A DNA stretch of 62,585 nt. Source: a virus. The notes under the pieces were generated by a model. The model did no database searches. It worked only from the letters and a program-made list of their open reading frames with translations, and was not told where the DNA came from. Of this stretch, positions 1 to 62,585 are shown piece by piece. Location of the stretch: positions 1 through 62,585 of IMG/VR virus record IMGVR_UViG_3300044813_000005; one strand, written 5' to 3'. The translations under genes and the position numbers were made by a program. Each line of letters begins with the position of its first letter. The first letter of the stretch is position 1.

Positions 1-531
1 GATCCGCCCGACCACCCCGGACGCGGTGAGACTGCCCGCCGTGTTCCTGCGGAGCGTCCTCACCGGCGTGCCGGCGGCCGCGAGGACGCCAGCAGCCAGG
101 TGAGAGGTCAGCCGGACCGCCACCCCGGACGGGGTCACCTGACCGGCGGGCTGCTTGCTCGCCTGCCGGAGCACCACCCCGGCCGCGGTCAGGCTCCCCG
201 CCACACTGCGGGTGCGGGTGGTGACCGTTCCCAGCAGGCCGGTAGCAGTCAGAGACCCGGCGAAGGTTTTCCGCCCGGCCCGCGCGACCGCCCCCGCCCC
301 GGTAACCGACCCGGCGGGCAGTTTGGCCGACTGCCGAACGACCACGCCGGCGGCGGTCAGCGACCCGGCCGGCTTCTTGCTGACCTGCCGGACCGGCACG
401 CCGGACGCGGTGAGCGAGCCCGCAGCCGAATGCGAGATCAGCCGCGCCACCGAGCCCGCGCCGGTCACCGACCCCGACACGGCCACCGGCGTGACCGTCG
501 GGGCGCCGTTGAACAGCAGGAGCAGGCTCAT
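1..531 (-). CDS. Repeat-rich virion protein, 3' end cut by window edge
   Basis: The start is ATG at 531 and the frame runs 177 codons to base 1 without a stop. After a short N-terminus (MSLLLLFNGAP) it is about nine tandem copies of an 18-residue unit resembling AGSLTAAGVVVRQxxKxP, low in charge and probably beta-rich. It sits between head genes and, across the contig ends, head-tail connectors, so a structural role is likely. The open frame at 62303-62585 carries the same unit and is probably the 3' part of this gene. Function is unknown. Confidence 0.7.
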   Translation of the reverse strand, partial: MSLLLLFNGAPTVTPVAVSGSVTGAGSVARLISHSAAGSLTASGVPVRQVSKKPAGSLTAAGVVVRQSAKLPAGSVTGAGAVARAGRKTFAGSLTATGLLGTVTTRTRSVAGSLTAAGVVLRQASKQPAGQVTPSGVAVRLTSHLAAGVLAAAGTPVRTLRRNTAGSLTASGVVGRI

Positions 532-544
532 CTACCCGCCCCTT

Positions 545-1216
545 CTACTGCGGTGCCCGCCAGCGGCCCGCGCGGCGGACCGGCGACGTGGACGCGGCGA
601 CCGCCCCAGGCCGCAAGGCCATGATCATCGACACCGCTTTGACGCTGGTGATCGACGCCGTACCCGTGCGGGTGTACGACCCGATCGGCTGCGCCGCCGA
701 GTAGTACATGGCCCCGGAGATGGTGTTCGCCGAGTCACCGAGCTCGGTGTCCGTGGAGGTCCACGTCGAGGCGTTGTCCGTGTCGAACCCCGACACGAGT
801 ACCGCGTTCGCTGTGACCGTCGTGATCGACGGGGTGACGTGCGCGGCGACAACCGAAGCGGACGGCTCCGCCACCCCCGACGGGGCCACATCCTCCGGGG
901 TGGTCGTGTCCACCCCGACGAACGGCGTTGCCAGGGCCACCCCCAGCGTCGCGGCGCCCCAGGTCACCGTGACCGTCGTCCCCTCGGAGCCGGTCATCAG
1001 CTTCCGGCCGAACGTCCCCTTCAACCCTGACGACTCGTCGACGCTGGTGAATGTCCACCCCGTCGCGGTGGGTGTGCCCGCCGTCGACCCGATGTTGTTC
1101 GCCAGCCAGATCACCACGTAGTCGTTCGCCGAGTAGGTGGGGAGGTTCACCGTCCACGTTGTCGCCGACGCGGCGGTGGTGACCGTCGCCGTCCCGGAGC
1201 GGGCGGTGATCGCCAC
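545..1216 (-). CDS. Putative virion structural protein (beta-rich)
   Basis: 223 aa with a GTG start, rich in Thr, Val, Ala and Ser and with no obvious membrane segment. It includes a run like TWTVNLPTYSANDYVVIWLA and ends in a low-complexity basic tail. It lies in the late operon, 13 bp upstream of the repeat protein. The composition suggests a jelly-roll or Ig-like surface protein of the head or tail. The fold and role are inferred only from composition and position. Confidence 0.65.
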   Translation of the reverse strand: MAITARSGTATVTTAASATTWTVNLPTYSANDYVVIWLANNIGSTAGTPTATGWTFTSVDESSGLKGTFGRKLMTGSEGTTVTVTWGAATLGVALATPFVGVDTTTPEDVAPSGVAEPSASVVAAHVTPSITTVTANAVLVSGFDTDNASTWTSTDTELGDSANTISGAMYYSAAQPIGSYTRTGTASITSVKAVSMIMALRPGAVAASTSPVRRAGRWRAPQ

Positions 1217-1234
1217 TCAGGCGGCGACGTAGTA
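1217..1234 (-). repeat. Displaced 3'-end copy encoding YYVAA-stop
   Basis: On the minus strand this reads TAC TAC GTC GCC GCC TGA, encoding Tyr-Tyr-Val-Ala-Ala-stop. The same five residues end the upstream gene at 1748-1731, there written TAT TAT GTG GCG GCC TAA. Five of six codons differ and all are synonymous. The LAGLIDADG gene lies between the copies. I read this one as the original 3' end displaced by the insertion. Confidence 0.6.
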
Positions 1235-1235
1235 G

Positions 1236-1700
1236 TCAGGCGTCAAGCACCGGAGAGGTACTCGCGAGCGCGCGGTCAGCCTGCGCTTGCCGCCGTGGGG
1301 ACAAGTCGTCATAGATAGCGCGGAGAAGATTCTGAGCGAGTGTGCCCGACACGCGCCACATGCCGACGTGATTCTTCGGGTGGTCGATGGTCCCGCCCCA
1401 ATACCGGCGCAACCGTTCCAAGCACCAGTCCTCTTTCTGGCCGATGGTGACGCGGCAACTCCGCGCCACGACACCCGCCCATCCCTCGCCCTCGTAAAAC
1501 CCGGCGGCCCAGGCAATCTCGCTCTTGTCAGGCACTTCTTGGGGGACAAGGTCAGGTCGGGTGTAACCGAGACGAGCCGCCCTCGACGCGCGGGACGCTC
1601 CATGGTTGCGGCACAGCGTGGAGCAATACTTCTGCCGCTTCGGCCCGCTTCGGTCCTGCTTCGGCGTGAATGGTTCGGAGCACTCAGGGCATACGTCCAT
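1236..1700 (-). CDS. LAGLIDADG homing endonuclease with N-terminal zinc finger
   Basis: 154 aa. Residues 1-30 form a CxxC...CxxxC zinc finger (CPECSEPF, CSTLC). Near residue 62 the helix AWAAGFYEGEG matches a single LAGLIDADG motif with the acidic residue at its end. A single motif predicts a homodimer cutting a long DNA site. It lies between two structural genes and is flanked by duplicated YYVAA-stop codons, consistent with a mobile cassette that restored the 3' end of the gene it entered. Confidence 0.8.
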   Translation of the reverse strand: MDVCPECSEPFTPKQDRSGPKRQKYCSTLCRNHGASRASRAARLGYTRPDLVPQEVPDKSEIAWAAGFYEGEGWAGVVARSCRVTIGQKEDWCLERLRRYWGGTIDHPKNHVGMWRVSGTLAQNLLRAIYDDLSPRRQAQADRALASTSPVLDA

Positions 1701-1730
1701 AGTGGCAGGTTACCATCTCCCCGGCACACG

Positions 1731-3077
1731 TTAGGCCGCCACATAATAGGCGACCGACACATCCCAGGTCGTCGCCACCGTGACAGCGAACGACAGCGCG
1801 GTCGCGGCGGGCAGCGCCCACGGCCCCGACGGAGGGAAGTTCACCGCCGCGCCGCCACCCGAGGGGGCCATCGGGAAGTCGAAGCAGTCGTTTATCACCG
1901 CCACCGCACCCGCCGCGGCGGGCAACGTCCCGGCGAACAGGCGCAGCACCGTCAACGTCGCACCCTCGTTCGCGCAGGTAATACCCGTCACGTAGATCCG
2001 CGTGCCCGCGGCGGGAGCGGCGATCAAAGTGGCCGCCGTAGCCTGCGCCACGTTCGCGTTCGCCCGCACCACCCGGCCGACCTGCCCGGCCGTCGCCGCC
2101 GTCGTGCCGGTCGCCGTGCCCACCGTCAGCGTCGGCGTTGGGTACAGCCCGCCGATGTTCGCCGCCGACGCCGACAGAGCTGGGTTGGGCTCGATCAGGA
2201 ACGGCCCCGGCTGGATGACCACCGCCACGGTGCCGGACGTGAACGCTGAGCATCGGACCCGGAAGTACGCCAGGCCGGGGAGGGCCACCGTGTACTGCCG
2301 GATGAACGCCGCAGCCGTGCTGATCGCCGTCGTCGACTCCGCGCCCGAACCGTCCTCGCGGATCGCGATGATCGGCGAATAGTTCAACCCGGCGTCGACG
2401 GACGCCTCAAAGATCAGCGTCCCCACGAACGCCGACGTGACCAGGTGGAACGTGGCGTTCCCCGCCGTAGCGGTCGCCGCGACGATCTGAGCTGTCGTCG
2501 ACGCGGTCACCGCCGAACCGGGCGCGTTCGCCACGGCCGCGCTGATCGAACCGGCGACAGCGGTCATCCCGCCCGACCCGCCGAGGCTCACCGACCCGAT
2601 GCTGTTCGACCCCGCCGGAATGCTCGCGTTCAAGAACACGGCACCCGACCCGGACGCCAGCCGGATCACAATCGCCGGCGTCCCCGTCAACGTCCCCGTC
2701 TGCCGCACCCGGAAATACTTAAGCCCCGACGCGTTGCCCCGCCACAGGCCACCCGCAGTCGCCGAGCTAGCCAGGATCGTGTTGATAACGCCGGACTGCC
2801 GGCCGTTCAGACTCTGCCAGTTCCCGTCGGTGCCGGTCGTCGAGTCCAGCGACCCCTCGAACCAGATGCTGCCCGTCGTCTGCCCGGTGATCTGCACCAT
2901 CCACGCCGAGTCACCGCCCGGCGCCAGCAGCGACACGACCGACCCGGCCGTAGACGCGCCAGACACGAACGCGCCCGTACCAGCCGGGGCTGCGACCACC
3001 GCATCCGTAGCGGTGATCGTCCCCGAGCCGGTCGTGTCCGGGTCCGACCCGATCGTGACCGGCATGCTGCCCGTCAT
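1731..3077 (-). CDS. Virion structural protein
   Basis: 448 aa from the first ATG, rich in Ala, Gly, Thr and Ser with repeated beta-strand patterns and motifs such as GLKYFRVRQTGT and LAYFRVRCSA. It is probably a head-fibre or decoration-type protein. The same frame continues upstream for 40 plausible codons (ADNTQVAAGTGDAIRDKDRAG...), so the true N-terminus may be an ATC codon at 3197 behind a good Shine-Dalgarno. Its last codons are duplicated beyond the LAGLIDADG gene. Confidence 0.75.
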   Translation of the reverse strand: MTGSMPVTIGSDPDTTGSGTITATDAVVAAPAGTGAFVSGASTAGSVVSLLAPGGDSAWMVQITGQTTGSIWFEGSLDSTTGTDGNWQSLNGRQSGVINTILASSATAGGLWRGNASGLKYFRVRQTGTLTGTPAIVIRLASGSGAVFLNASIPAGSNSIGSVSLGGSGGMTAVAGSISAAVANAPGSAVTASTTAQIVAATATAGNATFHLVTSAFVGTLIFEASVDAGLNYSPIIAIREDGSGAESTTAISTAAAFIRQYTVALPGLAYFRVRCSAFTSGTVAVVIQPGPFLIEPNPALSASAANIGGLYPTPTLTVGTATGTTAATAGQVGRVVRANANVAQATAATLIAAPAAGTRIYVTGITCANEGATLTVLRLFAGTLPAAAGAVAVINDCFDFPMAPSGGGAAVNFPPSGPWALPAATALSFAVTVATTWDVSVAYYVAA

Positions 3078-3194
3078 CAGCGTCTCAGTGCCGCCGATGT
3101 TCAGGTCCAGGCCGACGATCTGCGTCTTGACACCCGCGCGGTCCTTGTCGCGGATCGCATCGCCAGTCCCGGCAGCTACCTGCGTGTTATCGGC

Positions 3195-3209
3195 GATGTC
3201 AATCCCTCC
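3195..3209 (-). promoter_or_regulatory. Shine-Dalgarno with possible ATC start
   Basis: GGAGGG at 3209-3204 lies 6 nt before ATC at 3197-3195, which opens 40 codons in frame with the structural gene starting at 3077. No ATG, GTG or TTG lies in frame between the upstream region and 3077. It is either a rare AUC start or a start codon changed by mutation or sequencing error. Confidence 0.45.
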
Positions 3210-3234
3210 AAGCCGGGCCGCGACGGGTCACGGG

Positions 3235-3402
3235 CTACAGGTCCAGCGTGTTCGTGTGCCCGCACATGTCGACCCCGTTCGCCAAGGGTGACGGGCACTT
3301 CCACACCACCCGCGGCGGATGGTCCGCAGCGGGGGTGGCAATCTCCGACCGCTTCTTGCACTTCGAGCAGGTCACCCGCAAGGTCTTGTCGGCCATTGAC
3401 AT
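3235..3402 (-). CDS. Small zinc-ribbon protein
   Basis: 55 aa from ATG at 3402, behind GGAAGG. CSKCKKRSE and a later CPSP...CGHTN supply four cysteines for a zinc ribbon. It lies in the late operon between structural genes. A TTG 15 bp upstream could extend it. Function is unknown. Confidence 0.6.
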   Translation of the reverse strand: MSMADKTLRVTCSKCKKRSEIATPAADHPPRVVWKCPSPLANGVDMCGHTNTLDL

Positions 3403-3429
3403 GCCGCCCTTCCCCAATTACATTATGAA

Positions 3430-4101
3430 TTATGAACCGGCAGGCATTGTCAGGGAATATGTGAATTGGATTGCTTCAGAACTCGCGAGGTTTACCACAG
3501 CGAATACGGAACGATCCAACAAAGTCCCGCCGCCGGTCGCCGCCTGCGAGAAGATGCCGTGCTCGGTGATCGCCGCCGCAGCATCCACCGTCACCGTCGC
3601 CACCGTCTGGAAGATGCCCGTACCACCCGACACCAGCGTGCCCGTCGGGCGGGTGTTGTCCGTCAGGTACTGGGTGGTCAGCTCGGTCACCAGCGCCGTG
3701 TCCGACGACGCCTCCGCCGTCGACCCGGTGCCCATCCCGTGGTACTTCATGTTCTCAAGCTCGGTGGTGTTCAGGAACGCGTCCCGGATGAAGTTCACCC
3801 CGGCCGTGGTCACCACCCGGCCGGAGATCAGCCCCAGGTCGACGGTCCGGTCCGTGTAGTGGACCTCCGCCCACAATGCGCCCACGAACGTCGGGCCTCG
3901 CCCACGCTGGGCGTCTTCGAGGTCGCGGATTCCCCGGTACAGGTTCGGCTCGTTCGCCTGCTTCCAGGCGCGGACCTCCGCCGGCTGACCCGGGCGTGGC
4001 AGGCCGAAGTGGCGTGCCACGTCCAGGGTCAGCTCAGGCTTGGGGGCGCGCAGGACCGTCATGGTCAGCGACCCCTGCGGCCGTGCGATTCCGACAGTCA
4101 T
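3430..4101 (-). CDS. Putative virion structural protein
   Basis: 223 aa, with ATG preceded by GGGAG at good spacing. It includes LDVARHFGLPRPG, then a region (RVVTTAGVNFIRDAF) followed by Thr/Ser-rich beta segments. A protein that reads DTGLISGRVV-like and then NFIRDAFLN is a common neighbour of head genes in siphophages. It is located four genes downstream of the capsid. No enzymatic motif was seen. Confidence 0.65.
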   Translation of the reverse strand: MTVGIARPQGSLTMTVLRAPKPELTLDVARHFGLPRPGQPAEVRAWKQANEPNLYRGIRDLEDAQRGRGPTFVGALWAEVHYTDRTVDLGLISGRVVTTAGVNFIRDAFLNTTELENMKYHGMGTGSTAEASSDTALVTELTTQYLTDNTRPTGTLVSGGTGIFQTVATVTVDAAAAITEHGIFSQAATGGGTLLDRSVFAVVNLASSEAIQFTYSLTMPAGS

Positions 4102-4128
4102 GCGCGCTCCCAGCCTCTCGCGGTTGTC

Positions 4129-4380
4129 TCAGACGTCCGGGTTGGTCGCCTCGCGGCGCGCGGCCACCGGGTCGGCCTGCGTCTCCGGGACGGGCTTGCC
4201 GGCTGCGGCACCCTTCACCGTGTAGTTCTCGTTCGGGGTCTGGTCGACCTCGGTGCCGCGGTAGCCCTTCTGCGTCTCCTCGTCGACGACTTCCTGCACC
4301 TCGTCGAGCGCCTTGTCCACGTCCTTGTCTTCGGCCTTCTGGCGATCCCCGGTGGGGCCGGCCTTCTTCGCGTCAACCAT
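4129..4380 (-). CDS. Small acidic late-operon protein
   Basis: 83 aa from ATG at 4380, with AAGGAG 6 nt before it. Very hydrophilic, with many Lys, Glu and Asp and a predicted helical N-terminal half (KALDEVQEVVDEE). It is a head-region hypothetical protein. Function is unknown. Confidence 0.6.
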   Translation of the reverse strand: MVDAKKAGPTGDRQKAEDKDVDKALDEVQEVVDEETQKGYRGTEVDQTPNENYTVKGAAAGKPVPETQADPVAARREATNPDV

Positions 4381-4382
4381 GC

Positions 4383-4772
4383 TCAGCTCCTTGACCTTCG
4401 GCCCTCGGCGCGGCCGGTAGTGGGGTTGGCGACCCGGTCCGGCGGCACCGTCCCGGCGTTGTTCGCGGCGACCGTGTAGCTCGCCGACTCCGTACCTGTC
4501 TCCGGGGACCATCCGGTGAACCCCAGCGACCCGTCGGTCAGCCCGCCGACCGTCGCCGACCGGGAGCCGGTGGCCGTCGCCGCAGCCGACAGCGTGGCGG
4601 CCGTATCCGACGCCACGGCCGACAAGGTCGCGTTCGCGGGGATGCCCGTCGCGGTGATCTTCCGGCCCACGTCGGACGTGTCGAACGTGCCCGCGGCCGC
4701 CGTGACCGCCGTGGACGCGTTCGTTGTGGTGACCGTGACCGACCGCTGGTCGGTCGTCCGACCGGCGACCAT
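4383..4772 (-). CDS. Putative capsid decoration or head protein
   Basis: 129 aa. The ATG overlaps the capsid stop as ATGA, so it is translationally coupled to the capsid gene. It contains a beta-type motif FDTSDVGRKITATGIPANAT, of the kind found in parallel-beta or Ig-like phage surface proteins, and a charged C-terminal tail. A decoration role is inferred from position and composition. Confidence 0.6.
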   Translation of the reverse strand: MVAGRTTDQRSVTVTTTNASTAVTAAAGTFDTSDVGRKITATGIPANATLSAVASDTAATLSAAATATGSRSATVGGLTDGSLGFTGWSPETGTESASYTVAANNAGTVPPDRVANPTTGRAEGRRSRS

Positions 4773-5722
4773 CAGGCAGCCGTACGCAGCACGGCGACCG
4801 GGTAGCGGTTGGCGTCGGTCGGCTGGTCGTTGTTGATCGTGTTCGCGACCTGCCAGCCCACCCGGAAGGTGAGGCGGAGGAACGTCAGGTCCTGCTGGAA
4901 CGAGTTGTACACGATCGCCCCGGTGCCGTCCTGGATGACGGCCTCGTTGCTGATCTTGAGCGTGATGTCCTGCCGGACGGCGAGAACGAACTGCTGCCAG
5001 TCCCCGACGAACATGCGGACACCGGTGCCGGCACCGGTCGGCCACATGCCGCGCATCGGGTAGACGATCGGGTTGCCGTCGAACTCGGTGAACGAGCCGT
5101 TCGCCCGGCCGGCGTCCAACTGCTCACCCTGCGTGGACCGTGACGTGCGGAGCTTCGCCCGAACCGTCGTCGAAGCGACGATCCCGGTCGCGTCATAGCC
5201 GTCGGCCTCCAACGTCGCCAGCGCGGCGTCCATGTCGCCGTAGAACGCGCCCGCAGCGGCGGCGGAGCCTTCCGTCACCGAGTTACCGGCGGCGGCGGCG
5301 GCGGTCATCACGTTCGTCGGGAACGACGCCGGCGCGTTCGTCCCGAAGAACACGGCACCGTCGAGGGTCCGGCCGACCGCCTCGGTGAGCAGCGGCATCG
5401 CCGAGTCCCAGATGTTCGCGTCGACGTCGGCGAGCACATTGTCGGGGACCGGGATGATGACCGCGATCTCCTCGATGTTGAGGTACTTGTTGCTCCAGTT
5501 GATCTCGCTGGTCTGCTTGAGTCCGGTGTCGCCGGCGACCCAGTACGCGGTCGGGAGGGCGGACAGGACGGGGAAACGAACCTGCGCCCGGCTGACCGGG
5601 ACCCGGCGGAACAGGGTGAGGGCAGCGGACTGCCGGGTTGCGAACCCGAGCATGTCGTTGCTGACTTCCTCGGGGATCAGCGCACCAACGTCGGTGCGAC
5701 TCGTGAGGTTGTTGTAGGCCAC
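4772..5722 (-). CDS. Major capsid protein (HK97 fold)
   Basis: 316 aa with a GTG start and a strong GAGGAGG site 4 nt upstream. The pattern is typical of HK97-type capsids: an N-terminal segment with LIPEEVSNDML, a run on APTAYWVAGDTG, ISVPVPDNVLAD-like helix text, and a C-terminal beta region (VLAVRQDITLKISNEAV, TFLRLTFRVGW). It directly follows the scaffold gene. There is no sign of a fused protease. Confidence 0.9.
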   Translation of the reverse strand: MAYNNLTSRTDVGALIPEEVSNDMLGFATRQSAALTLFRRVPVSRAQVRFPVLSALPTAYWVAGDTGLKQTSEINWSNKYLNIEEIAVIIPVPDNVLADVDANIWDSAMPLLTEAVGRTLDGAVFFGTNAPASFPTNVMTAAAAAGNSVTEGSAAAAGAFYGDMDAALATLEADGYDATGIVASTTVRAKLRTSRSTQGEQLDAGRANGSFTEFDGNPIVYPMRGMWPTGAGTGVRMFVGDWQQFVLAVRQDITLKISNEAVIQDGTGAIVYNSFQQDLTFLRLTFRVGWQVANTINNDQPTDANRYPVAVLRTAA

Positions 5723-5784
5723 GGGTCCTCCTCGGACTCAAGGGATGAGCAGCGGTCCCCGCGGCCTGCCGGGAGCTGCGTTTG

Positions 5785-6339
5785 CTAGCTGACGCCCGCC
5801 TGGCGGCGGATCAGCCGGTCCATGCCGTTCGGGCCGACACCGGTGGTGCCGTTCCGCTGCCCGCCGTCGAAGCTGGCGGGCGGCTTCTCCACCCCCAGGT
5901 AGGGGCGCGCTTTCAGTAGTGCTTCGACCTCGCGGGCGATGGCCTTGTCGTCGACCTCGCCGTCGTCGCCGACGAACTCGCCGAGGCGGCCTTGCAGGTG
6001 CGCCACGGCGTCTTCGGGGTCTTTGAACTTCCCGCCTGCCGCCGCACGGACCGATAGGCCCGCGAGGCGGGTCGTGTACTTGGCGGCCACGGCCTGTTCG
6101 GTTTCCTGCCGGGCGGCGAGGACCGCCTTCTCCAAGTCGGTGCCCTGCTCTGCCTTGATCTTCGCGAGCTCCCGGGCGGCGTCGGCGTTGGCCTTCGCCC
6201 GCGCCTCCTGCTTGCGCGCCAGGTCCTGCTGGACCTTGAACCGGGCCTCCCAGTCGATGTCCTCGCCTTGCGGGGTGTTGTCCGGCGCCGGTGCGTCGTG
6301 CTGCTGGCCGGCGGGGTCTGGCTGCTGTTCCTCGGACAT
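5785..6339 (-). CDS. Capsid scaffolding protein
   Basis: 184 aa. A Pro/Gln-rich N-terminus is followed by a long charged helix from about residue 30 to 110 (RFKVQQDLARKQEARAKANAD...), then a C-terminal basic region ending MDRLIRRQAGVS. Coiled-coil content and position immediately before the capsid are diagnostic for scaffold. It would guide procapsid assembly and then leave. Confidence 0.85.
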   Translation of the reverse strand: MSEEQQPDPAGQQHDAPAPDNTPQGEDIDWEARFKVQQDLARKQEARAKANADAARELAKIKAEQGTDLEKAVLAARQETEQAVAAKYTTRLAGLSVRAAAGGKFKDPEDAVAHLQGRLGEFVGDDGEVDDKAIAREVEALLKARPYLGVEKPPASFDGGQRNGTTGVGPNGMDRLIRRQAGVS

Positions 6340-6393
6340 GGTGATGCCACCTGCTTCCCGTTGCGGGATGGGCCGGGCCCGTTGCGGGCCGGG

Positions 6394-6690
6394 TTATGCG
6401 TGTACGCCTGGACCGGTTACCCGGTAGCGCAGGCATACGGTGCCGAGGGTCGCGGGGGCGTCGCGCCACCCGTGGTCCTCGGTGTTGTGGGTCTGCCCGT
6501 CGGGGAGCGCGTCGGCTGTCCCACGGACGTAGTAGCTGGCGAGGATGCTCGCCGACAGCGGGTCCACCGTCCTGCCCTGCGCTGCTTGGGCTGCCGTTGC
6601 GGCGGCCAGCGCGGTCAGCAGGGTGGTGCCGGGCGGGTACAGGGACACGCGCCAGCCGAAGTCGGCGGCGCCGTACGGGATCTCAGTCAC
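6394..6690 (-). CDS. Hypothetical head-region protein
   Basis: 98 aa with a GTG start, overlapping the stop of the upstream gene as GTGA. A central Ala-rich helix (LLTALAAATAAQAAQG) is flanked by short hydrophilic regions. It lies between MuF and scaffold. Function is unknown. Confidence 0.55.
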   Translation of the reverse strand: MTEIPYGAADFGWRVSLYPPGTTLLTALAAATAAQAAQGRTVDPLSASILASYYVRGTADALPDGQTHNTEDHGWRDAPATLGTVCLRYRVTGPGVHA

Positions 6691-6848
6691 GCCGCTGGCG
6701 TGGTCGGCGCGGGGGTCGGGTCCGGTGTGGTCGGCGCCGGCGTGACCGGCGAGGTCGGTTCGGACATGTGCTCACCCCCCTCGGATCGGATGGCTTGCAG
6801 GCGGGCCAGAACGTCTTGGGGGAGCCGCGCGGCGATCGGTGTGTCCAT
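6687..6848 (-). CDS. Small Pro/Thr-rich head-region protein
   Basis: 53 aa. ATG overlaps the MuF stop as ATGA and the stop overlaps the next GTG. An N-terminal helix (LPQDVLARLQAIRSEGGEHM) precedes a Pro-Thr-Ala tail. Coupling on both sides supports it as a real gene. Function is unknown. Confidence 0.5.
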   Translation of the reverse strand: MDTPIAARLPQDVLARLQAIRSEGGEHMSEPTSPVTPAPTTPDPTPAPTTPAA

Positions 6849-7363
6849 CAGGCGGGGACCGGCTTCTGCACGCACTGGCAGCCCTGGTGATGCCAGATCG
6901 GCGTCGTCAGCGGCAAAGTGGGCCCGGTCAGCCCCCGGCACGTGGCGCAGGCACCGCCGCGGGCCTGCCGCGTCCAGCCGGTCACGTTGGGCTGCCGCTG
7001 CAACGCGTCACCCCATCCGAACTGCCCGGCCTCGAACACCCGCCACCGCGCCAGCCGACCCAACCCGGCCTCCGGGTCGTCCCCGTCCAACACCGTGCTG
7101 ACGGCCTTGGTCAGCGCGTCCTCCGCGTCCGGGCCGACCACCCCCGTCGGGACGGCCTCAGTGTCGCCTTCCTCGGCGAGCATGTCCGCAAGCGCCTGGT
7201 CGGCCTGCTGCACCGCCGCCTCCATCACCACCGCCAGCAGCGCGACCGCCGCCGCCGTGAAGCCGGCCCGGTCGACCTTCCCCTGCGCGTACGCGGCGTG
7301 CAACGCGCCGATCTGCGCCTCCGCATGGTCGGCAAGCTGAGCCTGCTGCTGCCGGTACGACAA
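6848..7363 (-). CDS. MuF-like minor head protein
   Basis: 171 aa. The C-terminal third carries the MuF signature: GWTRQARGGACATCRGLTG, then W-H-x-GC-x-C, with paired cysteines. It directly follows the portal gene. MuF proteins are minor capsid components that travel with the portal and may help assembly or ejection. There is no toxin or ADP-ribosyltransferase extension. Confidence 0.8.
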   Translation of the reverse strand: MSYRQQQAQLADHAEAQIGALHAAYAQGKVDRAGFTAAAVALLAVVMEAAVQQADQALADMLAEEGDTEAVPTGVVGPDAEDALTKAVSTVLDGDDPEAGLGRLARWRVFEAGQFGWGDALQRQPNVTGWTRQARGGACATCRGLTGPTLPLTTPIWHHQGCQCVQKPVPA

Positions 7364-8956
7364 CTACGGCCCCGCGTTCGCGTTCGGCGGGGTCAACCCG
7401 TTCGGCGGGGTCCGCTCACCAGCCCCGCCCTGCGACTGCGGCAGCCCGATCGACTGCTGCCCCGGCGGCTGCGCGTTCAGCCCGGCCAACATGGCCCGGG
7501 CGGCGTTCCGCGAAGCCTCCGCGTCCAACGCTTTCCGGTTCCGGTCGATCTGACCCGGCGTGTAACCCAGGTCCTCCATCGACTGCTCCCACGACGTCAG
7601 ACCCGACTGCCGCCGTTTGATAACCGCGTCGGTGAGCTGCGCCGGCCCCCGGTACTCCGGGTCCCGCCACAACGTCTCCGTCCCCAAGTCCGCAGCCCGC
7701 GGGTCACCGGCCGCGGCGAGGTACAGGCGGACGACCTCCTCCAACGCCTCCGCGAACGACCGGCGCCGCTGCCGCACCTTCGACACCAGCCCCGACTCGG
7801 CGGCCTGCAACGCCTCCGCGCTGATGTTCACCATCTCCCCCAGCAGATACTGCGAGGGGGTGCGGGTGCGGGCTGCGATGTCCTTCACGTCCTCGTTCTT
7901 CGCCGCGCTGTACGGGTCCAGCGGGGCGGTGGCGAACTGCCCGAACGCCACCCCCTCCGACGCGGTCAGCAGCCGGTTCCGGCCGATGTCCACCCGGACC
8001 GCCGACGACGACGGCGCCGACGTGGTGGTCGACGGCTGCCCGGCGTCCTCGTCCTCGTCGTTGGGCCAGCCCGTCGCCCACTTCTGCGGGAACGCCCCGA
8101 AGTCCTGCGTCATCAGCCGGTCCGCGATCGTCTTGTTCACGCGGTCCTGGATGTCGATGACGTCGCTGATCTCCGGCGTCCCCGCATACACCAGCGTGTT
8201 ATGCATGAAATATGACTGCGGGTTGTTCCGCAGTTCCACCGCCGGGACCACACCCAGCGGGTTCGGCGCCGGCCACGACTCGTCACCGACCACCCGGGGG
8301 AACCAGTTCCGGGGCGACGAATGCCGCGACCCGGCGAACTTGAACACCCAGTCCGGCAAGTACAAGGTGGCGAACGTCTGCCCCGCCCGGTCGTCGTACC
8401 AGACCTTCAACGCCGCGGCGCGGATCCGCACATCACCCGGCTCGTAGCCGATGACGAACTGCGCCGGATGCTCCACCGTCACCCGCGGCGTCCGCCCGTC
8501 GTACGGGTTCGGCGCGACCAGCATGTACGACGATCCGGTCTTCGCCGCCTCCAAGAACGCTTCACCCGACGCGGCGTCCAAGTTGTTCGCCTGCCAGATC
8601 CGCCACGCCTCCGCATCTCCCGTCTCCGGCGACCCTGCGGCCGTGCCGACGCGGAACCCGAGGACTTCCAGCCGCTCACAGAACGCGTCGACGACCAGAC
8701 CCATGTAGTTCGTCCGGGTCATCTGCAAGATCCGCCGGAACGAGTCCTGCGCCTGCGGGGCCAACCACGGCAACGGATGGTCACCCCGGTAATAGCCGTC
8801 ATACAGCTCGATCGCGGGCAGGCGGTCGTGGAGTTCGGAGTACAGCCGCTCCACCCACCACAACGGCTCACCGACGATCGACGCCGGCGCCAGGCCCGCC
8901 GTGGCGGTGGTCAGCAGGTTCGGGCTGGTCTGCTCCAACGCCAGCGGGAACGTCAC
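7364..8956 (-). CDS. Portal protein (SPP1 gp6 type)
   Basis: 530 aa, the usual length for this family. Features include the N-terminal LYDGYYRGDHPLPWL, the central NNPQSYFMHN and DVIDIQDRVNKTIADRLM, and a C-terminal helical region with RTRTPSQYLLGEMVNISAEAL. It forms the dodecameric channel for DNA packaging and tail attachment. It lies between the terminase and MuF genes, in canonical order. Confidence 0.9.
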   Translation of the reverse strand: MTFPLALEQTSPNLLTTATAGLAPASIVGEPLWWVERLYSELHDRLPAIELYDGYYRGDHPLPWLAPQAQDSFRRILQMTRTNYMGLVVDAFCERLEVLGFRVGTAAGSPETGDAEAWRIWQANNLDAASGEAFLEAAKTGSSYMLVAPNPYDGRTPRVTVEHPAQFVIGYEPGDVRIRAAALKVWYDDRAGQTFATLYLPDWVFKFAGSRHSSPRNWFPRVVGDESWPAPNPLGVVPAVELRNNPQSYFMHNTLVYAGTPEISDVIDIQDRVNKTIADRLMTQDFGAFPQKWATGWPNDEDEDAGQPSTTTSAPSSSAVRVDIGRNRLLTASEGVAFGQFATAPLDPYSAAKNEDVKDIAARTRTPSQYLLGEMVNISAEALQAAESGLVSKVRQRRRSFAEALEEVVRLYLAAAGDPRAADLGTETLWRDPEYRGPAQLTDAVIKRRQSGLTSWEQSMEDLGYTPGQIDRNRKALDAEASRNAARAMLAGLNAQPPGQQSIGLPQSQGGAGERTPPNGLTPPNANAGP

Positions 8957-9207
8957 AGCCGGGCGCTCTCAGGGACGACGGCGGCCCAGCGGGTGGCGAA
9001 CAGCACGTACGCCTCCCCGGTCAGACGGTGCTCGGCCTCTTGGACAACGATCTGCGGCTCACGGTCAGTACGGAGACGGCCGCCGACGTGCTGGCACTGC
9101 TCGTCGGCCTTCCCGCGCAGCTTCTCCAACACCCCGGCGAGCGCACCGTCGGCGGTCAGGTCGTCGCGGGGCACTTCGAGAGTCACGTCGAGGAGCACAT
9201 CACGCAC
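8953..9207 (-). CDS. Small protein between terminase and portal
   Basis: 84 aa with a GTG start. Its stop overlaps the portal start by 4 bp. It is mixed alpha/beta with no known motif. The spacing and coupling support expression with the packaging genes. Function is unknown. Confidence 0.6.
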   Translation of the reverse strand: MRDVLLDVTLEVPRDDLTADGALAGVLEKLRGKADEQCQHVGGRLRTDREPQIVVQEAEHRLTGEAYVLFATRWAAVVPESARL

Positions 9208-9225
9208 AGCAAGTAGCCCCTCGTG

Positions 9226-10905
9226 TCAGTAGCCGACCACCCGGCGGCGCTTCGGCCGCTCCCGCCGAATCCACCCATCCAAACCCATCACCAACGCCGT
9301 AACACCGTCGATCCGGCGGGTCGTCTGCGCTCGGTCAGGCTTCACCGGCTTGATGTTGTCGTTCCCGTCCCGCACAACCTCAACGTCGGACACGTTCCAC
9401 CGCAACACCGGATGCCCGCCGTGACGGACATCCCCATTCAGCACCAGCCGCTCAAGCTCCTTCGACCCCGGCCCCAGTCCGACCAGCGTCTGCGCGATCG
9501 CCGCCGTCGGAATCCCGGCCGCGTCTAGATGCTGCACCATCTGGCCGGCGAACATCCGGTCATACGACAGCCGCCGCAGCCGGTACACCGAGTTGACCCG
9601 GCGAATCTCCGCCTCCACGTCGTCCAACTCGATCGTCGCGCCCTCAGACGTGTGCAGGAACCCTTCACGGCGCCACCGGTCCAACGGCACCCGCAACTGC
9701 CGCTCCAAATCGGGCAGGGCGTCCGCCGGCAGCCAGAACTGCGGCACCACCACAACCCCGGCCGGATTGTGCGGGTCCGCGAACACCAGCACCAGCGACG
9801 TCAGGTCCGACACCGCCGACAGGTCCAGCCCGGCCCAGCACTCGCGGCCGGCGAGCTCCGCAGGGTCGACCATCCCCGCCGACTGGTCCCACGCCCCCAT
9901 TGGCAGCCACCGCACCTGCTGCCGCATCCGCCGGTTCAGATGCAGCCGGCAGAACGTCGGATAGTAGGACGGCACCTCCCGCGCGCGGGCCGCTTCCTTC
10001 GCCAGGTACTCCAGCTTCGGGCTGATACCCAGGCCCGGGTTCGCCTTCCGCCACGTCGACTCAACGAACGCGTCGTCGTCGTCCTCGGCCGCCCAGATCA
10101 CCCCATACGACGTCGGGTCCGACACCACACCCTCTGCCACCCGGCGGGTGTACGTGTGCTTCTCCGCGTAGATCGTGTAGTCGTCACCCTCATCCGCCGT
10201 CGTGATGAAGATGACCAGCGGCTGATCCCGCGCCCCCGTACCCGTCTCGATCGCGTCGATCAGGTCCCGCCGCTTGTGGACATGGACCTCGTCGACGATC
10301 GCCGTCGACACGTTCAGCCCGTGCGCCACCTCGGCGACCTTCGACAGCGCCCGGAAGATCGCCCCCGTCGCCGGCACCTTTATCAGGTCGGCCTGGATGA
10401 CAGCCTTGCCTTGGAGCGCCTTCGCGGTGCGGGCCATGTTCCGCGCGTCGTTGAACACCAACTCGGCCTGCGGCAGCGACGCCGCCGCGCTGTACACCTC
10501 GGCGCCCGGCTCACCATCCGCGACCAGGCCCACCAGCGCCAGGCCCGACGCAACCGTCGACTTGCCGTTCTTCCGCGGCACCTCAATCCACACGGTGCGG
10601 ACCACCCGCGTCCCGTCCGGGTTCTTCCACCCGTAGATCGGGGCGATGATCCACACCACCTGCCACGGGTCCGGGTCCAACGGTGAGGACGACCAGCGGC
10701 CCTTCGTATGCCGAAACGCCCGCAACGCCTTGACGACCTTCACGACGGCGGCAACGTCGAACCAGGCGCCCGGTGCCAGGCCCGTGTCGTACGTGCAGAC
10801 CGCCGGCACGCACTCATCCCAGCCGTCCACCCGCAGGCCAGCCGCGCGCAACTCACCCAGGGCGTCGAACGGGATCGGCAGCCTAGCCGTCGTCGGACCA
10901 GTCAC
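9226..10905 (-). CDS. terL: Terminase large subunit
   Basis: About 559 aa from GTG at 10905; an ATG at 10920 is the alternative. Walker A is PRKNGKST, Walker B is STAIVDEVHVHK, and the C-terminal nuclease has acidic GLDLSAVSDLTSLV, SYDRMFAGQMV and IDGVTALVMGLDG. It is of the HK97/Terminase_1 type. It pumps DNA into the procapsid and cuts it. The start overlaps the preceding small gene by about 23 bp. Confidence 0.92.
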   Translation of the reverse strand: MTGPTTARLPIPFDALGELRAAGLRVDGWDECVPAVCTYDTGLAPGAWFDVAAVVKVVKALRAFRHTKGRWSSSPLDPDPWQVVWIIAPIYGWKNPDGTRVVRTVWIEVPRKNGKSTVASGLALVGLVADGEPGAEVYSAAASLPQAELVFNDARNMARTAKALQGKAVIQADLIKVPATGAIFRALSKVAEVAHGLNVSTAIVDEVHVHKRRDLIDAIETGTGARDQPLVIFITTADEGDDYTIYAEKHTYTRRVAEGVVSDPTSYGVIWAAEDDDDAFVESTWRKANPGLGISPKLEYLAKEAARAREVPSYYPTFCRLHLNRRMRQQVRWLPMGAWDQSAGMVDPAELAGRECWAGLDLSAVSDLTSLVLVFADPHNPAGVVVVPQFWLPADALPDLERQLRVPLDRWRREGFLHTSEGATIELDDVEAEIRRVNSVYRLRRLSYDRMFAGQMVQHLDAAGIPTAAIAQTLVGLGPGSKELERLVLNGDVRHGGHPVLRWNVSDVEVVRDGNDNIKPVKPDRAQTTRRIDGVTALVMGLDGWIRRERPKRRRVVGY

Positions 10906-11110
10906 CGTACAGCGCCTCATGCCACATGCCGTTGGCCTCCCACGACGATGTCGTAGAAGGAGACAGCCGCGACAGCCAGCGGACCCCATCCGGGGCCATC
11001 CACTCGGCCACCAAAGCCCACCGCGTCAACACCGCACCCGGCCCCTGCACATCCTCCGGCGGCGCCGCATGCTGCTGCAACGCAGCACCCACCGCATCCA
11101 GGTCAGGCAT
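10883..11110 (-). CDS. Small protein between terminase subunits
   Basis: 75 aa. ATG overlaps the small-terminase stop as TGATG. It contains TRWALVAEWMAPDGVRWL and SWEANGMWHEALYG. Similar small proteins often sit between TerS and TerL in actinophages. Function is unknown. Confidence 0.65.
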   Translation of the reverse strand: MPDLDAVGAALQQHAAPPEDVQGPGAVLTRWALVAEWMAPDGVRWLSRLSPSTTSSWEANGMWHEALYGDWSDDG

Positions 11111-11604
11111 CACACGTCGAACGGGGAGGCACCATCATCGGCCTCCTCAACCTCCGGCAGCTTCCCCCGAGCAGATGGCGACAGCCCAAGCTCGCCGATG
11201 TAGCGCAGCAGCGTCGTCCGGTACTGGCCGGCGATCGTCGTCGCCCCGTTCTTCTGCCAGCCCCGCTCACCCTCCATCAGCAGCCCCTGACGGGACAAGG
11301 TGCGCTCACACTGGTCGATCCGCGCCACACACACGCAGTAGTCATGCAAGGTGCTGGCGTCCACATCGCCCAGCCCGGTCGACCGGCGCAGCACCGGGAC
11401 GATCCGCTGCCACTCCCGCGACGCAATCGCCCGGCAGCGCACAACCTCCGCACCGTCACCGGCGAACGTCTCCGACCAGTCCGGCTCCGACAACCCGTCC
11501 GGCGGGACATGCGCGCCCGCCGACCGCTTCCGCGACGCCGGCCGATGACCCGGATTACCCTCCCGAACCACCTGCAACGGCAGCTTCCGCGCCGCTCTCG
11601 GCAC
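11110..11604 (-). CDS. terS: Terminase small subunit (P27 family)
   Basis: About 164 aa from GTG at 11604; other in-frame GTGs lie at 11610 and 11613. The N-terminus LQVVREGNPGHRPASRK is the P27-family signature, and the helical C-terminus includes QYRTTLLRYIGELGLSPSARGKL. It binds the packaging start site and hands DNA to TerL. Its 5' end overlaps the upstream gene by about 50 bp in another frame. Confidence 0.85.
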   Translation of the reverse strand: MPRAARKLPLQVVREGNPGHRPASRKRSAGAHVPPDGLSEPDWSETFAGDGAEVVRCRAIASREWQRIVPVLRRSTGLGDVDASTLHDYCVCVARIDQCERTLSRQGLLMEGERGWQKNGATTIAGQYRTTLLRYIGELGLSPSARGKLPEVEEADDGASPFDV

Positions 11605-11788
11605 TCCCACCACCGCCCTCCGACCGGGCGCGCTCACGGGCCGCGCGCTTCGTGTACGACACCAGAAACTTCCGGATCTCCTCCGACAGCAGCTCACCAC
11701 GCTCCGCCGCCGAAGACATCGCCTCCGACCACAAAGCGTCCTCAACACGGACCGCGCGGATCGGACGAGGCTTACGAGTAGTAGTCAT
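11555..11788 (-). CDS. Small putative DNA-binding protein upstream of terS
   Basis: 77 aa from ATG at 11788. RPIRAVRVEDALWSEAMSSAAERGELLSEEIRKFLVSYT resembles a ribbon-helix-helix or CopG-type N-terminus, followed by a Gly/Ala/Glu tail. It is first in the late operon. A CGTATTGACG copy of the promoter motif lies just upstream. It could regulate the late operon. Confidence 0.6.
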   Translation of the reverse strand: MTTTRKPRPIRAVRVEDALWSEAMSSAAERGELLSEEIRKFLVSYTKRAARERARSEGGGGSAESGAEAAVAGGSGG

Positions 11789-11806
11789 ACGGCGAGCATG
11801 CCACGC

Positions 11807-11816
11807 CGTCAATACG
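11807..11816 (-). promoter_or_regulatory. Minus-strand copy of the CGTATTGAC motif
   Basis: CGTATTGACG on the minus strand, 19 bp upstream of the first late-operon ATG, matches the core of the five plus-strand promoters P1-P5. A second TTGACA lies 12 bp further upstream. No convincing -10 is seen, so it may act as a protein-binding site instead. Confidence 0.4.
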
Positions 11817-12000
11817 GCTGTCAACACAAAGGTACTTGACACCGTGCCGCGAGGCGACTAACGTTCCAGACGAGGCAGAAGCCCCCACGCGAGCGGCCAC
11901 CTCACCACCCCCGCAACACCAGCCAGGCCGCACAGCCGGCCAGCCACGCGCAAACACCTCGAACCGCGCCCAGCGCGCGCAGACCGTGACCGGTCTCGGG

Positions 12001-12445
12001 CGTGACGCGCGCGCGCGGGTGCGCCCCCAGGTGGGTGTGCGGGTGCGCGCGTGTGTGTGCGTGTGCGCAGGCCCAGGCGCGCGTGTGCGGGCGCGCAGGC
12101 GTGTGCGCAGGTGCAGGTGTGCGTGTGCGCGTAGGCAGGCGCACAGGCGCGCGTAGGTGCAGGTGCGCGGGTGCGTGTGTGTGCGCGTGCGGGCCTGCCG
12201 GCGTGTGTGCGCGTGTGCGTGACTGTGCGTAGGCGCGTGCCTGTGCGTGCCTGCCTGAGCGTGTGTGTGCGCGGCTGAGCTCGTGCGTGCTGGCGTGTGC
12301 GCTGCTGGGTGTGCGTGTGTGCCCGCTTGTGTGTGGCGTGTCTGTGTGTGCGTGTCAGGTGCGGCGCTGGTGTGTGTGCAGCCCCGTGTGCTGGCCGTGG
12401 GCGGGCATGTAGCCGTGGTGCCTGAGCTGCGTGTGCGTCATCTGT
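12001..12445. repeat. GT/GC-rich alternating purine-pyrimidine tract
   Basis: About 445 bp in which the plus strand is almost entirely G, T and C in alternating units such as GTGTGCGTGTGCGC and GTGCGCGCGTGTGTG, with very few A. Such alternating tracts can adopt Z-DNA. There is no coding signature. It is strongly unlike the rest of the genome. Confidence 0.75.
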
Positions 12446-12447
12446 GT

Positions 12448-12479
12448 GCTTGCTGTTGCTAGCGCTTGCTGTTGCTAGC
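12448..12479. repeat. Perfect tandem duplication, 2 x 16 bp
   Basis: GCTTGCTGTTGCTAGC occurs at 12448-12463 and again, with no gap, at 12464-12479. Each unit ends in GCTAGC, a 6-bp palindrome. It sits at the right edge of the GT-rich tract. Confidence 0.8.
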
Positions 12480-12546
12480 ACCCTGCCGGCCGAGCTGCCG
12501 GAGCTGCGCTGTGTGCGTGTCCGGTATGTGGGACGGTCACCCTGTC

Positions 12547-12579
12547 CGTATTGACAGACGTATGCACACGGACTAGTGT
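12547..12579 (+). promoter_or_regulatory. Promoter P1 of the repeated family
   Basis: CGTATTGACA then 17 bp then TAGTGT. The -35 is at 12551-12556 and the -10 at 12574-12579. The direct CGTAT repeat (CGTATTGACAGACGTATG) recurs in P2-P5. It drives the secreted-protein gene at 12631 with about 45 nt of leader. Confidence 0.7.
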
Positions 12580-12630
12580 TCTAGTTACCGGCAGGGCACA
12601 AGCCCAGCCACAAGCACAGAGGAGCTAGAC

Positions 12631-12963
12631 ATGAACAAGCGCACTGCACTCCAGACGGCCGGCGCATTCGTTGCCAGCGTGGCAGCCACGACCGTGCTCA
12701 CCATGCCGGCCGCACACGCTGCGACCCGCAACCCGGACGCTTACTGCCAGTGGAGCATCTTGCAGGGCACGGTCACGGTCCTCGCCACGCGGCCGGGACT
12801 GGACGGGGCGCGGTTCGTGGTGGACACGCGCGACGGCCGCCAGTACGTGTCCTACCTGACCAGTGAAGGCATGGCGAACCTGCCCACTGGCAGCAACGAG
12901 GGACACGGCTACGGCTACGTGCGGCGCGTGGCCGTGGCCGGGCACCGTTGCGGCGTTGCGTGA
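12631..12963 (+). CDS. Small secreted protein
   Basis: 110 aa, with GAGGAG before ATG. A clear Sec signal peptide spans residues 1-30 (MNKRTALQTAGAFVASVAAT... PAAHA|A). The mature part is about 80 aa with two cysteines, which could form a disulfide. It is first of the plus-strand cluster and under P1. A secreted or surface product from a temperate phage could act in superinfection exclusion or host fitness. Nothing in the sequence decides this. Confidence 0.75.
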   Translation: MNKRTALQTAGAFVASVAATTVLTMPAAHAATRNPDAYCQWSILQGTVTVLATRPGLDGARFVVDTRDGRQYVSYLTSEGMANLPTGSNEGHGYGYVRRVAVAGHRCGVA

Positions 12964-13127
12964 TGGCGACGTTTGCCTACGCCGTGACGGTAAGCGCGAA
13001 CACGGCTGCGGAAGCGGAGCGCGTGATGGTGGAGCGCGTCGGGTACTCCGAGGATTACGGGTTTGACTACCTGATCGACTATGCGCGCGCCGACGGTGCG
13101 AATGTGGAGCCCGTCGAGATCGACTAG
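12963..13127 (+). CDS. Small acidic protein
   Basis: 54 aa. Its ATG overlaps the previous stop (TGATG). It begins MATFAYAVTVSANTAAEAERVM and is acidic towards the end. It is followed by a terminator hairpin. Function is unknown. Confidence 0.55.
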   Translation: MATFAYAVTVSANTAAEAERVMVERVGYSEDYGFDYLIDYARADGANVEPVEID

Positions 13128-13140
13128 CAGCCGCAACCTA

Positions 13141-13168
13141 ACGGGCCGTCCCTACGGGGGCGGCCCGT
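13141..13168 (+). terminator. Terminator-like hairpin
   Basis: ACGGGCCG at 13141-13148 pairs with CGGCCCGT at 13161-13168 and is followed by TT. It closes the P1 transcript. Confidence 0.65.
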
Positions 13169-13200
13169 TTGCGTGTCTGCCCCGGCATTCCCGTCACTCC

Positions 13201-13233
13201 CGTATTGACAACCGTATGCACACATGGCACGAT
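13201..13233 (+). promoter_or_regulatory. Promoter P2 of the repeated family
   Basis: CGTATTGACA then 17 bp then CACGAT (-10 at 13228-13233). It shares CGTATTGACAxxCGTATGCACAC with P1. It serves the genes at 13269 and 13352. Confidence 0.65.
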
Positions 13234-13268
13234 GTACATACAGGACGGAGATACGGGAGGCGAGTCAG

Positions 13269-13355
13269 ATGGGCGTAGTGAGCATGGCATCGGGACTGCT
13301 GATAGCGGCGGCCGCTTGGGTGAGCGTGTGGGCTGACAGGCAGGCGCACCGATGA
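13269..13355 (+). CDS. 28-residue membrane peptide
   Basis: MGVVSMASGLLIAAAAWVSV and eight more residues, behind GGGAGG. Its stop overlaps the next start as ATGA. One hydrophobic segment spans residues 3-21. Strong RBS and coupling support translation. Confidence 0.5.
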   Translation: MGVVSMASGLLIAAAAWVSVWADRQAHR

Positions 13356-13915
13356 GCGCCGCAGTGGACTACTTCCGGGCGACAGGCGCAGAGCTGGCGG
13401 CACTTGCCGGGCAAGGTGACAGCGCGGCCGGTGCGGAGATCGCGCGGCGTGCTGCTAAGCGGGCAGCCAAGCGGGGGCAGGCCGTGCAGCCGGCCGGGCC
13501 CGTACCGGCGCCCGTGAAGGTGAAGGCGCCGCGGAAGATGTCCCCGCGGATGGCGGACCTTCACGCCGGATACGTGCTGGCACGGGAGGCGCAGACATTG
13601 CGCGCGGAAGCGGCGTGTGGTGCGAACGCGACGGAGCTCGCGTCCTACTTCGGCACGGATGGCCAGATGGACGCGGTCGAGCAGCGTGTGACGTGGAAGC
13701 AATGGCTACGGGACACGGCGTCTGGTGCGGCCGGTGAGGCTGCGCAGCGTGCGTACTCCGATGGGGTGGCGCTGGGCGTGCGGATGGCGGCCGGCGAGGA
13801 CGTGTCTAACGCGGAGTATGACGCTGCGGAGCTTGCGGCTGGTGGGGATGCGGAGATGTTCGCCGATGGTGTGGCGGCTGGGCTGGGCCGTGCGGCTGAG
13901 TCTGTGGCAGTGTGA
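13352..13915 (+). CDS. Hypothetical protein, Ala-rich
   Basis: 187 aa, coupled to the small membrane peptide. A basic, Ala/Lys-rich N-terminus (RRAAKRAAKRGQ) is followed by a helical, acidic C-terminal domain (GAAGEAAQRAYSDGVALGVRMAAGED). No enzyme motif was seen. It lies under P2. Confidence 0.65.
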   Translation: MSAAVDYFRATGAELAALAGQGDSAAGAEIARRAAKRAAKRGQAVQPAGPVPAPVKVKAPRKMSPRMADLHAGYVLAREAQTLRAEAACGANATELASYFGTDGQMDAVEQRVTWKQWLRDTASGAAGEAAQRAYSDGVALGVRMAAGEDVSNAEYDAAELAAGGDAEMFADGVAAGLGRAAESVAV

Positions 13916-13930
13916 ACAAACCTTGCCGCA

Positions 13931-13964
13931 CGTATTGACAGACGTATGCACGTCGTGGGAGTAT
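13931..13964 (+). promoter_or_regulatory. Promoter P3 of the repeated family
   Basis: CGTATTGACAGACGTATGCA followed by a weak -10 (GGAGTA or GAGTAT at 13958-13964). It serves the gene at 14001, with GAGGAG before that ATG. Confidence 0.6.
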
Positions 13965-14000
13965 GTACCTATCGGCAGGACACACACAGAGGAGAGCGAC

Positions 14001-14348
14001 ATGGCGGAGTACATCGACACCCGGGACCTGCAAGAGGAGCTTGACGCGCTGGTCGCCCGCCGAGATGACGTGCAGCGATCGGAGCCGCTGACCGGCGAGG
14101 ACCAGGAGCGACTGACCGCGCTTGAGGAGTTGGCCGGGAATGTGGGCGACGAGTTCCGCTATGGCGCGACGATGATTCCCGAACGTGACTTCGAGGACTA
14201 CGCGCGCGAGCTGGCGGAAGACATCGGCGCGATCTCCGGTGACGAGAAGTGGCCGGCCACGTGCATCGACTGGAAGCGCGCGACGTGGGAGTTGAGCATG
14301 GATTACTCGATGGTGACGTGGGAGGGCATCGACTACTACGTGAGGTAG
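14001..14348 (+). CDS. Conserved phage hypothetical protein
   Basis: 115 aa, with GAGGAG upstream. An N-terminal helical, acidic part leads to a C-terminal signature DEKWPATCIDWKRATWELSMDYSMVTWEGIDYYVR-type region with conserved aromatic residues. Proteins of this type are common in phages and plasmids, often near anti-restriction genes. Biochemical role is unknown to me. Confidence 0.7.
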   Translation: MAEYIDTRDLQEELDALVARRDDVQRSEPLTGEDQERLTALEELAGNVGDEFRYGATMIPERDFEDYARELAEDIGAISGDEKWPATCIDWKRATWELSMDYSMVTWEGIDYYVR

Positions 14349-14365
14349 CGCAGCTCGCACGGTTT

Positions 14366-14393
14366 CGGCCCGGTCGCTACGGCGGCCGGGCCG
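14366..14393 (+). terminator. Terminator-like hairpin
   Basis: CGGCCCGG at 14366-14373 pairs with CCGGGCCG at 14386-14393 and is followed by TTTCGTC. It closes the P3 transcript. Confidence 0.65.
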
Positions 14394-14436
14394 TTTCGTC
14401 TGTCCGGGCAAAGTTTCTTGTGCCAATCCCCATGTA

Positions 14437-14469
14437 CGTATTGACAGGCGTATGTACATGAGGCAGGAT
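14437..14469 (+). promoter_or_regulatory. Promoter P4, probably giving a leaderless mRNA
   Basis: CGTATTGACA then 17 bp then CAGGAT at 14464-14469. The ATG of the next gene is at 14476, 7 nt after the -10 box, where transcription should begin. No Shine-Dalgarno fits. Confidence 0.65.
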
Positions 14470-14475
14470 TGACCT

Positions 14476-15009
14476 ATGAGCGAGACACGGACCATTCACT
14501 GCGACTGCCCGGTATGTGACGGGGCGGCCGTCCAGGTCACCGGCTCCACGTTGAGCCTTACCCGAGCCATGCGTCACCGCATGGTCACCATCGCACGTCA
14601 AGCGCAGAGGAGCGCAGCATTGAGCACGAACATTGAGACGGTCGGCGCGACCGCCCGCGGGCAGTACGGGGAGCTCGCCCGGATCGTAGAAGTGCTGGAA
14701 TGGACCAGGCTTAGCGCGCAGCACTTGACCAGTCCGGGTGATGTTGTGGTCCGGCTTGAGCAAGTCGGGCTCGGATTCAATCACACGTCATCGTGGGCGA
14801 GTGACCTGACGCCGGCCGAGCCTGGCGACGTCGGCGCGCATCCGGAACCGGACGCTAACGGCTTCACCTGGCACTACGTCCCCGCATCCTGGCGCACGGA
14901 GCCCGCAGTCGGCGAGGACGACGACACGTGCGAGGGATGCACTGCGGGCCCGGGTGAGCCGTGCCGGTGGGGATGCCTGTCGAACGTCGACAACGGGGCG
15001 CAGTCATGA
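14476..15009 (+). CDS. Hypothetical protein with cysteine clusters
   Basis: 177 aa. CDCPVC lies near the N-terminus and CEGCTAGPGEPCRWGC near the C-terminus, suggesting zinc sites. The centre has a helix with RGQYGELARIVEVLEWTRLSAQ. It is probably translated from a leaderless transcript from P4. Its stop overlaps the next ATG. Confidence 0.6.
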   Translation: MSETRTIHCDCPVCDGAAVQVTGSTLSLTRAMRHRMVTIARQAQRSAALSTNIETVGATARGQYGELARIVEVLEWTRLSAQHLTSPGDVVVRLEQVGLGFNHTSSWASDLTPAEPGDVGAHPEPDANGFTWHYVPASWRTEPAVGEDDDTCEGCTAGPGEPCRWGCLSNVDNGAQS

Positions 15010-15221
15010 CGACCGTGACCATGCCCGCGGGCCTGCTGGCCGCGTACAGCCGGTCAGGTGTCCCCACCTACTGCCCCGACTGCTGGGAGCAGATCGACGC
15101 GTACGACGACCACACAGACGGCATCTGGGCGGCGTGCCCATGCTCGGCCGGATACGTCGGCACCAGCCTGACGGTGCTCACCCACTCGGACCACGCGCCG
15201 ACCGCTTGGCAGCTCGCGTGA
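15006..15221 (+). CDS. Small zinc-finger protein
   Basis: 71 aa, coupled by ATGA. CPDC and CPC motifs lie around a short acidic segment. Overlap with the next gene is GTGA. Function is unknown. Confidence 0.6.
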   Translation: MTTVTMPAGLLAAYSRSGVPTYCPDCWEQIDAYDDHTDGIWAACPCSAGYVGTSLTVLTHSDHAPTAWQLA

Positions 15222-15394
15222 CCGCGGGCGCCCGCGTCGATGGGCACACGATCGCTAGGGCCGTACGGCGACCGGGCAGGCATCTCGTACGGGACACGTC
15301 CGGGCAGTGGGCGGCCGTGTGGACAGACGACCAGGGCCGTATTGCCAGGGTAGGACCTTGGCTGGCCGTATTGACATGCGTACCGACAACCTGA
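15218..15394 (+). CDS. Small hypothetical protein
   Basis: 58 aa with a GTG start overlapping the previous stop. It includes HLVRDTSGQWAAVWTDDQGRI, a short beta-like repeat. Promoter P5 lies inside its 3' end, so its coding region and a regulatory site overlap. Confidence 0.5.
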   Translation: MTAGARVDGHTIARAVRRPGRHLVRDTSGQWAAVWTDDQGRIARVGPWLAVLTCVPTT

Positions 15395-15400
15395 GAGGAT
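15367..15400 (+). promoter_or_regulatory. Promoter P5 of the repeated family
   Basis: CGTATTGACA with -35 at 15371-15376, and GAGGAT at 15395-15400. ATG at 15408 lies about where transcription would start, so the mRNA may be leaderless. It overlaps the end of the preceding gene. Confidence 0.55.
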
Positions 15401-15407
15401 GTGCGGC

Positions 15408-15668
15408 ATGGTGATAACGGGAAACGGAAACAGACTGGACACACTGACCGCGGCGCGGGTAGCCGTGCGGCTGTACGCGGACGGACGCACGTTCACGGAG
15501 ACGCTACTACTCGATCCGGACGACCGGACGGGTGGCGTGTGGGTGACGTATCGGGCCGACATCGGCGACCACGGCGACACATACCAGGTAGTGCTAACGG
15601 AAGCGCCGATGCCCACGGGCAAGGCGCACGAGCTCGCCGGCCTTGTGCTGGCGGGAAAGGTTGCATGA
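15408..15668 (+). CDS. Small hypothetical protein
   Basis: 86 aa from ATG at 15408; an ATG at 15399 is also possible. Beta-rich text LYADGRTFTETLLLDPDDRTGGVWVTYRADIG. Its stop overlaps the next start by ATGA. Function is unknown. Confidence 0.6.
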   Translation: MVITGNGNRLDTLTAARVAVRLYADGRTFTETLLLDPDDRTGGVWVTYRADIGDHGDTYQVVLTEAPMPTGKAHELAGLVLAGKVA

Positions 15669-15892
15669 TGCGACACCTAACGCTGACCGGCCTGTACGCC
15701 GGCCGCACGGTGTGCGGTCAGTCGAAGGATGGCGCGCAGGCTGTGCATGCGGTGTGGGCGCCGGAGTGGATGCTGACCGACGCTGACACGTGCGCGGCGT
15801 GCCGGCATGCGTGGGAGTGCGAGTCGGACCCATGCGAGACGTGCGACACGATCACGATTGCGCCCGTGTTCCCAGCGATGGTGACCGCGTGA
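15665..15892 (+). CDS. Small cysteine-rich protein
   Basis: 75 aa, coupled on both sides. CAAC...CESDPCETC gives a probable zinc finger. It starts MMRHLTLTGLYAGRTVCGQ, like other small zinc-binding phage proteins. Function is unknown. Confidence 0.6.
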   Translation: MMRHLTLTGLYAGRTVCGQSKDGAQAVHAVWAPEWMLTDADTCAACRHAWECESDPCETCDTITIAPVFPAMVTA

Positions 15893-16167
15893 CCGCCCCG
15901 GCGTATGCCCGGCCGGCCGCCGTGCCGGCTGTGATGCCACGGTGGGACTGGCGCGACGCCGAGCTGTACGGCCGGGAATGGCTGGCCGGGCTGCGGCGGC
16001 GCCGGCCGACCGTGGCGCTGGCGTTGACGACGGCGGCGGCCGTGCTGCTGGCCGTGGTGCTGCTGCTGGCCCTGTCCGCGGCGGTCGGGCTGTGGCCGTT
16101 GTGGGCGGTACGGCGGTCGCTACGGGCACGGAGAGCGCCGGCCGTAGGGACGCCCGCTGAGGAGTAA
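15889..16167 (+). CDS. Small membrane protein
   Basis: 92 aa with a GTG start overlapping the previous stop. A single long hydrophobic segment at about residues 47-75 (ALALTTAAAVLLAVVLLLAL) is flanked by Arg-rich ends, so it is probably a bitopic membrane protein. Last gene of the plus cluster. Confidence 0.65.
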   Translation: MTAPAYARPAAVPAVMPRWDWRDAELYGREWLAGLRRRRPTVALALTTAAAVLLAVVLLLALSAAVGLWPLWAVRRSLRARRAPAVGTPAEE

Positions 16168-16173
16168 CGCGCG

Positions 16174-16707
16174 CTAGGCGAATGCTGCTAGGTACTCGCG
16201 CGCGACCACGATCCAGGCATCCTCTTCCAGCAGTCCTAGCCGTGTGTTGCACCGCGTGCAGAGCGCACCGCGCACCGTGCCCGCGGCGTGGCTGTGGTCC
16301 AGCTCGGTCGCCTGCCTGTCACGGCACAGCCAGCACGCACCGGCGTACCGCCCGCGTAGCGCATCCCACTGCGCCTGCGTCACGCCGTAACGCTTCATCC
16401 GATGCTTCGCCGCACGGTCCGGCGCGCACGTCTGGCACCAGCGCATCGCGCTATGGAACGGCGCGTAGCTCGCGCCACAGCCCTCGCAGACCTTTTCCGG
16501 CCCGAACGGCTCTCGCGGCCCGACCCGCGGTACGGCCATCCGGCCACGGCGGGCCATCTCTGCCGGCGTAGCGCGTTCCCTCGCGGCTCTGACCAGGCAG
16601 TCGTTGGAGCACATCGTCCGGCTCGCGTTGCGGTAGTGCTTGACGAACACCTTGCCGCATGGCCCGTAGGCGCAGTCGGCGTAGCGGACGGTGCAGTACG
16701 GTTTCAT
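16174..16707 (-). CDS. Recombination endonuclease VII-like protein
   Basis: 177 aa from ATG at 16707; GTG at 16737 is possible. N-terminal cysteine pairs form treble-clef-like knuckles. The C-terminal domain has RYGVTQAQWDALRGRYAGAC, C-x2-C, ATELDHSHAAG and GALCTRCNTRLGLLEE, matching the Endo VII/HNH fold with the DH pair. Endo VII enzymes resolve branched DNA before packaging. It could also be a free-standing homing endonuclease. Confidence 0.8.
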   Translation of the reverse strand: MKPYCTVRYADCAYGPCGKVFVKHYRNASRTMCSNDCLVRAARERATPAEMARRGRMAVPRVGPREPFGPEKVCEGCGASYAPFHSAMRWCQTCAPDRAAKHRMKRYGVTQAQWDALRGRYAGACWLCRDRQATELDHSHAAGTVRGALCTRCNTRLGLLEEDAWIVVAREYLAAFA

Positions 16708-16737
16708 CCTGTCGGCCTGCTCTCTCAGGTTGACCAC

Positions 16738-16983
16738 GCCCCCGGACGGTTGCCGCCGTCGCGGGGGTTCCTTGCTCTGATTCTACTACTCGCGCAGTCC
16801 CTTTATATATTTTCCGGCCCTATAGCCCCGGCCGTCCCTTCATGCGTCATGTACCTGGCAGGTCATGTAGCGCCGGGCGTCATGTAGCAGAGGCTGGCAC
16901 GGAGGGGCAGGCACCTCATGTGGGGGACGCTGCCACGGAGGCAGGCCGGACGTTTGGGATTGCTTTCCTAATCCGGCGGGCTT
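16738..16983. other. Intergenic region with AT-rich island and direct repeats
   Basis: No gene is seen. It holds CTTTATATATTTT at 16801-16813, the most AT-rich stretch noticed, and three GTCATGTA repeats. It lies between two endonuclease genes of the same strand. Confidence 0.55.
16846..16886 (+). repeat. Iteron-like GTCATGTA repeats
   Basis: GTCATGTA at 16846-16853, 16862-16869 and 16879-16886, spaced 16 and 17 bp, with a degenerate CTCATGTG near 16916. Regular spacing beside an AT-rich island is the look of a replication origin or a cooperative operator. Confidence 0.5.
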
Positions 16984-17358
16984 TCAGAAACGGACCCCCC
17001 AGGAGGGGTCACGGCCGAACGTGTGCTCCTCAAGTGCGCCGCGGCGGGAGTGACACGGCCGGCACCGGGCCTGCAAGTGTTCGTCGGCATCGGGATGTTC
17101 GACGCCGGCGGCGACCAGCGCACGCCGGGAGACGGGGGCGTGGTCGGCTTCGGTCGCGGGGGCGCCGCAGTCGACGCAAGTGGAGTGACGCTTGAGGTAC
17201 GACCCGCGGATGAGCTTCCATTTGGGGCCGTACCCGCGGGCCGCCGCGGAGCCTCGGTTCCGTTCGAACGCCTGCCGGTGGTCGGGGCACCGTCCGCCGC
17301 CGGGGACGAGCTCCGAACAGGTGGGGTGGGTGCAGGGCGTGGACGGCTTGCGCGGCAT
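16984..17358 (-). CDS. HNH endonuclease
   Basis: 124 aa. HSTCVDCGAPATEADHAPVSRR carries the first zinc pair and the DH of the HNH motif, and RCRPCHSRR the second pair and the last His. The C-terminus FGRDPSWGVRF is typical of HNH proteins that work with phage terminases. It ends the early minus operon and may assist DNA cutting at packaging. Confidence 0.8.
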   Translation of the reverse strand: MPRKPSTPCTHPTCSELVPGGGRCPDHRQAFERNRGSAAARGYGPKWKLIRGSYLKRHSTCVDCGAPATEADHAPVSRRALVAAGVEHPDADEHLQARCRPCHSRRGALEEHTFGRDPSWGVRF

Positions 17359-17359
17359 G

Positions 17360-17560
17360 TCAGCGTTTCTTGCCGATCCCCGGATATTTGCGGGCGACCT
17401 TCGCGCGGACGGCTTTCTTCTGCGCCGGCGTGCCGTGCCTGGCGACCATCGACAGTGCGGCCCGAGCGTGGGTCCGGTCGTGGATGGGATACCGGCGGCC
17501 TGGCAGGGCGAAGTTAGACGCCTTGACGCGGGACCTGCCCTTAGCCGTGAGCTTCGCCAT
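17360..17560 (-). CDS. Small basic conserved protein
   Basis: 66 aa with GGGAGG before ATG. It contains ASNFALPGRRYPIHDRTHARAALSMVARHGTPAQKKAV, a motif found in many phage and prophage small proteins (DUF6582-like by memory). Very basic. Function is unknown. Confidence 0.7.
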   Translation of the reverse strand: MAKLTAKGRSRVKASNFALPGRRYPIHDRTHARAALSMVARHGTPAQKKAVRAKVARKYPGIGKKR

Positions 17561-17786
17561 CGTGCCTCCCGACGTCCCGGTGAGCGCAGTCCCTCGCCTG
17601 ACATCCGCACCAGTCGGCCAGGCACAGCCGGTGGTCCCCGTTGGCGCAGTCGATCGACGCGCCTTTCACGGCCACCGCACCGTCCGGATGCACGTCGCGG
17701 GCGGGGCTGCGTGGCACGTACCGGTCGGGTATCCGCTCCGGCCCGATGTCGTTGTTGTACGGGCGGGCCGCGGTCCAGTGGGTCAT
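17541..17786 (-). CDS. Small cysteine/histidine-rich protein
   Basis: 81 aa. CANGDHRLCLADWCGCQARDC suggests a zinc-binding fold. It overlaps the previous start by ATGA and the next gene by 20 bp. Function is unknown. Confidence 0.55.
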   Translation of the reverse strand: MTHWTAARPYNNDIGPERIPDRYVPRSPARDVHPDGAVAVKGASIDCANGDHRLCLADWCGCQARDCAHRDVGRHDGEAHG

Positions 17787-17965
17787 GTGCGCGACAGGTG
17801 CGCGAACACCCTGAGGACTGCGGCGGCGTCGCCGTCAATGGCGGCGTAGATGCGGTCAGGCTTCGGCATGACAGCCTGACGCAGCCCGTCGAGCGCCTTG
17901 TCGAGCCCTTCCGGGTCGTCGTCCATCAGGTCGTCCGAATATTCGAAGACGATGACCATGCTCAT
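17783..17965 (-). CDS. Small acidic hypothetical protein
   Basis: 60 aa from ATG at 17965. An acidic centre (DDLMDDDPEGLDKAL) precedes a helical end. It is coupled by ATGA on both sides. Function is unknown. Confidence 0.55.
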   Translation of the reverse strand: MSMVIVFEYSDDLMDDDPEGLDKALDGLRQAVMPKPDRIYAAIDGDAAAVLRVFAHLSRT

Positions 17966-18144
17966 GTCAGCTCCCACCAGTCGTCACGCCCGTCGCCGGT
18001 CAGGTGGACGCCGACGAGGCGCGGTGCACGGTGTGCCCGCCACCACAACTCGATCCACATGGGGCGGAGTTCGACTTGCTGCCCGCAGGCGGCGCACCAC
18101 AGGGCGACCCGGTCGAGACGGGCGCGAGTCATCGTCTCAGGCAT
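17962..18144 (-). CDS. Small hypothetical protein, Trp-rich
   Basis: 60 aa from ATG at 18144, or ATG at 18132. One CxxC (WCAACGQ) and several Trp residues near the C-terminus. Coupled in the operon. Function is unknown. Confidence 0.5.
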   Translation of the reverse strand: MPETMTRARLDRVALWCAACGQQVELRPMWIELWWRAHRAPRLVGVHLTGDGRDDWWELT

Positions 18145-18271
18145 CGAGCCGTCGTACCTCGCGCAACCCGCACGCCCCGCACTCGCGGCTCTGGGACCTG
18201 CCGTCGCGGCTGAGCTGCCACACGGACCAGACGTGCGGCGTGAACAGGAAGCACCACGGCCGCCTAGCCAT
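18137..18271 (-). CDS. Small zinc-finger-like protein
   Basis: 44 aa: MARRPWCFLFTPHVWSVWQL, then a CGAC pair near the C-terminus. The stop overlaps the next gene's start region. Coding is inferred from tight packing and the CxxC. Confidence 0.4.
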   Translation of the reverse strand: MARRPWCFLFTPHVWSVWQLSRDGRSQSRECGACGLREVRRLDA

Positions 18272-18274
18272 CGG

Positions 18275-18469
18275 TCATCCGGCGTAGAGGCTGCCGAGCC
18301 GGCGGGCCTGCCGGATGTCAGTCTTCGTGTAACCGTGCGCCAGTAGCCAGTCCCGCCATAGTCGGTCGCCGATGGGCGGGTCGTCGATGCGCTGGCGGCG
18401 GCGCTCGTTGCGGGCATTGCACCAGCCGCAGTGGCAGTTGCGGGCGCCGTAGTGGCGGGGACGGTCCAC
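18275..18469 (-). CDS. Small CxCxxC protein
   Basis: 64 aa. RHYGARNCHCGWCNARNERRR at the N-terminus is a compact zinc-knuckle motif seen in actinophage small proteins. A helical, basic C-terminus follows. First gene after the 387-bp gap. Function is unknown. Confidence 0.6.
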   Translation of the reverse strand: MDRPRHYGARNCHCGWCNARNERRRQRIDDPPIGDRLWRDWLLAHGYTKTDIRQARRLGSLYAG

Positions 18470-18856
18470 GGCGCACCCCCGAGGTCAGCTCAGGAATCTA
18501 GCGTTTCTATGCTTGGCCAACTCGGCGGGCGTCCACGCTCAGACGGTCAGGTCACACCCACTCTGACCTGCGGTTTTGCCACTGGCCAACTTCGGCTCGT
18601 TACGCTCCGATTTCAGGGTCTACGTCGCGTTCCCGCTTTCACGGTTTGCCCATCCCGTCGGAGCAAGCGGGGCGATTAGAGCCGCGTCAGAGTCGGGAGC
18701 GGCCACCGGCCCACACTTTCCCGGCACCGGTGGGGTGTGTGCCGGGCGCAGCCGGCGGGCTTGGCTGCCACAGATCGCGGACGGACAACACGCGACGGTA
18801 AGATGGTCGGCGCTCACTCACTCTCTGTCAAGTCGGGCGCGTTCGGCGTGTCGCCG
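18470..18856. other. Intergenic gap within the early operon
   Basis: I find no convincing gene, tRNA or hairpin. It is the largest break in the otherwise ATGA-coupled early operon, so a promoter for the genes to its left is plausible, but no clear -10/-35 pair stands out. Confidence 0.4.
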
Positions 18857-19159
18857 TCAGTCCGGCCATTCGGCGTAGTGGCAGTTCGAGCGGGCGTCAT
18901 AGCCGACCAGCCGGTAGATCACCTTCCGGTTCGCGCCGTTGATGGTGAGCACGCCGTCGACCAGGCTGGCCCACGTATCGTCGCGTATCTGCGCAGCTTG
19001 GATGTCGCGGAGCAGGTCGACGGTGATCAGGATTCGCGGGTCGGCGCGGTCGACCCAAATGGGGCCGTCGTCAATCCGGGTGAGGACACATTCGCCTACG
19101 GAGCCAGGCGTCCATGCGTCGGGGTATCCGAACGGATGACTGTCGCAGCAGTCGCTCAC
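18857..19159 (-). CDS. Hypothetical protein
   Basis: 100 aa. N-terminal CCDSHPFGYPDAWTP, then beta-like text (DPRILITVDLL; DGVLTINGANRKVIYRLVGY). Its start overlaps the next stop. Function is unknown. Confidence 0.6.
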   Translation of the reverse strand: MSDCCDSHPFGYPDAWTPGSVGECVLTRIDDGPIWVDRADPRILITVDLLRDIQAAQIRDDTWASLVDGVLTINGANRKVIYRLVGYDARSNCHYAEWPD

Positions 19160-19350
19160 GCCGTGTCCTTCCGGTGTCGCCGACCGAGGTGTTCCATCAC
19201 CTGCGCGACCTCATGCAGGTCGTACAGCCGCCGGTTGTGGGTGCCGTGGGCGACGATCCGGCCCTCCGCCATCCACCGGCGCAGGGTGCTGGCAGGCAGG
19301 CCGGACCAGGCGACTGCTTGGTGGATGGTGACCAGCGGCCGTCGGGGCAC
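19156..19350 (-). CDS. MerR/excisionase-type HTH protein
   Basis: 64 aa with a GTG start. VTIHQAVAWSGLPASTLRRWMAEGRIVAHG is a winged-helix MerR/HTH_17 pattern, followed by YDLHEVAQVM. Such small proteins act as excisionases or small regulators. If the integrase needs a directionality factor, this is the best candidate, though it lies 13 kb away. Confidence 0.7.
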   Translation of the reverse strand: MPRRPLVTIHQAVAWSGLPASTLRRWMAEGRIVAHGTHNRRLYDLHEVAQVMEHLGRRHRKDTA

Positions 19351-19428
19351 AGACGTAGGGTAGCGATCATGGCGGCGGGTCCGGGTACTCCGACGCCAGC
19401 GGTAGTTGAGGCTCGTCCCGGGGGGCGG

Positions 19429-19653
19429 TCACGGTCGGACCTCCCAAACTTCGGCGACAGCGCCGTCCTCCCGATACTCAAACCGGCCTGCTGGCACCGC
19501 GACAGCCCCCTCCGTAGGTCCGTCAGGCCTCCACACCGTCGGAATGGTCGCCCGGTCATACCAGCGCCCGTCTAGGTCGGCGGGGAGGAAGCCGTCGGGC
19601 AGTCCGACGCCGGGACGGATGACAACGTAATCGGGCAGCCACTCGCGGGTCAT
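19429..19653 (-). CDS. Hypothetical protein
   Basis: 74 aa from ATG at 19653. Beta-rich, with YVVIRPGVGLPDGFLPADL and RFEYREDGAVAEVWEV. Coupled to the upstream gene by ATGA. Function is unknown. Confidence 0.6.
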   Translation of the reverse strand: MTREWLPDYVVIRPGVGLPDGFLPADLDGRWYDRATIPTVWRPDGPTEGAVAVPAGRFEYREDGAVAEVWEVRP

Positions 19654-20372
19654 GCCGACTTCCTTTCCGCCTGATCGATGGCGGTCGCCAGCGACGGGAA
19701 ATGCTCCCACTCCCACGACTGCCCGCACGCCCGGCACTTCACCACGTCGGCGCGGGCCAGCATCCGCAGCATCGACCCGCACCGCACCCCGTCGACGATC
19801 GCGGGGCACGGGCCGACGACGACGACCGGCTCCCGACCTTCCCGGGCGACCCGCATCGCCGCGTGGACGGCGCGGACTTCGGCGGCGAACTCGTCGAACG
19901 CCGGGTGCTCGTCGGCCGCCCAGTCGAGGTGCGCGTCGAGGAACCGCACGATGGCGCCGAGCGCGGTCCGCAGGTCCGGCCACGTCCCGGTGACCGCCCA
20001 GCCGCGCAGGTCCCGCCAGTCCCGCTCCCACGTCTCCAAGGCGGCGAACACGGGCGTTGCGCCGATCTGGTCGTCGCAGTGGCCGCGGGGATGGGTGCTG
20101 CCGGGGCCGCGCAGGTTCAGCACATCCAGCCGGCCGGGGATCGGCGCCTCCCGGCTGCCGCTGACGCGCGGTGCCTTGTTGCCGGAACCGGCGGTGAGCT
20201 CCCGCTCGAGGCCGTCGTACATGGCGGGGAGCTCGAGGAGCACCTGCCGGAGCCGCCGGCGGCAGCCTTCACAGACGGGCCGTTCGTCGCCGACGTGGCC
20301 GGTGCAGCCGGGGCGGCAAAGTGAGCACTTGCACGGGTTGGCGTCGGGGTTGGTCGGCTCAGCCACCGTCAT
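19650..20372 (-). CDS. Zinc-finger-rich phage protein
   Basis: 240 aa. N-terminal CKCSLCRPGCTGHVG...CEGC cysteines are followed by a helical middle (LETWERDWRDLRGWAVTG), then GPCPAIVDGVRCGSMLR and CRACGQSWEW, a C-terminal zinc ribbon. Proteins of this layout are common in actinobacterial prophages. It may bind nucleic acid. Role is unknown. Confidence 0.65.
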   Translation of the reverse strand: MTVAEPTNPDANPCKCSLCRPGCTGHVGDERPVCEGCRRRLRQVLLELPAMYDGLERELTAGSGNKAPRVSGSREAPIPGRLDVLNLRGPGSTHPRGHCDDQIGATPVFAALETWERDWRDLRGWAVTGTWPDLRTALGAIVRFLDAHLDWAADEHPAFDEFAAEVRAVHAAMRVAREGREPVVVVGPCPAIVDGVRCGSMLRMLARADVVKCRACGQSWEWEHFPSLATAIDQAERKSA

Positions 20373-20503
20373 GGGTGGCCTCCGCCAGTATTTGCCCCGT
20401 CCGGGCCGCTCAGCGCGCCGTCAGGCGATTGCGGGCCCGTTCCGGGTGTCCGTGTAACCCATGAGCGTGGCCGGGTGCGGTCTGGGGGCTTCTGGGCGGT
20501 CAT
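20369..20503 (-). CDS. Small proline-rich protein
   Basis: 44 aa, basic and rich in Pro and Gly. Its start overlaps the upstream stop and its stop overlaps the next start, both as ATGA, which supports it as a real coupled gene. Function is unknown. Confidence 0.45.
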   Translation of the reverse strand: MTAQKPPDRTRPRSWVTRTPGTGPQSPDGALSGPDGANTGGGHP

Positions 20504-20772
20504 GCGGCCGGGTCCGGGTACTCCGACGCCAGGTCGGCGTAGTCGGGACAGCGGCCACCCTCATGCGACCAGCGGTCGAGTCGGTTAGGCCAGTAGCACC
20601 AGTGATCGGGGCCGTGCCGGTCGAGCCGGGCCGACGCCGACACACACTGCCGCTCGACTTGAACCGCGAACTGCACGGTGTGAGGGCTTTGGAGGGTCTG
20701 CGCGTGGCGTGCCCGGTCCCGTTCGGCTTCGATGCGCGCCCGGAGCACATCCGGGGCGGGCAGGTCGCTCAC
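20500..20772 (-). CDS. Hypothetical protein
   Basis: 90 aa with a GTG start overlapping the upstream stop. It reads LRARIEAERDRARHAQ then HGPDHWCYWPNRLDRW. An alpha-helical start and an aromatic C-terminal half. Function is unknown. Confidence 0.6.
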   Translation of the reverse strand: MSDLPAPDVLRARIEAERDRARHAQTLQSPHTVQFAVQVERQCVSASARLDRHGPDHWCYWPNRLDRWSHEGGRCPDYADLASEYPDPAA

Positions 20773-20942
20773 AGCAGTCCGTTCTGCGTCACGGCGTCCA
20801 CCACGGTCCGCACGACCGGCCAGCAGCCGACGTGGCACGGCCGGTGCCACTCGTCGACGGTGAGGCACGGCTGGCCGCACACGTGGCAGTCGCCGACCGG
20901 GGTGCGGGTCGGGGTCCACGGGGCGAGGTGCGGGTGCGTCAT
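20769..20942 (-). CDS. Small zinc-finger protein
   Basis: 57 aa. CHVCGQPC and CHVGC give a probable zinc site. It begins just after the primase-helicase stop, coupled in the operon. Function is unknown. Confidence 0.6.
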   Translation of the reverse strand: MTHPHLAPWTPTRTPVGDCHVCGQPCLTVDEWHRPCHVGCWPVVRTVVDAVTQNGLL

Positions 20943-22480
20943 CACAGATCCTCCGCTCGGTAAGCAAGCCACGGCATCGTCGTCGCCGACCCACGGCGCA
21001 GGTGCCGAGGCCAAGCTCGCTCGTCCCTAGCGCCGCGCCACGGCACCAGGTCGACAAGGGAAACGGGTTCGTTCTCCGGCTGCCCTGACTCCGGCCGCAA
21101 CCCGTAGCCGAACTCCGGCCAGCGCAGATACAGCGATGAGCCGACGGGCCGGACAGACCGGTTCTTGCCCCACTCGCCGTGACCGGCGTGGGCTTCCAAC
21201 ATGACGGCGCAGTCGGCCTGGACGCGAGCCGCGTCGAGTGCGGCGACAACCCGTCGGGCCGTCTGTTCGTCGTTCGGGTTGTCTAGATGGAGCCGGTACA
21301 AGGGGCCGAGGATCAGCACGTCCGGGCGGTGGGCGATCACCCGCTCCAACAGCCACGCCGCGTCGTCGGCGCTGCAAAGGTCCACCCCTTCCGGCCGGAG
21401 GACGATCCGCAGATTCCCGGCAGGAACCGGGCGGTGGTACTGGGCAGCGGCGGCGTCGACCAGCGGCCGGTAGGCGCGGCGGTTCTGCCGCATGGTGTTC
21501 TCGCAGTCGATGACGAGAACCCGCAACGGGTCGAACTGGTCGAATGTGACGGGATGGATGCCGGCGGCGAAGCACACGGCCAGCATCCGCAGGTAGACGC
21601 TCTTGCCCAGCCCCTCGAAGCCGGTGAGCATGAACCGCTCGCCACGTTCCAGCAGGTTCGGGACGAGCCATTCGTAGTCAGGGTCAGGCGTGTCCAGCAG
21701 CGTATGCACGTCCGGGGCCAGGTCGGGCTGGATGGCCTTCTCGGGGGTGCGGGTCACGACGACCTGGTCCAGCGTCAACCCTGCGCCAAGGTGGGCGGCG
21801 ATGTCCTTGTGGGGGTCGGCGGCTTCCACGATCCACACCCGCCGGGCGACCCCTTCGAGGCTGGTGGCGATTGTGCGGGCGTGCGCCTGGCCGGGCTTGT
21901 CCTTGTCAGCGAAGATGGTGACGTCGGCCTCGGTGAACCAGATGGCGTATTCGGGTCGCCACTTCCCCGCCCCACCCGGATTACAGGTGGCGACCTTCCC
22001 GTGTGCGACGAGCGCGAGAGCGTCCTTCTCACCTTCGGTGATGCACACGGACCGGTCGTCCGCGACGGCATCGAGGAGTTCAGGGAGTCGGAACAGGACG
22101 CGGCGGGTGTCGCCTAGGGACCACCGCCATCCGGTCTTCGCGGTCGGGTCGGGCCGGCGTTGCGGGAACTGCTTGTCGAGGGTGCGGAGCACCTGGAACA
22201 GGAGCTGGCCGTATTCGTCGCGATAGTCGTAGACCGCGGTGGCGTCACCGTGCGGCGTCCACTCGGCGTGGCTGTCGGCCGGGCCGCGGAGGTCGAGGGC
22301 TTCGGCGACCGCGGTCTGGTCGCAGCCGGCGTGGCATTTCGCGAGCACCTTCCCGGCGTCGGTGACGGTGAGGGACAGCGACGGGTTGTGGTCGTCGTGG
22401 ACGGGACAGCGGGCGATCCACCCGACGCCGTTGCGCCGGAGCCCGTCGAGATGGCTGATGGTGTCGGGAAGCGTCGTCAT
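20942..22480 (-). CDS. Primase-helicase (zinc finger, Toprim, RepA-like ATPase)
   Basis: 512 aa from ATG at 22480. Residues 15-60 hold a CHC2-like zinc finger (CPVHDDHNPSLSL... KCHAGC). A Toprim domain follows (CITEGEKDA; IFADKDKPG). The C-terminal half is a RecA-like ATPase with Walker A GFEGLGKS, VLVIDCENT and Walker B DVLILGPLY. It should prime and unwind DNA during phage replication. It lies just downstream of the replication-initiator-like gene. Confidence 0.88.
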   Translation of the reverse strand: MTTLPDTISHLDGLRRNGVGWIARCPVHDDHNPSLSLTVTDAGKVLAKCHAGCDQTAVAEALDLRGPADSHAEWTPHGDATAVYDYRDEYGQLLFQVLRTLDKQFPQRRPDPTAKTGWRWSLGDTRRVLFRLPELLDAVADDRSVCITEGEKDALALVAHGKVATCNPGGAGKWRPEYAIWFTEADVTIFADKDKPGQAHARTIATSLEGVARRVWIVEAADPHKDIAAHLGAGLTLDQVVVTRTPEKAIQPDLAPDVHTLLDTPDPDYEWLVPNLLERGERFMLTGFEGLGKSVYLRMLAVCFAAGIHPVTFDQFDPLRVLVIDCENTMRQNRRAYRPLVDAAAAQYHRPVPAGNLRIVLRPEGVDLCSADDAAWLLERVIAHRPDVLILGPLYRLHLDNPNDEQTARRVVAALDAARVQADCAVMLEAHAGHGEWGKNRSVRPVGSSLYLRWPEFGYGLRPESGQPENEPVSLVDLVPWRGARDERAWPRHLRRGSATTMPWLAYRAEDL

Positions 22481-23217
22481 CAGTTGTTCCAGAAGTGCGA
22501 GGTGTGGCCCTGCTGCGCGGCGACGGGCTCGCGTTCGATGGTCCGCCGTAGCCAGTTCCGCCACGTCGCGGACCAGTCGAGCTTGATCCCGTCGCGGCCG
22601 GGTTTCGCGATCCAGTAGTCGACGAACCGCGGTTGCTCTCGTCTGGCGAGGGTGTCGCTGATGCCGTGGGCGCGTTGCCAGGCCAGGTCGTCGTCGTTCG
22701 GTTTCCAGTCGGGTTCGAGTCGGGTGCCGCGCTGGCGCGGCGGTTGTTCGGCTTGACTGGACTGGACTTCCTTCTTACCTACTTCCGTAACTACAGTGTA
22801 TTTAAGCGATTCCGTCCCCTCCATATCTCGGACTCCGTCCGGATTCCGAGCGGAATCCGCCTGGAGTCCGGTTGGATGCTGGAGGCGTTTCCGCTCCCGG
22901 TCGGTACGCAGCTTCCGGCCCCGCTCCTCTGCGGTTTCGTTGATCCGCGTCCACGAACGAACCTGGTACCCGCCGTCTACGCGAACCCAGAGCCCCTCGT
23001 TGACGAGCGCGTCGGCGCGACGGCGAACGTTCTTCAGGCCAGCTCCGATGTACCTCTCCATCTGTGTCTCGGTGAAGAAACCATCGCTGTCGGAGGTGGA
23101 AAGGAACGCGATCGCACGGCAGAACAGCAGCTCCGCAGCCTCACCAGCAGCGATGATCGCGTCATCACTGGCGTAGTTCGCGAGCAGTTTCCCGTATGCA
23201 CCGACCCTGCGCGGCAT
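22480..23217 (-). CDS. Replication initiator or helicase-loader-like protein
   Basis: 245 aa. The N-terminal part looks like a winged helix (ELLFCRAIAFLSTSDSDGFFTETQMERYIGAGLKNVRRRADALV). The C-terminal part has PNDDDLAWQRAHGI and FVDYWIAKPGRDGIKLDWSATWRNWLRR, as in DnaT or replisome-organizer proteins. The stop overlaps the primase-helicase start. A role in origin recognition or helicase recruitment is inferred. Confidence 0.75.
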   Translation of the reverse strand: MPRRVGAYGKLLANYASDDAIIAAGEAAELLFCRAIAFLSTSDSDGFFTETQMERYIGAGLKNVRRRADALVNEGLWVRVDGGYQVRSWTRINETAEERGRKLRTDRERKRLQHPTGLQADSARNPDGVRDMEGTESLKYTVVTEVGKKEVQSSQAEQPPRQRGTRLEPDWKPNDDDLAWQRAHGISDTLARREQPRFVDYWIAKPGRDGIKLDWSATWRNWLRRTIEREPVAAQQGHTSHFWNN

Positions 23218-23750
23218 CAGAACCGCCTCGGCGCGTGGGCCATCGGGAGGTAGCAGTCGCGCGGTTTGTCGGGGACGAGGCCGCTGTAGTACGTCTCGAT
23301 CTGCACGTCGGTCGACCAGCAGCGCCGGCAGTAGGACTCCCCAACCTCGTTGATGTCAGTGAACCCCCACAGGCGGCACCCGTCGCAGTTGGCGAGCCGC
23401 GGTGTCGGGTCGGACGGCCGGGCGCTCTCCCAGGCGGCCTCTCCGCGGGGTCCGGCGGGCCGTAGAACGACGACCTGGTACATGCGGGGGTACTCGTCGA
23501 GTGCGAGAAGTGCGGCGAGTTCTCGCGCTTTCCACAGCCGCTGATCCTGCGGTCCCTTCGCCTCGCAGTAGGTGCGAAGCGTCGGCAGGTAGAAGTCGGG
23601 GTCGTAGACCGCCCCGGAAGGGAACCGAACCGGGTCGGGTTCGTACTCGAAATAGACCTCAAGCTCGGTGAGCATGGCCGCCCAATCGGCCTCAAGTCTC
23701 GAACGGTAGGACACGCCGTTGTAGGTGGTCGGGACCGCGGTAATAGTCAT
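23217..23750 (-). CDS. PD-(D/E)XK family nuclease
   Basis: 177 aa from ATG at 23750. YRSRLEADWAAMLTEL, then FEYEP, YDPDFYLPTLRTYCEAKG place E, D and the E-x-K of a restriction-like core in the right order. C-terminal CDGC...CRRC forms a zinc site. It is likely a DNA repair, recombination or host-DNA nuclease. Coupled in the replication operon. Confidence 0.75.
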   Translation of the reverse strand: MTITAVPTTYNGVSYRSRLEADWAAMLTELEVYFEYEPDPVRFPSGAVYDPDFYLPTLRTYCEAKGPQDQRLWKARELAALLALDEYPRMYQVVVLRPAGPRGEAAWESARPSDPTPRLANCDGCRLWGFTDINEVGESYCRRCWSTDVQIETYYSGLVPDKPRDCYLPMAHAPRRF

Positions 23751-24415
23751 GCCGACGCACGCAGGCGGCGCTTCGACTCGGCCCACTGGTGCCGCCTGCC
23801 GTCCCGACGGCACTGCTCGTTGCAGTAGCGGCCGTTCCCGTGCATGGCTGGCAGGTCGCCGCCGCAGGCCGCGCAGCGCTCATTCTGGGGGGTTGGGATG
23901 GGGCGCGGGCGGCGTCGGCTGATGATGCCTTCTGACATCCAGCGGCCACCCCACACGCCGGACTCACGTCCGGCAATGCCGGCCTGTAGGCACCGTTGCC
24001 GTACCGGGCAGGTCATGCAGATGCGGATGGCGTCGTAGGTGGCTGGGCCAGCAGGGTTGGGGTCGTGCCACAGCTCAGGATCAACCCCGATGCAGGCGGC
24101 GTCTGCGGTCCAGTGGACCGACGAGCCGATCGGTAGACCGGTTTGGGTAAGGTTCGTCACGGCCAATGCTCCCGTTCGTGGATGGGTGCGGCGGCAAGGT
24201 CCGGCGACGGGGGCTAACCGTCGTCGGACCGCTTCAGTTGTAGACCAATTCTCCCATGCGTACAAGGGAAAGTCACGCCTTGTCGTGCCGTCCCCCCGCA
24301 CCAGATGCAGGCCGTCGCGCCAGGGCCGGGGACGGTCGGCGTCGATGAGGACGGTGGGCGGGTGGGGGCAGTTGGTGCGGCCGTCTGGCCGGCAGCGGGT
24401 GGGGGTGTCGTTCAT
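23747..24415 (-). CDS. WhiB-like iron-sulfur transcription factor
   Basis: 222 aa. The WhiB core has AACIGVDPELW, ICMTCPVRQRC (C-x2-C-x5-C) and the GVWGG turn, so all four cluster cysteines are present. An extra C-terminal zinc finger follows (CAACGG...YCNEQC). The unusual 85-aa N-terminal extension could be bypassed by GTG at 24160. WhiB proteins bind sigma factors. Phage versions such as WhiB-TM4 can block septation or superinfection. Confidence 0.88.
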   Translation of the reverse strand: MNDTPTRCRPDGRTNCPHPPTVLIDADRPRPWRDGLHLVRGDGTTRRDFPLYAWENWSTTEAVRRRLAPVAGPCRRTHPRTGALAVTNLTQTGLPIGSSVHWTADAACIGVDPELWHDPNPAGPATYDAIRICMTCPVRQRCLQAGIAGRESGVWGGRWMSEGIISRRRPRPIPTPQNERCAACGGDLPAMHGNGRYCNEQCRRDGRRHQWAESKRRLRASA

Positions 24416-24882
24416 GCGGAGCCCCGGACCCGGCGCTTGTATGCGTTCGAGTAGGCGCGTAGGCAGGTGAGACAGATACGTCGAGAGCTAGTGCCCCGCA
24501 GCTCTATCCGCAGATTGTCACCGGAGAACGGATGGCCTTGGGCGCAGTGCGTCTTCTCGGCCTGGAAGTGCGCGGCAGTCCGCGGCGCTCGCCTCAGATT
24601 CTCCGCGTGGGTGACGGGTTCTAGGTGGTCGGGGTTCACGCACGGCGGGTTACGGCATAGGTGGTCGAGTTCAAGACCTTCTGGAATCGGGCCGACCAGC
24701 ATTGTCCAAGCAGCACGGTGGGCCGAGGCCATCCGGTGGCGGCCACCTAGAGAGACCGTCCCGTAGCCGGCCCTGTTACGCGCGCCTGTCCACTCCCAGC
24801 ACACCCCTGACGCATCTACTCGCGGCCAGAATCTCTCCCAGAGGGGTGTCCTCTTGCGTCCCGGCCGACTGCCGGTGCTCAT
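24412..24882 (-). CDS. HNH homing endonuclease (paralogue A)
   Basis: 156 aa from ATG at 24882. GPIPEGLELDHLCRNPPCVN and PDHLEPVTHAENLRR form an HNH_3 core, followed by KTHCAQGHPF and a C-terminal CLTC zinc finger. Both ends overlap neighbouring genes as ATGA, between the RuvC-like gene and whiB. It closely matches the HNH genes at 28644 and 31505. Confidence 0.85.
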   Translation of the reverse strand: MSTGSRPGRKRTPLWERFWPRVDASGVCWEWTGARNRAGYGTVSLGGRHRMASAHRAAWTMLVGPIPEGLELDHLCRNPPCVNPDHLEPVTHAENLRRAPRTAAHFQAEKTHCAQGHPFSGDNLRIELRGTSSRRICLTCLRAYSNAYKRRVRGSA

Positions 24883-25436
24883 ACGATCACCTCGGGCCAA
24901 ATCACCTTCGCGAGCCCTTTGGCGTTGGCTGCGGGTACGTCGGCGAGCGGCTGCCCGGCGGCGTGGTAACCCATCGCGCACAACACAGCGGCATCAGCCA
25001 GATCGTGGCTGCCGTCGAATCCGTCAGTCCAGACGTGTCCGTACCGTTTGGCGACGTGTTCGAGGACCAGGCCTTTGCTGCCGTTGCCTTTGCCGGTGGC
25101 GTAGAGGGCGCGGGCGGCGGGTGACACGACGGCGTAGGGCTGGTCGAGTCGGTCCAGCCGGGTGATGACTTTCCACCACAGTCCGGCGCGGTCCCACGCG
25201 CCGGGGGTGCTGCTGCCGTACGACGGGCCTTCAATGACTACGAACTCGGCGGGGTCGGTGTAGTCGCGGACGTCGGCCATGACCCGTTCGATGCGCAGGG
25301 CGCGATCTTCCCAGGTGGCGTCGATCCGGCCGTCGCTGGCGATGAGGTGGTGCCAGCCTTGTCCGGCGATGCCGGTGCTGGTGAGGGACAGATCGACGCC
25401 GACGACGCGAAGGCGGAGCCCGTTGTGGTCGGTCAT
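24879..25436 (-). CDS. RuvC-like Holliday junction resolvase
   Basis: 185 aa from ATG at 25436. VVGVDLSLTSTGIAG holds the first catalytic Asp, FVVIEGPSYG the Glu, and GSHDLADAAVLCAMG the C-terminal Asp pair, all typical of the RNase H-like RuvC fold. It would resolve branched replication or recombination products. Confidence 0.83.
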   Translation of the reverse strand: MTDHNGLRLRVVGVDLSLTSTGIAGQGWHHLIASDGRIDATWEDRALRIERVMADVRDYTDPAEFVVIEGPSYGSSTPGAWDRAGLWWKVITRLDRLDQPYAVVSPAARALYATGKGNGSKGLVLEHVAKRYGHVWTDGFDGSHDLADAAVLCAMGYHAAGQPLADVPAANAKGLAKVIWPEVIV

Positions 25437-25627
25437 GTGTCGTGCCACCCGTCGGCGATGTACAGCATCTCGTCGGCGGTCAGCGGTTCATCGGCCAAGG
25501 CGGCACCCATAAACACGGCATCAATGAGTGGCTCGCGGAGCAGCCCGTAGATGAACGCGGTGTGCTTAGCGCGGCCGTCGGGCCGGGCGGCGATGGCGTC
25601 GATGAATCGACGGGCGGGATCGCTCAT
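25433..25627 (-). CDS. Small helical hypothetical protein
   Basis: 64 aa, starting MSDPARRFIDAIAARPDGRA. Acidic and helical. Coupled by ATGA to the resolvase. Function is unknown. Confidence 0.6.
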   Translation of the reverse strand: MSDPARRFIDAIAARPDGRAKHTAFIYGLLREPLIDAVFMGAALADEPLTADEMLYIADGWHDT

Positions 25628-25812
25628 GGCGTGGTGCGGGCGGGGGCAGCGGCTTCCCCTTCCGCCACCCCCGCCCGGTCTGTGGGCTGCTGCCACCACA
25701 CGCCGGCCCCGTGCGAGGCGGGTGCGGGCCGTCCGGTGAGGAGCCGGGCGAGGTCGGTGGGGATGCGGACGACGCCTGCGGAGCGGAGCCACCGCCGGTC
25801 GGCGCGGGTCAT
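25624..25812 (-). CDS. Small basic hypothetical protein
   Basis: 62 aa, starting MTRADRRWLRSAGVVRIPTD, with a low-complexity Ala/Pro C-terminus. Coupled between the DpdA-like gene and its neighbour. Function is unknown. Confidence 0.5.
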   Translation of the reverse strand: MTRADRRWLRSAGVVRIPTDLARLLTGRPAPASHGAGVWWQQPTDRAGVAEGEAAAPARTTP

Positions 25813-26585
25813 GCTGCCCCCTCGAAGATGGATGGCTGGTGGTATTCGGTGCCTTGGAGTGCCCGGTCACGCCAGCGGGTGGCATAGCGCAGGCAGTTGG
25901 CGCAGGACTTGTGGCCGGTGCAACCGGGGAGGGTGCGGTCGCGGCGGGCGCGGAATGACCAGCTCATGCTGTCGGCGCTGGTGAGGTGGGCGGCGTAGGT
26001 GCGGAGGCCGTCGCCTTTGCAGCCGAATCCGTGTAGGCGGATGCCGAGGCTGGCTACGAGCTCGAGGATGTGGGCGACTTCGCCGGTGTTCTGCCTGCGA
26101 CATACGGATCCGACGCCGACGGTCGGTTCGACGGTGAGGTCGATCCCGGCGGCGGCGTACTGGTCGGCGTGGTTGAGGTAGTCGGCGGCGGCGAACCCTT
26201 GGAGGACGGGGATCCACGGCAGGTCGGGGGCGGCGTGGCGTAGCTCCAGTAGGTTGTCGGTGGTGCGCTGCTGGTGGTCGGCGACGGTGAGGCCGGTCTT
26301 GTCGAGGACGAACGGTTCGCACATCCAGTCCTGTGGGGCGGCCCAGTCGAGCTTGCCGATCTGGTCGGCGTACCGGCGGGCGGCGGCGACGTAGGGCCGC
26401 GCACCCTCGGCGTAGGCGTCGGCGCCGTGGAGGTTGAGTTCGGTGAATCCGCCGGAGTCGAGGACCCACGGGTGCAGGGCGCGGGGGAACGTCTTCCGAC
26501 CGGCGAGGCGGCGGTGGCTGACCATCAGCGGGTACGGGGCGACGTCCAGCCAGGACGGCATGTGGGTGCCGAGGTAGAACATCAT
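25809..26585 (-). CDS. dpdA: DpdA-like DNA deazaguanine transglycosylase
   Basis: 258 aa. It has the tRNA-guanine transglycosylase-type core: LGTHMPSWL at the start, WVLDSGGFTEL (DSGGF motif), PQDWMCEPFVL, VLQGF, VGVGSVCRRQ, RLHGFGCKG and SADSMSWSFRARR. C-terminal cysteines (GCTGHKSCANC) could bind zinc. Phage DpdA enzymes insert 7-deazaguanine bases into DNA and protect it from restriction. No preQ0 synthesis genes are seen; a YhhQ transporter gene is encoded nearby. Host tRNA modification is an alternative. Confidence 0.8.
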   Translation of the reverse strand: MMFYLGTHMPSWLDVAPYPLMVSHRRLAGRKTFPRALHPWVLDSGGFTELNLHGADAYAEGARPYVAAARRYADQIGKLDWAAPQDWMCEPFVLDKTGLTVADHQQRTTDNLLELRHAAPDLPWIPVLQGFAAADYLNHADQYAAAGIDLTVEPTVGVGSVCRRQNTGEVAHILELVASLGIRLHGFGCKGDGLRTYAAHLTSADSMSWSFRARRDRTLPGCTGHKSCANCLRYATRWRDRALQGTEYHQPSIFEGAA

Positions 26586-26770
26586 GCGGTCACCGCACCG
26601 GGGAGGTTCAGACCGCGCAGCCGGTCAACCTCGGTGACCAACGCCAACATGGTCGGGCGGTAATCCTCGTCGGGGTGGCTGCACTCACCGGGCAGACCGG
26701 CGTCACAAGGACCGCATACCTGCAACCACGTCTCACGGATTGCGTCCGTGTCGGCGTCGTAGGTGCTCAT
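26582..26770 (-). CDS. Small cysteine-containing protein
   Basis: 62 aa. CGPCDAGLPGECSH could bind zinc, followed by a helical C-terminus. Coupled by ATGA between the DpdA-like gene and the next zinc protein. Function is unknown. Confidence 0.55.
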   Translation of the reverse strand: MSTYDADTDAIRETWLQVCGPCDAGLPGECSHPDEDYRPTMLALVTEVDRLRGLNLPGAVTA

Positions 26771-27039
26771 GGGGTACCACCCGCAATGTGGCGCTTCCGA
26801 TACTCGCGATCGCGATCTCTATTAGCCCTCCGGCAGTCCGCGCACCGACACCCATAGTTGACATACGTGGTGTAGACGCCATGTTCGCGACCGGCTGGAA
26901 GGAGAACGGCAGCCCGCCGTGCGCGCCGGACGCAACAACTGGCTACCCAGGCTTGGCGGCAGGCTGCGCACCGGCACCGAAGATTGTTGTAGCCGTTCTC
27001 CGTACCGTGCCGTGGGTCGTCAATGGTGAGGTTGCTCAT
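26767..27039 (-). CDS. Duplicated zinc-knuckle protein
   Basis: 90 aa from ATG at 27039. The motif HG-x3[15 protein letters not shown] is repeated as [20 protein letters not shown], an internal duplication of a CRCxxC knuckle. It may bind DNA or RNA. Coupled to the transporter gene. Confidence 0.6.
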
Positions 27040-27539
27040 GCGGCAACCTGCCTGCGCCGCAGGGCGATAAGCAGGGTGGCGGCGGCCACGCCGTACGCCT
27101 TCCCGACAATCTGCCCGGGGAGGAACGCCAAGGAGCCGAACGCGATCGACAGAAACAGCACCGAGTCGAGGACCGCGCCGGCTAGCCCGCCGGCGAGGAC
27201 GGCGGGTGCCCAGCGGGGGGCGATCCACGTGAACAGGGCGAAGTCCAGCAGCTCGGAGAACGTGAACGCGACGGCCGATGCGGTGGCGATGTGCGGGTCA
27301 GCCACCGCGTACGACAGCAGCGCGCCGGCGGCTAGGCCGGCGAGCATGACCGCCCGGCCAAGCGACCATTGGACGTAGTCGCGGAGGACGAGCGCGAGGC
27401 CGACGACGTACACCCCGGCGGGTGCGGTGAGTCCGAAGCCGACGGGGATGGGTCCGTATTTCTGGATGAGCCAGTTCGCGCCGATGACGGTACTGACGTA
27501 GGCGGCGAGGGCTGCGAGGCCGGTGGTGCGGCGGCTCAT
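27036..27539 (-). CDS. yhhQ: YhhQ-type queuosine precursor transporter
   Basis: 167 aa with about five or six membrane segments. The family signature is clear: [65 protein letters not shown] and GQIVGKAYG. YhhQ carriers import preQ0, preQ1 or queuine. Two genes from the DpdA-like enzyme, it would supply the deazaguanine base. Coupled to a 38-aa membrane peptide. Confidence 0.85.
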
Positions 27540-27652
27540 GGTTCGCACCGCCCGGCGAGGTGGCTGAACGCGGCGAGCAGGCTGATGGCGCCGATGAGCA
27601 TGCCGGCGGCGAGGCAGGCGACGCACAGGGCGGTGATCTCGGTGCGGCTCAT
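27536..27652 (-). CDS. 38-residue membrane peptide
   Basis: [20 protein letters not shown] and 18 more residues. One transmembrane segment. Start and stop overlap both neighbours as ATGA. It lies directly before the transporter gene and may be a small partner. Inference only. Confidence 0.5.
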
Positions 27653-28647
27653 GCGGCGTCTCCTTCGGGGAGCGGCACGAAGTCGACTTTCACGGTCGGC
27701 TCGGCCTGCGTCTTCATCGGCGGGGCCATGCCGGCCTTGGCGTATTCGGCTTTGACCGCTGCGGTGTCCAGGCGTTTAGGCCGACTGACGGACCACCGGA
27801 CTGCGAGCCGCCAGCCGATGTCGGCGAGTTCGGTGCCTTCGTCGTTGGGCCGTAGCGCGTCGAGCGCCCCGCGGGCTTCGGCTTCGCGGGCTTCGGCGTC
27901 GGCCTTGTCCTGGCGGGCCTGCCACAGTTTCTCCGCCCATGCGGGGGCGTCGGGGTTGTCGAGGTAGAGGACGGTGCGGGGGTCCCGGTCCGGCAGCCCG
28001 CCTTCCCAGCAGGTGTCCATGAACGGGCAGTGCGAGCACCAGGTGGAGTCGGGGGCGTAGTCGCGGGGCAGCAAGTCCAGCGGGGTGTCGCGGACCTGCC
28101 GGACCCAGTCCAGCGCGTCCTGCACGGCGGTCGCATCGAAGGTGCCGGTCCACCGGTACTCCTCGCCGGTGTCGCGGGCGAGGAAGTCGATGACGAGCCT
28201 GCGGACCGGGTGACCTTCGGCGATGAGTCCGGCGGCGTAGGCGTTGATCTGCCAGATGACGGACCGTTCGGGGCCGTGCGTCTTGATGTGACCGAGCCAC
28301 TGCGAGGTGGTGGTCTTGATGTCGCCGAGGGTGTAGGTGTCGGCTTCGTACCAGTCGAGGTGTCCGAGGAGCCCGGCGAACTCGACGGGATGCTCAACAA
28401 GGTCACCCGGCCGTGCGGCTTCCCGCCGCACTCCTTCGGCGACCTGATGCAAAGACGTGCCCATAATTGCCTGCATGGACCCACTCGTGTTGGTGCGGGG
28501 GGTGCCAGCCAGCCGATAGCCAGTCCGGCGTCGACACCCACCGAGCTCCGACATTCCGAGCTCACGTTGCTTCGACCGAGGGCGTTCCTGGTCCCAGGCG
28601 AGAAGCAGGTCAGCGGTGGTGCGCTCCGTTGGGATAGTCGCGGTCAT
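27649..28647 (-). CDS. Cas4/RecB-like exonuclease
   Basis: 332 aa from ATG at 28647. [21 protein letters not shown] carries the D and the D-x-K of a PD-(D/E)XK nuclease, with [10 protein letters not shown] (QxxxY) after it. [11 protein letters not shown] adds cysteines for a Cas4-like iron-sulfur cluster. The C-terminal helical part may contact the annealing protein. It pairs with RecT as a two-component recombinase, separated by an HNH insertion. Confidence 0.83.
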
Positions 28648-29093
28648 GCGACACGCCCCATCTTGCGGTGGTACCGCCGCATCTGGGCCACGTTCCAGCA
28701 GGCACGACATGTCCGCCGTCCGGACTTCCGCAGCGTGTTCTGCTCGTCGTAGGGATGGCCCTGCGGGCAGTGCGTCTTGGCGGCGTTGGCCGCGGGGAGC
28801 GTGTTCCCGCGCAGCGTGTTGACCCGGGGTGTGACAGCTTCCAGGTGTTCCGGGTTCACGCACCCACGGTTCCGGCAGAGATGGTCAAGGTGCAGGCCAC
28901 CGGGGATGGGACCGACGAAGTGGGTATACGCCCAACGGTGCCCGAGGTACTGGACGCGGTCGACGTGGAAGACGGAGTACCCCGTCGAGTTGTGTTTGCC
29001 CGCGGTCCAGTCCCAGCAGCCCGTGTCTGCGTTGACTGACACCTTCTCCATGAAGCGACTCAGGGCGGTGCCGCGCCGCCAGCCGAGCCTCAT
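28644..29093 (-). CDS. HNH homing endonuclease (paralogue B)
   Basis: 149 aa from ATG at 29093. NADTGCWDWTAGKHNSTGY, GPIPGGLHLDHLCRNRGCVN, PEHLEAVTPRVNTLRG, and KTHCPQGHPYDEQNT are the same blocks as in paralogues A and C. Both ends are ATGA overlaps, and it separates recT from its nuclease partner. Confidence 0.85.
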   Translation of the reverse strand: MRLGWRRGTALSRFMEKVSVNADTGCWDWTAGKHNSTGYSVFHVDRVQYLGHRWAYTHFVGPIPGGLHLDHLCRNRGCVNPEHLEAVTPRVNTLRGNTLPAANAAKTHCPQGHPYDEQNTLRKSGRRTCRACWNVAQMRRYHRKMGRVA

Positions 29094-29785
29094 GCTGCGG
29101 GCCCAGGGAACAGGTCGGCGGGCTCGGCCTGGTCGGCGGCGAGGTTGAGGACGGCAGCGCGGAGCTCTTCGTCGGTGGGGCTGTCGGCTTCGATGACGGT
29201 GGGCCGGTCGGTGCGCTGCGCGGCGACCTGCGCGAGTGTCGGCCGGGTCGGGGCGGCGGGGACGTCGAGGAGTTCTTCGGTGGTGGCGAGCCCGTTGGTG
29301 ACGTCGGCGAAGTACGCCTTGCACAGCCGGGATGTGGCGCGGGCGAGGAGCATGTCGGCGGGGTACTTGTTCCAGTTGTCCCCGGCCAGCCCGGCCTTCT
29401 TGGCTTGGGCGATGGTGAATGACGCGGTCCGCCATTCGTCGGTGCCGCGGCGGCAGCCGGAGACGACGCATTTCTCGTCGGTCCATTCGTCGACGCGGAA
29501 GCCGTGGCCGGCGGCGACGACGAGCGCCCGTTTCCCTTCGGCGGACAGGCTGGGCTTGCCTTTGATGACGTCGATGAGGCCGATGGCCTGCATGGGTCGC
29601 AGTCCGAGGTCGATGCCTTGGAGGACGGCGACGAGGATGTCGGCAGGCTTGCCGCGTAGCCCGTCGGACATGAGCGCGGACACGGCGACCGTCTTGGCGA
29701 ACTCTTGGAATTGGCCGATCTGCCCGGCGGCGATGATGGCCTGGGTGCCACCGTCGGGGTTGTAGGTGGCTACGTCGGTGGTCAT
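29090..29785 (-). CDS. recT: RecT-family single-strand annealing protein
   Basis: 231 aa from ATG at 29785. GQFQEFAKTVAVSAL, ADILVAVLQGIDLGLRPMQA, GKPSLSAEGKRALVVAAGHGF and ADMLLARATSRLCKAYFADV are RecT landmarks. It anneals complementary single strands during phage recombination and repair. The nuclease partner is two genes downstream. Confidence 0.88.
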   Translation of the reverse strand: MTTDVATYNPDGGTQAIIAAGQIGQFQEFAKTVAVSALMSDGLRGKPADILVAVLQGIDLGLRPMQAIGLIDVIKGKPSLSAEGKRALVVAAGHGFRVDEWTDEKCVVSGCRRGTDEWRTASFTIAQAKKAGLAGDNWNKYPADMLLARATSRLCKAYFADVTNGLATTEELLDVPAAPTRPTLAQVAAQRTDRPTVIEADSPTDEELRAAVLNLAADQAEPADLFPGPAA

Positions 29786-30030
29786 GTTGTCTCCTGTGGA
29801 GTGACGAGTTGGGTGGCGGCGATGTGCGCGCAGCCGGGGCTGTTGGGGCAGGTGCAGTGCCAGCCGCGACGGGGACTGTTGAAGTCGACGACGTAGGTGC
29901 CGTTGTGGCCGTCGACACGGGCGATGCACCCGTTCATGCGGGCCAGCCCATCAACGGTTACGCGGTAGATGCTGAGCCGGCCTTCGCGGAGGACGGCGAG
30001 GGCTTTGGGTCGCAGTTCGTCGGTGGTCAT
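29782..30030 (-). CDS. SWIM zinc-finger protein
   Basis: 82 aa from ATG at 30030. WHCTCPNSPGCAHIAA is a CxCx(n)CxH SWIM finger. SWIM proteins often bind DNA or recombinases, and this one is coupled directly to recT. A helper role in recombination is inferred. Confidence 0.75.
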   Translation of the reverse strand: MTTDELRPKALAVLREGRLSIYRVTVDGLARMNGCIARVDGHNGTYVVDFNSPRRGWHCTCPNSPGCAHIAATQLVTPQETT

Positions 30031-30236
30031 GCGGCCCGCCCGCTGCGGTCGTTGGCGAGGAGCGCGGCGTTGTGTGCGGCGATGAGCCGGGCCAGCCCGG
30101 CGTCCACTTCCCACACGATCAGGTCGTGGGTGTCGGCTTCGGCGTCGTCGTACCGTTCCCGCTCGCCGGGCCATTCGGCGTTTTCGGCGTCCCGTTGGGC
30201 GGCGGCGAGGTCGTTGGAGTAGTAGTCGCGGCTCAC
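30027..30236 (-). CDS. Small hypothetical protein
   Basis: 69 aa with a GTG start. Hydrophilic and helical (DLAAAQRDAENAEWPGERER). Coupled on both sides. Function is unknown. Confidence 0.55.
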   Translation of the reverse strand: MSRDYYSNDLAAAQRDAENAEWPGERERYDDAEADTHDLIVWEVDAGLARLIAAHNAALLANDRSGRAA

Positions 30237-30451
30237 AGTGAGTCGCTCCCGTCGGTGCGTCCGGCGGCTGGGTCGCGCCACACGAACCCGCCGCACGGGC
30301 AGGCGGGCGCGCCGATGTAGCCGGCGAGGTCCGGGTCGGTGACGCGGCACTGGTGGCGGCGGAGGGTGAGCCATTTGCCGATGGTCAGGCCGAGGATGAC
30401 GTCGAGGGCGAGGAACGCGGCGGCGCCGGCAGTCCGGCGAACGGCGGTCAT
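30233..30451 (-). CDS. Small membrane protein
   Basis: 72 aa. One hydrophobic segment (AAAFLALDVILGLTIG), a basic loop, then CPCGGFVW, which may bind metal. Coupled by overlaps. Function is unknown. Confidence 0.55.
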   Translation of the reverse strand: MTAVRRTAGAAAFLALDVILGLTIGKWLTLRRHQCRVTDPDLAGYIGAPACPCGGFVWRDPAAGRTDGSDSL

Positions 30452-30630
30452 ACGATCGCCCACAAGCCCAGGCTGAACAGCGACCCGGCGGTGACCATCA
30501 GCAGAGCGCCGACGACAAAGCACTGTTCGCCTTCTTTGGTGCCGTCGAGAACGCCCGCCCAGACGAGGCAGCAGCCGAGGAGTGTGAGAAACGCGGCGAG
30601 CCCGACCCCGACGTTCAGCAGAATGCTCAT
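30448..30630 (-). CDS. Small two-helix membrane protein
   Basis: 60 aa. Two hydrophobic segments at residues 1-26 and 37-60 (CFVVGALLMVTAGSLFSLGL), with a short charged loop between. Coupled. Function is unknown. Confidence 0.6.
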   Translation of the reverse strand: MSILLNVGVGLAAFLTLLGCCLVWAGVLDGTKEGEQCFVVGALLMVTAGSLFSLGLWAIV

Positions 30631-30977
30631 GCGACGTCTCCGAGTGCCACGGCGCGGGCGTTGAGGAGCCGGACGGCGAGGTCGGCGGCGTCGACGACGC
30701 TCATCTCCCACCGGGCGGGCCCGACAAGGGCGAGGAGGTCGGCGACGGCCTGGTCGCGGCGCTGGCAGGCGGCTTCCCAGTCGGTTTCTTGTTCGCGGCG
30801 TTCGGATTCGTCCATGTCGACGAGTTGTTGGGCGTAGCTGAGCTCGTCGATGGCGCCGCACACGTCGTCGCCTGGCTCGTTGACGCCTTTGGCGAGGTCG
30901 GCGAGGAGGTCGGCGACCGCGTCGGCGGGCAGCGTGATGGCAATGCGGCGGCCGGCGGCCTGCACGTCGGGGGTCAT
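30627..30977 (-). CDS. Hypothetical helical protein
   Basis: 116 aa, highly helical and acidic (RREQETDWEAACQRRDQAVADLLALV). It may be a coiled-coil accessory. Coupled to both neighbours. Function is unknown. Confidence 0.6.
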   Translation of the reverse strand: MTPDVQAAGRRIAITLPADAVADLLADLAKGVNEPGDDVCGAIDELSYAQQLVDMDESERREQETDWEAACQRRDQAVADLLALVGPARWEMSVVDAADLAVRLLNARAVALGDVA

Positions 30978-31129
30978 CGTCGGTCACCAGTGATCGGGTC
31001 AAGCCCGAACGCCTCGGCGAGTCTGGTGAGCGCGTCACGCAGCCCGTCAAAGTTGTCTAGGTCGAGCGCGGTCTGGTAGGCGCGTAGCACGTCCCGCACC
31101 GCCTGGCGACGCTCGGAGGCGGCGCTCAT
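30974..31129 (-). CDS. Small helical protein
   Basis: 51 aa, starting MSAASERRQAVRDVLRAYQT, then an acidic helix. Coupled by ATGA. Function is unknown. Confidence 0.5.
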   Translation of the reverse strand: MSAASERRQAVRDVLRAYQTALDLDNFDGLRDALTRLAEAFGLDPITGDRR

Positions 31130-31428
31130 CGGACGGCCCGTTCGTAGTCGGCGAGCCGGGCGGCGTCCGCGTCGCATTCGACGGCCTTCGCGCAGACGGC
31201 CCGCAGGTTCGCCGCGTACACCGGGTGCAGCCATTCGGGCGCGTCAGCGCCGAGGCCGTGCGCGGACATGATGCGGTTCCAGTGGACCCACCGTTCGATC
31301 CCCCGCAGGTTCGGCAGGAGCGGGGCGAGCAGGTCTTGGGCGGTCCACCGGTCGGTGCCGGACACGGCGGCGGCGACGAGCGCGTCCACCGCGGCGGCGT
31401 TGATCTGGGTAGGGTCGGTCTTGTTCAC
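31126..31428 (-). CDS. Hypothetical protein
   Basis: 100 aa with a GTG start and AGGAGG 5 nt upstream, one of the best RBS sites in the operon. Helical, with WVHWNRIMSAHGLGADAPEW. First gene after the hairpin at 31460-31491. Function is unknown. Confidence 0.6.
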   Translation of the reverse strand: MNKTDPTQINAAAVDALVAAAVSGTDRWTAQDLLAPLLPNLRGIERWVHWNRIMSAHGLGADAPEWLHPVYAANLRAVCAKAVECDADAARLADYERAVR

Positions 31429-31459
31429 TGCATCCTCCTAAGGGTTCGTGCGGTGGGCT

Positions 31460-31491
31460 GACGCCCTGCCGGTGGCACCCGGTAGGGCGTC
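31460..31491. terminator. Strong hairpin in the early operon
   Basis: A 13-bp stem (one G-T pair) joins 31460-31472 to 31479-31491 with a 6-nt loop. It lies in the only untranslated gap between the HNH gene and the next early gene. TTT follows on the plus side; the minus transcript would pass through it, so it may be an attenuator. Confidence 0.55.
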
Positions 31492-31504
31492 GTCTTTGCC
31501 TGGG

Positions 31505-31960
31505 TCAGGCGGTGCCGTCCTGGATGGCGGCACGACGAGCACGCGACTCGGCCATGCGCCTGGCATGACAGGGGCGGCAGTGGCGACCGTCCCGATCGCG
31601 GTACGTGTTCACCTCGTTGAATGGGTGGCCGTGGCGACAGTGCGTCTTGCGGTAGTTCAGCCCGCTGGCGCCGTTACCTCGCCGCAGGTTCTCCTGGCAC
31701 GTCACGGGCTCCAGGTGCCACGGGTTGCAACAGGCGCGGTTGCGGCACAAGTGGTCCAGCTGCAACCCGTCGGGCACCGGGGCGACAAAGTGGGTGTACG
31801 TGACAACGTGCGTCCCGAAGACACGGTGAGCCCCCCGAGAGCCGATGCTGATCTGGCCGTAGCCAGATCGGTTCGTCCCGGGATAGACCCAACACCCATT
31901 GGCGTCTTCCTGAACCCGTGCCATGAGTCGCGGGAGTAGGGGAGTGATGGGCCGGCTCAT
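31505..31960 (-). CDS. HNH homing endonuclease (paralogue C)
   Basis: 151 aa. GCWVYPGTNRSGYGQIS, PDGLQLDHLCRNRACCN, PWHLEPVTCQENLRRG and KTHCRHGHPFNEVNT match paralogues A and B. Its ATG overlaps the cro-like stop, so it is the second gene of the early transcript. Confidence 0.85.
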   Translation of the reverse strand: MSRPITPLLPRLMARVQEDANGCWVYPGTNRSGYGQISIGSRGAHRVFGTHVVTYTHFVAPVPDGLQLDHLCRNRACCNPWHLEPVTCQENLRRGNGASGLNYRKTHCRHGHPFNEVNTYRDRDGRHCRPCHARRMAESRARRAAIQDGTA

Positions 31961-32172
31961 GCCGCCACCGGCTCGACCAGAAGCGACGCGACGGGCACGT
32001 CGAGGACGGCGGCGATGCGGCCGAGGCCGTGGGCCTTGGGGAGCCGGTCAGCCAGCTCCAGGCGAGCGATGGTGGAGGTCGACACACCGGCGCGTAGAGC
32101 AAGCTGCTCGCGGGTCAGCCCCGCCGACTCGCGGGCCGACCGGACGATCTGACCTGGGGTCGTTTCTGACAT
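31957..32172 (-). CDS. Cro-like XRE-family regulator
   Basis: 71 aa from ATG at 32172. VRSARESAGLTREQLALRAGVSTSTIARLELADRLPKAHGLGRIAA is a complete five-helix HTH_3 domain with no dimerization domain. It is the first gene of the early minus transcript, diverging from the repressor candidate, as in phage switches. A CAGGAT box 7 nt from the ATG suggests a leaderless message. Confidence 0.8.
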   Translation of the reverse strand: MSETTPGQIVRSARESAGLTREQLALRAGVSTSTIARLELADRLPKAHGLGRIAAVLDVPVASLLVEPVAA

Positions 32173-32237
32173 ATGGCAATCCTGCACCACCCTTCTTGAC
32201 ATGTCAAGCCTGCGCGGGGACCATTCCTGACATGTCG
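32167..32237. promoter_or_regulatory. Three operators in the divergent switch promoter
   Basis: TGACATATGG at 32167, TGACATGTCA at 32197 inside the perfect palindrome CTTGACATGTCAAG (32195-32208), and TGACATGTCG at 32228. Spacing is 30 and 31 bp, about three helical turns. The central palindrome holds back-to-back TTGACA -35 boxes (plus 32196-32201; minus 32207-32202). The minus promoter has CAGGAT at 32184-32179; the plus one perhaps GACCAT at 32219-32224. Confidence 0.75.
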
Positions 32238-32275
32238 TCCGACTCAACGGGGGACAACGAAGGGACAGGTGCAGA

Positions 32276-32635
32276 ATGGCCACACGCACGGTGACCTGGG
32301 GTGACGCGCTTCTCGCGGAAGCCACCAAGGCGCCCGGTGGGCTGAAGCAGGCCGTCGAGACGATCCGCGAAGAAGTGGGACCGCTCATCGGCACGCGGAA
32401 CACGTTCGCGAAGCTGCTGAAGGCCGAGGGGCCGGAGTCGCTGAACGAGTCAGACCTGTGGCGGGCGTGGCTGCTGCTGGTCGTGCTGGGGCAGGAGCCC
32501 GCCGACTGGGATGTCGACCTGTCGGTGATGCCCCGCGCCTACAGCGAGCGGGCGCTGCGGGCGAACCTGTTCAATGCGGTGCGCCGTCAGGGACTCGAAC
32601 CCCGAACCCGCTGGTTAATGGCTTCGGCGGCGTAG
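32276..32635 (+). CDS. Candidate immunity repressor with attP-encoded C-terminus
   Basis: 119 aa. GTRNTFAKLLKAEGPESLNESDLWRAWLLLVVLGQEPADWDV and AYSERALRANL look like actinophage immunity repressors of the BPs/Brujita kind, by memory. Residues from about 101 to 114 are encoded by the attP core, and the last five, MASAA, lie just beyond it. The Ala-Ala end resembles an ssrA-type degradation tag. Integration would replace that tail. It is followed by int, as in phages with integration-dependent immunity. Confidence 0.7.
   Translation: MATRTVTWGDALLAEATKAPGGLKQAVETIREEVGPLIGTRNTFAKLLKAEGPESLNESDLWRAWLLLVVLGQEPADWDVDLSVMPRAYSERALRANLFNAVRRQGLEPRTRWLMASAA
32580..32618. other. attP: attP core identical to a tRNA 3' half
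   Basis: Read on the minus strand it gives part of an anticodon loop and stem, GGGGTTCGAGTCCC (T arm with TTCGAGT loop) and ACGGCGCA (acceptor strand and discriminator). This looks like a tRNA-Lys 3' half. There is no 5' half here, so it is not a tRNA gene. It lies 75 bp before the integrase start and inside the repressor candidate. Confidence 0.82.
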
Positions 32636-32692
32636 CAGCCCCCCGGTTCCCCCGTTCGGGTGATTACGCCATGCACGCACGGTCAGCAGGAT

Positions 32693-33505
32693 ATGACAGT
32701 GACCACATCTCATTGGGAACCGGAGATCAAAGCGTGGGTCGGCTGGCTGCGCGCCGCCGGCCGTCCGCCGACCACCATCTACTTGAGGACCTACCACATC
32801 CGCCGGATCGGGCTGGTGTTCCCAACCCGCTCGCCGTGGGCGCTGACCGTCGAGGACCTGGCCGGGTGGCTGGGTGTGCATGACTGGTCCCCGGAGACTC
32901 GCCGCTCGTACCGGGCCAGCCTGCGTGCGTTCTTCGGCTGGGGGCTCATCACCGGCAGGGTGGTGGGTAACCCGGCGGCGCTGCTGCCCGTCGTGAAGCT
33001 GCCGGTGGGGAAGCCGCGGCCGGCACCGGAGCTGGTGTACCGGGCGGCGCTACTCCGCGCCGACGACCGGGAGCGCCTGATGCTCCGGCTGGCGGCGATG
33101 GCGGGTCTGCGCCGGGGTGAGATCAGCCGGGTCCGCGGTGATGACGTGGAGGCTGATCTGATCGGCTGGTCGCTGCGGGTGGTGGGGAAGGGCAGCGCGG
33201 TGCGGCTGGTGCCGCTGTTGGACGAGCTCGCCGCCGACCTGGCGGGTTTCTCGGGGTGGGTGTTCCCGGGGCAGGACGACGGGCATCTGTCGGCGGCGCA
33301 TGTGGGGAAGCTGATGTCGCGGCTGCTGGGGCCGGGGTGGACGGCGCACGGCCTGCGGCACCGGTTCGCCGCGCGGGCGTACGAGCCGGAGCGGGACATC
33401 CGGGCGGTGCAAATGTTGCTCGGTCATGCGTCTGTGGTGACGACCCAGCGGTACACACCGGTCCCGGCGGGGGCGTTGCGGGCTGCGGTCCTGGCAGCGT
33501 CCTAG
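32693..33505 (+). CDS. int: Small tyrosine integrase
   Basis: 270 aa from ATG at 32693; GTG at 32660 would add 11 residues. A SAM-like core-binding domain covers residues 1-100. Catalytic residues: R in GLRRGEISR, K in VVGKGS, H-x-x-R in HGLRHRF, H in LLGHAS, and Tyr in TTQRYTPV. Little sequence precedes the core-binding domain, so an arm-binding domain appears absent, as in Brujita integrase. Stop shares CTAG with the convergent gene. Confidence 0.9.
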   Translation: MTVTTSHWEPEIKAWVGWLRAAGRPPTTIYLRTYHIRRIGLVFPTRSPWALTVEDLAGWLGVHDWSPETRRSYRASLRAFFGWGLITGRVVGNPAALLPVVKLPVGKPRPAPELVYRAALLRADDRERLMLRLAAMAGLRRGEISRVRGDDVEADLIGWSLRVVGKGSAVRLVPLLDELAADLAGFSGWVFPGQDDGHLSAAHVGKLMSRLLGPGWTAHGLRHRFAARAYEPERDIRAVQMLLGHASVVTTQRYTPVPAGALRAAVLAAS

Positions 33506-34890
33506 ACGGTCGTGACTCCGACCAGCCGCCGCGCGCGCCACACGCCGTAGATCGGCACCGGCCCCCGGACGTTCGCCCCCGGATGCGGCGCTTCGACGAT
33601 CATGCCTCCGCCGAGGTAGATGACGACGTGCCCGCTGTCGGGGAACACGAGGTCCCCGCGCTGGATCTGCGACGGGTCCACAGCAACGCCCATCCCGATC
33701 AGCGTGGACGTGGTCGGCCGGCCGGGCAGCTTGAACGCGGCGTCGACGAGGCCGGAGCAGTCGAACGCGTTCGGGCCTTCCGCACCCCATACGTACGGCT
33801 TGCCGACCTGCGCCAGCGCGTACGCGATCGCCGCTTCGACGGTGGGGCTACCCGAGGTGGGGACGGTCGGCGTGCAGGTGACGGCGACAGGCTGCGCGAT
33901 CGGGTCGGCGACTGGGACGACCGGCGGGAACGGCCCGAGCGCGCCGCGGGCCTTGGCGAGCGCCTGCACGGCCTGCGCCTCGAACTTCAGGTAACGCCCG
34001 CTGCTGTACGTCTCCGCCCACGGCCTGCCCCAGTCCCAGCCTGCGTCCCGGAGGACAATCAGCGCCGCGTTCGCGTTCGCCTGCGGGTCGCGCCACGTCT
34101 CGCCGGGCAGTAGGCCGGGGTGGGCGGACAGCATGATCTGGAAGATGCCGCGTGCGCTGGTGTGCGGGTTGGCCGCGTTGGGGTTGGCCCCTGATTCGGC
34201 GAGGAGCACTTCCTGCGCGGTCAGCGGGTTGGGGAAGCCCCGGCCGTCCGGTAGGCGGGCCTTGAGCACGGCGCGGGCGGCGACGACCGCCGGCTCGTCG
34301 GTGCTGCTGGCGGGGATGCTGGCCGGGCCGGTGGGGCAGCACGGCGACGGCGCGGACACCTGCGTCGTCGGTGCGACGGGCTGCGCCGGGTCGACCGGCG
34401 CGGTCCCGCCTTTTACGGCGGATTGGAAGGCGTGCCAGCCGGTGGCGAGCGCCTGCCCAACCTGACGGCCGGCTGTCTCCATGCCGGCGCGCATCTGCTC
34501 GGCGTCCGGCGGCGGCTCAGTGAGCTTGTGCGCGAACCCACCGAAGCGATACCCGATGCCCGCCGCACCCCCGACCGGCAGCGGCGTGCAGGCCAGCGAG
34601 GCGTTGTAGGAGGCGGGGTGGACGAGCCCTTGGACGGCCCGGTCGAGCTGCGGGTACGCGCCGAGGAGCGCCTGCCAGATGAGGGTGAGGATGAACCCGA
34701 GGATCGCCAGCAGCTTCGCCAGCGACAGGTGGGACAGGGCGGCTTTGGTGCCGCCGAGCAGGCTGGGTCCGGCGGCGTGGGCGCCTTGCTTGGCGAGCCC
34801 GCCGAGGAGCGACTGCCCGCCGTGCGCCCACCCCCAGCCGAGCCCTTTGCAGACGGCCTTGGGTCCCCACAGGAACGGGTTCCAGCCCAT
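33502..34890 (-). CDS. Transglycosylase and NlpC/P60 peptidoglycan hydrolase
   Basis: 462 aa. An N-terminal membrane segment (LAKLLAILGFILTLIWQALLG) near residue 60 is followed by a Pro/Ala linker, then an SLT-like domain with VLLAESGANPNAAN and GIFQIM (catalytic Glu), and a C-terminal NlpC/P60 domain with NAFDCSGLVDAAF (Cys) and GHVVIYLG (His). The layout matches VirB1-like cell-wall enzymes of actinobacterial conjugative elements. It lies four genes downstream of the FtsK-like gene in the same operon. Confidence 0.83.
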   Translation of the reverse strand: MGWNPFLWGPKAVCKGLGWGWAHGGQSLLGGLAKQGAHAAGPSLLGGTKAALSHLSLAKLLAILGFILTLIWQALLGAYPQLDRAVQGLVHPASYNASLACTPLPVGGAAGIGYRFGGFAHKLTEPPPDAEQMRAGMETAGRQVGQALATGWHAFQSAVKGGTAPVDPAQPVAPTTQVSAPSPCCPTGPASIPASSTDEPAVVAARAVLKARLPDGRGFPNPLTAQEVLLAESGANPNAANPHTSARGIFQIMLSAHPGLLPGETWRDPQANANAALIVLRDAGWDWGRPWAETYSSGRYLKFEAQAVQALAKARGALGPFPPVVPVADPIAQPVAVTCTPTVPTSGSPTVEAAIAYALAQVGKPYVWGAEGPNAFDCSGLVDAAFKLPGRPTTSTLIGMGVAVDPSQIQRGDLVFPDSGHVVIYLGGGMIVEAPHPGANVRGPVPIYGVWRARRLVGVTTV

Positions 34891-35198
34891 CAGCTAGACG
34901 TGGCCCAGTGCTCGCAGCCGAGGCACCGTCCGCCCGGGACGTTGGCGAGTGGCCGCTTGCAGTCGACGCACGGGTACGCGTCAGGGGTCAGCACCGCGTC
35001 GACGGGGGCTGCCGGGATTGCCACTGGTCGGAGTCGTAACCAGATGATGGCGACCGCCCCGCCGACGAGGATGGAGACGAGGAGCCAGCCGAGCCACGGG
35101 TGGGTGACGGCTTCGAAGATGACGAACAGCTCGAGGGGCCAGGCGGCGAAGATCGCGGCGGGGGTGATCTGGAAGTCGGTCCAGAACCCGCGCCTCAT
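34890..35198 (-). CDS. Membrane protein with zinc ribbon
   Basis: 102 aa from ATG at 35198. Two hydrophobic segments (IFAAWPLELFVIFEAVT; LGWLLVSILVGGAVAIIWL) and a C-terminal CVDCKRPL...CLGCEHW zinc ribbon. It is coupled to both neighbours. Probably part of the FtsK-linked envelope complex, by position. Confidence 0.65.
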   Translation of the reverse strand: MRRGFWTDFQITPAAIFAAWPLELFVIFEAVTHPWLGWLLVSILVGGAVAIIWLRLRPVAIPAAPVDAVLTPDAYPCVDCKRPLANVPGGRCLGCEHWATSS

Positions 35199-35692
35199 GC
35201 CGCTGCCCTCGTCCGTGGGTGCGGTTTGTTGCAGGTGGCGCACATGAACAGCGGCGGCCGCCCGCCGGCCTGGAACGGATGGTCGGCCGGAAGTTTGCCG
35301 ACCCGCCATTCCAGTTTCCTGTCCCCGTTCCGCATGAGGAACTTCTCAAGGCCGAGCTGCTTCAGTTCATCCGCGGAGTGACGAGCCAGTGGCCGCTGGT
35401 CGGGCGTCGCCTGCCATGACCGCCACGTCTTGACCGCACGGCGTACGTGCGGGGCGGCGAGGCCGACCCCGGCGAATGCAGCGCCGCCGATGACGAGGAG
35501 CGGGGCGTGGACCCACGCCGTCGCCAGCACAGCAGCGCCGACGCCGAGGCGCAGCGGCCGGTTCTTGGCGTAGAACCGCTTCGCCGACCGCTTGACCGTG
35601 GCCTTGCCGCGCTGCCCTTTGACGCCCTTGCGGTAGGCGGTGGCACCACTCCGGGTCTTGTACTGGCCTCCACGGCGCTGGTAAGTGGTCAT
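35195..35692 (-). CDS. Basic membrane protein
   Basis: 165 aa from ATG at 35692. A very basic N-terminus (YRKGVKGQRGKATVKRSAKRF) precedes two hydrophobic segments (LGVGAAVLATAWVHAPLLVIGG). The C-terminus has CATCNKPH. Its ATG overlaps the FtsK-like stop. Similar small membrane proteins accompany TraB/FtsK genes in integrative elements. Confidence 0.65.
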   Translation of the reverse strand: MTTYQRRGGQYKTRSGATAYRKGVKGQRGKATVKRSAKRFYAKNRPLRLGVGAAVLATAWVHAPLLVIGGAAFAGVGLAAPHVRRAVKTWRSWQATPDQRPLARHSADELKQLGLEKFLMRNGDRKLEWRVGKLPADHPFQAGGRPPLFMCATCNKPHPRTRAAA

Positions 35693-37530
35693 GAGGCTTC
35701 GCCTTCTTTCCATACGGGGGCTGTTTGAGCCTGTCCAACGTCTATGCGGCGGGGGGTTTGAGCGTGCCGCGCGGGAACGGCGCGTAGGGGTTGAGCCTTC
35801 GGCGCGGGGGGTGCGAGGCGATATGCGGAGCCGTTGCGGGTCCCATAGCGCTCCACGGAGCCAGCCATCTTCGCGAGGCGGAGGCCGAGCGTCGTCGGGT
35901 TGGGCGGCCGGAGGTCCGGGTCCAGCAGGTCGTGGATGCCCTTTGCCGTCAGCGGGCCGTGGATTGTGAGGATGTCGACGACGGCGCTCTCAAGGTCGAC
36001 GACCTTCGGCTTGCCGAGAGCGCGGAGTGCCCTGGCCCGGTCGCAGATCGCCCGCCAGTCGGCGTCGTCGATGTAGTCGAACCGGAACGCCACCTCCACG
36101 CCGGGGGTCATCATGATCGCCTCCCCGCGCTGCGCCGGCAGGGGGACGGTCGGCGTCTCCCCGAGGATCAGCTTGGCGTTGGCGGCGTTCCGCATGGCGA
36201 GGGCGAACCGGGTGTCGATGAGGTCCCGGACACCGCCGGGGAGGTCTTCGACGGACGGTCGCTGGGTGGAGAACAGCATGACCAGCTCGACGGCCCGACA
36301 GAGGCGGACGAGGCGTTCCATCGTCGCGTCGATCCGGGTGAGGGTCTTCTTGTCGGCGCCGGACCGGACGTCCTGGAACTCTTCCAGGATCAGCAGGACG
36401 CCGGGGTCTTTGACGGCCGGGTCGGTGGAGTTGCGGGTCCGGACGAGGTTCAGTACTTCGTCGAGCATGTCGGCCAGTTCGGCGGCGGCGTCTTCGGAGG
36501 TGCCGCGGACGAACGTGTCGCACAGGTCCCACAGGTCGCGGTAGTCCCGGGCCGACCCTTTGCCGTCGAGGCCGAAGATGCGGGTGCGGGGGTCGAGGAT
36601 GAACTGGGCGATGACGAGACGGGCGGCCCTGGTCTTGCCGCGCCCGGGCATGCCGGCGATGAGGATGTTGTGTTCGTCCGTCTCCACGTCGACGGGGGTG
36701 CCGCGCAGCATCTCCGCGCCGACGCGGAACGGCTGGTCCCATTCGGTGCGTTCGGCGGTGGCGAGGTGGGAGCGGACGGGCGGCAGGTTCGGGCGGGGCA
36801 GGCCGACGAACATGCGGACCATCGACGCGGGTGTGTTCGGCGGGTGGCTGATCTCCACGAGCGCGGGGTCGAGGCGGAACGCCCCGGCGAGTTTGGCCCG
36901 GTTGGCGATGAACGTGTCGCAGGGGACGGCGTGCCGTCCGTCGGCGATCAGCTCGAAGTCGATACGGGTCCCGGCAGCCGTGTGAACGGGCTGGCCGTGG
37001 CGGCGGGTCTTGGGCTTGCGGCCGTTCGCTGCGGTTTCTTTGACGATGCCGGCGAAGATGCAGGCGGGGATGAGGCTGCGTTCTTTCCAGAACGTCAGCT
37101 GGGGTGCGGGGCGGGTGAGGATCGCGGCGGGGACGCAGACGGCGAGCAGTAGGAACGCGATCAGCCGGGGCGGGACGACGAGGAGCGCCAGCAGCCCGAC
37201 AACCGTGGCGGCGGCGGTGCCGGCGAGGACCCGTCGGCCGGTGAGCCAGCGGGAGTCGGGCGGGTAGAAGGACCGTTCGGCGCGGGTCCGCTCGAGCCCG
37301 GCCCACAGCCCGGCACCCGCGAGGGCGACGTAGGCGAGGGCGACGATGGTGGTGGCGGGGATGACGGCGACGGCGATGAGGACCCCGGCCGCGCCGAAGC
37401 ACAGGCGCCGCCCCCGTTTGGAGACGGCGCCGGTGGCGGTGCGGGCGAGGATGAGTAGGTCTTTCTGGCGGGCTGCGGTGCTGTGGCCGACTGCCAGCCG
37501 GTACAGGGCGCTGCCGGTGGCGGAGGTCAC
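35689..37530 (-). CDS. FtsK/TraB-like DNA translocase
   Basis: About 613 aa from GTG at 37530. Two pairs of N-terminal membrane segments. Walker A is AGMPGRGKTRAA, Walker B LLILEEFQDV, and a sensor region FSTQRPS follows. The C-terminal 70 residues look like a winged helix (LTAKGIHDLLDPDLRPPNPTTLGLRLAKM). This is the layout of actinobacterial TraB and FtsK, which move double-stranded DNA between cells or compartments. It is unusual in a phage genome. Confidence 0.83.
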   Translation of the reverse strand: MTSATGSALYRLAVGHSTAARQKDLLILARTATGAVSKRGRRLCFGAAGVLIAVAVIPATTIVALAYVALAGAGLWAGLERTRAERSFYPPDSRWLTGRRVLAGTAAATVVGLLALLVVPPRLIAFLLLAVCVPAAILTRPAPQLTFWKERSLIPACIFAGIVKETAANGRKPKTRRHGQPVHTAAGTRIDFELIADGRHAVPCDTFIANRAKLAGAFRLDPALVEISHPPNTPASMVRMFVGLPRPNLPPVRSHLATAERTEWDQPFRVGAEMLRGTPVDVETDEHNILIAGMPGRGKTRAARLVIAQFILDPRTRIFGLDGKGSARDYRDLWDLCDTFVRGTSEDAAAELADMLDEVLNLVRTRNSTDPAVKDPGVLLILEEFQDVRSGADKKTLTRIDATMERLVRLCRAVELVMLFSTQRPSVEDLPGGVRDLIDTRFALAMRNAANAKLILGETPTVPLPAQRGEAIMMTPGVEVAFRFDYIDDADWRAICDRARALRALGKPKVVDLESAVVDILTIHGPLTAKGIHDLLDPDLRPPNPTTLGLRLAKMAGSVERYGTRNGSAYRLAPPAPKAQPLRAVPARHAQTPRRIDVGQAQTAPVWKEGEAS

Positions 37531-37534
37531 GGGC

Positions 37535-37771
37535 TTACTTGACGGTTGTGTTGGTGGCGGTCTGCGGGGTGGTCGGCGCGGTCTTGCTGGGTGCGGCGGG
37601 TGCGTCAGTGAGCCCGTGGTAGACGGCTGGGACGAACACCTGCCCTGCCAGCTTGAGCCCACCGCCGAGCGCGTGCCCCGCTCCGCCTAGCACCTGCCCT
37701 GCGACGGTGGCCCCGTTAATGAGGACCATGTACGTCGCGAACGCGGCGACGATGACTGCGATCTTCTTCAT
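37535..37771 (-). CDS. Small membrane or secreted protein
   Basis: 78 aa. MKKIAVIVAAFATYMVLING is a signal anchor, followed by a Gly-rich segment and a Thr/Pro-rich tail. First gene of the FtsK operon, just downstream of the inverted repeats. Function is unknown. Confidence 0.65.
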   Translation of the reverse strand: MKKIAVIVAAFATYMVLINGATVAGQVLGGAGHALGGGLKLAGQVFVPAVYHGLTDAPAAPSKTAPTTPQTATNTTVK

Positions 37772-37830
37772 GCGCCCGAACCTTCCCCTGTGTGCCCCGG
37801 CCGCCGTATGCGGGCGGTGACACAGCGAGA

Positions 37831-37871
37831 CTACCTCACCGGGTGAGAATGACTAGCACACGTTGAGGTAG
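37831..37871. promoter_or_regulatory. Overlapping inverted repeats in a divergent promoter
   Basis: CTACCTCA at 37831-37838 pairs with TGAGGTAG at 37864-37871. Within the left arm CTCACCGGGTGAG (37835-37847) is another perfect palindrome. It lies between divergent operons at 37771 and 37905 and fits an operator for a regulator of the transfer-like module. Confidence 0.6.
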
Positions 37872-37904
37872 TATGCGGGGGTCGATCTTGTACCGTCAGC
37901 GAGC

Positions 37905-38156
37905 ATGACGCCGGAACAGGTGGCGAACATCAGTGATCCCGAGCGTCGCGCTGTCGCAGCGCAGGCTGCCATCAAAGCGGGCAACGACCGGCTCGACCGA
38001 CTTCGGAAGCTCCGCGACGACGCCATCGGCGACCTGCGGGTGGCCGGCTGGACTCAGACGCAGATCGTCGATCTGGTGGGCGTGTCGTCAGCCAGGGTCG
38101 CGGCGATCGACCGGGCGCAGGGGATCGTCACCGAGCGGACCCGCCGGAGGCAGTAG
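37905..38156 (+). CDS. Small HTH protein
   Basis: 83 aa. A helical first half (RLDRLRKLRDDAIGDLRVAG) leads to WTQTQIVDLVGVSSARVAAIDRAQG, a sigma-4 or Cro-like helix-turn-helix. It diverges from the FtsK operon across the inverted repeats and may bind them. Confidence 0.7.
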   Translation: MTPEQVANISDPERRAVAAQAAIKAGNDRLDRLRKLRDDAIGDLRVAGWTQTQIVDLVGVSSARVAAIDRAQGIVTERTRRRQ

Positions 38157-38603
38157 GTGGCGACCATGACGCTGGTCGAGTTCTTGCTGGCACGGATCGC
38201 CGAGGACGAAGCAGTAGCGCGGGCGGCCATTGGTACCGCCGCCTTCTCGCGCCAGACAGGACGCTGGTCATTCGAGAACGTCCACGACTCATTCGGCGCG
38301 ATACCTATCGTCTTCGCGGTGACAGATGCCGGAGCAAAGACGCAGGCGGCGAACATGGAGGCGGCGTGGGAGCGCGAGGAACGTGGTACCCACATCGCCC
38401 GGTGGGACCCGGCGCGCATCCTCGCCGAGTGCGAGGCGAAGCGGCGGATCGTGGAACTGCACCTGACGGCCATGACGACCCCGCCACCTCCCGATCCTTA
38501 CCAAGAAGGTCTCGTACAGGGTTGGAGAGACACGAGCGTGTTGCAGTTACTCGCGTTGCCGTACGCCGACCACCCGGATTACGACCCGGCGTGGCGCCCA
38601 TGA
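38157..38603 (+). CDS. DUF6221 family protein
   Basis: 148 aa with a GTG start and GGAGG 6 nt upstream; an ATG three codons in is possible. FLLARIAEDEAVARAA, then HIARWDPARILAECEAKRRIVELH match a family common in Streptomyces chromosomes and mobile elements. Function is not known to me. Its stop overlaps the next ATG. Confidence 0.78.
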   Translation: MATMTLVEFLLARIAEDEAVARAAIGTAAFSRQTGRWSFENVHDSFGAIPIVFAVTDAGAKTQAANMEAAWEREERGTHIARWDPARILAECEAKRRIVELHLTAMTTPPPPDPYQEGLVQGWRDTSVLQLLALPYADHPDYDPAWRP

Positions 38604-39079
38604 CACGCCGCCGCCGGCCGTGGAAGTCCGCCGCCACCGTGACCGTCCTGGCGTGGGGGATGCTCGCGTCGAAGACCAGCCCCGCGGCGGCGACGGTCGT
38701 GTTCGCCGCCGTGTCCGCGCTGGCCGTGGGCTGCCTGGTCATGGCGCGGGCACCGCGCCCGCCCCGGCAGGTCCGGCCGCGCAGCTATGGACGCCCGGTA
38801 GCCGCAGTCCCCGAGCGGACCGGGCTGTACCGCTGGTGGGGCACCCGCCTCGACGGCACCCCCGGCTTGCTGTACGTCGGCATCTCTGACCAGCCGGTCG
38901 CGCGCCTGTCGCAGCACCAGCAGGACGGCAAGCATTGGACGCTGCGGGTGACCGGCTCGACGGTGCAGTGGTATCCGAACCGGGAGATGGCACTAGCCGC
39001 GGAGGAACGGGCGATCAAGACGGAGCGGCCCGAAGCAAACATCATCCATGCGGGGCGGCGGCGGAGGCTGGCGGCATGA
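38600..39079 (+). CDS. GIY-YIG nuclease with membrane N-terminus
   Basis: 159 aa from ATG at 38600. Two hydrophobic segments (SAAATVTVLAWGMLASK-type; VVFAAVSALAVGCLVMA) are followed by TGLYRWWG, LLYVGISDQP, RLSQHQQDG and a C-terminal Glu/Asn (ALAAEERAIKTERPEANI). The core matches GIY-YIG. The membrane anchor is unusual for homing enzymes and hints at action at the envelope, with the transfer-like module. Confidence 0.78.
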   Translation: MTRRRRPWKSAATVTVLAWGMLASKTSPAAATVVFAAVSALAVGCLVMARAPRPPRQVRPRSYGRPVAAVPERTGLYRWWGTRLDGTPGLLYVGISDQPVARLSQHQQDGKHWTLRVTGSTVQWYPNREMALAAEERAIKTERPEANIIHAGRRRRLAA

Positions 39080-39083
39080 CAAA

Positions 39084-39117
39084 AGCCGCCGCCTCACCCG
39101 AAGGTGAGGCGGCGGCT
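39084..39117. terminator. Strong bidirectional terminator
   Basis: AGCCGCCGCCTCACC at 39084-39098 and its exact complement at 39103-39117, with a CGAA loop. TTTT follows in the minus direction, so it should end the late lysis transcript; it also separates the plus operon. Confidence 0.8.
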
Positions 39118-39133
39118 CAAGGTGGTACTTGTA

Positions 39134-39163
39134 TCTCCCCCTCATAAGGGATACGAGGGGAGA
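39134..39163. repeat. Second hairpin near the end of the late operon
   Basis: TCTCCCCCTC at 39134-39143 and GAGGGGAGA at 39155-39163 are nearly perfect inverted repeats, between the holin stop and the main terminator. It could stabilise or help end the late transcript. Confidence 0.55.
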
Positions 39164-39176
39164 GTACCCCAGCCGG

Positions 39177-39473
39177 TCAGGCCAAGTCGCGCACATTCCC
39201 GCCGGGCGGGTCGTCCTTCGCCGGCAGCAGCGACGCAGAGTTCGGCGCGCCGGTGAACCGGGCCAGCCCGCCCTTCACGATGGACAGCAGCGTCGGCGCG
39301 CAGGCGATCAGCGCTTTGTTCCACACGGACACGTCGGTCAGGTAGTTGGTGCCGATCCCGGAGGCGACCATCAGCCCGAGGAACGACTCGACGTAGGTGG
39401 CTCCGGCCCGCTCGACGAGGTCGAGCAGGTAGTTCCCGCCACCGGCGATGCGGCGCGACCCGGTCGCCATCAT
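39177..39473 (-). CDS. Holin
   Basis: 98 aa from ATG at 39473, overlapping the endolysin stop as ATGA. Segments YVESFLGLMVASGI and VWNKALIACAPTLLSIVKGGLARF and a hydrophilic tail fit r1t-type holins of actinophages. It lies directly downstream of the endolysin. It would permeabilise the membrane at lysis. Confidence 0.75.
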   Translation of the reverse strand: MMATGSRRIAGGGNYLLDLVERAGATYVESFLGLMVASGIGTNYLTDVSVWNKALIACAPTLLSIVKGGLARFTGAPNSASLLPAKDDPPGGNVRDLA

Positions 39474-40897
39474 GCGGCCGGGGTGGGTGGGTTCTGGATG
39501 TCGGACAGGTTCGCCTGCCCGTCCTTCGCCGTCCCCGGCCCGTTGTCGCCGTAGCGCAGCGGCCGGTACAGGTGGTGGTACAGCCACGACTTGGCGTCCC
39601 CCACGTAGGCGGCGCCGTGGAGCTGCCTCACCTTGGCGAGGAGTTCGGCCTGTTCGGCGTCGGACAGTGCCATGAGCGGTCCCTTCGGAGCGGGGGCGGG
39701 TGTCGGGGTGACCGGTCCGGCGGGCCGCCAGTTCCGGTTGATGGACGGCGGGTTCGCCAGCATCGTCTTCACGAACGGGTCGAAGTCGGTCTGCATGTTG
39801 AACCCGGCCGTGTCTGTCTTCCGCCCGGCGGGGGTGGCGAAGTCGGCGTGCCGCACATCCCAGTCGGTGTTCAGGCCGAGGTAGTTGAGGGTGCTGGCGA
39901 CGAGCCGCCGGTACGCGTCGAGCTGCGCGGCGGGCCAGGGAGCGCCAGTGCCGGGGTTCTCCGCTTCGACGCCGAGAAAGTGGCCGTTGCCGTCGGCGAC
40001 GCCGTTGTAGTAGCCGACGCCAGCGTGCCAGGCGATCCCTTCGGTGACGAGGTAGATGGTGCCGCTGCGGCCGAGCCCGTAGTTGCACAGCGGCCCGGGA
40101 AGGTCGGAGCGGCCGCGGGTGACGATGCCCAGGCTCGGGTAGTCGCCGGGCGCGGACGCGGATGTGGCGGTGTGGTGCAGCATGATCCCTTGGACGGTGC
40201 CCATCGCTCCGTGGCCGGTTGTCCAGGCGGCGCGGACGGGGTAGCCGGTGCGGGCGGCGATGGTGGTCATGTCGGTGCGGGTCAGTCCGCTCATAACGCC
40301 TCCGGTGTCAGGTGCCCAACCGCCCCAGTCGGCTTGCAGGACGGCGTCCTCGTCGGTGTCGGCGGGGCTGCTCCCGGCGATGGGTGGGCCGGGGTGGGTG
40401 TTGCGCTGGTACAGGCAGGCGACGGCGGACACCTTCCCGGCGGACCAGGCGACGGTCTGCCAGCCGTAGGCGGCGAGTCCGGCGCGGACTGTGCCGTCGA
40501 CGACCTGGTAGGAGCCGTACACGCCGGCCGGCCTGCCGAGGAGGACGCTGGCGACACCTTGGAAGTAGGCGGCCACCTTGTCGGCGGTGGTGTCGGTGTC
40601 GACGGCGAAGTACAGGCAGACGGTCGGCGGGATGCCGAGGGCGGTGGCGACGGTGAGCGCGGTCCGGCCGTCTTCCTGCCCTGCCGCGTAGCCTTCGAGC
40701 GCGCGGGTGGTGCGGGTGGGCCCGTCGCCTTCGTAGACGAACCCGACGGCCAGCCCGGCGGCGTGCAGCGCGGCGATCTCCGTGGTAGCGACGGCCTTGC
40801 CGGCGCCGGTGAGGTAGCGCATCACCCCGGCGTACCCGGCGGCCTTGATGGCGGCCGGTGACGGCCGGGCGTAGGAGTAGTCGACGAGCAGCGTCAC
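39470..40897 (-). CDS. lysA: Endolysin: DUF1906 domain and PGRP amidase
   Basis: 475 aa with a GTG start. Residues 1-200 form a DUF1906 glycoside-hydrolase-like barrel (VDYSYARPSPAAIKAAGY, YFAVDTDTTADKV, DEDAVLQADWGG). Residues 220-370 are an N-acetylmuramoyl-L-alanine amidase with GIMLHHTATS, ITYLVTEGIAWHAG-type text and DWDVRHADF for zinc. The C-terminal 90 residues may bind cell wall. It cuts host peptidoglycan at lysis. Confidence 0.88.
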   Translation of the reverse strand: MTLLVDYSYARPSPAAIKAAGYAGVMRYLTGAGKAVATTEIAALHAAGLAVGFVYEGDGPTRTTRALEGYAAGQEDGRTALTVATALGIPPTVCLYFAVDTDTTADKVAAYFQGVASVLLGRPAGVYGSYQVVDGTVRAGLAAYGWQTVAWSAGKVSAVACLYQRNTHPGPPIAGSSPADTDEDAVLQADWGGWAPDTGGVMSGLTRTDMTTIAARTGYPVRAAWTTGHGAMGTVQGIMLHHTATSASAPGDYPSLGIVTRGRSDLPGPLCNYGLGRSGTIYLVTEGIAWHAGVGYYNGVADGNGHFLGVEAENPGTGAPWPAAQLDAYRRLVASTLNYLGLNTDWDVRHADFATPAGRKTDTAGFNMQTDFDPFVKTMLANPPSINRNWRPAGPVTPTPAPAPKGPLMALSDAEQAELLAKVRQLHGAAYVGDAKSWLYHHLYRPLRYGDNGPGTAKDGQANLSDIQNPPTPAA

Positions 40898-41055
40898 TCG
40901 GGGTCGGTCTGCGTTCCGTCGTGGACGGGTTCGGTGCGGGCTTCCACCTCGCCGGGTTCGAGGAGGTGGTCCCGGCCGAAGTCGCCAGCAGACCAGCCCA
41001 TGAGCGGGCCGTGGGGATGGTCGTGGCGCGGCGTCGTTCGGGACTGGTCGGTCAC
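40894..41055 (-). CDS. Small hypothetical protein upstream of endolysin
   Basis: 53 aa with a GTG start, coupled to both neighbours. Hydrophilic, with HDHPHGPLMGWSAGDFGRDH. Function is unknown. Confidence 0.45.
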   Translation of the reverse strand: MTDQSRTTPRHDHPHGPLMGWSAGDFGRDHLLEPGEVEARTEPVHDGTQTDPE

Positions 41056-41234
41056 GTCTTCTCCTTCTGCAAGATGCCGTTTATCCAGACGCGGGTGACG
41101 GGTTCGCCGCGTAGCCGCCGGTGCAGGTCGGCGACGTAGGACAGCAGCACTTCGATCAGGCCGCGATACAGGAGCGCCTGCATCTCATGGACACACTGGT
41201 CGGTGTCGCCGGGTGAGCGTTGGCAGTCAGGCAT
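41052..41234 (-). CDS. Small hypothetical protein
   Basis: 60 aa from ATG at 41234, starting MPDCQRSPGDTDQCVHEM, then a helical part and VTRVWINGILQKEK. Overlaps the GH-like gene by 8 bp. Function is unknown. Confidence 0.5.
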   Translation of the reverse strand: MPDCQRSPGDTDQCVHEMQALLYRGLIEVLLSYVADLHRRLRGEPVTRVWINGILQKEKT

Positions 41235-42330
41235 GCCAGACGCTGGCGGTCGGCCCGTCGAGGCGCGCGTCGAACGGGTTAGCCGGGTCCTTGGTGCCCA
41301 TCGCGTCCCACCAGATGCACAGCTTGCCGCCCCGTTCAGCGACCCGGCGGGCGTACTGCGCGGCCCATGCTGCCCGCGCGTCAGGTGAGCCGACGATGGG
41401 GCTACCCGCCTCAGTGATGCCCCACGGCCGGCCGACGGACGCGGCCCAGTCGGCGGCACGGTCGACGAGCTTCACCGGGTCGTTGTATCCGGGCGGGGTC
41501 GCGTTCTGGGACGAGTTGTACGCGTCGAAGCAGACAATGTCGTGGGCGTCGGGGACGAAGTAGTCGGACGGCTTCCGCGTCTTCGCGCTGAGCGTGTACC
41601 CCATGAGGATCATCGCCGGGGTGACGCCGACCTCCCGGAACGCGGGCGCCCACTCGGCCTGCTTGTCCCGGTACGCCTGGAGGGTGATCTGCCCTTTCTC
41701 CACGTTGTCTTCGGGCTCGTGTAGCCACGTGCCGTACACGTCAAGGCCGGGCGGTCGTGAGTCGAAGAACCCTTGCATCTGCGCGACGGTCCCGGAGCGG
41801 AACGACACGACGACTGCGCAGCCGGCCGGGCAGGCTTTGAGCACCGGGTGGGAGTTCCACGACGCGGGAGGCAGGTCGCAGAACACGCGGACCGCTTGGA
41901 CGTTGAGGCCGAGCTTGGCGAGGCGGGGGAAGTCGGCGGCGTTGTGCATCGACGCGCCGTACCGGGTGGTCACCGGCGGCGGGGGGGGCGGGTTGACGGT
42001 CAGCGGGGCGGTGGCCTGCGCTTTGGCGCCCGACTGGGTGGTGAGGCTGGCGATGACAGTGCACGTCCGGTCGGCGGTGGCGGTCCACGACTGGCCGTTG
42101 GCGCTCGCCGTCCACGTCCTGCCGGAGTCGTCACCGACGCCGATACTGGCAAGCGGGTCAGGGCGGCTGAGCGCCACAGTCGACAGCCCGGAGCCGACCC
42201 CTTCGAGGCTGACGGTGACCGTCGCCACCCCGGCGCTGACATCGGGCGTGTCATAGGCGACCGTCACCGTGACAGTGGCGCCCTGGTCGTAGGTGGGCCG
42301 GTCGAGGGTGAGGCTGATGGTGGGGGGCAT
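41227..42330 (-). CDS. Glycoside-hydrolase-like protein with Ig-like N-terminus
   Basis: 367 aa from ATG at 42330 behind AAGGA. Residues 1-95 are an Ig-like beta domain (YDQGATVTVTVAYDTP). A proline linker leads to a barrel-like domain with GTWLHEPEDN, DIVCFDAYNSS and WGITEAGSPI. The two glutamates (HEPE, ITEAG) sit where GH26/GH39-type enzymes have their catalytic pair. It may digest a host surface polymer or be a tail fibre. Confidence 0.7.
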   Translation of the reverse strand: MPPTISLTLDRPTYDQGATVTVTVAYDTPDVSAGVATVTVSLEGVGSGLSTVALSRPDPLASIGVGDDSGRTWTASANGQSWTATADRTCTVIASLTTQSGAKAQATAPLTVNPPPPPPVTTRYGASMHNAADFPRLAKLGLNVQAVRVFCDLPPASWNSHPVLKACPAGCAVVVSFRSGTVAQMQGFFDSRPPGLDVYGTWLHEPEDNVEKGQITLQAYRDKQAEWAPAFREVGVTPAMILMGYTLSAKTRKPSDYFVPDAHDIVCFDAYNSSQNATPPGYNDPVKLVDRAADWAASVGRPWGITEAGSPIVGSPDARAAWAAQYARRVAERGGKLCIWWDAMGTKDPANPFDARLDGPTASVWHA

Positions 42331-42377
42331 GCTGGTCCTTTCGGGCAGGTCGGGCATGTCACGCGCCCACGGCGGGA

Positions 42378-42899
42378 TCACCGGCTCCACCCCTTCTCGA
42401 TGATGAGTACTTCCCACGCGGCCGGCGTCACGGTCCGCCATTCGGGCGGTGGCGCAGGCGCGTCGAGCTCGGCCTGCCGGTAAGCCCAGGCGGCGAGCGA
42501 CGAGCAGACAACATGGCCGGGGATGACCGGGCCGGACTTGAGCAGGTCGGGCATGCCGATCGCCATCGCGGCGTCGGCGGCTATCGCCGACCAGTCGTAT
42601 TGCGCCCCGAGCATCGCGCGGACGGCTGCGACGATGGTGGCCCGCTGTCCTTCCGCTTTGGGCTGGCCGGCGTTGTTGACGGTCCACGGGTCGGCCAAGT
42701 ACCGGCGTAGGTCGACCCAGCCGACCCCGCCTGGTTTGCCTTCTAGACCCCACGGCACGCCATCGGTGTCGTGGGTGTACACGGCGACGTGGTTATGGAG
42801 CCCAGGCAGGTCACGGATGCAGGCGCCGAGCCGGATCACGCGCCCGGCCACGCCGGTCTTCGAGCGGGTCAGGAGCAGGTCGCCGGGGGCGAGAGTCAT
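42378..42899 (-). CDS. Permuted NlpC/P60 (YiiX-like) hydrolase
   Basis: 173 aa from ATG at 42899. LAPGDLLLTRS, LHNHVAVYTHD (His first) and HVVCSSLAAWAY (Cys later) give the permuted papain-like order. It would cut amide or ester bonds in the cell wall or in host products. It is coupled to the SNase gene. Confidence 0.72.
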   Translation of the reverse strand: MTLAPGDLLLTRSKTGVAGRVIRLGACIRDLPGLHNHVAVYTHDTDGVPWGLEGKPGGVGWVDLRRYLADPWTVNNAGQPKAEGQRATIVAAVRAMLGAQYDWSAIAADAAMAIGMPDLLKSGPVIPGHVVCSSLAAWAYRQAELDAPAPPPEWRTVTPAAWEVLIIEKGWSR

Positions 42900-43261
42900 C
42901 CGCCGGGCCTCGGGCCTTTGCCGTCCCAGTAGACAGCCCACGCGCCCGCGACAAGCGCGTCGGAGACGTTCGTCCCGTCGGGGAGGGTGACCTCGGCCAT
43001 CCACTCGTCGCCGTACTTGTACGGGCCGACTGTCTCGATCATCAGCGGTTTGCCGAGCAGGAACGTGGCCGCGGCGATGGTGGCCGCCTTGCCCTGGTCG
43101 GTGCTCGCCGGTGGGGTGTTGATGCGGTTGAGCCGTAGCCGCTGCTCGAAGGTGGCGGTGCCGTGGAAGCCGAGGTCGCGGGACACGCGGGCGATGAGGC
43201 TGTCACCGTCGATGATGCGGACGGCGGTCGAGTCGGGCCAGGTCCAGACCGTGGCGGTCAC
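42896..43261 (-). CDS. Staphylococcal-nuclease-like protein
   Basis: 121 aa with a GTG start. VRIIDGDSL, QRLRLNRINTPPASTDQGKAA and ALVAGAWAVYWD follow the thermonuclease (SNase) fold, with Asp/Arg residues of the active site. No signal peptide is evident. It may degrade host DNA or act as a structural OB-fold. Confidence 0.75.
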   Translation of the reverse strand: MTATVWTWPDSTAVRIIDGDSLIARVSRDLGFHGTATFEQRLRLNRINTPPASTDQGKAATIAAATFLLGKPLMIETVGPYKYGDEWMAEVTLPDGTNVSDALVAGAWAVYWDGKGPRPGG

Positions 43262-43776
43262 TTGTCGTCCCCTCTGGCCCGCCGTAGCGCGGCGATCCGT
43301 ATCTGACTGACCCGGCCTTCGGTGACGCCCCACCGCTGCGCCATCTCGACGCCGGTCAACCCCCACCCGTAGGTCAGAGCCAGTGCCTCCCGGCAGCGCC
43401 GGTCGCAGCCCCGCAGCAGCCGCCGGATCGCGTCGGCGTCCTCAACCTGCTGGTAGCCGGGGTCTTCGTAGGCGGCGTGCCGGTCCTCCCACTCGTCGCC
43501 GTCGCGGTCCTGCTCGTCGTCGAGGGACACCATCGCCAGCCGGTAGGTGCGGCCGTACAGGGATCGCAACGAGTCGACGACCTGCCCGTGGACGCGGCGG
43601 CGGAGGAACGTGGACAGCGACCCCCGAGCCGGGTCGTAGTCCGGCAGGACCGCGAGCCCGGCGATCACGGCGTCTTGTTGAAGGTCGTCGGCCCACATGC
43701 CTCGCCCGTAGGTGCGGCGGACAGCGTGGCGGGCGAGCTGTTCGAGCAGGCGCAGGGTGGCAGGGTCAACCTCCAC
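43258..43776 (-). CDS. Sigma-70 family sigma factor
   Basis: 172 aa. Region 2-like ADDLQQDAVIAGLAVLPDYDPARGSLSTFLRRRVHGQVVDSLR, and region 4-like CREALALTYGWGLTGVEMAQRWGVTEGRVSQIRIAALRRAR. The connecting part is acidic. It is a compact ECF-like sigma without region 3. Encoded in the late operon near lysis, it may direct transcription of late or lysogenic genes. Confidence 0.85.
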   Translation of the reverse strand: MEVDPATLRLLEQLARHAVRRTYGRGMWADDLQQDAVIAGLAVLPDYDPARGSLSTFLRRRVHGQVVDSLRSLYGRTYRLAMVSLDDEQDRDGDEWEDRHAAYEDPGYQQVEDADAIRRLLRGCDRRCREALALTYGWGLTGVEMAQRWGVTEGRVSQIRIAALRRARGDDK

Positions 43777-43785
43777 GCGGCCCGG

Positions 43786-44472
43786 TTAGGGCACCAAGAC
43801 CGTGACGTCGCCTTGGTCGTCGAGCGCGGTGCCAAGGTCGTCCCAGGACATGTAGAACCGGCCGGCGGCAGCCCAGTCAGGTCCCCACGAGTTGGTGAAG
43901 CCCACAAGGCGCCGTTCGACATCCACCTCGTCGGCCTCGATTTCGTGCCCGCCGCGGACGCTGCCCGTGTAGTGGATCAGCCCATCGGCGTCGGGGTTGT
44001 CGCAGGCGGTGAGCCAGCTCATGCCGATCATCACGGCGGTGGTTTGCAACGCAGTCAGTGCCGCTTCAAGGCTGAACGCGTGGTCGTAGCGGGCGATCTT
44101 TCCCTCGGACAGGAACACCTTCGCCATGCTCAGCCCGTCGGAGCCGGTGTCGTCGGGGGGCCATTGGCCGGGCCACGGGTCGACGGCGGTGACCTTCCGG
44201 TAGTACCGGATGGCGCTCGCCTCGTGGTAGCGGTGGGTGAATGGTTCGGTGGACAGGACTCCGCAGCCGGTGTTGGGGACGCAGCTTCCCAACCGTGCCT
44301 GGTTGTAGGGGGCGACCCGCCGGGGGTGCCGGACGGAGGTGAGGGTGCCGAGCGGCGCCGCTTCGACGGCGAACCCGCGGGACCGTTCGTCGTGCCGGAT
44401 GTGGCGACCGAGCCGCTGCCCGGCGATCGGGTCTTCTTCGAGCAGGACGGTACGCACCTGCGGTTCGGTCAT
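43786..44472 (-). CDS. Papain-like cysteine peptidase
   Basis: 228 aa from ATG at 44472. ARLGSCVPNTGCG (Cys), RGGHEIEADEV (His) and VGFTNSWGPDWAAAGRFYMSWDDL (Asn) follow the C1-papain order and the NSWG motif. No signal peptide. It could mature a virion protein or attack host protein. It is unusual beside a sigma factor in a phage lysis region. Confidence 0.72.
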   Translation of the reverse strand: MTEPQVRTVLLEEDPIAGQRLGRHIRHDERSRGFAVEAAPLGTLTSVRHPRRVAPYNQARLGSCVPNTGCGVLSTEPFTHRYHEASAIRYYRKVTAVDPWPGQWPPDDTGSDGLSMAKVFLSEGKIARYDHAFSLEAALTALQTTAVMIGMSWLTACDNPDADGLIHYTGSVRGGHEIEADEVDVERRLVGFTNSWGPDWAAAGRFYMSWDDLGTALDDQGDVTVLVP

Positions 44473-44636
44473 TCGGGCTCTCCCATCTCTTTCTGCCACA
44501 GCCGGGCGAACACGGCGAGCGCGTCGGCGCGGCTCTCCGACCACAGATGGATCTGCACTTTGCCGTCGTCGGAGCGCCAGTAGATCTCCCAGCCGTAGGG
44601 GATCTTCACGGGTTCCACGTCGGGCGGGTCGGTCAC
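44469..44636 (-). CDS. Small hypothetical protein
   Basis: 55 aa with a GTG start, coupled by ATGA to the peptidase. Contains GWEIYWRSDDGKVQIHLWSE. Function is unknown. Confidence 0.5.
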   Translation of the reverse strand: MTDPPDVEPVKIPYGWEIYWRSDDGKVQIHLWSESRADALAVFARLWQKEMGEPE

Positions 44637-45331
44637 TGCGGATGCGCGGCGATGTAGGACTTGATGCAGGCGGTGAGGTTCCCGTCGGTGATGTTCGGGT
44701 TCGGCTTCGTGCAGGTCCGGAACGCGACGACGACGTAGATCGCCTCACGCCGGGTCGCGGCGGCGTTGCCGGCGACGATCTGCCCGACGGCGGCGGTGGT
44801 CCGTTTCTGCTGCTCCCGGTAGCACTGCCCGGACGCGGTGACGCAGTCCTTGACCTTCTGCCCGTTCTGCCGGTTCTGCCAGGCGACGCCGAGCAGGCCG
44901 GCGGTGAGGACGAGGATCGCGACCAGGCCGAGGGAGGTGAACCTGACCCCGCGGCGGCGGTCGAGCCGGGCCGCTTCGGCGTTGTCCCGCTGCTCGTCGA
45001 CGGCGAGCATGATCCTGCGGTCGGCGTTCTCCGACACCTTCGCCACGGTCGCGAGGACCGGTTGTAGCCCGTTGAGGGCGTCGAGGACGGCTTTCAGCCA
45101 GAACTCGGTCTGTTCCTGGTAGTGGGCGGCCTGCTCCCCCAGCGCACCTTCGGCGCGTTCGTGGTCGGCGTGCATGGCGGCGAGTTCGTCGGTGGCCTGC
45201 CGGTGGTTGTTGGCCGCTGTCTCCGCGTTGAGTGCCTGGTTGCCTGCGGCCACTTCCCCCAGCTCTTTCTCCGCTGCGAAGTGGTCGCGGTGCTCGTCGC
45301 CGGTCACGTCAGGCCCGCCTGGTCCGCTCAT
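44633..45331 (-). CDS. Coiled-coil membrane protein
   Basis: 232 aa. Residues 15-110 are a long helix (FAAEKELGEVAAGNQALNAETAANN...), then a single membrane segment (LGLVAILVLTAGLLGVAW), then a periplasmic-like part with four cysteines. It may be a spanin-like or lysis-accessory protein. Inferred from topology. Confidence 0.6.
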   Translation of the reverse strand: MSGPGGPDVTGDEHRDHFAAEKELGEVAAGNQALNAETAANNHRQATDELAAMHADHERAEGALGEQAAHYQEQTEFWLKAVLDALNGLQPVLATVAKVSENADRRIMLAVDEQRDNAEAARLDRRRGVRFTSLGLVAILVLTAGLLGVAWQNRQNGQKVKDCVTASGQCYREQQKRTTAAVGQIVAGNAAATRREAIYVVVAFRTCTKPNPNITDGNLTACIKSYIAAHPQ

Positions 45332-45485
45332 CAGGTCCGACCCCCGGTAGGTTCTGCGCTCTGCGGACGGCGGCCGCCAGCCTTTCGGACGCGGCGGTCA
45401 GTTCGGCGGTCGCGGCGGACAACGGCGATGGCGGGTCAGGTACGACCGGTACGGCCGGTGCGGGCTTACGCCACGGCAGTCTCAT
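45309..45485 (-). CDS. Small helical protein
   Basis: 58 aa from ATG at 45485, starting MRLPWRKPAPAVPVVPDPPS, then an Ala/Glu-rich helix. It overlaps the neighbouring starts. Function is unknown. Confidence 0.5.
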   Translation of the reverse strand: MRLPWRKPAPAVPVVPDPPSPLSAATAELTAASERLAAAVRRAQNLPGVGPDERTRRA

Positions 45486-45802
45486 CGCTCACGCCCACTC
45501 CGCCCCGCATCGCGTTCCAAGTCCCGGATCAGCAGGGACATGGCCTGCATCTGCTCTATGACCTTCTCCATCACGTCGGCGGCGTCCCCGATGGAACCGG
45601 CCGCGCGGGTGAGGGCGGGAATGGCTTGGGTGCGGAACTCGGCGTTCAGTTCGGCGACGGCGTTGGAGCAGTTGTCGCTTCTGGTCACTTCGCGGGTGTA
45701 AGCCTTGTAGGCGAACGGTCCGAGCCCGCCGAGGAACACGACGGCGGCGACGACGATCCCGGCGATGGTGGTCGTATCGGTGGCCGCTGCGGCGAGGGTC
45801 AC
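45482..45802 (-). CDS. Membrane-anchored coiled-coil protein
   Basis: 106 aa with a GTG start. One N-terminal membrane segment (TIAGIVVAAVVFLGGLGPF) and a C-terminal helix (AADVMEKVIEQMQAMSLLIRDLERDAG). A candidate second holin or anchor. Coupled to the 24-aa peptide. Confidence 0.6.
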   Translation of the reverse strand: MTLAAAATDTTTIAGIVVAAVVFLGGLGPFAYKAYTREVTRSDNCSNAVAELNAEFRTQAIPALTRAAGSIGDAADVMEKVIEQMQAMSLLIRDLERDAGRSGRER

Positions 45803-45873
45803 AAGAGCGCGCGGACGATCGCGACGACGACGAGCACGATCAGCAGCACGATGAGGATCGTCCACAGGTCCAC
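45799..45873 (-). CDS. 24-residue transmembrane peptide
   Basis: VDLWTILIVLLIVLVVVAIV then four more residues. Almost wholly hydrophobic. GTG start behind GGGCGG, and its stop overlaps the next start. It may modulate lysis. Confidence 0.5.
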   Translation of the reverse strand: MDLWTILIVLLIVLVVVAIVRALL

Positions 45874-45893
45874 GGCGGGCCGCCCTCTCTTAG

Positions 45894-47120
45894 TTAGTAG
45901 GTCCAGCCGGTCGGCGTGATTCCGCCGAACGGCGGGGACGACAGGTCCCACTGCGCGTCGAACTGGACGACGTAGACGCCGCCCAGCTTGAGCGTGAGGT
46001 TGGACCCATCGGCGCTCGGGCCGAACGTGGTGGTGGCCGCGCCCACGGTGGTGAACGTGGCCACGCTGTTGGCTGTTGTCTCGTAGGCATTGCGGCTGGC
46101 CGACCACTGCTCGGCGGTCACGGTCTTGGCGATGGGAACCCCGGTGGCGTCGGAGATTCGCGACACCTTCGCTGACCCCATTGCCTGCATGCTGGCCTGG
46201 TAGGCGACGGACTCCAATCTGTTTATCATCGCGTCCACGTATTCAAAGATCAGCGTGTCGTTGGCCGTGGCAGTGATCGCGAACGTCAGCGGCACGGCTG
46301 GGGCGTAGGCGGGGGCGTTGCCGTAGCGGGCCTGCAAGGCGGGCAGGGACCACGGCGGGCCGTGGAACTCCCAATAGTCGGAGCTGTTGAACGTCGCCCG
46401 GTGCCAGCGGACCGATACGTGCGGGTGCATCTGGAGGTCTTTCCGGTGGACGAACCACGACGGAATGTCCTGGCTTATCGTCGCCGCGAGGGTGATCTCC
46501 TCGCCTGCCGCGTGGGCCACGGACCCGGCGTCACGGCCCACGTAGAACACCCCGTAGGTGAACCGCGCCAGGTCGTCGGTCAGGGGGGCGGAGTTGTCAC
46601 CCGGCCGGGACGGGTAGTAGATGCGGACGGGACCGGCGAAGGCGACGGGCGCGGTGCGGGTCAGGGTCAGCGTCCAGTTGCCGGAGTTTGTGGGGCCGGT
46701 CCCGTTCTCCCCGTACCAGCCGTAGCCAGTCCCGACCGGCAGCGGCGACACGGCGGTCACGGTGGCGGTTTCCCTTAGCGCACCACCTGTTGCCGTCGTC
46801 ATCAGGTAGACCGTGTCGCCCACGTCGAGCGCCCAAGCGTTCTTGACGGTGATGACCGTGTCGGCGGCGGTGATCGCGCCCACGGTGACGGACCCGCCGA
46901 TGAGGGTCTGGTGAATCAGGTTGAGACGCATCGTCTCGCCGCCGACCGCGATGTGGGTTTGCTGACCCCACGCCGCCATGCCTTCCGCTCCTGGGTAGCC
47001 GGGCCAGTTGTCCCACGCCCCGCCCGTACCGGGCAGGAACGTGGCGAACGACGTGGCCGTGTCGGAGATCGGCTCGCCGAGGATGACGGCCGGGGTGCCG
47101 GCAGGGTCGGCCAGGGACAT
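45894..47120 (-). CDS. Minor tail or tail-fibre protein
   Basis: 408 aa from ATG at 47120 behind GGAG. Beta-rich throughout, with SGNWTLTLTRTAPVAFAG, PLTDDLARFTYGVFYVG and LTLKLGGVYVVQFDAQWDLS at the end, like a trimeric tip domain. Last of the tail genes before lysis. It may be a receptor-binding protein. Confidence 0.65.
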   Translation of the reverse strand: MSLADPAGTPAVILGEPISDTATSFATFLPGTGGAWDNWPGYPGAEGMAAWGQQTHIAVGGETMRLNLIHQTLIGGSVTVGAITAADTVITVKNAWALDVGDTVYLMTTATGGALRETATVTAVSPLPVGTGYGWYGENGTGPTNSGNWTLTLTRTAPVAFAGPVRIYYPSRPGDNSAPLTDDLARFTYGVFYVGRDAGSVAHAAGEEITLAATISQDIPSWFVHRKDLQMHPHVSVRWHRATFNSSDYWEFHGPPWSLPALQARYGNAPAYAPAVPLTFAITATANDTLIFEYVDAMINRLESVAYQASMQAMGSAKVSRISDATGVPIAKTVTAEQWSASRNAYETTANSVATFTTVGAATTTFGPSADGSNLTLKLGGVYVVQFDAQWDLSSPPFGGITPTGWTY

Positions 47121-47196
47121 TCGGAACTCCTGCCAGAAACGGTCTTTCGGCCACCGGGCGGGCGGCCGGACGGCGGTCGAGGGCGGCGTGCGCGGA

Positions 47197-48480
47197 TCAC
47201 GGGAGTGCGCGCAGGATGAACAAGAGTGCAATGTACGGCGGCATGTTATTTACCGACGTGCCCGACCCCGTTGAAGCTGTCGCACCCGGATCGGTGCTCG
47301 CGGTCGCACCCGGATCGGTCGAGCCGCCCGCGCCGGGTGTCGTCGCCGACGTCGCCCCCGGATCGGTGCTCCCCGTGTTCCCCGGATCAGTGCTGCCGGT
47401 CGCGCCGGTCCCCGCAGCCGCAGACGCACCAGGGTCGGTGCTGCCCGTCGCCCCCGGGTCGGTGGACGAGACGCTGATCGCGCCGGCGTCGGCGGACCCG
47501 TGGTCGTGTGAGCCGGCCGTCGTCGACGCAGCGGGACCGCCTCCCGTGTACGCCGCCGACATGGACCCGCCGGACACGGCCTTCGTGGCGCCCGTCCCGA
47601 ACGGCACCGTGTGGGAGTGAGAGCCGGCCGCCCCGTGGGTGTGGGTCGGCTGCGTCGCCGTGTGCGTGTGCGGACCGCCCGACCCGTGGGTGTGACCGCC
47701 GCCGGACCCGTGCGTGTGCGACGGGCCGGTGTGGGTGTGCCCGCCGCCCGACGTGTGCGTGTGCCCGCCACCGGACCCGTGGGTGTGGGACGCACCCGTG
47801 TGGGAGTGCCCGCCACCGGACCCGTGGGTGTGACCCCCACCGGAGCCGTGGGTGTGGGCGGGCATGTTCGCCGTGGTGAGCGTGAACAACTCCGACCCCG
47901 CGGACTCGCCGCGGAGGAACTTGGTGCCGTAGCCGGTGGGCACCCGGTCGGTCAGGTTCGGGATGTTGAACGTCGTCGACCCGTTGCCCGCCCCGTAAGT
48001 GGTGCCGCACACGGCGAACAACGCCGCGTACACGGTCCGGTCGACGGCCGCCCCGTCGCAGGCGAGCCAGCCGGCCGGCGCGGTCGCCCCCGCGTAGGCG
48101 ATGATCTGCCCGACCGGGGGGCCGGTCGGCTGCGTGCCGCCGAGCTTCCCCGCCACATGCGCGATCGGCCCCTGCTGTAGCAGGTACACCAGGTCCCCGA
48201 CGGTGGGCGTGTAGCCGGCGTCGATGACCGCCCAGTACACGCCGGTCGCGTCGGTCTGCACCCGGCCGGCGTTCGCCCCGGTGCCGATGGCGGTGACCTT
48301 CCCGTACCGCAGGACCGCCCCGTCGGGTGGGCGGGACTCCGGCCCGGACGACGTGCCCGTGTTGGTGATCTCGTCGGCGAGGGTGCTGATCGTCGCATCT
48401 GAGACGGTCGGCGCGGTCGGGTCGACAGCCGGGCCGGGGGCGACCGGCGGTGCTGCCGGGTCGAGGCCGGGGTCGGTCAC
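47197..48480 (-). CDS. Tail-collar protein with His-rich tandem repeats
   Basis: 427 aa with a GTG start. Residues 80-185 are a Phage_Tail_Collar domain (GQIIAYAGATAPAGWLACDG, YAALFAVCGTTYGAGNG, NIPNLTDRVP). Residues 205-295 are tandem HTHGSGGGHTH-type units. Then follow STDPGAT repeats and a conserved end, NNMPPYIALLFILRALP. HxH motifs in T4 gp37 bind iron, so a metal-stabilised needle is plausible. Confidence 0.82.
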   Translation of the reverse strand: MTDPGLDPAAPPVAPGPAVDPTAPTVSDATISTLADEITNTGTSSGPESRPPDGAVLRYGKVTAIGTGANAGRVQTDATGVYWAVIDAGYTPTVGDLVYLLQQGPIAHVAGKLGGTQPTGPPVGQIIAYAGATAPAGWLACDGAAVDRTVYAALFAVCGTTYGAGNGSTTFNIPNLTDRVPTGYGTKFLRGESAGSELFTLTTANMPAHTHGSGGGHTHGSGGGHSHTGASHTHGSGGGHTHTSGGGHTHTGPSHTHGSGGGHTHGSGGPHTHTATQPTHTHGAAGSHSHTVPFGTGATKAVSGGSMSAAYTGGGPAASTTAGSHDHGSADAGAISVSSTDPGATGSTDPGASAAAGTGATGSTDPGNTGSTDPGATSATTPGAGGSTDPGATASTDPGATASTGSGTSVNNMPPYIALLFILRALP

Positions 48481-49610
48481 AGGTTGACGACCTTCCGGGA
48501 CCGCATGGACAGGGTCATCGGCCCGCCCCGCAGCGGCTGGCTGATCTTCTCGATGATGTGGGTGCCGGCGAGCCGGGTGTCGGGGTCGGAGACAGCGACC
48601 ACGTCGCCGATGTCGTGGCCCCAGTGGCCGAGGCAGTCCACGGTCACCTGCTCTTGCAGGCCGAACACGCGGGCGCCGATCGTCTGCCCCGCCTTCGTCG
48701 CCTGCGCGGTAGTGCTGATGATCGGGGAGGCGAACCCGAACGGGACCGGCCCGAACGTCGACAGGCCCGGCGCGGCCGGGTCGTAGTAGGTAGGGCTGTT
48801 CGGGTCCAAGTCCCACACGTACACGCGGATCGGCGCGGTCAGATCGGGGTTCTCCGACGACACCACGACCCCCGAGTAGGAGTTGGCGTCGGTCATCGCC
48901 CGGCTGTCCGCCAGCAACAGCGACAGTTCACCGGGGGCGTACGACCAGGACGGGGCGACCTGGTTGTAGTCGGGGATGGGGCGGGCGACGAACGTCCCGA
49001 GCACGTCGAAGAAGCATTCGTAGCTGATCGCGTCGGCGATCTGCTGGATCGCCGCCCACGGGTCCGACAGCGCCTCGAACACCAGCGCCGGGCAGGTGTT
49101 CGTGGTGGGGGTGATGTTCGTCGGGTAGGTCGACCGCGAGGTGATGATGTCGGAGATGACGTTGGTGGCGATCGTGCCGGCGGTGACACTCCACGGGTCG
49201 GCGAACTGCCGCTGCTGGATGCTGCGGCCGCGGTCGTAGCCTTTGATGTCGATGGTGAACCCGGACCCGTCGCGGCGGATGTCAGGCTCGGACACGCGGA
49301 GGGTGGCGAGGGGCACGTATTCGAGGGTGCCGTCGGGGTGCGGGTTCAAGTACAGCCCCTTGTACAGGCGAAGCTCGGTGCCGCGGGGGGCGAGCATGTC
49401 CTTCGCCGTGACCGGAGTGAGGGTGCCGGTGGGGTCGAGGAGCCGCAGGCTTCCGGACCGGCGGACGACCGCGTTCTCAGCGGTGATCGACCCTTCGACC
49501 ACCACGTCGAGGACCTGCTGGGACTGGCCGGCTTGGAGGACTTCGACGCGGGTGGTGATCCGCCGGGACCGCAGCAGCGCCGCATTGAAGGCATCCGAGG
49601 TCGCCCACAC
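48477..49610 (-). CDS. Minor tail protein (DUF5047-like)
   Basis: 377 aa with a GTG start. Starts VWATSDAFNAALLRSRRITTRVEVL, then DGSGFTIDIKGYDRGRSIQ and ends GGPMTLSMRSRKVVNL. This resembles tail-hub or baseplate-like proteins of actinobacterial siphophages. The stop overlaps the tail-collar gene start. Confidence 0.75.
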   Translation of the reverse strand: MWATSDAFNAALLRSRRITTRVEVLQAGQSQQVLDVVVEGSITAENAVVRRSGSLRLLDPTGTLTPVTAKDMLAPRGTELRLYKGLYLNPHPDGTLEYVPLATLRVSEPDIRRDGSGFTIDIKGYDRGRSIQQRQFADPWSVTAGTIATNVISDIITSRSTYPTNITPTTNTCPALVFEALSDPWAAIQQIADAISYECFFDVLGTFVARPIPDYNQVAPSWSYAPGELSLLLADSRAMTDANSYSGVVVSSENPDLTAPIRVYVWDLDPNSPTYYDPAAPGLSTFGPVPFGFASPIISTTAQATKAGQTIGARVFGLQEQVTVDCLGHWGHDIGDVVAVSDPDTRLAGTHIIEKISQPLRGGPMTLSMRSRKVVNL

Positions 49611-52600
49611 TAGGGCGCCGCGACTTGCACGTAGGTGACGTCGACGGACTGGCCCACGCCGGCGGCGGCGGTGACCTTCTGGTCGGTCACCCACACGTAC
49701 CAGTAGTCCCCCGAGGGGGATTGCAGCAGCAGGGTGGTGGGCCGGTTCAGCAGGTCGCGGAGCGCCCGCCGCTCGGCGATCCCGCCCATGTAGAAGGTGA
49801 CTTTGGTGCTGTCGTCGCCGGTGGACCCTTCGGACTCGATGAGCGGGAACGGGCGGCCGGCGGGCCGGTACGCGGCGCCGATGTAGGAGCGGTCCACCTC
49901 GTGGTCGGTGACCAGACCGCGAGCCTCACCGGCCGGGTCGAGAGGGTCCCGCAGCCCCCACACGTCGGAGTCGACGGCGACGAGCGCGGCGGGGGACAGG
50001 TCAGATGCGAGCTGCTGCCCGGAGGTGAGCAGGGAAGTGGCCTGCGCCGTGTACAGCACGTCGGTGGCGAACGGCATCTCCCGGTCGTAGGCGACCAAAT
50101 ACTGGGTGGCGTCCCCGGACACGCTGTCCACGGTCCGCACCGTCGATACGGTGCCGTCGGGGAGGGTGCGGAGGACGGTGAACGACTGGGTGGGGATCAG
50201 CCCACCCGGCCCTGCCACGGTGGACGTGCCGGGGTGCAGGTCGATCCCGTCGACGTAGTGGACCTCCCCGGACGCGGCGGACTGCACTTCGAGGACGAGC
50301 CGCACCCGGTCGCAGCCGAGAGGCGCAACGCCGACCGTCGACATTTGGGTAGGGAAGTTCAGCACGTCAGCAACGGGGGTGCCGCTGGTCGTCGACAGCA
50401 GCGTGTCGTCGGGGGCGTACCAGCGCAGGTTCAGCCGGCACAGCCGCACCGCGCTCGCGGCGGAGAACGAGCCGAGGGCCGTGTACGTCTGCCCCGGGTC
50501 GGCGGGGAAGTCCCGGGTCGCCGCCTGCGGCAGCCCGGTCGTCACCAAAGGCGGTATGCCGGGCCCGGAGACGAGGCGCATCGTCCCCGCCGCCGTCGCG
50601 GTCATCGACAGGGACAGATTCCCGGCGACCACCCCCGCCGTGCTGCTGCCGGCCGTGCAGTTGAGGTCGTTGTTCCAGTCGTTGACCGTGTCGGTGTGCC
50701 CGTACGCCTGCGAGGCGGTGAGCATGTTCGTCAGCCCCTGCACAGTGAGCCGCACCCGGTCCAACCCAGACAGGTAGTCCCGCTCCACGACGGCGGCCAG
50801 CGACGGTGCGGGGGCGGGGGTGAGGACCAGCAGGAACTCGGCGTACACCCACCCCGAGTACAGCGACAGGGAGTCCGACGCGCGGAAGTACGCCCGGTAG
50901 GTGCTGCCGTTCAGCAAGGTCGCGCCGACGCGGACTGTCCGCTGGATGGTGGACGACACTTCACCGGAGTCCCACACGGCGGTCGACGTGGCCGGGTCGA
51001 ACCCGCCCGCCGAGTACGTGGCGAGGTCGACGACGCGGACCTGCCAGGTCCGTTGCGCGTTCGCCCCGCTGTACGTCCAGTTGATGACCGGGGACGAGTC
51101 TTCGGAGTAGATGCCCTGCGGGGCGGTCACCGCCACCAGCGGCGCGGTCGTCGCCGTGACCGTCGCGTCGGGGGCGAACCCGGATGCGAGGCCCGTCGAG
51201 TCCTGGGTGTTCACCGACCACTGCCAGGTGGAGCCGTTCGTCCACACGCCGGCGGGGAACGACACCGACTGCGCCGACCCGGTGTTCCACACCGCCGTCG
51301 CACCCCACGTCGCCGACCCGGCCGTGTAATAGGAGTAGGCGCCGACGCCGACCTTCCGCCGCATCTGCCACGCGCCCTGCGTGTCGCCGGGGTCGGGGTC
51401 GACGAACCGCCACGAGAACACCGCCCCGTACGTGCCCAGGTCGGCCACGGACGACGGGGATGGGGTGAGGAGCTGCGGGGCGGACGGCGCCTGGTTGACG
51501 CTGGTCAGCTTGACGTAGTTGACGGTGTACGGGCTGGCCGACCCGGTCAGGTACACGGCTTCGATCGCCGACGACGCCACGTACTGCTTGAGGGACACCC
51601 GGCCGGGTGCGCCGCCCATCGTCGCTGTCCCGATCGTCGCCCACGTCCCCCACGCCGCGCCCGTCCGGTTGTACCGGACCCACTGCGGGTCGTCGTTCGT
51701 CTCCCCGTACGCGGCGAGGTAAATGTCGTCGGAGGTCGGGTCGACGGCGAGGCTCGCGGCCAGCGGGTAGCCGGCCCCGTACGCGGGGGGGTTCCGCTGG
51801 GTGACAACCCCCGACGACTCCAACCATTCCAGTGTGCGGACCGCCGCCGAGCTCGTCCCGACCGTACGGTCGCGGGTGCCGTAGGCGACGATCAGCCGCG
51901 TCCCGTCGTAGGCGCAGCGCATCGTCCGGCCGGTGCAGTCAGTAGATGCGTCCAACGTGACAGCGGCGGCCTGCGACCACGCGCCGGACTGGTAGGTGTG
52001 CTTCACCAGTTGCAAGGCATCCTGGCGCGGCGAGCCCGTGTTCGGCGTGTTCACCCCGGACACGATGTACACGTGGGGGGTGGCCGTGGCCGTCTTCCCG
52101 TCGCCGGTGTGCTGGAACGCGAGACTGGCGAACGGGTAGCCCCCGCCCGTCGCCGTGCGGACCACCTCGGTCGGGCCGGCGGTCAACGCACCCGACGAGG
52201 AGATGTCGACGCGGGTCAGGCGCAGCGTGTTCGTGGTGGTCCCACCGGACACGGCGGTGGTTGTGACCGCCACCCACGCCTTCCACCCGGTGCCGAGGCG
52301 GAACGCGACCATGTCCACGCCGCCGTCGACGGCCAGCGCCTCCGACGACGGTGCGAGTTCGATCGTCTTCCACGTCCACGCCGTCTTCGCCGAGTTCGGC
52401 GTGCCCCGCGCGTAGATCAGTTCGGTGTTGTTGTCCCGGCCGACGAGGTGCGCGTACCCCTCGGCGTCGACGTGGAAGGCGCGGGGGAAGAACGTGCTGA
52501 TGAGGTCAACGTCGGACCCGCTGTTCGACCAGGTGGTGCCTTCGTTCTTGGAGTACCAGAACAGGGCGTCGTCGCCGGCCGCCATCGTCAGCCACAGGGT

Positions 52601-52690
52601 GCCGTCCGACGCCCGGTCCAGCACCCGCTCGGGGCTGCCGGAGATGGTGTGTGCGTCGGTGGCGGTGGTGACCTTGGTGGGGGTCGGCAT
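49610..52690 (-). CDS. Minor tail protein with propeller-like and FnIII-like domains
   Basis: 1026 aa. Residues 1-400 are propeller-like, with an Asp-box-like SKNEGTTW. Residues 420-630 look like fibronectin type III repeats (SAPQLLTPSPSS; VTAPQGIYSEDSSPVINWTY). The C-terminal 350 residues are beta-rich. Proteins of this order follow the tape measure and form the tail tip. It may bind host surface glycans. Confidence 0.78.
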   Translation of the reverse strand: MPTPTKVTTATDAHTISGSPERVLDRASDGTLWLTMAAGDDALFWYSKNEGTTWSNSGSDVDLISTFFPRAFHVDAEGYAHLVGRDNNTELIYARGTPNSAKTAWTWKTIELAPSSEALAVDGGVDMVAFRLGTGWKAWVAVTTTAVSGGTTTNTLRLTRVDISSSGALTAGPTEVVRTATGGGYPFASLAFQHTGDGKTATATPHVYIVSGVNTPNTGSPRQDALQLVKHTYQSGAWSQAAAVTLDASTDCTGRTMRCAYDGTRLIVAYGTRDRTVGTSSAAVRTLEWLESSGVVTQRNPPAYGAGYPLAASLAVDPTSDDIYLAAYGETNDDPQWVRYNRTGAAWGTWATIGTATMGGAPGRVSLKQYVASSAIEAVYLTGSASPYTVNYVKLTSVNQAPSAPQLLTPSPSSVADLGTYGAVFSWRFVDPDPGDTQGAWQMRRKVGVGAYSYYTAGSATWGATAVWNTGSAQSVSFPAGVWTNGSTWQWSVNTQDSTGLASGFAPDATVTATTAPLVAVTAPQGIYSEDSSPVINWTYSGANAQRTWQVRVVDLATYSAGGFDPATSTAVWDSGEVSSTIQRTVRVGATLLNGSTYRAYFRASDSLSLYSGWVYAEFLLVLTPAPAPSLAAVVERDYLSGLDRVRLTVQGLTNMLTASQAYGHTDTVNDWNNDLNCTAGSSTAGVVAGNLSLSMTATAAGTMRLVSGPGIPPLVTTGLPQAATRDFPADPGQTYTALGSFSAASAVRLCRLNLRWYAPDDTLLSTTSGTPVADVLNFPTQMSTVGVAPLGCDRVRLVLEVQSAASGEVHYVDGIDLHPGTSTVAGPGGLIPTQSFTVLRTLPDGTVSTVRTVDSVSGDATQYLVAYDREMPFATDVLYTAQATSLLTSGQQLASDLSPAALVAVDSDVWGLRDPLDPAGEARGLVTDHEVDRSYIGAAYRPAGRPFPLIESEGSTGDDSTKVTFYMGGIAERRALRDLLNRPTTLLLQSPSGDYWYVWVTDQKVTAAAGVGQSVDVTYVQVAAP

Positions 52691-52694
52691 GCTG

Positions 52695-55600
52695 TCACCT
52701 TCTCCGCAGCGCGTCGACGAGCTTTGTCAGCGACTCGTCCATCGCCGAGGAGACAGCCGCGTGGATGTCGGTGGTCTGCCCGTTCGCGCCGGTGATGTGC
52801 AGGTCGACGCGGATCGCCCCGTCGTGGACCTGCACCCCGCCCGCGCCGGGTGTGGCGGCGATGGGTGGGGTTGCGGTGGGCGCGGTGCGGGGCAGCGACG
52901 ACAGTCCGCCGGGGCCGATGATGCGGCCCATGATGTTCGCCGACGAGCCGGTCCGTAGTGCTACGAGGTCGGTGACGTCCCGCATGGCCCGCTCGACTAG
53001 CGGCATGGCACCGCGGATGCCGTTGTGCAGACCTTGGATGATCGCGGTGCCTTCGTCGACGAGGAGGACCCGGTCCCGTTCGATCGGACCCTTGAGCGCC
53101 TTGATCTTCCCGGCGATCGACGCGACGGACGACAGCAGGCCACCCATCGCGGACAGGATCCCGGAGGCGAGGCCGTGGATGATGGCCGCACCGGCGGACA
53201 CCAACCAGCCGCCGGCACCGGCAAACGCGCCGATGATCCGGGACCGCAGCCCCGACATGACCCCGATGATCGCGGACGCACCCGCCGAGACGGCGCCAGC
53301 CATCGCCGACATCGCCCCGCGGATGATCCCGACGACCGTGTTCCAAGCCGACGACATAATCCCCTGGATGGTGGACATGGCCGACGACACGTAGGACTGG
53401 ATTGCCGACATCGCTGACGAGACGGCCCCCGCGATCGCGGACATAGCCGCGGAGACGATCCCTTGGATGGCCGACCAGACCGCGGAGAACGTGCCTTGGA
53501 TGGCGGCGAGAATCGAACTGATGATGCCCTGGATGGCGGACATCGCCGACGACGTGGCCCCCTGCATGACGGACCAAGTGGTGGACAGGAACGACGAGAT
53601 CGCCGACCAGATCGAGTCCCACACCGACTGCAACGCGGACAGCCCGGCGGCGACGAACGACTGCAAAGCCGTCCACGCCGACGTGGCGGTCGCCTGCATC
53701 GTCGCCCATGTTGCGGACAGGAACCCGCTGATCGCCGACCAGACGGCCGTCCACGCCGCTTGCAAGGCGGCGAGGCCGGCGCGGAGGAACGCCGACACCG
53801 CGTTCCACACGGTCGTGATCGTGGACTGGATGGCGTTCCACGTGGCCGTCGTCGCAGCTTGGATCGCCGACCATGCGGTCGTGAACCCGGCCCGCAGCGC
53901 GTCGAGGACGGTAGTGACCAGGTGGACCGCCCCGGACATCCCCGACGCGAGGCCAGAGATGAGGGCTGTACCGGCGGACAGCAGCCACGTGCCGGCGGTC
54001 TTGAAGTAGTCGATGATGGTGCGATTCATCTCATCGAGGCCGGCGCGAAGCCGGGTGGGTAGGGCGTCGTGGATGCCCTTGACGATCCCGATGATGATTG
54101 CCCCGCCGGCTATCGCGAGGCCGGCGGCGATACCGACGATCGCGGCGGCGATCAGTGCGGGGATACCGAGGATCACCGCGGCGATGAGCGGCAGAGCAAC
54201 CCGCATGCCGGTCACCAGCCCGCGGATGATCTCCGGGCCGTGGGAGACGAGCCAGGTGGCCGCGTTCGCAAAGAACCGGCTGATGACACCCGGGAGGGCG
54301 GCGAACCAGGCGGCGATCTGCGGCAGCGCCGACACCAGCCCCCGCACCAGACCGGCGACGATCTCCACGCCGTTACGAACCAGCCAGGTAACCGCGTTGG
54401 TGAGCACCCGGGCGATCGCATTGGGCAGGGCGACGAACCAGCCGATCACCGTCGGCAAGGCGGACGCCAGCCCGCGGACGAGGCCGGCCACAATGTCGGC
54501 GCCGTTGCGGACCAGCCACGTCGTGGCACCGACGATCGCTCGGGCGATGACCCCCGGCAAGGCGGTGAACCAGCGGACGATCGTGGGGAGGGCGGAGACG
54601 AGGCCGCGAACCAAACCGGCGATCATGTCGGTGCCGGTGCGCAGCAACCATGTCGTCGCCCCGGACACGTTCCGGACGATCGCGGCGGGCAGCCCGCGGA
54701 ACCATGCCCAGATCGCCGGTGCGGCGTTCGTGAGGCCGTTGACGAGGCCGGTGATGGCGTCCCGGCCCAGCGTGACCAGCCAGGTAGTGGCGGATCCGAT
54801 CGCCCGGATGATCGCGCCGGGGAGGGAGCGCATCCACGCGTAGATGTTGGGGGCGGTCTGCGAGAAGCCGGTGACCAGACCGTTGACCGCATCACGGCCG
54901 AGGGTGACAAGCCAGGCGGCGGCCGAGCCGATCGCCCGGATGATGTTCCCCGGCAGCGCCCGGAACCACGCGTAGACGGCGGGCACCGCAGTGGTGAGCG
55001 CGGTCACGAACCCGCTGATCGCGGATGCGGCGAGCGAGGTGAGCCAGCTCGCCGCGCTGCCGATCGCGGCGACAATGCGGCCGGGGAGCGCCCGGAACCA
55101 CGCGTACACGACGGGTGAGGCGGCAGTCAGAGCGCCCACGAAACCAGCGATCGCCCCGGTGGCGAGGCTGACCAGCCAGGTAGCGGCCGAGCCGACAGCG
55201 GCGGTTATCCGCCCTGAGAGCCCGCGGAACCACGTGTAGATCGCCACGGCCGAGGTCGTCAGCGCACCGACGAACCCGCTGATCGCTGACGACGCCAGAC
55301 CCACAAGCCACGTCGCGGCGGAGCCGACTGCCCGGCCGATCGCCAGCGGCAGCCCGCGGAACCAGGCGTACACGGCACCCGCCGCGGCGGTCAGCGCGGA
55401 CACGAACCCCGACATGGCGGAGCTCGCCAACCCAGCCAGCCAGGTAGCGGCCGACCCGATCGCCGACACGATCCGCCCGGGGAGGCCGCGGAACCATCCG
55501 TACAGGGTGCCGGCCGCGCCGGTGAGCCCGCTGACCAGTCCGCCGATGATCTGCCCGCCCAACGACAGCATGTTCCCGACGAGGCCGGTGAACGCCGACA

Positions 55601-57725
55601 CGATCGTGCGAACAATCCCAGCGAGGACCCCGACGAGCATGCCGGGGAGACGGCCAAACCAGGCGACGATCGCGTTGACCAGGTCCGGGATAAGGGAGTG
55701 CCCGACGAGGAAGTCGTACACCCAGATGAACGGGGCGGCGATGACGTGACCGACACCGGAGATGACCCCGCCGATGGCGGAGATACCGCCGCGGATGACA
55801 CCGACGATCGCCGTCCACAAGCCGGAGACGATGGTTGTCAGCCCGGACCATGCGGCGGACCAGTTCCCGGACAGGACGGCGAGGGCCACGGTGATGATCC
55901 CGCGGATGACGGCCAGCCCACCGGAGATGACCGACGAGATCGCCGTCCACACCCCGCGGACAGCGGTTTGCAGACCCGGCCAGAACGCGTTCCACACGCC
56001 GAGGATCGCGGCGAGGTTAGCCCGCAGGACACCGAGGACCACGCCGAGCACGTCACGGACGACGGTCATCACGTTCCCGAACCCGGATGAGGCGATCGGC
56101 CCGATAGAGGCGAAGAAAGCGGACATCTTCCCGCCTTCGGAGACGAAGAACGCCACGAACGCGCCCCACGCCGCCCGCACCGCCGCGACGACGGTCGTCA
56201 CGACGGTGCGGATCCCACCGAAGTTCGTGGCGTACGCGACGCCCAGCGCGACCACTGCGGCTATCGCCAGAGCGATCGGCGCGGACACCGCCGCGAGGGC
56301 ACCTTCCAGCGCATACCAGATGGTGAGGATCACCGTGTCCCCGCCGAAGATGGCGAGGAGCGTGCCCATCGCCGCGCCGATCGCCGCGATCGCCCCGACG
56401 ATCACCCGGGCCGGGCCCGCCATGCCGGCCATCGCCGCGGCGAGCAGGCCCACGCTGACCACGATCAGCCCGAGCGGAGACAGCAGCACACCCAGCGCGG
56501 CGCCGACAGCACCGACGATGAAGATGAGCGGACCGGCTGCGGCGACCACACCGAGGAAGGCGAGGACCGCGTTCTGCGCCGGCGAGGACAGCGACATGAA
56601 CGCGCTCACCGCGCCGACCATCGACAGGGCGATCGACCGGATCGCCGGCAGGAACCGCATGCCGATCGTGATCGCCAGCGTCTCCACCGTCGACCGCAAA
56701 GCATCGAGGGCGCCCTTCGCGCCGGCGTTGTACGCGTTCGCGAGTCGCTGCGCCGCCCCCTGCTCCTCGATCCGCGCTTTGAGTTTCAAATAGTCGGCGG
56801 CGGAGCCGGTCAGCACAACCTGCGCGGCCTTGAGCGCGTAGGACGTGAACATGGTCCCGAGGGCAGCGTTCCGCTGCTGCTGCGTCATCCCCGACAGCCC
56901 CTGGTTGAACTGGGCGATCAGCGCGGGCATCGGCAGCATGTTGCCGTTCGCGTCGTAAATGTTGATGCCGAGCTTTTTCATCTCATCCGACGCTTTAGCC
57001 GTCGGGGACATGAGCGCCCGCATCATCGAGTTCAAAGCCGAACCGGCGCGGGTGCCGGAGAACCCGGCGTTCGTCATCTCCGCCATGCCGGTGACCAGGT
57101 CGGCAACGGACATGCCCGCCCGGGCGAACGACCCACCGGCGTTCTGCATGCCGTAGGCGAGGTCGGCGACGCTGGCCGACGACGCGTTAGCGCCCGCGGC
57201 CATCAGGTCGACAACCTTGTTCGCCTGGTCGCCGGACAGGTTGAACGCGTGCAGGGTGGCCGATGTCAGGTTCGCCGCATCAGCAACGCCGATCTGCCCG
57301 GCGGCCGCGAGGAGCAGCACACCGTGGGCGGCGGCCATCGTGTCGTTGACGGACAGGCCCGCCTTCGACAGTTCCAGCATGGCGATCGCCGCGTCCTTCG
57401 CGGACGTGTTCGGCAGGTGGATGTCCGCGCCCAGCGCAATCGCCGTACGGGACAGGGCAGCCATCTGCGTGTCCGACGCACCCGACGTGGCCTGCAACAC
57501 CTGCATGGCCTGCTGGTAGTCAGCCGACATCGACAGAGCACCGACCGCCGCCGCCGCCAGCGGGGCGGTCACCCCCAACGTCAAGTAGCCGCCGACCCGC
57601 ATCAGGTCAGCACCCGACGCGCCGACGCCGGTGATCGACGACCCCAACGTGCCGAGGGCGGCCTGCGCCTTCGTCGTGTCAGCGATCACCTCGACAGCGA
57701 TGATGGCGCCGGTCAGACTCGCCAA
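52695..57725 (-). CDS. Tape measure protein
   Basis: 1676 aa, the longest gene. The N-terminal 330 residues resemble TP901-type tape measures (DLMRVGGYLTLGVTAPL, NTSAKDAAIAMLELSKAG, GFSGTRAGSALNSMM). Hydrophobic stretches follow at 370-600. Next come about 13 repeats of about 42 residues (xxTWLVxxGxDxxxGLVxGL), and then short TWSAIQxxxxxxW helical repeats. It sets tail length and helps DNA entry. Confidence 0.92.
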   Translation of the reverse strand: MASLTGAIIAVEVIADTTKAQAALGTLGSSITGVGASGADLMRVGGYLTLGVTAPLAAAAVGALSMSADYQQAMQVLQATSGASDTQMAALSRTAIALGADIHLPNTSAKDAAIAMLELSKAGLSVNDTMAAAHGVLLLAAAGQIGVADAANLTSATLHAFNLSGDQANKVVDLMAAGANASSASVADLAYGMQNAGGSFARAGMSVADLVTGMAEMTNAGFSGTRAGSALNSMMRALMSPTAKASDEMKKLGINIYDANGNMLPMPALIAQFNQGLSGMTQQQRNAALGTMFTSYALKAAQVVLTGSAADYLKLKARIEEQGAAQRLANAYNAGAKGALDALRSTVETLAITIGMRFLPAIRSIALSMVGAVSAFMSLSSPAQNAVLAFLGVVAAAGPLIFIVGAVGAALGVLLSPLGLIVVSVGLLAAAMAGMAGPARVIVGAIAAIGAAMGTLLAIFGGDTVILTIWYALEGALAAVSAPIALAIAAVVALGVAYATNFGGIRTVVTTVVAAVRAAWGAFVAFFVSEGGKMSAFFASIGPIASSGFGNVMTVVRDVLGVVLGVLRANLAAILGVWNAFWPGLQTAVRGVWTAISSVISGGLAVIRGIITVALAVLSGNWSAAWSGLTTIVSGLWTAIVGVIRGGISAIGGVISGVGHVIAAPFIWVYDFLVGHSLIPDLVNAIVAWFGRLPGMLVGVLAGIVRTIVSAFTGLVGNMLSLGGQIIGGLVSGLTGAAGTLYGWFRGLPGRIVSAIGSAATWLAGLASSAMSGFVSALTAAAGAVYAWFRGLPLAIGRAVGSAATWLVGLASSAISGFVGALTTSAVAIYTWFRGLSGRITAAVGSAATWLVSLATGAIAGFVGALTAASPVVYAWFRALPGRIVAAIGSAASWLTSLAASAISGFVTALTTAVPAVYAWFRALPGNIIRAIGSAAAWLVTLGRDAVNGLVTGFSQTAPNIYAWMRSLPGAIIRAIGSATTWLVTLGRDAITGLVNGLTNAAPAIWAWFRGLPAAIVRNVSGATTWLLRTGTDMIAGLVRGLVSALPTIVRWFTALPGVIARAIVGATTWLVRNGADIVAGLVRGLASALPTVIGWFVALPNAIARVLTNAVTWLVRNGVEIVAGLVRGLVSALPQIAAWFAALPGVISRFFANAATWLVSHGPEIIRGLVTGMRVALPLIAAVILGIPALIAAAIVGIAAGLAIAGGAIIIGIVKGIHDALPTRLRAGLDEMNRTIIDYFKTAGTWLLSAGTALISGLASGMSGAVHLVTTVLDALRAGFTTAWSAIQAATTATWNAIQSTITTVWNAVSAFLRAGLAALQAAWTAVWSAISGFLSATWATMQATATSAWTALQSFVAAGLSALQSVWDSIWSAISSFLSTTWSVMQGATSSAMSAIQGIISSILAAIQGTFSAVWSAIQGIVSAAMSAIAGAVSSAMSAIQSYVSSAMSTIQGIMSSAWNTVVGIIRGAMSAMAGAVSAGASAIIGVMSGLRSRIIGAFAGAGGWLVSAGAAIIHGLASGILSAMGGLLSSVASIAGKIKALKGPIERDRVLLVDEGTAIIQGLHNGIRGAMPLVERAMRDVTDLVALRTGSSANIMGRIIGPGGLSSLPRTAPTATPPIAATPGAGGVQVHDGAIRVDLHITGANGQTTDIHAAVSSAMDESLTKLVDALRRR

Positions 57726-57728
57726 CGC

Positions 57729-58252
57729 TCACCCTCCCTGCTGCTGCCGGTTGTGATGCTCCTGAGCGGTCGACTCCGCGGACTCGGCGACCAGGGCGGC
57801 GTGCCGCCAGAACGCCGGGGCGTCCGCCAGTTCCCACGGCGACACACCCAAATACTTCGCGGCCCGCAGGTGGACGTACCAGTCGGGCGCCTCACCCATC
57901 GCCCCGTCGGTGACAAGCCAACGGGTCAGGCTTTTCCCTCGTCCGGCACCGCGTCCTTCTGGATCTCCTGGAAGATCCGCCCGAACACCGGCATCGGCAC
58001 CTCGCGGCGCAGCGCGGCCATTTCGATCGGGACGATGTTTCCCTCGTCGTCCTCCAAGTCCCACGAGTCGATGATCGCGATGACCATCGTGAGGAACGCG
58101 TCGGTGGCCTGAGACTCGTCGGCTGCCTGCGCGGTCATCTTGTCCGCGACGTCGGCGGTGAACGCGTTCGGCTTGTAGGTGACCTTGAGGTCGCCGGCCT
58201 GGAAGGGGATGACGAGCGGCTTAGTCTCCGCCCGGATCTGCGAAAGCTTCAA
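57729..58252 (-). CDS. Tail assembly chaperone, long frameshift product
   Basis: The upstream frame (58252-57926) reads to DEGK at GGGAAAA, where a -1 slip enters the second frame and continues SLTRWLVTDGAMGEAPDW to the stop at 57729. This is the lambda G-GT arrangement, with both products between the tail tube and tape measure. The fusion should be about 174 aa. Confidence 0.8.
57926..58252 (-). CDS. Tail assembly chaperone, short product
   Basis: 108 aa, starting MKLSQIRAETKPLVIPFQAG. Zero-frame product ending VPDEGKA. In lambda, G and GT chaperone the tape measure and tail tube subunits. It lies immediately after the tail tube gene. Confidence 0.85.
   Translation of the reverse strand: MKLSQIRAETKPLVIPFQAGDLKVTYKPNAFTADVADKMTAQAADESQATDAFLTMVIAIIDSWDLEDDEGNIVPIEMAALRREVPMPVFGRIFQEIQKDAVPDEGKA
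57932..57938 (-). promoter_or_regulatory. -1 frameshift slippery heptamer GGGAAAA
   Basis: In frame G GGA AAA, the canonical X XXY YYZ form. It lies 3 codons before the zero-frame stop. After the slip, AGC CTG ACC CGT TGG continues without a stop to 57729. Confidence 0.8.
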
Positions 58253-58268
58253 GACTGGTACTCCTCGA

Positions 58269-59282
58269 TCAGAGGGTCGCTTGGCCGTTCACCAGGGTCG
58301 CCTTGTAGGCGCGGCCCCAGCCCGCGTCGTGGACGATGGTGAACGTGAACTCCACCGCGTACACGCCGTCGGAGTCCTCGAACTTGGAGACGCCGGACAC
58401 CTTGCCGGCGCAGTCCAGGGTGAACGAGTTGTACACGTCCGCCGGTGTGGTCGCACCGCTGTAAATCTTCGGGCCGGTCGCCCGGAACCGCAGGAACTTC
58501 GTCGTGCCGGCGCGCATCGTCGTCAACATCGCCATGCCCGCCGTGTCCGCCTCCACCAGCAGCTTGAACGACGGGTTCGGGTCCGTCTCCACGTGCGCGA
58601 CGAACGACGGCTGCGCCGAGTCCACCACGAACAGCGGGTTGAAGCGGTCGGCGATGTGGAAGTTTCCGCGCAGCACGCGGGTCAGTTTCGTCGTGCCCAG
58701 CCCCGTCGACGTCGGATCGAGGAAGATGTCGATGTGCGTCGGCTGGATCGGCACCGTGTTGATCGACGTGACACCTGCGGAGGTGAGGGTGATCCCGTCC
58801 TCGATCGCCGTCGCGTAGGCGGACCCGCCGAGGCCGACACCCTTCCGGTCCCAGTTCAGGTCGAACGACGTGATGATGAAGTTCGACGCCCGGTGCGCCC
58901 GCGCCGCGGACCCCTGCTCCACCGTGTACGTCTTCGGGGTGTCCGCGCCGAACGACGTCGGGTCGAACACCCACTGGTAGGCGCCGGTCGCCGTGGCCGA
59001 GTCCATGAGCTGTGACGTGGTCGGTGTCGTCACCACCGACGCCAGCGGGTACTGCATCTCCGAATAGGTGGCGTCACCGCCCACGTCGGACGTCGACCAC
59101 TCCTTGCCGTTGTACACGATGGTCGGGTACTTCCCGCCCTTCGGCTGGAAAGTATGGTTTTCCAAGGCCACGGACGGGCCGAGGGACAGGGCGAGGAGTT
59201 GCTTGGTCGCGGCGACGGCCGTCCCCGGAACGCTTTCGACTCCCAACTGGACGACCTGGCTGATCGTCGACCTTTCTACCAT
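58269..59282 (-). CDS. Major tail tube protein
   Basis: 337 aa from ATG at 59282. Beta-rich with VESVPGTAVAATKQLLAL, YPTIVYNGKEWSTSDVGGDAT, FDLNWDRKGVGLGG and a C-terminal Ig-like part (FEDSDGVYAVEFTFTIVHDAGWG). It is placed between connectors and chaperone, as expected for the tail tube. Confidence 0.85.
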   Translation of the reverse strand: MVERSTISQVVQLGVESVPGTAVAATKQLLALSLGPSVALENHTFQPKGGKYPTIVYNGKEWSTSDVGGDATYSEMQYPLASVVTTPTTSQLMDSATATGAYQWVFDPTSFGADTPKTYTVEQGSAARAHRASNFIITSFDLNWDRKGVGLGGSAYATAIEDGITLTSAGVTSINTVPIQPTHIDIFLDPTSTGLGTTKLTRVLRGNFHIADRFNPLFVVDSAQPSFVAHVETDPNPSFKLLVEADTAGMAMLTTMRAGTTKFLRFRATGPKIYSGATTPADVYNSFTLDCAGKVSGVSKFEDSDGVYAVEFTFTIVHDAGWGRAYKATLVNGQATL

Positions 59283-59316
59283 GATGCTCAACTCCGTAAC
59301 GTGGTAAACTTTCAGG

Positions 59317-60213
59317 ATGGGGACTACCAGCACATGCGCACGGTGCGGTGAGGCGTTCGTGCATCGGAACCGGCCGGCGACCTACTGTTCGCTGGCCTGT
59401 CGGAAGAATCAGGTCACTGCCACTTGCGCTGTCTGCGCCAAGTCCTTCACCCGGAAGGCCAGCCTTGCGGGGCCGTACTGTTCGCGGGAATGCTCCGACC
59501 AGATGTCCACCGGTCGTCCTCGCAATCCCGCCAGGCATGTCGTCCGTACGTGCCCGGGCTGCGCAAAATCGTTCACCGTCCCCACGTATCGAGCGGCCAA
59601 GTTCTGTTCCGCACGTTGCCGTGCGGAGTCGTCTAGAGATGCAAAAGATTGCCCCACCTGCGGCACGCACTTCACGTTCTGGAAGTCCTGGCCGCGCGTC
59701 TACTGCTCCAACGTGTGCGCCGGTAAGGCAACCGTCAGCAACATCGCCCACCATGAGCCGTCCAGTTACGAGACGACATGCCAGGAGTGCGGCACTCGTT
59801 TCGTGACTACGCCGAAACGGTCACGCGGGCGGTTCTGTAGCCGACCCTGCTGGGCAGCCTGGCTGGGGCGTAATGCCCCAACCGGGGAAGACGCCCCGAA
59901 CTGGCGCGGGGGTTCGGAGCCTTACTACGGCGGATCGTGGCACCTGGCGCGCCGAGCCGTACGAATGCGGGACCGCACGTGCGTCGACTGCGGAGTGACA
60001 CCCGAACAACTCGGCAAGTCCCTCGACGTACACCATCTAGTCCCGTTCCGGGAGTTCGGTCGTGAACGTCACGCGGAGGCTAACCGCCTTGAGAACCTTG
60101 TCGGCCTGTGTTCCATCTGTCACCAGGCGCGTGAGTGGGAAGACGGCAGCCCGAAGCGGTGCGCGCAGGCCGCGCAGAAAGCTAAGGCGGCTGAGCGGAA
60201 CCAGGTGGTCTAG
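59317..60213 (+). CDS. Plus-strand HNH endonuclease with zinc-knuckle array
   Basis: 298 aa. Five CxxC...CSxxC knuckles span residues 5-190 (CARCGEAF...CSLAC; CAVCAKSF...CSREC; CPGCAKSF...CSARC; CPTCGTHF...CSNVC; CQECGTRF...CSRPC). The C-terminal HNH has CVDCGVTPEQLGKSLDVHHLVPF, NLVGLCSICHQARE. It faces against the tail operon, and its stop shares CTAG with the tail gene. A homing endonuclease insertion. Confidence 0.85.
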   Translation: MGTTSTCARCGEAFVHRNRPATYCSLACRKNQVTATCAVCAKSFTRKASLAGPYCSRECSDQMSTGRPRNPARHVVRTCPGCAKSFTVPTYRAAKFCSARCRAESSRDAKDCPTCGTHFTFWKSWPRVYCSNVCAGKATVSNIAHHEPSSYETTCQECGTRFVTTPKRSRGRFCSRPCWAAWLGRNAPTGEDAPNWRGGSEPYYGGSWHLARRAVRMRDRTCVDCGVTPEQLGKSLDVHHLVPFREFGRERHAEANRLENLVGLCSICHQAREWEDGSPKRCAQAAQKAKAAERNQVV

Positions 60214-60638
60214 CTGCTGTGGGCGACGATGTTGAACTGACCCCCGAGGTGGAGGTACGGGACGCCCTGCACCACCTCGGGGTAGCTGACGGTGTGCCGG
60301 CGGGCGCATGACAGGAACCCGCCCGGGAGGGTGACGTTCTGCCCGTGGAGCAGCGCGTCGATGCGGCGGGCGATCGGCACGACCTGCCCCTGCGACGTGG
60401 TCTGCATGATGGCTTTCACCAGGTACAGGGTGTCCACCATGATCCGCCCCGAGCCGGCGCCAACTGTCTCGTCCCGCGCGGAGATGAGCGCGAACTGGAC
60501 GTACGGGCCGTGCATCACGTCGGGGGTGATCGCCCCGTTGATCCGCCCGCCGACCAGCCCGTTCAACGTGGCATCGCCGGAAAGGGTGGAGTACAGCCAC
60601 GGCTCGATCAGGTCGACCGTTTCAACGCCGGAACTCAT
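60210..60638 (-). CDS. Tail terminator or tail completion protein
   Basis: 142 aa from ATG at 60638. It reads IEPWLYSTLSGDATLNGLVGGRI and PYVQFALISARDETVG, then ends GGQFNIVAHSS. The pattern (a variable start-to-minimum stretch and a beta end) is that of head-tail joining proteins. Its position before the tail tube agrees. Confidence 0.72.
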   Translation of the reverse strand: MSSGVETVDLIEPWLYSTLSGDATLNGLVGGRINGAITPDVMHGPYVQFALISARDETVGAGSGRIMVDTLYLVKAIMQTTSQGQVVPIARRIDALLHGQNVTLPGGFLSCARRHTVSYPEVVQGVPYLHLGGQFNIVAHSS

Positions 60639-61012
60639 GTGATGATGCGGGCCAGCACCTCGGCGGCCAGCCCCGGCTCCTGATGGTGCGCGGCGGGGAC
60701 GAGGTACGGCTGCGGGCCACCGTGCTCGGCGGTGCCGTACTCCACGTAGGCGGCGTATTCGGCGGTCGCCTCCACCTCCCAATGACCGGCGCTGACCTGG
60801 TGGGCGGAGATCGACGCTGCCAGTTCGCCGGGGCTGCGGGGAGTAATGACCATCGTGCCCGGCTGCAACCGCGGCGCGCTGCCCTGCGCTTCGGAGGCGA
60901 TCCGCTCGGCGGTGTTCCCGACCGCACTGTCAGCCTTCCCCGCCATCGTGGCGGCGATCTCCGGGAAGCGGTTCATCAGCACCCGGACGTTGCCGGTGAA
61001 CCCGTCAGCCAT
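60635..61012 (-). CDS. HK97 gp10-like tail component
   Basis: 125 aa. An N-terminal helix precedes IASEAQGSAPRLQPGTM and EYAAYVEYGTAEHGGPQPYLVPA, the usual EYG...P-Y-L signature of HK97 gp10. It lies in the connector cluster. It joins head to tail. Confidence 0.78.
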   Translation of the reverse strand: MADGFTGNVRVLMNRFPEIAATMAGKADSAVGNTAERIASEAQGSAPRLQPGTMVITPRSPGELAASISAHQVSAGHWEVEATAEYAAYVEYGTAEHGGPQPYLVPAAHHQEPGLAAEVLARIIT

Positions 61013-61013
61013 G

Positions 61014-61403
61014 TCAGACCACCTCGCAGACCAGCCGACGGGTCAGCTCCCACGACGTGGGGCCGAGGACACCGAGCACCGAGTACAGGACGCCCAGCGC
61101 TTCCACCCGGTCGCCGATGTCGGCGGGGGTGAGGGCGGGGACGGTGATCGCCGCCCGCATGTGCCCGGATGTGACACCCACCCGGTCGAGGTCGGCCGTC
61201 GACGCGGCCACCCGGTCGGCCTGCTGCACGTTCCCCACCCGGCACGGGACCGGCTCCGGGCGAGCCGTGTAAGTGGTGACAATCCCGCCGGTGGTATCCC
61301 GCACCTCAACCTTGTCGAGGATGACCGCAGTGTCGGGGAGTAGCGCGACGACGACACCGCGGAGCTCGGTCAGGTCGGCGTCGGACAGGATCGGCTCTGT
61401 CAC
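61014..61403 (-). CDS. Head closure protein
   Basis: 129 aa with a GTG start. ILDKVEVRDTTGGIVTTYTARPEPVPCRVGN and TVPALTPADIGDRVEA resemble SPP1 gp16-type stoppers. It follows the adaptor gene. Inferred from motif and position. Confidence 0.7.
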   Translation of the reverse strand: MTEPILSDADLTELRGVVVALLPDTAVILDKVEVRDTTGGIVTTYTARPEPVPCRVGNVQQADRVAASTADLDRVGVTSGHMRAAITVPALTPADIGDRVEALGVLYSVLGVLGPTSWELTRRLVCEVV

Positions 61404-61762
61404 GACACGCCGTCGTACCAGAAGCGGGACAGCCACGCCTCGTCGAGCCGTTCCGTGGCCTCACCGTTGACGATGGGGATGGACCGGGGGTGCTGCCGGG
61501 AGTACATCTTCACCATCTGCTGACAGTGCCCGAGAAGATCGCCACGGTTGATCGCCCCGCCGTCGATGGACAGGTTGAACGCGCCGGCGACCTTCGCCGC
61601 CTTCCACCGCCACCCCTCCGCCGCCGCCCGCCGCAGGTCGTACACCCCGCCGCCGACGTTGGCGATGGCGACGAGCGCGGCCAGGTCATCAGCGGCGAGG
61701 GCGGGGGTCTGGTCGGCGGCGCACATGCGGTTCAGCGCTGCCGCCGCGTCGGTGTCGTTCAC
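61400..61762 (-). CDS. Head-tail adaptor protein
   Basis: 120 aa from GTG at 61762; GTG at 61777 is an alternative. Helical, with ALAADDLAALVAIANV, WKAAKVAGAFNLSIDGGAI and a conserved tail. First connector gene after the small acidic protein. The SPP1 gp15-like role is inferred. Confidence 0.68.
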   Translation of the reverse strand: MNDTDAAAALNRMCAADQTPALAADDLAALVAIANVGGGVYDLRRAAAEGWRWKAAKVAGAFNLSIDGGAINRGDLLGHCQQMVKMYSRQHPRSIPIVNGEATERLDEAWLSRFWYDGVS

Positions 61763-61783
61763 AACCCAGCCCCCCACCCTGCC

Positions 61784-61987
61784 TTAGAGAAGCCCGGCTT
61801 CCTTCAACGAGTCGAGCTGTTCCTTCGTCGCCGCCTCTTTGAACGGCCGCTCCGGGTAGTCATCCACCCGGACCTCCCGCTCGGCGGACAGGTGCAGCCC
61901 GCGGGGCAGGTCCGCAGCGTTGTTGTCGGCGGCCTTCGCCTGCTCCTCGGCCACAACCGGGGCCGGATCGTTCTTGCGTGCGGGCAC
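61784..61987 (-). CDS. Small acidic head-region protein
   Basis: 67 aa. MPARKNDPAPVVAEEQAKAA then a Lys/Glu-rich helix ending DSLKEAGLL. Function is unknown. Confidence 0.6.
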   Translation of the reverse strand: MPARKNDPAPVVAEEQAKAADNNAADLPRGLHLSAEREVRVDDYPERPFKEAATKEQLDSLKEAGLL

Positions 61988-61997
61988 AGTGTTCTCC

Positions 61998-62306
61998 TTA
62001 GACGACGAGCGACGGGTTGACGTTCACGAACGTCTCCTTGGCGGCCTCGACACCACCGCCGGACCCTTCAAAGCGGACCCCCCACGACCCTGCCGCGCTG
62101 GCCGTGAACTCCACCCGGTACACGCCCTGCATGTCCCGGGTCAGCCCGGTCGTCGGATAGACGAGGGTCGTCAGGGCGGCGTTGGGTGACCGCAGGTACA
62201 CGGTGACGACGGTCGGGTCGGTGAGGACACCGCCGAGGCGGAAGTCAGCCTCCACCGACACCCGCTGCCCGGCGACCACATCCAGAGGGGCGGCGGCCAA
62301 GGTCAT
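61998..62306 (-). CDS. Ig-like structural protein
   Basis: 102 aa. VAGQRVSVEADFRLGGVLTD, YPTTGLTRDMQGVYRVEFTAS, SWGVRFEGSG show an Ig or fibronectin-like beta sandwich. Coupled to the repeat-protein end. It may decorate the head or neck. Confidence 0.65.
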   Translation of the reverse strand: MTLAAAPLDVVAGQRVSVEADFRLGGVLTDPTVVTVYLRSPNAALTTLVYPTTGLTRDMQGVYRVEFTASAAGSWGVRFEGSGGGVEAAKETFVNVNPSLVV

Positions 62307-62585
62307 CCCCTCACGGTCAGCACAGCGTCGGCGGTCACGGTCGCGTCCAGGCGGACCTGGTGCCGCAGGTAGACGATCAGCTCGGCGTCGGCGACCGGGG
62401 CTGCGGTCAGGGTGACAGTCCCGGCCGGGCCATACAGACGGGTGTAGAAGACGGACAGCAGGTCGCCGGCGGCGGCGAGCAGACTGGAGGGGCGCAGCGA
62501 CACCAACCCGCGGCGGACCGCGGCGGTCGCAGTGACCTGCCCGGCAGGCACCTTCATCCCGACCCGGCGGACAATCCCGGAAGCG
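62303..62585 (-). CDS. C-terminal part of the repeat-rich virion protein
   Basis: A frame open at the window edge reads ASGIVRRVGMKVPAGQVTAT, continuing the 18-residue unit seen at 1-531, and ends ADAVLTVRG. A joined read at the two contig ends is off by one base, so a few or many repeat units are probably missing. An internal ATG at 62557 is unlikely to be the true start. Confidence 0.6.
   Translation of the reverse strand, partial: ASGIVRRVGMKVPAGQVTATAAVRRGLVSLRPSSLLAAAGDLLSVFYTRLYGPAGTVTLTAAPVADAELIVYLRHQVRLDATVTADAVLTVRG

Follow-up and report, generated by a model that had tools for sequence, protein, structure and literature searches.

The DNA studied here raises a simple question: why does one sequence, CGTATTGACAnnCGTA, occur in five exact copies at 12.5-15.4 kb, with a sixth copy on the minus strand that carries two mismatches? 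The window, by which we mean the whole 62,585-bp stretch analyzed, appears to come from an uncultured actinobacterial phage with six copies of a paired box. On the strength of the comparisons described below, we consider it likely that the motif represents the operators of an autoregulated ribbon-helix-helix (RHH) repressor, P0001, which have spread to five small-gene promoters.

A scan of the window with CGTATTGACANNCGTA, allowing up to two mismatches, gave six matches: five exact ones on the plus strand (starting at 12547, 13201, 13931, 14437 and 15367) and one on the minus strand (11828-11813, two mismatches). The mean number expected by chance was 0.06, and six matches were reached in 0 of 100 dinucleotide shuffles. 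The PWM scores of the six sites were 30-39 bits, compared with 14.7 for the next best site in the window. The sites and their promoter elements are as follows.

12547..12570, plus strand: putative operator site 1, -35 at 12551, candidate -10 TAGTGT at 12574
13201..13224, plus strand: putative operator site 2, -35 at 13205, candidate -10 CACGAT at 13228
13931..13954, plus strand: putative operator site 3, -35 at 13935, candidate -10 GAGTAT at 13959
14437..14460, plus strand: putative operator site 4, -35 at 14441, candidate -10 CAGGAT at 14464
15367..15390, plus strand: putative operator site 5, -35 at 15371, candidate -10 GAGGAT at 15395
11805..11828, minus strand: putative operator site 6 (TGTGTTGACAGC then CGTATTGACGGC), -35 at 11824-11819, candidate -10 CATGCT at 11800-11795

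The sequence-only reading had described five motif copies at the -35, each 17 or 18 bp from a -10 and ahead of small plus-strand genes. All of this is borne out, as the five matches are exact, the spacers to the best -10 of sites 1-5 are 17, 17, 18, 17 and 18 bp, and all five sites are intergenic, upstream of small plus-strand ORFs. The same reading had proposed a shared regulator site reaching beyond the -35; the conserved sequence indeed overlaps and outruns the -35, but its length is 24 bp and not 16.

What is conserved is a 24-bp unit made of two near-palindromic 12-bp boxes in tandem, with the core GTATNNAC-N4-GTATNNAC, and each of the six pairs stands at a gene start. Mean pairwise identity among the five plus-strand sites was 0.88 for bases 1-12 and 0.71 for bases 13-24, falling to 0.29-0.34 outside, where 0.29 is the expectation from base composition. 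Because identity reaches this background just outside the 24 bp, duplication of a larger cassette was ruled out. The 12-bp direct repeat is evident from an autocorrelation of 0.69 at shift 12, with no other shift between 3 and 19 exceeding 0.35 (17 sites). We also weighed SARP-like repeats; SARP-type sites are direct repeats of 11 bp, and the pitch here is 12.

A likeness to L5 stoperators, also raised from the sequence, did not survive this analysis. As described in the cited account, repressors of the L5 type belong to the HTH proteins and are predicted to recognize, as monomers, more than 20 asymmetric 13-mers, partly intergenic and away from promoters, where the between-gene sites stop elongation (PMC9283540). 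The two systems have in common a phage repressor (here a proposed one) and many near-identical sites, some of them over promoters. The stoperator reading was rejected on site number (six, with the next best at 14.7 bits), position and symmetry: every one of the present tandem near-palindromic pairs stands at a gene start, and the candidate for their regulator belongs to the RHH proteins. The gene for this candidate lies directly behind site 6.

11555..11788, minus strand: P0001, 77-aa RHH protein and proposed repressor, matching phrog_6506 'Arc-like repressor' (E 1.1e-7)

P0001 opens the minus-strand terminase/portal operon. The earlier suggestion that the minus-strand core could link the late operon to the small genes has thereby gained a concrete form, since this core covers the promoter region of a likely regulator gene, the first in that operon. 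A six-frame search again placed phrog_6506 on P0001 (E 7.1e-9), which assigns it to the family by similarity, and the own-promoter tandem operator that we propose as a feature of this family is present at P0001 as site 6. The AF2 monomer model has helices at 17-30 and 34-58 and no strand called (pLDDT 74.6), and the chains listed by Foldseek for this model were mostly RHH proteins (MatP, Arc, CopG and VapB), with E never below 0.35. An immediate-early role is less easily reconciled with a position at the head of a late-gene operon than with a location inside the early cluster.

By profile, the nearest relative of known structure is the omega repressor (profile A1 of the RHH family against 2bnw, E 8e-4). 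Omega of pSM19035 is likewise an RHH protein, which according to the cited account has a role in partition and binds tandem repeats that overlap several promoters on a single replicon (PMC9499535), and the sites could on this model be parS-like centromeres of an RHH ParB that partitions an extrachromosomal prophage. We regard such a role as highly improbable: ParA (PF13614) was found 0 times in the window compared with 14 of 14 control genomes, and the window has an integrase match. Moreover, the omega system as described there uses 7-bp repeats, 7-10 per site, with ParA as partner, and at least four contiguous heptads are needed for full ParA activation (PMC9499535), whereas the pitch here is 12 bp with two boxes per site.

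It is equally improbable that P0001 is a type II antitoxin whose autoregulatory operators, the box pairs, are used elsewhere as a side effect. The RHH antitoxins MazE6 and TacA are among the Foldseek matches listed, and the box pitch is like that of the RelB operator; the neighboring minus-strand ORF, however, matches the terminase small subunit (PF05119) rather than a toxin, and chance does not account for an operator at each of six gene starts. RelB of E. coli offers a parallel for how the boxes may be read. In the published description its operator relO is made up of two 12-bp half-sites, each (pseudo)palindromic, which adjoin on the same face of the DNA with no spacing tolerated between them and bind two RHH dimers in autoregulation (PMC2812701); the corresponding arrangement is predicted here. 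In contrast to our system, that description covers a single operator, a different half-site sequence and the toxin RelE as co-repressor (PMC2812701).

By this analogy, each 12-bp box would hold one P0001 dimer, and two dimers would sit side by side on every operator. Box 1 includes the -35, which is the consensus TTGACA in all six sites, and the two boxes span the -35 and the spacer; a bound repressor would therefore exclude RNA polymerase. The -10 assignments are only putative, because a strict sigma-70 scan returned no promoters in 11500-16900 and the candidate hexamers are weak, agreeing with TATAAT at only 3 of 6 positions. Such weak hexamers could need help, and some RHH proteins, AmrZ among them, are described as both activator and repressor in the cited report (PMC3325190). 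P0001 might then bind the box pairs to activate the promoters, or do both, with the cluster switched on after RHH expression. We judge this unlikely, as we do the phage-specific activation system suggested from the sequence, because the -35 is already consensus and a dimer sitting on boxes that cover the -35 and the spacer would stand in the way of polymerase; in addition, the RHH gene itself carries the same site.

Under the repressor model, P0001 would repress its own promoter at site 6 together with the five plus-strand promoters, which precede the following features.

12631..12963, plus strand: 110-aa ORF behind site 1, no PHROG or Pfam match
13269..13355, plus strand: hydrophobic 28-codon ORF behind site 2, read from the sequence
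13352-13915, plus strand: 187-aa ORF after the 28-codon ORF, from translation
14001..14348, plus strand: 115-aa ArdA-like, probable anti-restriction protein behind site 3 (tblastn, PHROG)
14366..14393, plus strand: hairpin resembling an intrinsic terminator, downstream of the ArdA-like ORF and before site 4 (2 such hairpins found, 1.6 expected in shuffles)
14476..15009, plus strand: 177-aa ORF behind site 4, no PHROG or Pfam family match
15408..15668, plus strand: 86-aa ORF behind site 5, no PHROG or Pfam family match
15665-15892 and 15889-16167, plus strand: small ORFs after the 86-aa ORF

The N-terminus of the 110-aa ORF looks like a Sec signal peptide. The ArdA-like ORF has 45.5% identity (tblastn) to gp164 of Mycobacterium prophi86-1, an 'ArdA-like antirestriction protein', and matches phrog_25535 (5.9e-18) and phrog_2059 (1e-4), while its match to PF07275 (E 0.0046) falls below the cut-off. 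With one mismatch allowed, the box pair was found at 0 of 3 relatives of this ORF (L161-L163). Several of the genes start close behind their promoters. The ATG of P0001 is 40 bp from the box start of site 6 and that of the 14476 ORF is 39 bp from the box start of site 4, and both transcripts are probably leaderless; behind site 5 the ATG at 15408 is 41 bp from the box start, with another in-frame ATG at 15399, and a leaderless start is possible. When DNA enters a cell without repressor, all six promoters would fire, and they would shut down together as P0001 accumulates.

Conservation in relatives, which the sequence-only reading had named as a check on its motif, was found in both directions. 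In the forward direction, 7 of 9 IMG/VR stretches picked by CGTATTGACANNCGTANNNACA alone encode an RHH relative, as detected with a two-sequence profile (P0001 and the L009 RHH, E <= 2e-6); profile A1, built with such matches included, recovered them again at E <= 1e-23. Control patterns picked 37 new stretches (TTGACANNCGTATTGACA) and 21 new stretches (CGYRTTGACANNCGYRTNNACA), and RHH was found on none of either set. A second motif scan with CGTATTGACANNCGTATG gave seven stretches, with RHH only in L009; three others (L010, L011 and L013) have a promoter-like motif copy and no detected RHH, and L007, L008 and L012 have neither. The exact motif had five matches in GTDB genomes, all in unrelated bacteria and without RHH, four of them being longer repeats of the unit, and a chromosomal host regulon was rejected on this basis.

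In the reverse direction, 13 of the 43 named-phage records with RHH were examined, chosen for their RHH similarity; ten of these 13 phages have an exact GTATNNACN4GTATNNAC immediately ahead of the RHH operon, and these ten represent only three lineages. Whole-record scans of three positives placed the box pair at a single location in each: at 58.6 kb in Ramsey, 41.2 kb in GMA1 and 47.6 kb in Majeke. Among 53 control loci selected by TerL (719.7 kb) there were no exact box pairs and one with one mismatch. P0001 was matched in 11 of 13 motif or RHH loci (E <= 1e-3) and every other window gene in at most 4 of 13, in a set chosen in part for RHH presence. Besides the named phages, the analysis covered 13 viral contigs, which are mostly fragments. 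In L142 the box pair lies 40 bp upstream of its own RHH ATG. RHH genes without the box pair occur in the named phages Philonius, Aggie and MrSmee, and in L144 and L148. Direct searches with P0001 found no relatives in IMG/VR, and MrSmee, which lacks the boxes, was the sole match among named phages. The L077 RHH had no named-phage relative, and a blastn search with the L072 promoter failed to bring up a credible named phage.

These data also bear on whether the motif is a mere promoter consensus, for a host sigma or a phage sigma-like factor, with P0001 unrelated to it. TTGACA with a spacing of 17-18 bp would suit a housekeeping promoter, and the motif of L010, L011 and L013 precedes genes without detected RHH. 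Yet a tandem 12-bp repeat is foreign to promoters, the motif occurs at no other place in the window, and the RHH co-occurrence holds both ways. The box pairs before the RHH operons of Ramsey and Majeke have no TTGACA inside the boxes and must therefore be more than a promoter consensus. We consider this explanation very unlikely.

With P0001 retained as the likely repressor, the closest comparisons are phrog_6506 of Cheoctovirus and Fishburnevirus mycobacteriophages and the RHH of Gordonia phage GMA1, with GTATNNAC-N4-GTATNNAC directly before the RHH operon. GMA1 also resembles the window in that its box 1 contains TTGAC and an ATG follows the candidate -10 at a short distance, whereas in Ramsey and Majeke the boxes lie nearer the -10. 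These phages differ in having one site per scanned genome compared with six here, and their RHH gene belongs to a small operon, whereas P0001 precedes the terminase. The best explanation is that the operator, usually single, has here spread to five promoters of small genes. Arc of P22 combines autoregulation with early-gene shut-off. It too is a phage RHH repressor, and the fold matches listed include Arc structures; Arc acts at a single operator, in contrast to the multi-promoter set proposed here.

Many actinobacterial phages carry small RHH proteins annotated as 'Arc-like repressors', and no description of their operator was found in the literature searched; we propose GTATNNAC-N4-GTATNNAC as this operator. 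Several phage lineages have the box pair next to their RHH gene, with one phage showing its spread to six promoters, which offers a simple test case for a phage regulon built from a single autoregulatory site and marks out a likely early gene set, including an ArdA-like gene. More tentatively, and with the odds somewhat against it, the phage may have made a master timer out of a single-gene autoregulator, in which the first gene of the packaging operon closes a burst of small, separately transcribed and partly leaderless entry genes, including those for an anti-restriction and a probably secreted protein. If so, the counter-defence burst at DNA entry would end automatically once the packaging operon is on, and the GTATNNAC-N4-GTATNNAC code would allow regulons of this kind to be predicted for uncultured phages with nothing but their sequence.

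The sequence-only reading reported five copies of CGTATTGACAxxCGTA in front of small plus-strand genes; these are exact on the plus strand at 12547, 13201, 13931, 14437 and 15367 (sites 1-5). The sixth core that it placed on the minus strand is also present (site 6, 11828-11813), with two mismatches. The window, which has a G+C content of about 69% (base counts), holds six motif matches against 0.06 expected, and in a PWM scan of the whole 62,585-bp IMG/VR virus record nothing else scored even half of the values of these six sites.

Alignment of the six sites revealed two tandem 12-bp boxes, CGTATTGACAnn followed by CGTATksACAnn. Across 17 sites from the window and related contigs, identity was 0.69 at a shift of 12, and at most 0.35 at every other shift from 3 to 19. 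The pairwise identity of the five plus-strand sites was 0.88 in one box and 0.71 in the second, while in their flanks it was 0.29-0.34, where chance is 0.29. Because identity falls to about chance on either side of the boxes, we ruled out that duplication of larger cassettes left these sites behind. The near-palindromic box core, GTATNNAC, would suit a symmetric dimer.

The proposed repressor is the ribbon-helix-helix (RHH) protein P0001, encoded next to site 6:

11555-11788, minus strand: P0001, 77 codons, with site 6 placed 40 bp upstream of its ATG

P0001 matched phrog_6506, ‘Arc-like repressor’ (E 1.1e-7), and a profile of its relatives matched a PDB entry, the omega repressor of pSM19035 (E 8e-4). 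An AlphaFold2 model of the monomer shows two helices like those of RHH proteins, and the Foldseek matches listed were mostly RHH chains; since their E-values were all non-significant, the fold assignment rests on the sequence profiles. Downstream on the same strand lie genes for the terminase small subunit (PF05119), the large subunit (closest counterpart in Streptomyces phage Rowa, 56% identity) and the portal protein. Further gene matches in the window include integrase, RecT-like, RuvC-like, primase and lysis genes.

The association of the box pair with an RHH gene was examined in both directions. An IMG/VR scan with the pattern CGTATTGACANNCGTANNNACA returned nine stretches, seven of which encode an RHH relative (L071, L072, L074, L075, L076, L077 and L078, including close sisters such as L072 and L078). 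Of the remaining two, L070 repeats part of the L076 phage at shorter length, and the motif copy of L073 apparently lies inside coding DNA. The related pattern CGTATTGACANNCGTATG gave seven IMG/VR stretches, and an RHH gene was found in one (L009), which has the shared gene order RHH, HNH, TerS-like, TerL-like (HNH and TerS labels putative); none was detected in the other six. Control patterns without full boxes yielded RHH genes in 0/37 and 0/21 stretches. Among 54 TerL-selected loci, only L036 has the RHH gene, and it also carries a drifted tandem copy, CGCATAGACAAACGCATAGACA; another, L037, reached 17.5 bits in the PWM scan but is without that RHH gene. Three similar contigs from the CGTATTGACANNCGTATG scan, L010 (12461), L011 (9166) and L013 (8617), carry CGTATTGACATTCGTATGTCGATAGACTAACATTCC on the minus strand as a promoter-like motif copy upstream of ORFs, and no RHH gene was detected in them.

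Conversely, an IMG/VR search with the RHH alignment found nine loci, four of them new. L142 has a box pair 40 bp upstream of its own RHH ATG, and L143 carries a box pair with a single mismatch. No box pair was found in L144, where the RHH gene lies 449 bp from the contig end, or in L148, whose RHH protein has 37% identity. The L036 RHH protein matched 42 records of named phages, of which we examined 12, together with MrSmee. Exact GTATNNACN4GTATNNAC lies directly upstream of the RHH operon in Cheoctovirus (6/6), Fishburnevirus (3/3) and Gordonia phage GMA1, which represent three independent lineages, not ten, and is absent there from Charlievirus (2/2) and MrSmee. In whole-record scans of five phages, Ramsey, GMA1 and Majeke each had the exact box pair at a single place, and Philonius and MrSmee had none. 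The 53 control loci (719.7 kb) contained no exact box pair and one with one mismatch. Related viral records had 0-2 matches each at one mismatch, compared with six sites in the window.

Thirteen of the 17 sites have an ATG that opens a reading frame at a distance of 39-41 bp from the start of the box. This ATG comes a few bases past the candidate -10, a position suggestive of leaderless messages. Of the sites in the window, 4, 5 and 6 show this arrangement, and leaders are longer at sites 1-3. The candidate -10 hexamers agree with TATAAT at only three of six positions, and a strict promoter scan found no promoter. The boxes of Ramsey and Majeke have no TTGACA inside and lie nearer to the candidate -10, so the boxes are distinct from promoter elements, and this separateness argues for their reading as operators. 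The annotated start of the leading gene in the RHH operon falls in or beside the box pair in Ramsey (gp72, L149 4277-4310) and Ovechkin (L153 792-807); a leaderless start would be better matched by an in-frame ATG 29 bp downstream of where the 20-bp core begins (4310 and 807, respectively).

A measured precedent for two adjacent 12-bp boxes, each with an RHH dimer, is E. coli RelB. Two RelB dimers bind one DNA face at contiguous 12-bp half-sites, and splitting these by two nucleotides causes 45-fold derepression (PMC2812701). P0001 dimers would likewise sit side by side on both boxes, masking the -35 and spacer, and would switch off the six promoters, that of their own gene among them. The proposed targets include an ArdA-like gene, whose product is 45.5% identical to Mycobacterium prophi86-1 gp164, annotated as ArdA-like antirestriction, and 40.4% identical to a Citromicrobium phage protein with an antirestriction annotation. 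The N-terminus of another target resembles a Sec signal peptide. Genes of this kind would be well served by a burst at entry and a later shut-off; such timing is a guess.

An ORF-poor, G/T-rich tract with strong purine-pyrimidine alternation (11951-12450) separates the divergent promoters. Its alternation reaches 0.79 per 300 bp (window mean 0.54, sd 0.035) and its TG+GT dinucleotides 0.36 versus 0.13; it could be Z-DNA-forming or mark a packaging (cos/pac) region next to the terminase genes. Other features of the window are:

25809-26585, minus strand: queuine tRNA-ribosyltransferase-like gene (phrog_1279, E 1.2e-93)
35689-37530, minus strand: FtsK/SpoIIIE-like ATPase (phrog_1358, 8.5e-22; PF01580, 6.2e-6)
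37920-38156, plus strand: HTH_31/KorA-like match, weak and below cut-offs (E 0.0023 and 0.019)
42378-42899, minus strand: similarity to enoyl-CoA hydratase/carnitine racemase (phrog_1128, E 7e-13), unusual for a phage

The product of 37920-38156 is a candidate immunity repressor distinct from P0001. The gene at 25809-26585 is possibly of the DpdA type, which modifies phage DNA; if so, it would provide a second anti-restriction measure alongside the ArdA-like gene.

RHH autoregulators and RHH regulators of several promoters are already known kinds. Open-licence papers searched on the motif, on ‘Arc-like repressor’ phage and on RHH in myco- and actinobacteriophages gave no account of the operator. 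Apparently new are the operator code used by this actinophage family and its expansion from the usual one site to six.

Follow-up and report, generated by a model that had tools for sequence, protein, structure and literature searches.

An attP-bearing repressor candidate of a putative new family in a probable integration-dependent immunity cassette of a temperate actinophage

A 62,585-bp viral record (IMG/VR IMGVR_UViG_3300044813_000005, positions 1 to 62,585; the window, meaning the whole stretch of DNA analysed) probably represents a temperate tailed actinophage that carries an integration-dependent immunity cassette, with a probability of about 0.83 for this reading and for the architecture of the cassette as a whole. 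The phage attachment site, attP, lies within the gene of a candidate repressor, which is followed by an integrase gene and faced by a divergent regulator gene. In relatives, integration takes place at this very point and replaces the C-terminal tail of the protein. The proposed degradation of the viral form is, taken alone, less certain than the architecture, as two family members lack the -AA ending. The window is assigned to a tailed phage because it contains terminase, portal, capsid, scaffold and tail genes; endolysin, RecT and primase genes are also present.

The cassette

The repressor candidate (positions 32276-32635, plus strand) is 119 aa long in its viral form. Its codon-position GC (0.71/0.50/0.86) is of coding type and it has ten homologues, located at attachment junctions or beside an integrase, so the reading frame is considered real. 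The gene ends in a tRNA-Lys-type core, followed by the codons for MASAA and a stop. This attP common core (32578-32618) corresponds to the 3' end of a tRNA-Lys on the minus strand, and of 385 genomes from the class, five have tRNA-Lys(CTT) genes that match its 41 bp exactly. Read on the plus strand, it encodes residues 102-114 of the repressor candidate (VRRQGLEPRTRWL). The viral-only MASAA tail (32618-32632, plus strand; residues 115-119) lies outside the core and overlaps it only at base 1 of its Met codon. ARAGORN detected no whole tRNA in the window, which fits what is expected of an attP half-site.

Downstream of the repressor candidate and in the same direction is a tyrosine integrase gene (32660-33505, plus strand, 281 aa; Pfam Phage_integrase, E 2.4e-17), with an alternative ATG start at 32693. 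On the other side, a divergent Cro-like HTH gene (31957-32172, minus strand, 71 aa; Pfam HTH_3, E 4.3e-12) keeps its position in the homologous loci. The integrase found no relative as a lone query against viral and genome collections, and its kinship was established in a separate comparison. There, its nearest relatives are from Gordonia cluster CW and related phages, followed by a Curtobacterium phage and Mycobacterium phages, and it is 44-54% identical to Gordonia phage integrases that adjoin attP-bearing repressors. The same gene order recurs in the related phage records that were opened, where the protein containing the tRNA-like core is annotated as an immunity repressor or as DNA-binding.

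Homologues and attachment junctions

Used as a lone query against viral and genome collections, the repressor candidate likewise returned no relative. The family was opened with a spaced degenerate pattern, which led to locus L016, and later members were found by profile searches. The ten homologues are L016, G002, G258, G403, G462, G467, L053, L054, L055 and L056. For eight of them the end coincides with an attachment junction: in five cases it falls in a complete host tRNA gene, and in the other three, the proviruses L053, L054 and L056, it is a provirus end cut at the junction. L055 is a free copy and G467 is unsplit; neither of these two unsplit copies shows a tRNA-like core. When 395 genomes sampled evenly across the class were searched, the sole match was G002, an uncultured Mycobacterium (UC10), and the family is therefore rare; the remaining genome matches belong to the family and order of this Mycobacterium.

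The protein encoded by L016 is 54% identical to the repressor candidate, and its gene continues into a complete tRNA-Lys(CTT), an integrated junction at exactly the position of the core within the gene. The junction reads CGCTGATTAAG, and its TGA stops the protein at ..RTR. Beyond this tRNA lies a gene that, judging by its motif, may resemble an L,D-transpeptidase. Other junctions fall in tRNA-Asn (G002 and G403), tRNA-Lys TTT (G258) and tRNA-Arg CCT (G462), and on the contig of each of these four, a second core copy and an integrase gene lie at a distance of 41-60 kb. The attL/attR pairs show that the same logic holds over several tRNA targets. In the homologous prophages, integration places the repressor gene at attL, where the phage tail gives way to a premature stop or a handful of host codons, while that tail and the integrase lie at the opposite prophage end. 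Integration would also separate the integrase from the repressor promoter.

Several details of these loci were recorded. At the attR of G462 (L043), two tandem tRNA-Arg cores about 100 bp apart both lead into the same -AA tail; the doubling is perhaps a leftover of an earlier integration. In G258, the integrase is followed immediately by another tRNA-Lys(TTT) gene (L030:2344-2417), recalling tRNA-dependent lysogeny (PMC10865867). The very small proviruses L054 (15.6 kb) and L056 (15.3 kb) have an integrase at one end and the family repressor at the other, and come near the Gordonia cluster CW phages in size.

Viral and prophage C-termini

The viral ends of G002, G403, G462 and G258 were rebuilt by joining attL and attR; those of the window, L055 and G467 are unsplit. 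In these four pairs, where the sequence can be read directly, prophage and viral C-termini differ: ..HQPSD in the prophage versus ..PSGCEFGRLPNWEDDDLSDAA in the rebuilt viral form (G002), ..NQEHSD versus ..ARAAADAAVRAA (G403), ..LRHTV versus ..HTVYNSVRSLSVAA (G462), and ..KVRSSTN versus ..LQERNL, which lacks -AA (G258). The other prophage forms end in ..EPRTR (L016), ..EPLTS (L053), ..EPPTF (L054) and ..QRPSD (L056), and the unsplit forms in ASAA (window), EVAA (L055) and SVPA (G467, again without -AA). An -AA ending is thus found in three of the four rebuilt viral forms, in the window and in the free phage L055, or 5/7 viral forms versus 0/8 prophage forms (Fisher p 0.007).

Among all gene calls, 14/209 end in -AA, with 11/65 (17%) in the window and 3/144 in the other loci; the high share in the window may reflect gene calling or composition. 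Given those 11 calls, an -AA ending is weak evidence by itself, and the weight lies on the pattern across homologues and not on the ending in the window alone. Mycobacterium abscessus systems likewise mix -AA and other tails (PMC8092301), and in BPs the viral repressor becomes more stable, and lysogeny more frequent, when a tail residue is altered (A135E; PMC4557955).

As searches turned up no lysogen of the window's phage, its own attL is a prediction, not a reading. Should the phage choose hosts that carry the identical core, lysogens would make a protein of 121 aa ending in ..RTRWLRASCSAN or ..SAY; one predicted end reads ..RWLRASCSAN. Integration is therefore predicted to exchange the tail (119 to 121 aa), making the protein two residues longer instead of truncating it.

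Taken together, these features suggest how the switch may work. The phage-encoded form, with its disordered -AA tail, would be degraded by a ClpXP type of proteolysis, and lysogeny would not be held. A stable repressor would be made only once the integrase has joined attP to the host tRNA-Lys gene, and could then shut the early HTH promoter through palindromic intergenic sites. The viral and prophage tails are a ready-made natural series in which the causes of instability at a repressor's end could be studied.

An earlier note on this DNA, made from its letters alone, had placed attP inside the candidate gene, with the last codons formed by a tRNA-like core and MASAA outside it, in a layout of repressor, attP, integrase and divergent Cro. 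All of this agrees with the present results, apart from the single shared base of the Met codon. It had also expected the tail to come from the host after integration, as is seen at attL and attR of homologous prophages and predicted for the window. Reading attL, which it proposed as a check, was possible in the relatives that end at junctions. The integration-dependent layout is supported because attL and attR could be read in homologous prophages and because the phages with the closest integrases have published systems of this kind.

Control region

The intergenic region between the HTH gene and the repressor candidate is conserved across all ten loci and contains divergent promoters with overlapping -35 boxes. 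These boxes form a perfect palindrome, TTGACATGTCAA (32196-32207), which consists of two -35 boxes back to back and is a probable operator. It occurs once in the window and in six of the ten loci, exactly in four and as TTGACGTGTCAA in two; this conserved element provides a defined candidate operator. The predicted leftward -10 box (CAGGAT, 32179-32184, minus strand) lies 17 bp from the TTGACA at 32207-32202, a spacing preserved in relatives. Rightward, the predicted -10 box of the repressor promoter (GACCAT, 32219-32224, plus strand) also follows its TTGACA by 17 bp, and an ATG is found exactly 7 nt after this box in 10/10 loci. Two further motifs flank the promoters. TGACATATGGCA (32167-32178), a possible operator kept in related loci, covers the start codon of the HTH gene and, as an ATATG-type motif, is similar to the half site of the BPs operator, CGACATATGTCG (PMC4557955). 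The other, TGACATGTC (32228-32236), is conserved with slight variation between related loci and holds the ATG that comes first on the rightward transcript.

This ATG region opens a putative leaderless mini-ORF of 20 codons (32232-32294, plus strand) that overlaps the start of the repressor candidate. In six relatives, a gene of 105-109 aa begins where the mini-ORF begins and lies between promoter and repressor (L016:501-830, L026:1188-1508, L053:5669-5986, and also in L039, L054 and L056). Its product starts with MSQ.. and has a conserved C-x-x-C segment (MCGSCVMA-like); the repressor-family scans gave it no Pfam match, PHROG offered nothing convincing, and tblastn against phages found no match.

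Protein family and fold

Searches of Pfam, PHROG and NCBIfam gave no match to the repressor candidate, nor did HTH profiles or a sequence-profile search of solved chains. No relatives were found in 50,697 phage and 72,556 plasmid records, tblastn included. AlphaFold models built from 3 and 7 sequences reached mean pLDDT values of 85 and 90 and pTM values of 0.80 and 0.83, respectively. The mean pLDDT of 90 covers residues 1-104, and residues 114-119 are disordered in the full-length model. Foldseek found no significant match to the model in PDB or BFVD. With VIA-align, all matches listed for the 104-aa model (Z of at least 2) are lambda-repressor-like domains, and they are weak, at Z around 5. 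The best is ImmR (Z 5.4, rmsd 2.4, 63 residues), with EspR (5.0), P22 c2 (4.9) and TP901-1 CI (4.8) among the others. The model thus suggests a divergent lambda-repressor-like fold, and repression by this protein would be consistent with it.

Outside the attP-encoded segment, BLASTP and hhalign revealed no homology to cluster CW or BPs-type repressors, and hhalign found no profile homology with other integration-dependent repressors. As judged from sequence, the protein represents a new repressor family in an already known kind of switch.

Comparison with known systems

Exchange of the repressor tail upon integration is itself already known from mycobacterial and Gordonia phages, and the cassette described here extends integration-dependent immunity by a repressor family not described before. 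Gordonia cluster CW phages use such immunity, with a 37-bp attP in tRNA-Lys (PMC5559632). The CW and related small phages that were compared (Coeur, Rahul, McGonagall, Jeanie, GMA5, GRU3 and Emperor) resemble the window in their tRNA-Lys attP core, their gene order and their viral repressors ending in -AA. However, they are about 16-18 kb in size, whereas the window's phage is at least 62 kb. The core within Coeur's annotated immunity repressor is 38/39 identical to that of the window and read in the same frame. Rahul also uses this frame, while McGonagall, GMA5, GRU3 and Emperor use another. The suggestion in the earlier note that the core was new therefore does not stand, as Coeur and Rahul share it. 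Coeur gp20 and the window protein have just the 13 core-encoded residues in common, so that two unrelated repressors use one attP in a single reading frame.

BPs (cluster G) and Brujita (cluster I) are alike in having attP in the repressor gene, a downstream tyrosine integrase, a divergent regulator and a palindromic ATATG-type operator. Clusters G, I, N and P are named as users of integration-dependent immunity in PMC4557955, which names Giles separately. The earlier note had invoked the logic of BPs, Brujita and Giles. The layout of the first two supports the comparison; Giles was rejected as a precedent, since its integrase is not beside a repressor. The homology to BPs gp33 that the note proposed to look for was absent from Liefie gp33, the cluster G protein that stood in for the BPs repressor; the window protein is predicted to share the general HTH fold of BPs-type and cluster CW repressors. 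Liefie's tail ends in KAS and the window's in AA, and the prophage form is 33 residues shorter in BPs but may be 2 longer in the window. Immunity groups of M. abscessus prophages (PMC8092301, PMC9934374), here set against the window by description only, are likewise integration-dependent, with many unrelated repressors, some tRNA targets and some -AA tails.

A broader idea is tentative, and we rate it at somewhat below even odds. A repressor family unrelated by sequence to all catalogued phage repressors would have kept integration-controlled stability while changing tRNA targets. The core would serve as a coding cassette that can be swapped, and its frame together with the half supplied by the host would determine whether the prophage repressor is truncated or gains a new tail; here the outcome would be exchange (119 to 121 aa).

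Alternative explanations

The divergent HTH protein could itself be the immunity repressor, and the attP-bearing gene an integration-linked accessory protein, such as a directionality or antirepressor factor, that integration would retune. The attP-bearing frame has no DNA-binding match in Pfam, PHROG or NCBIfam and its divergent neighbour is clearly HTH_3, as this explanation would have it, but the exclusively lambda-repressor-like VIA-align matches point the other way. In eight prophages the gene also stays whole at attL, adjoining host DNA, as would be expected of a gene expressed in lysogens, and an annotated repressor occupies the same slot in related cassettes, which makes an accessory role unlikely. 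It is similarly improbable that the tail swap is a by-product of compact tRNA integration sites, with both forms equally stable. The frequency of -AA endings in the window and the two members without them (G258 and G467) would suit such a by-product; the skew of -AA towards viral forms and the effect of A135E in BPs (PMC4557955) would not.

A location of attP elsewhere, with the tRNA-like stretch a chance or fossil match, might be entertained given the missing lysogen, but is highly improbable in view of the 41-bp identity to tRNA-Lys genes, the integration of L016 at exactly this gene position and the presence of the same core at the same place in Coeur. On the first two of these observations, a chance origin of the core was rejected. 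An integration-dependent immunity cassette remains the preferred reading.

Other genes in the window

Two further observations concern genes outside the cassette. A queuine tRNA-ribosyltransferase-like gene (25809-26585, minus strand; PHROG 1279, E 1e-93) possibly serves deazaguanine modification of DNA. Adjoining the integrase, the region 33502-37662 (minus strand) encodes an NlpC/P60 plus transglycosylase-like protein and an FtsK/SpoIIIE-like ATPase, a pair that would be less surprising in a conjugative element than in a phage.

Follow-up and report, generated by a model that had tools for sequence, protein, structure and literature searches.

Organization of the Operon and its Surroundings

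The window, i.e., the whole stretch of DNA analyzed, is one linear IMG/VR record of 62,585 bases. Five genes located on its minus strand between positions 33502 and 37771 follow each other in the order P78, FtsK, P165, P102, and SLT-C40 (Table 1). With the gene limits revised on the basis of start codons and overlaps, the P78 and FtsK genes are separated by a 4-nt gap and the three other junctions overlap (ATGA, ATGA, and TGATG), P165 starting in the ATGA overlap with the ftsK stop codon. Since three of the four junctions overlap and domain matches are present, these genes are not chance ORFs. The coupled five-gene operon described in the first-pass annotation was thus found at the same place and on the same strand, and its five gene calls hold, apart from the length of FtsK, which is 613 aa from a GTG start instead of 657. 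Hydropathy analysis gave one transmembrane (TM) window in P78, three in FtsK, two overlapping ones in P165, two in P102, and one in the hydrolase, which bears out the presence of three small membrane proteins. No family was found above the cut-off for P78, P165, or P102 in Pfam, PHROGs, and NCBIfam. Judging from the sequences, the five-gene set looks like the minimal equipment that might be required to push DNA from cell to cell.

Table 1. Positions of the operon, its control region, and the neighboring features in the window.
Feature	Position	Strand	Basis
G/T-rich noncoding repeats upstream of the terminase, speculative cis-acting site	12030..12380	+	
attP core	32578..32618	+	41/41 nt identity with the 3' end of a tRNA-Lys(CTT) gene
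Tyrosine integrase	32660..33505 (start may be 32693)	+	PF00589, phrog_1
Membrane-anchored cell-wall hydrolase, SLT + NlpC/P60	33502..34890	-	Pfam, hydropathy
P102, two TM segments, C-terminal CxxC...CxxC, zinc-ribbon-like by eye	34890..35198	-	hydropathy, motif
P165, basic N-terminus, TM hairpin, one C-terminal CxxC	35195..35692	-	no known family
FtsK/TraB/TcpA-like membrane-anchored predicted dsDNA translocase, 613 aa, GTG start	35689..37530	-	PF01580, phrog_1358, plasmid_TraB (weak), fold
P78, one N-terminal TM segment, first operon gene	37535..37771	-	hydropathy; no family match
Divergent intergenic control region	37772..37904	.	inverted repeat
Small helix-turn-helix protein, candidate regulator, divergent from the operon	37905..38156	+	HTH_31, KORA, both weak, below cut-off
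DUF6221 protein	38157..38603	+	PF19730 1e-31
TM protein with GIY-YIG nuclease domain	38600..39079	+	PF01541

The control region carries the inverted repeat ACTACCTCA / TGAGGTAGT at 37830-37838 and 37864-37872. The repressor-like palindromes TGACATGTCA are absent from this region, and a sigma-70 scan yielded no promoter. The clt-like repeats that the ATPase had been proposed to bind were not detected near the operon, and neither were octamer arrays; the G/T-rich array lies at 12 kb. Even in the case of pSAM2, a clt motif is reported not to have been described (PMC9513070). Relatives of the DUF6221 protein are present in several FtsK-bearing contigs.

In terms of its gene content, the window is a temperate siphophage of an actinomycete, as it carries terminase, portal, head, tape measure, tail, lysis, integrase, and repressor genes. 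The head and packaging genes recognized encode TerL (the large terminase), the portal, the scaffold, and the major head protein; the tape measure and tail proteins, a tail fibre, a sigma-like factor, a holin, a phage-type primase/helicase, and a two-domain endolysin (39470-40897) distinct from the operon hydrolase were also recognized. The claim that the virion genes are complete is supported as regards the head, tail, and lysis genes among these; the contig itself may be incomplete, given that it ends on both sides within the head module. The closest terminases among the named phages are those of Streptomyces phage Rowa and its kin (at most 56% identity), and none of the 50,697 phage records was matched by positions 1-25000 or 38001-62585 in megablast searches. 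The G+C content is uniform along the window.

The operon is located between the lysis genes and attP/int, on the same strand as the holin and endolysin genes and about 1.4 kb downstream of them. The integrase and hydrolase genes are convergent and overlap by 4 nt. The attP core is found shortly ahead of the integrase gene and is joined, with phage genes running across it; the tRNA-Lys(CTT) gene which it matches is that of Prauserella salsuginis (L171 in G051). Since attP is joined and the contig ends fall within the head module, the record probably corresponds to excised, circular or packaged DNA, and this free form makes the operon part of the phage genome rather than of an ICE lying beside a prophage.

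The FtsK-Like ATPase

The ATPase matches PF01580 with 26 bits (cut-off 24) and phrog_1358 at 1e-21; the match with the TraB model (plasmid_TraB) is weak (21 of 800 bits). The FtsK/SpoIIIE family, to which the TraB/Tra protein of an AICE is expected to belong, is therefore recognized above the cut-off via PF01580. The fold model has a mean pLDDT of 69.6 and is confident from about residue 150 to 505; TcpA of pCW3 (Z 27.1) is the best-ranked solved structure, tied with FtsK (Z 26.6). In the C-terminal part, where the pLDDT is about 45-58, the DNA-binding domain expected of TraB was not confirmed. A quick tree of 61 rows groups the ATPase with AICE-type and phage genes on a long branch (end branch 2.9, which makes the placement unsure). 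There it belongs neither to the chromosomal FtsK clade, with which phage Thibault groups, nor to the starred group of 27 viral FtsK. The tree and the top rank of TcpA, although tied with FtsK, support the assignment to the TraB/TcpA-like proteins rather than to the housekeeping FtsK, and the TraB/FtsK-like ATPase initially described was thus recovered.

Searches for relatives were carried out on several sets. Using tblastn on the 50,697 phage records, no matches were obtained at 1e-5 and 80 weak ones at E values of up to 10; three plasmid records matched with about 25% identity. The pattern search gave no match in the viral contigs and 13 in the genome contigs, with no relative among them. At 1e-12, 15 of the 394 genomes sampled gave a match, the top identity being 31-33%, and two of these matches, which were read closely, lie in AICE-looking elements, in which Rep-like and integrase-like genes were assigned by visual inspection. 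The ATPase was found in none of the 31 terminase-related viral contigs, a search run without a positive control, nor was it detected by tblastn at 1e-4 in five related prophage regions (43 to 62 kb) and phage Rowa. The ATPase is very diverged, and no close relative of the operon was found in the sets searched.

The Cell-Wall Hydrolase and its Pairing with FtsK

The transglycosylase-NlpC/P60 enzyme previously proposed was confirmed by the NlpC/P60 domain at residues 363-442 (PF00877, 55 bits, cut-off 23) and by an SLT-type domain at about residues 224-291, which scores just below the cut-offs (SLT_3 26 of 27, SLT 19.8 of 21.3). The Cys and His of the NlpC/P60 domain line up with those of solved enzymes. 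The sole TM segment spans residues 60-78, and the basic residues ahead of it suggest that the enzyme faces outward.

When 32 FtsK-bearing viral contigs were examined along with the window, seven of the 33 proved to carry NlpC/P60 (six above the cut-off). In none of the 32 others, which may be fragments, does the hydrolase adjoin FtsK: there the domain occurs within tail-type frames or about 15 kb or more from FtsK. The same SLT + C40 layout was observed in transfer-like regions of eight Streptomyces linear plasmids retrieved with the hydrolase (pSglau1 and seven others; 29-31% identity), and in all eight of them an FtsK/SpoIIIE gene lies upstream of the bifunctional lytic transglycosylase/C40 gene, either directly or with one small ORF between. 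The FtsK proteins are about 24-25% identical (two compared) and the hydrolases about 30%. In the plasmid studied in detail, the locus continues with genes encoding a weakly TraG/VirB4-like ATPase and multi-TM proteins, whereas the window has no counterpart of these genes by tblastn; when the genes of plasmid L164 were compared with the window by the same method, only FtsK matched. In the search for the cassette called for in the first-pass annotation, the FtsK-SLT/C40 pair was thus found in all eight of these plasmids and in none of the 32 other viral contigs. Residues 1-340 of the hydrolase gave six matches in 394 genomes: the five matched regions in which a gene was called encode short SLT proteins, with no FtsK match in the surrounding stretch covered, and the gene of the sixth (L244) was not called.

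FtsK Genes in Other Actinophages

Thirty-two viral FtsK loci were retrieved with a pattern built from four distant sequences, and 30 of them were counted, leaving out L038 and L043, in which no usable FtsK gene was called. These 30 loci form 27 groups at 90% identity and 8 at 50%. Phage structural or lysis genes were detected at 14 of them (L033, L034, L035, L037, L042, L045, L046, L048, L049, L056, L057, L061, L063, and L064), L033 and L034 being of the same phage type, for which the proteins of L030 were tested; the 16 remaining loci were checked with one tape-measure profile and the stretch available. The possibility that the neighbors of the viral FtsK genes might be an AICE-type Rep + Int pair was rejected, as the pairs turned out to be TerL + portal. 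FtsK-like genes have also been reported in Thermobifida phage P1312 (ORF63; PMC4569894), Streptomyces phage Geonosis (PMC11536984), and Bacillus phage BtCS33 (PMC3359378). Our searches of the open-access literature turned up nothing on wall hydrolases in FtsK operons of phages or on an FtsK/TM-zinc-ribbon pair, although this does not establish that they are absent from print.

In G479, which belongs to the same structural lineage as the window (portal 51%, major head 45%, scaffold 37%), FtsK is placed between an endolysin-like gene and integrases; the gene order in G464 is endolysin, FtsK, a DUF2637 gene, integrase, and in G016, FtsK comes after endolysin and holin. FtsK genes thus recur near the lysis-integration interval in actinophages. 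DUF2637 is also located directly upstream of FtsK in L039 and L049, and is absent from the window by tblastn.

Downstream of FtsK, a small TM protein containing two CxxC pairs is encoded at 20 of the 30 viral loci, 2 of the 21 genome loci (a lower bound, since at some of these the sequence stops 3 to about 1,200 bases further on), and none of the 9 plasmid loci. The two genome loci carry a phage-type FtsK (40-46%), and no terminase was recognized within 20 kb of them. P102 was considered as a homolog of this partner (about 75 aa) and rejected, since a 10-member profile finds nothing in the window: the layout alone is alike.

Comparison with Known Transfer Systems

AICE transfer is reported to require a single TraB/Tra protein, a hexameric pore moving dsDNA (PMC3218068, PMC9513070). 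The operon resembles the TraB systems of AICEs and Streptomyces plasmids (pSAM2, pSVH1) in that a membrane-anchored FtsK/SpoIIIE-family ATPase is accompanied by small TM proteins. The tyrosine integrase and tRNA att site are also shared with AICEs, but as temperate phages have them too, they do not discriminate. Contrary to these elements, the window carries virion and phage replication genes, and its operon includes a wall hydrolase; its ATPase is at most 31-33% identical to the genome relatives. As AICEs are defined by the lack of virion genes, the element in the window is a phage. Prim-Pol was not found in the window, nor was the AICE replication protein RepAM (PF12307), the latter search lacking a working positive control, and tblastn with two proteins judged by eye to be RepSA-like detected nothing there. 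The initial view that the operon resembles AICEs more than phage genes is supported in part, by the TraB/TcpA-like ATPase and the SLT/C40 pairing of the Streptomyces plasmids, but is overstated, since FtsK in the broad sense is common in actinophages.

The pCW3 tcp system, to which the ATPase is linked by its top-ranked structure, includes TcpA and the peptidoglycan hydrolase TcpG in its transfer apparatus; its further components include a relaxase, another ATPase, and proteins resembling VirB6 and VirB8 (PMC6137059), none of which were noted in the window. The operon shares with the actinophage FtsK genes (phrog_1358, P1312 ORF63, Geonosis, and the IMG/VR contigs) an FtsK-family motor which is placed in some of them between lysis and integration genes, but differs from them in that its FtsK falls outside the main group, P102 is unmatched by the partner profile, and NlpC/P60 adjoins FtsK. 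Mycobacteriophage Thibault likewise has an annotated FtsK-like translocase, which gives a weak tblastn match to the window ATPase; contrary to the latter, it groups with the chromosomal FtsK, and no hydrolase is annotated beside its gene.

Possible Functions of the Operon

The reading we favor, with a probability of roughly 0.42, is that the operon may be a conjugation-like, T4SS-free phage module pumping dsDNA across the membrane and the wall, because it unites a TraB/TcpA-type motor and a wall hydrolase without any T4SS body. The FtsK-like protein would form a membrane-anchored hexameric motor acting on double-stranded DNA, with P78, P165, and P102 as its adaptor or pore partners in the membrane, and the SLT-NlpC/P60 enzyme, kept in the membrane by its N-terminal anchor with the catalytic domains outside, would thin the wall locally. 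The complex might then push the phage genome, excised and circular, or else DNA linked to the prophage, through a cross-wall or hyphal contact into an adjacent cell or compartment, which would provide the phage of a walled, probably mycelial actinomycete with a second, particle-free route of spread. The motor activity on dsDNA, the assembly into a single complex, the topology, the DNA transfer, and the timing of expression are what we infer here.

Several features argue for such a module: the operon is coupled and has its own divergent control region; the fold of the ATPase is near that of TcpA/FtsK (tied), and the protein lies outside the chromosomal FtsK clade; FtsK is paired with SLT/C40 in all eight Streptomyces plasmids and lies between lysis and integration genes in G479 and G464 as well; and the hydrolase is TM-anchored and is not the endolysin. 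The points which argue against it are that no AICE Rep was recognized, that the plasmid VirB4-like and multi-TM genes have no counterpart in the window by tblastn, that no clt-like repeat was found near the operon, that the TraB-type C-terminal DNA-binding domain was not confirmed, and that the tree, with its very long branch, places the ATPase with little certainty. The more specific proposal that this is a temperate phage with two modes of transmission, namely virions and a self-contained conjugation-like machine moving the excised genome particle-free, is less probable than not; the operon would in that case represent, within a broader and poorly charted set of actinomycete-phage FtsK genes, the form which has acquired a hydrolase partner.

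Chromosomal FtsK and SpoIIIE are septal pumps, and this precedent suggests prophage maintenance or segregation as an alternative: the pump would act within one organism, moving the phage DNA, or the chromosome that carries it, through septa as they close or into spores, and the hydrolase would remodel the septal wall, with no transfer to other cells. As FtsK is common in actinophages without an adjoining hydrolase, the pump alone must benefit the phage, and the operon adjoins attP/int. Septal pumping has no obvious need of a motor-coupled wall hydrolase, however, and the chromosomal FtsK clade does not include the ATPase, so that we regard this alternative as rather improbable.

Being on the late-gene strand beside the lysis genes, the operon might play a lytic role, in which case the motor of this late module would help to package or handle the genome and the anchored hydrolase would contribute to the lysis of a thick wall. 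NlpC/P60 is frequent in phage tail and virion proteins (phrog_2810, 329, 400), and the FtsK gene of phage L046 precedes the terminase and portal genes by a few kb. Yet a control region and three divergent plus-strand genes separate the operon from the lysis genes, the phage already has TerL, a holin, and a two-domain endolysin, and the hydrolase carries a TM anchor, which makes a lytic accessory function less probable again than segregation.

Lysogenic-conversion genes are typically located at the prophage end beside int, as this operon is, and the PHROGs category of phrog_1358 is moron/host takeover; superinfection exclusion or a change in the host surface was therefore also considered, in which the membrane proteins and the wall enzyme of the lysogen would alter the entry of DNA from competing phages or conjugative elements, and the ATPase would gate or eject the incoming DNA. 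No defence family occurs among the Pfam, PHROGs, and NCBIfam matches, and the conserved motor core suggests active pumping; this function ranks below the lytic one. Lastly, the fusion of an ICE fragment to a phage contig during assembly, which might be suspected given that there is a single contig and that no close relative of the operon was found anywhere, is most improbable in view of the uniform G+C content, the 4-nt operon/int overlap, the joined attP, and the presence of FtsK in the same lysis-integration interval in the related phage G479.

Significance

The operon is real, tight, and unusual, and it belongs to a real phage; its parts are of known phage and conjugation kinds. Viewed in the light of its sequence, a transfer-route function is an attractive possibility. 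If the conjugation-like reading is true, lysogens could have a means of spreading in mycelial bacteria that requires no lysis, and phages would form a single continuum with conjugative elements. Even otherwise, the recurrent phage FtsK gene lends itself to testing here, since one small operon couples it with a wall hydrolase and three membrane proteins.

Genes flanking the FtsK gene

Downstream of the FtsK gene, a transmembrane protein with two CxxC pairs is encoded at 20 of the 30 viral loci compared, at none of the nine plasmid loci, and in at least two of the 21 genome loci, some of which include only a short downstream stretch. This protein appears to partner FtsK of the actinophage type specifically. 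Its ORF, of about 75 aa, lies approximately 90-360 nt 3' of FtsK (viral loci in the range L036-L063). On the upstream side, the Streptomyces plasmid L029 carries a DUF2637 gene just 5' of FtsK, as do the phage loci L039 and L049. Another plasmid, the linear Streptomyces plasmid pS1D4-14.2 (L166), has terminase, DUF1906, DUF6221, transglycosylase, and integrase genes, and is apparently a phage-plasmid or a plasmid-borne prophage.

Features of the flanking genes and of the window
Feature	Sequence	Position	Remarks
DUF2637 transmembrane gene	L039	6148-6957	overlaps phage FtsK start by 4 nt
DUF2637 transmembrane gene	L049	6505-7233	overlaps phage FtsK start by 4 nt
Noncoding repeats	window	12030-12480	strongly G/T-rich; 5' of terminase genes
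Exact 16-nt tandem	window	12448-12479	within the G/T-rich repeats
GTCATGTA, three copies	window	16846-16886	16-17 nt spacing; noncoding stretch
DpdA-family protein	window	25809-26585	PF23859, 2e-88
Palindromes TGACATGTCA and TGACATGTCG	window	32197-32237	5' of repressor gene
Sigma-factor-like protein	window	43258-43776	inside late region; phrog_351

Possible regulatory sequences and DNA modification

The two palindromes are possible operators; elsewhere, matches to them with two mismatches occur at chance level. The DpdA-family protein suggests that the phage's DNA carries a 7-deazaguanine modification. Another FtsK-bearing phage contig, G464, also encodes a DpdA-family protein, which shows 53% identity to that of the window.
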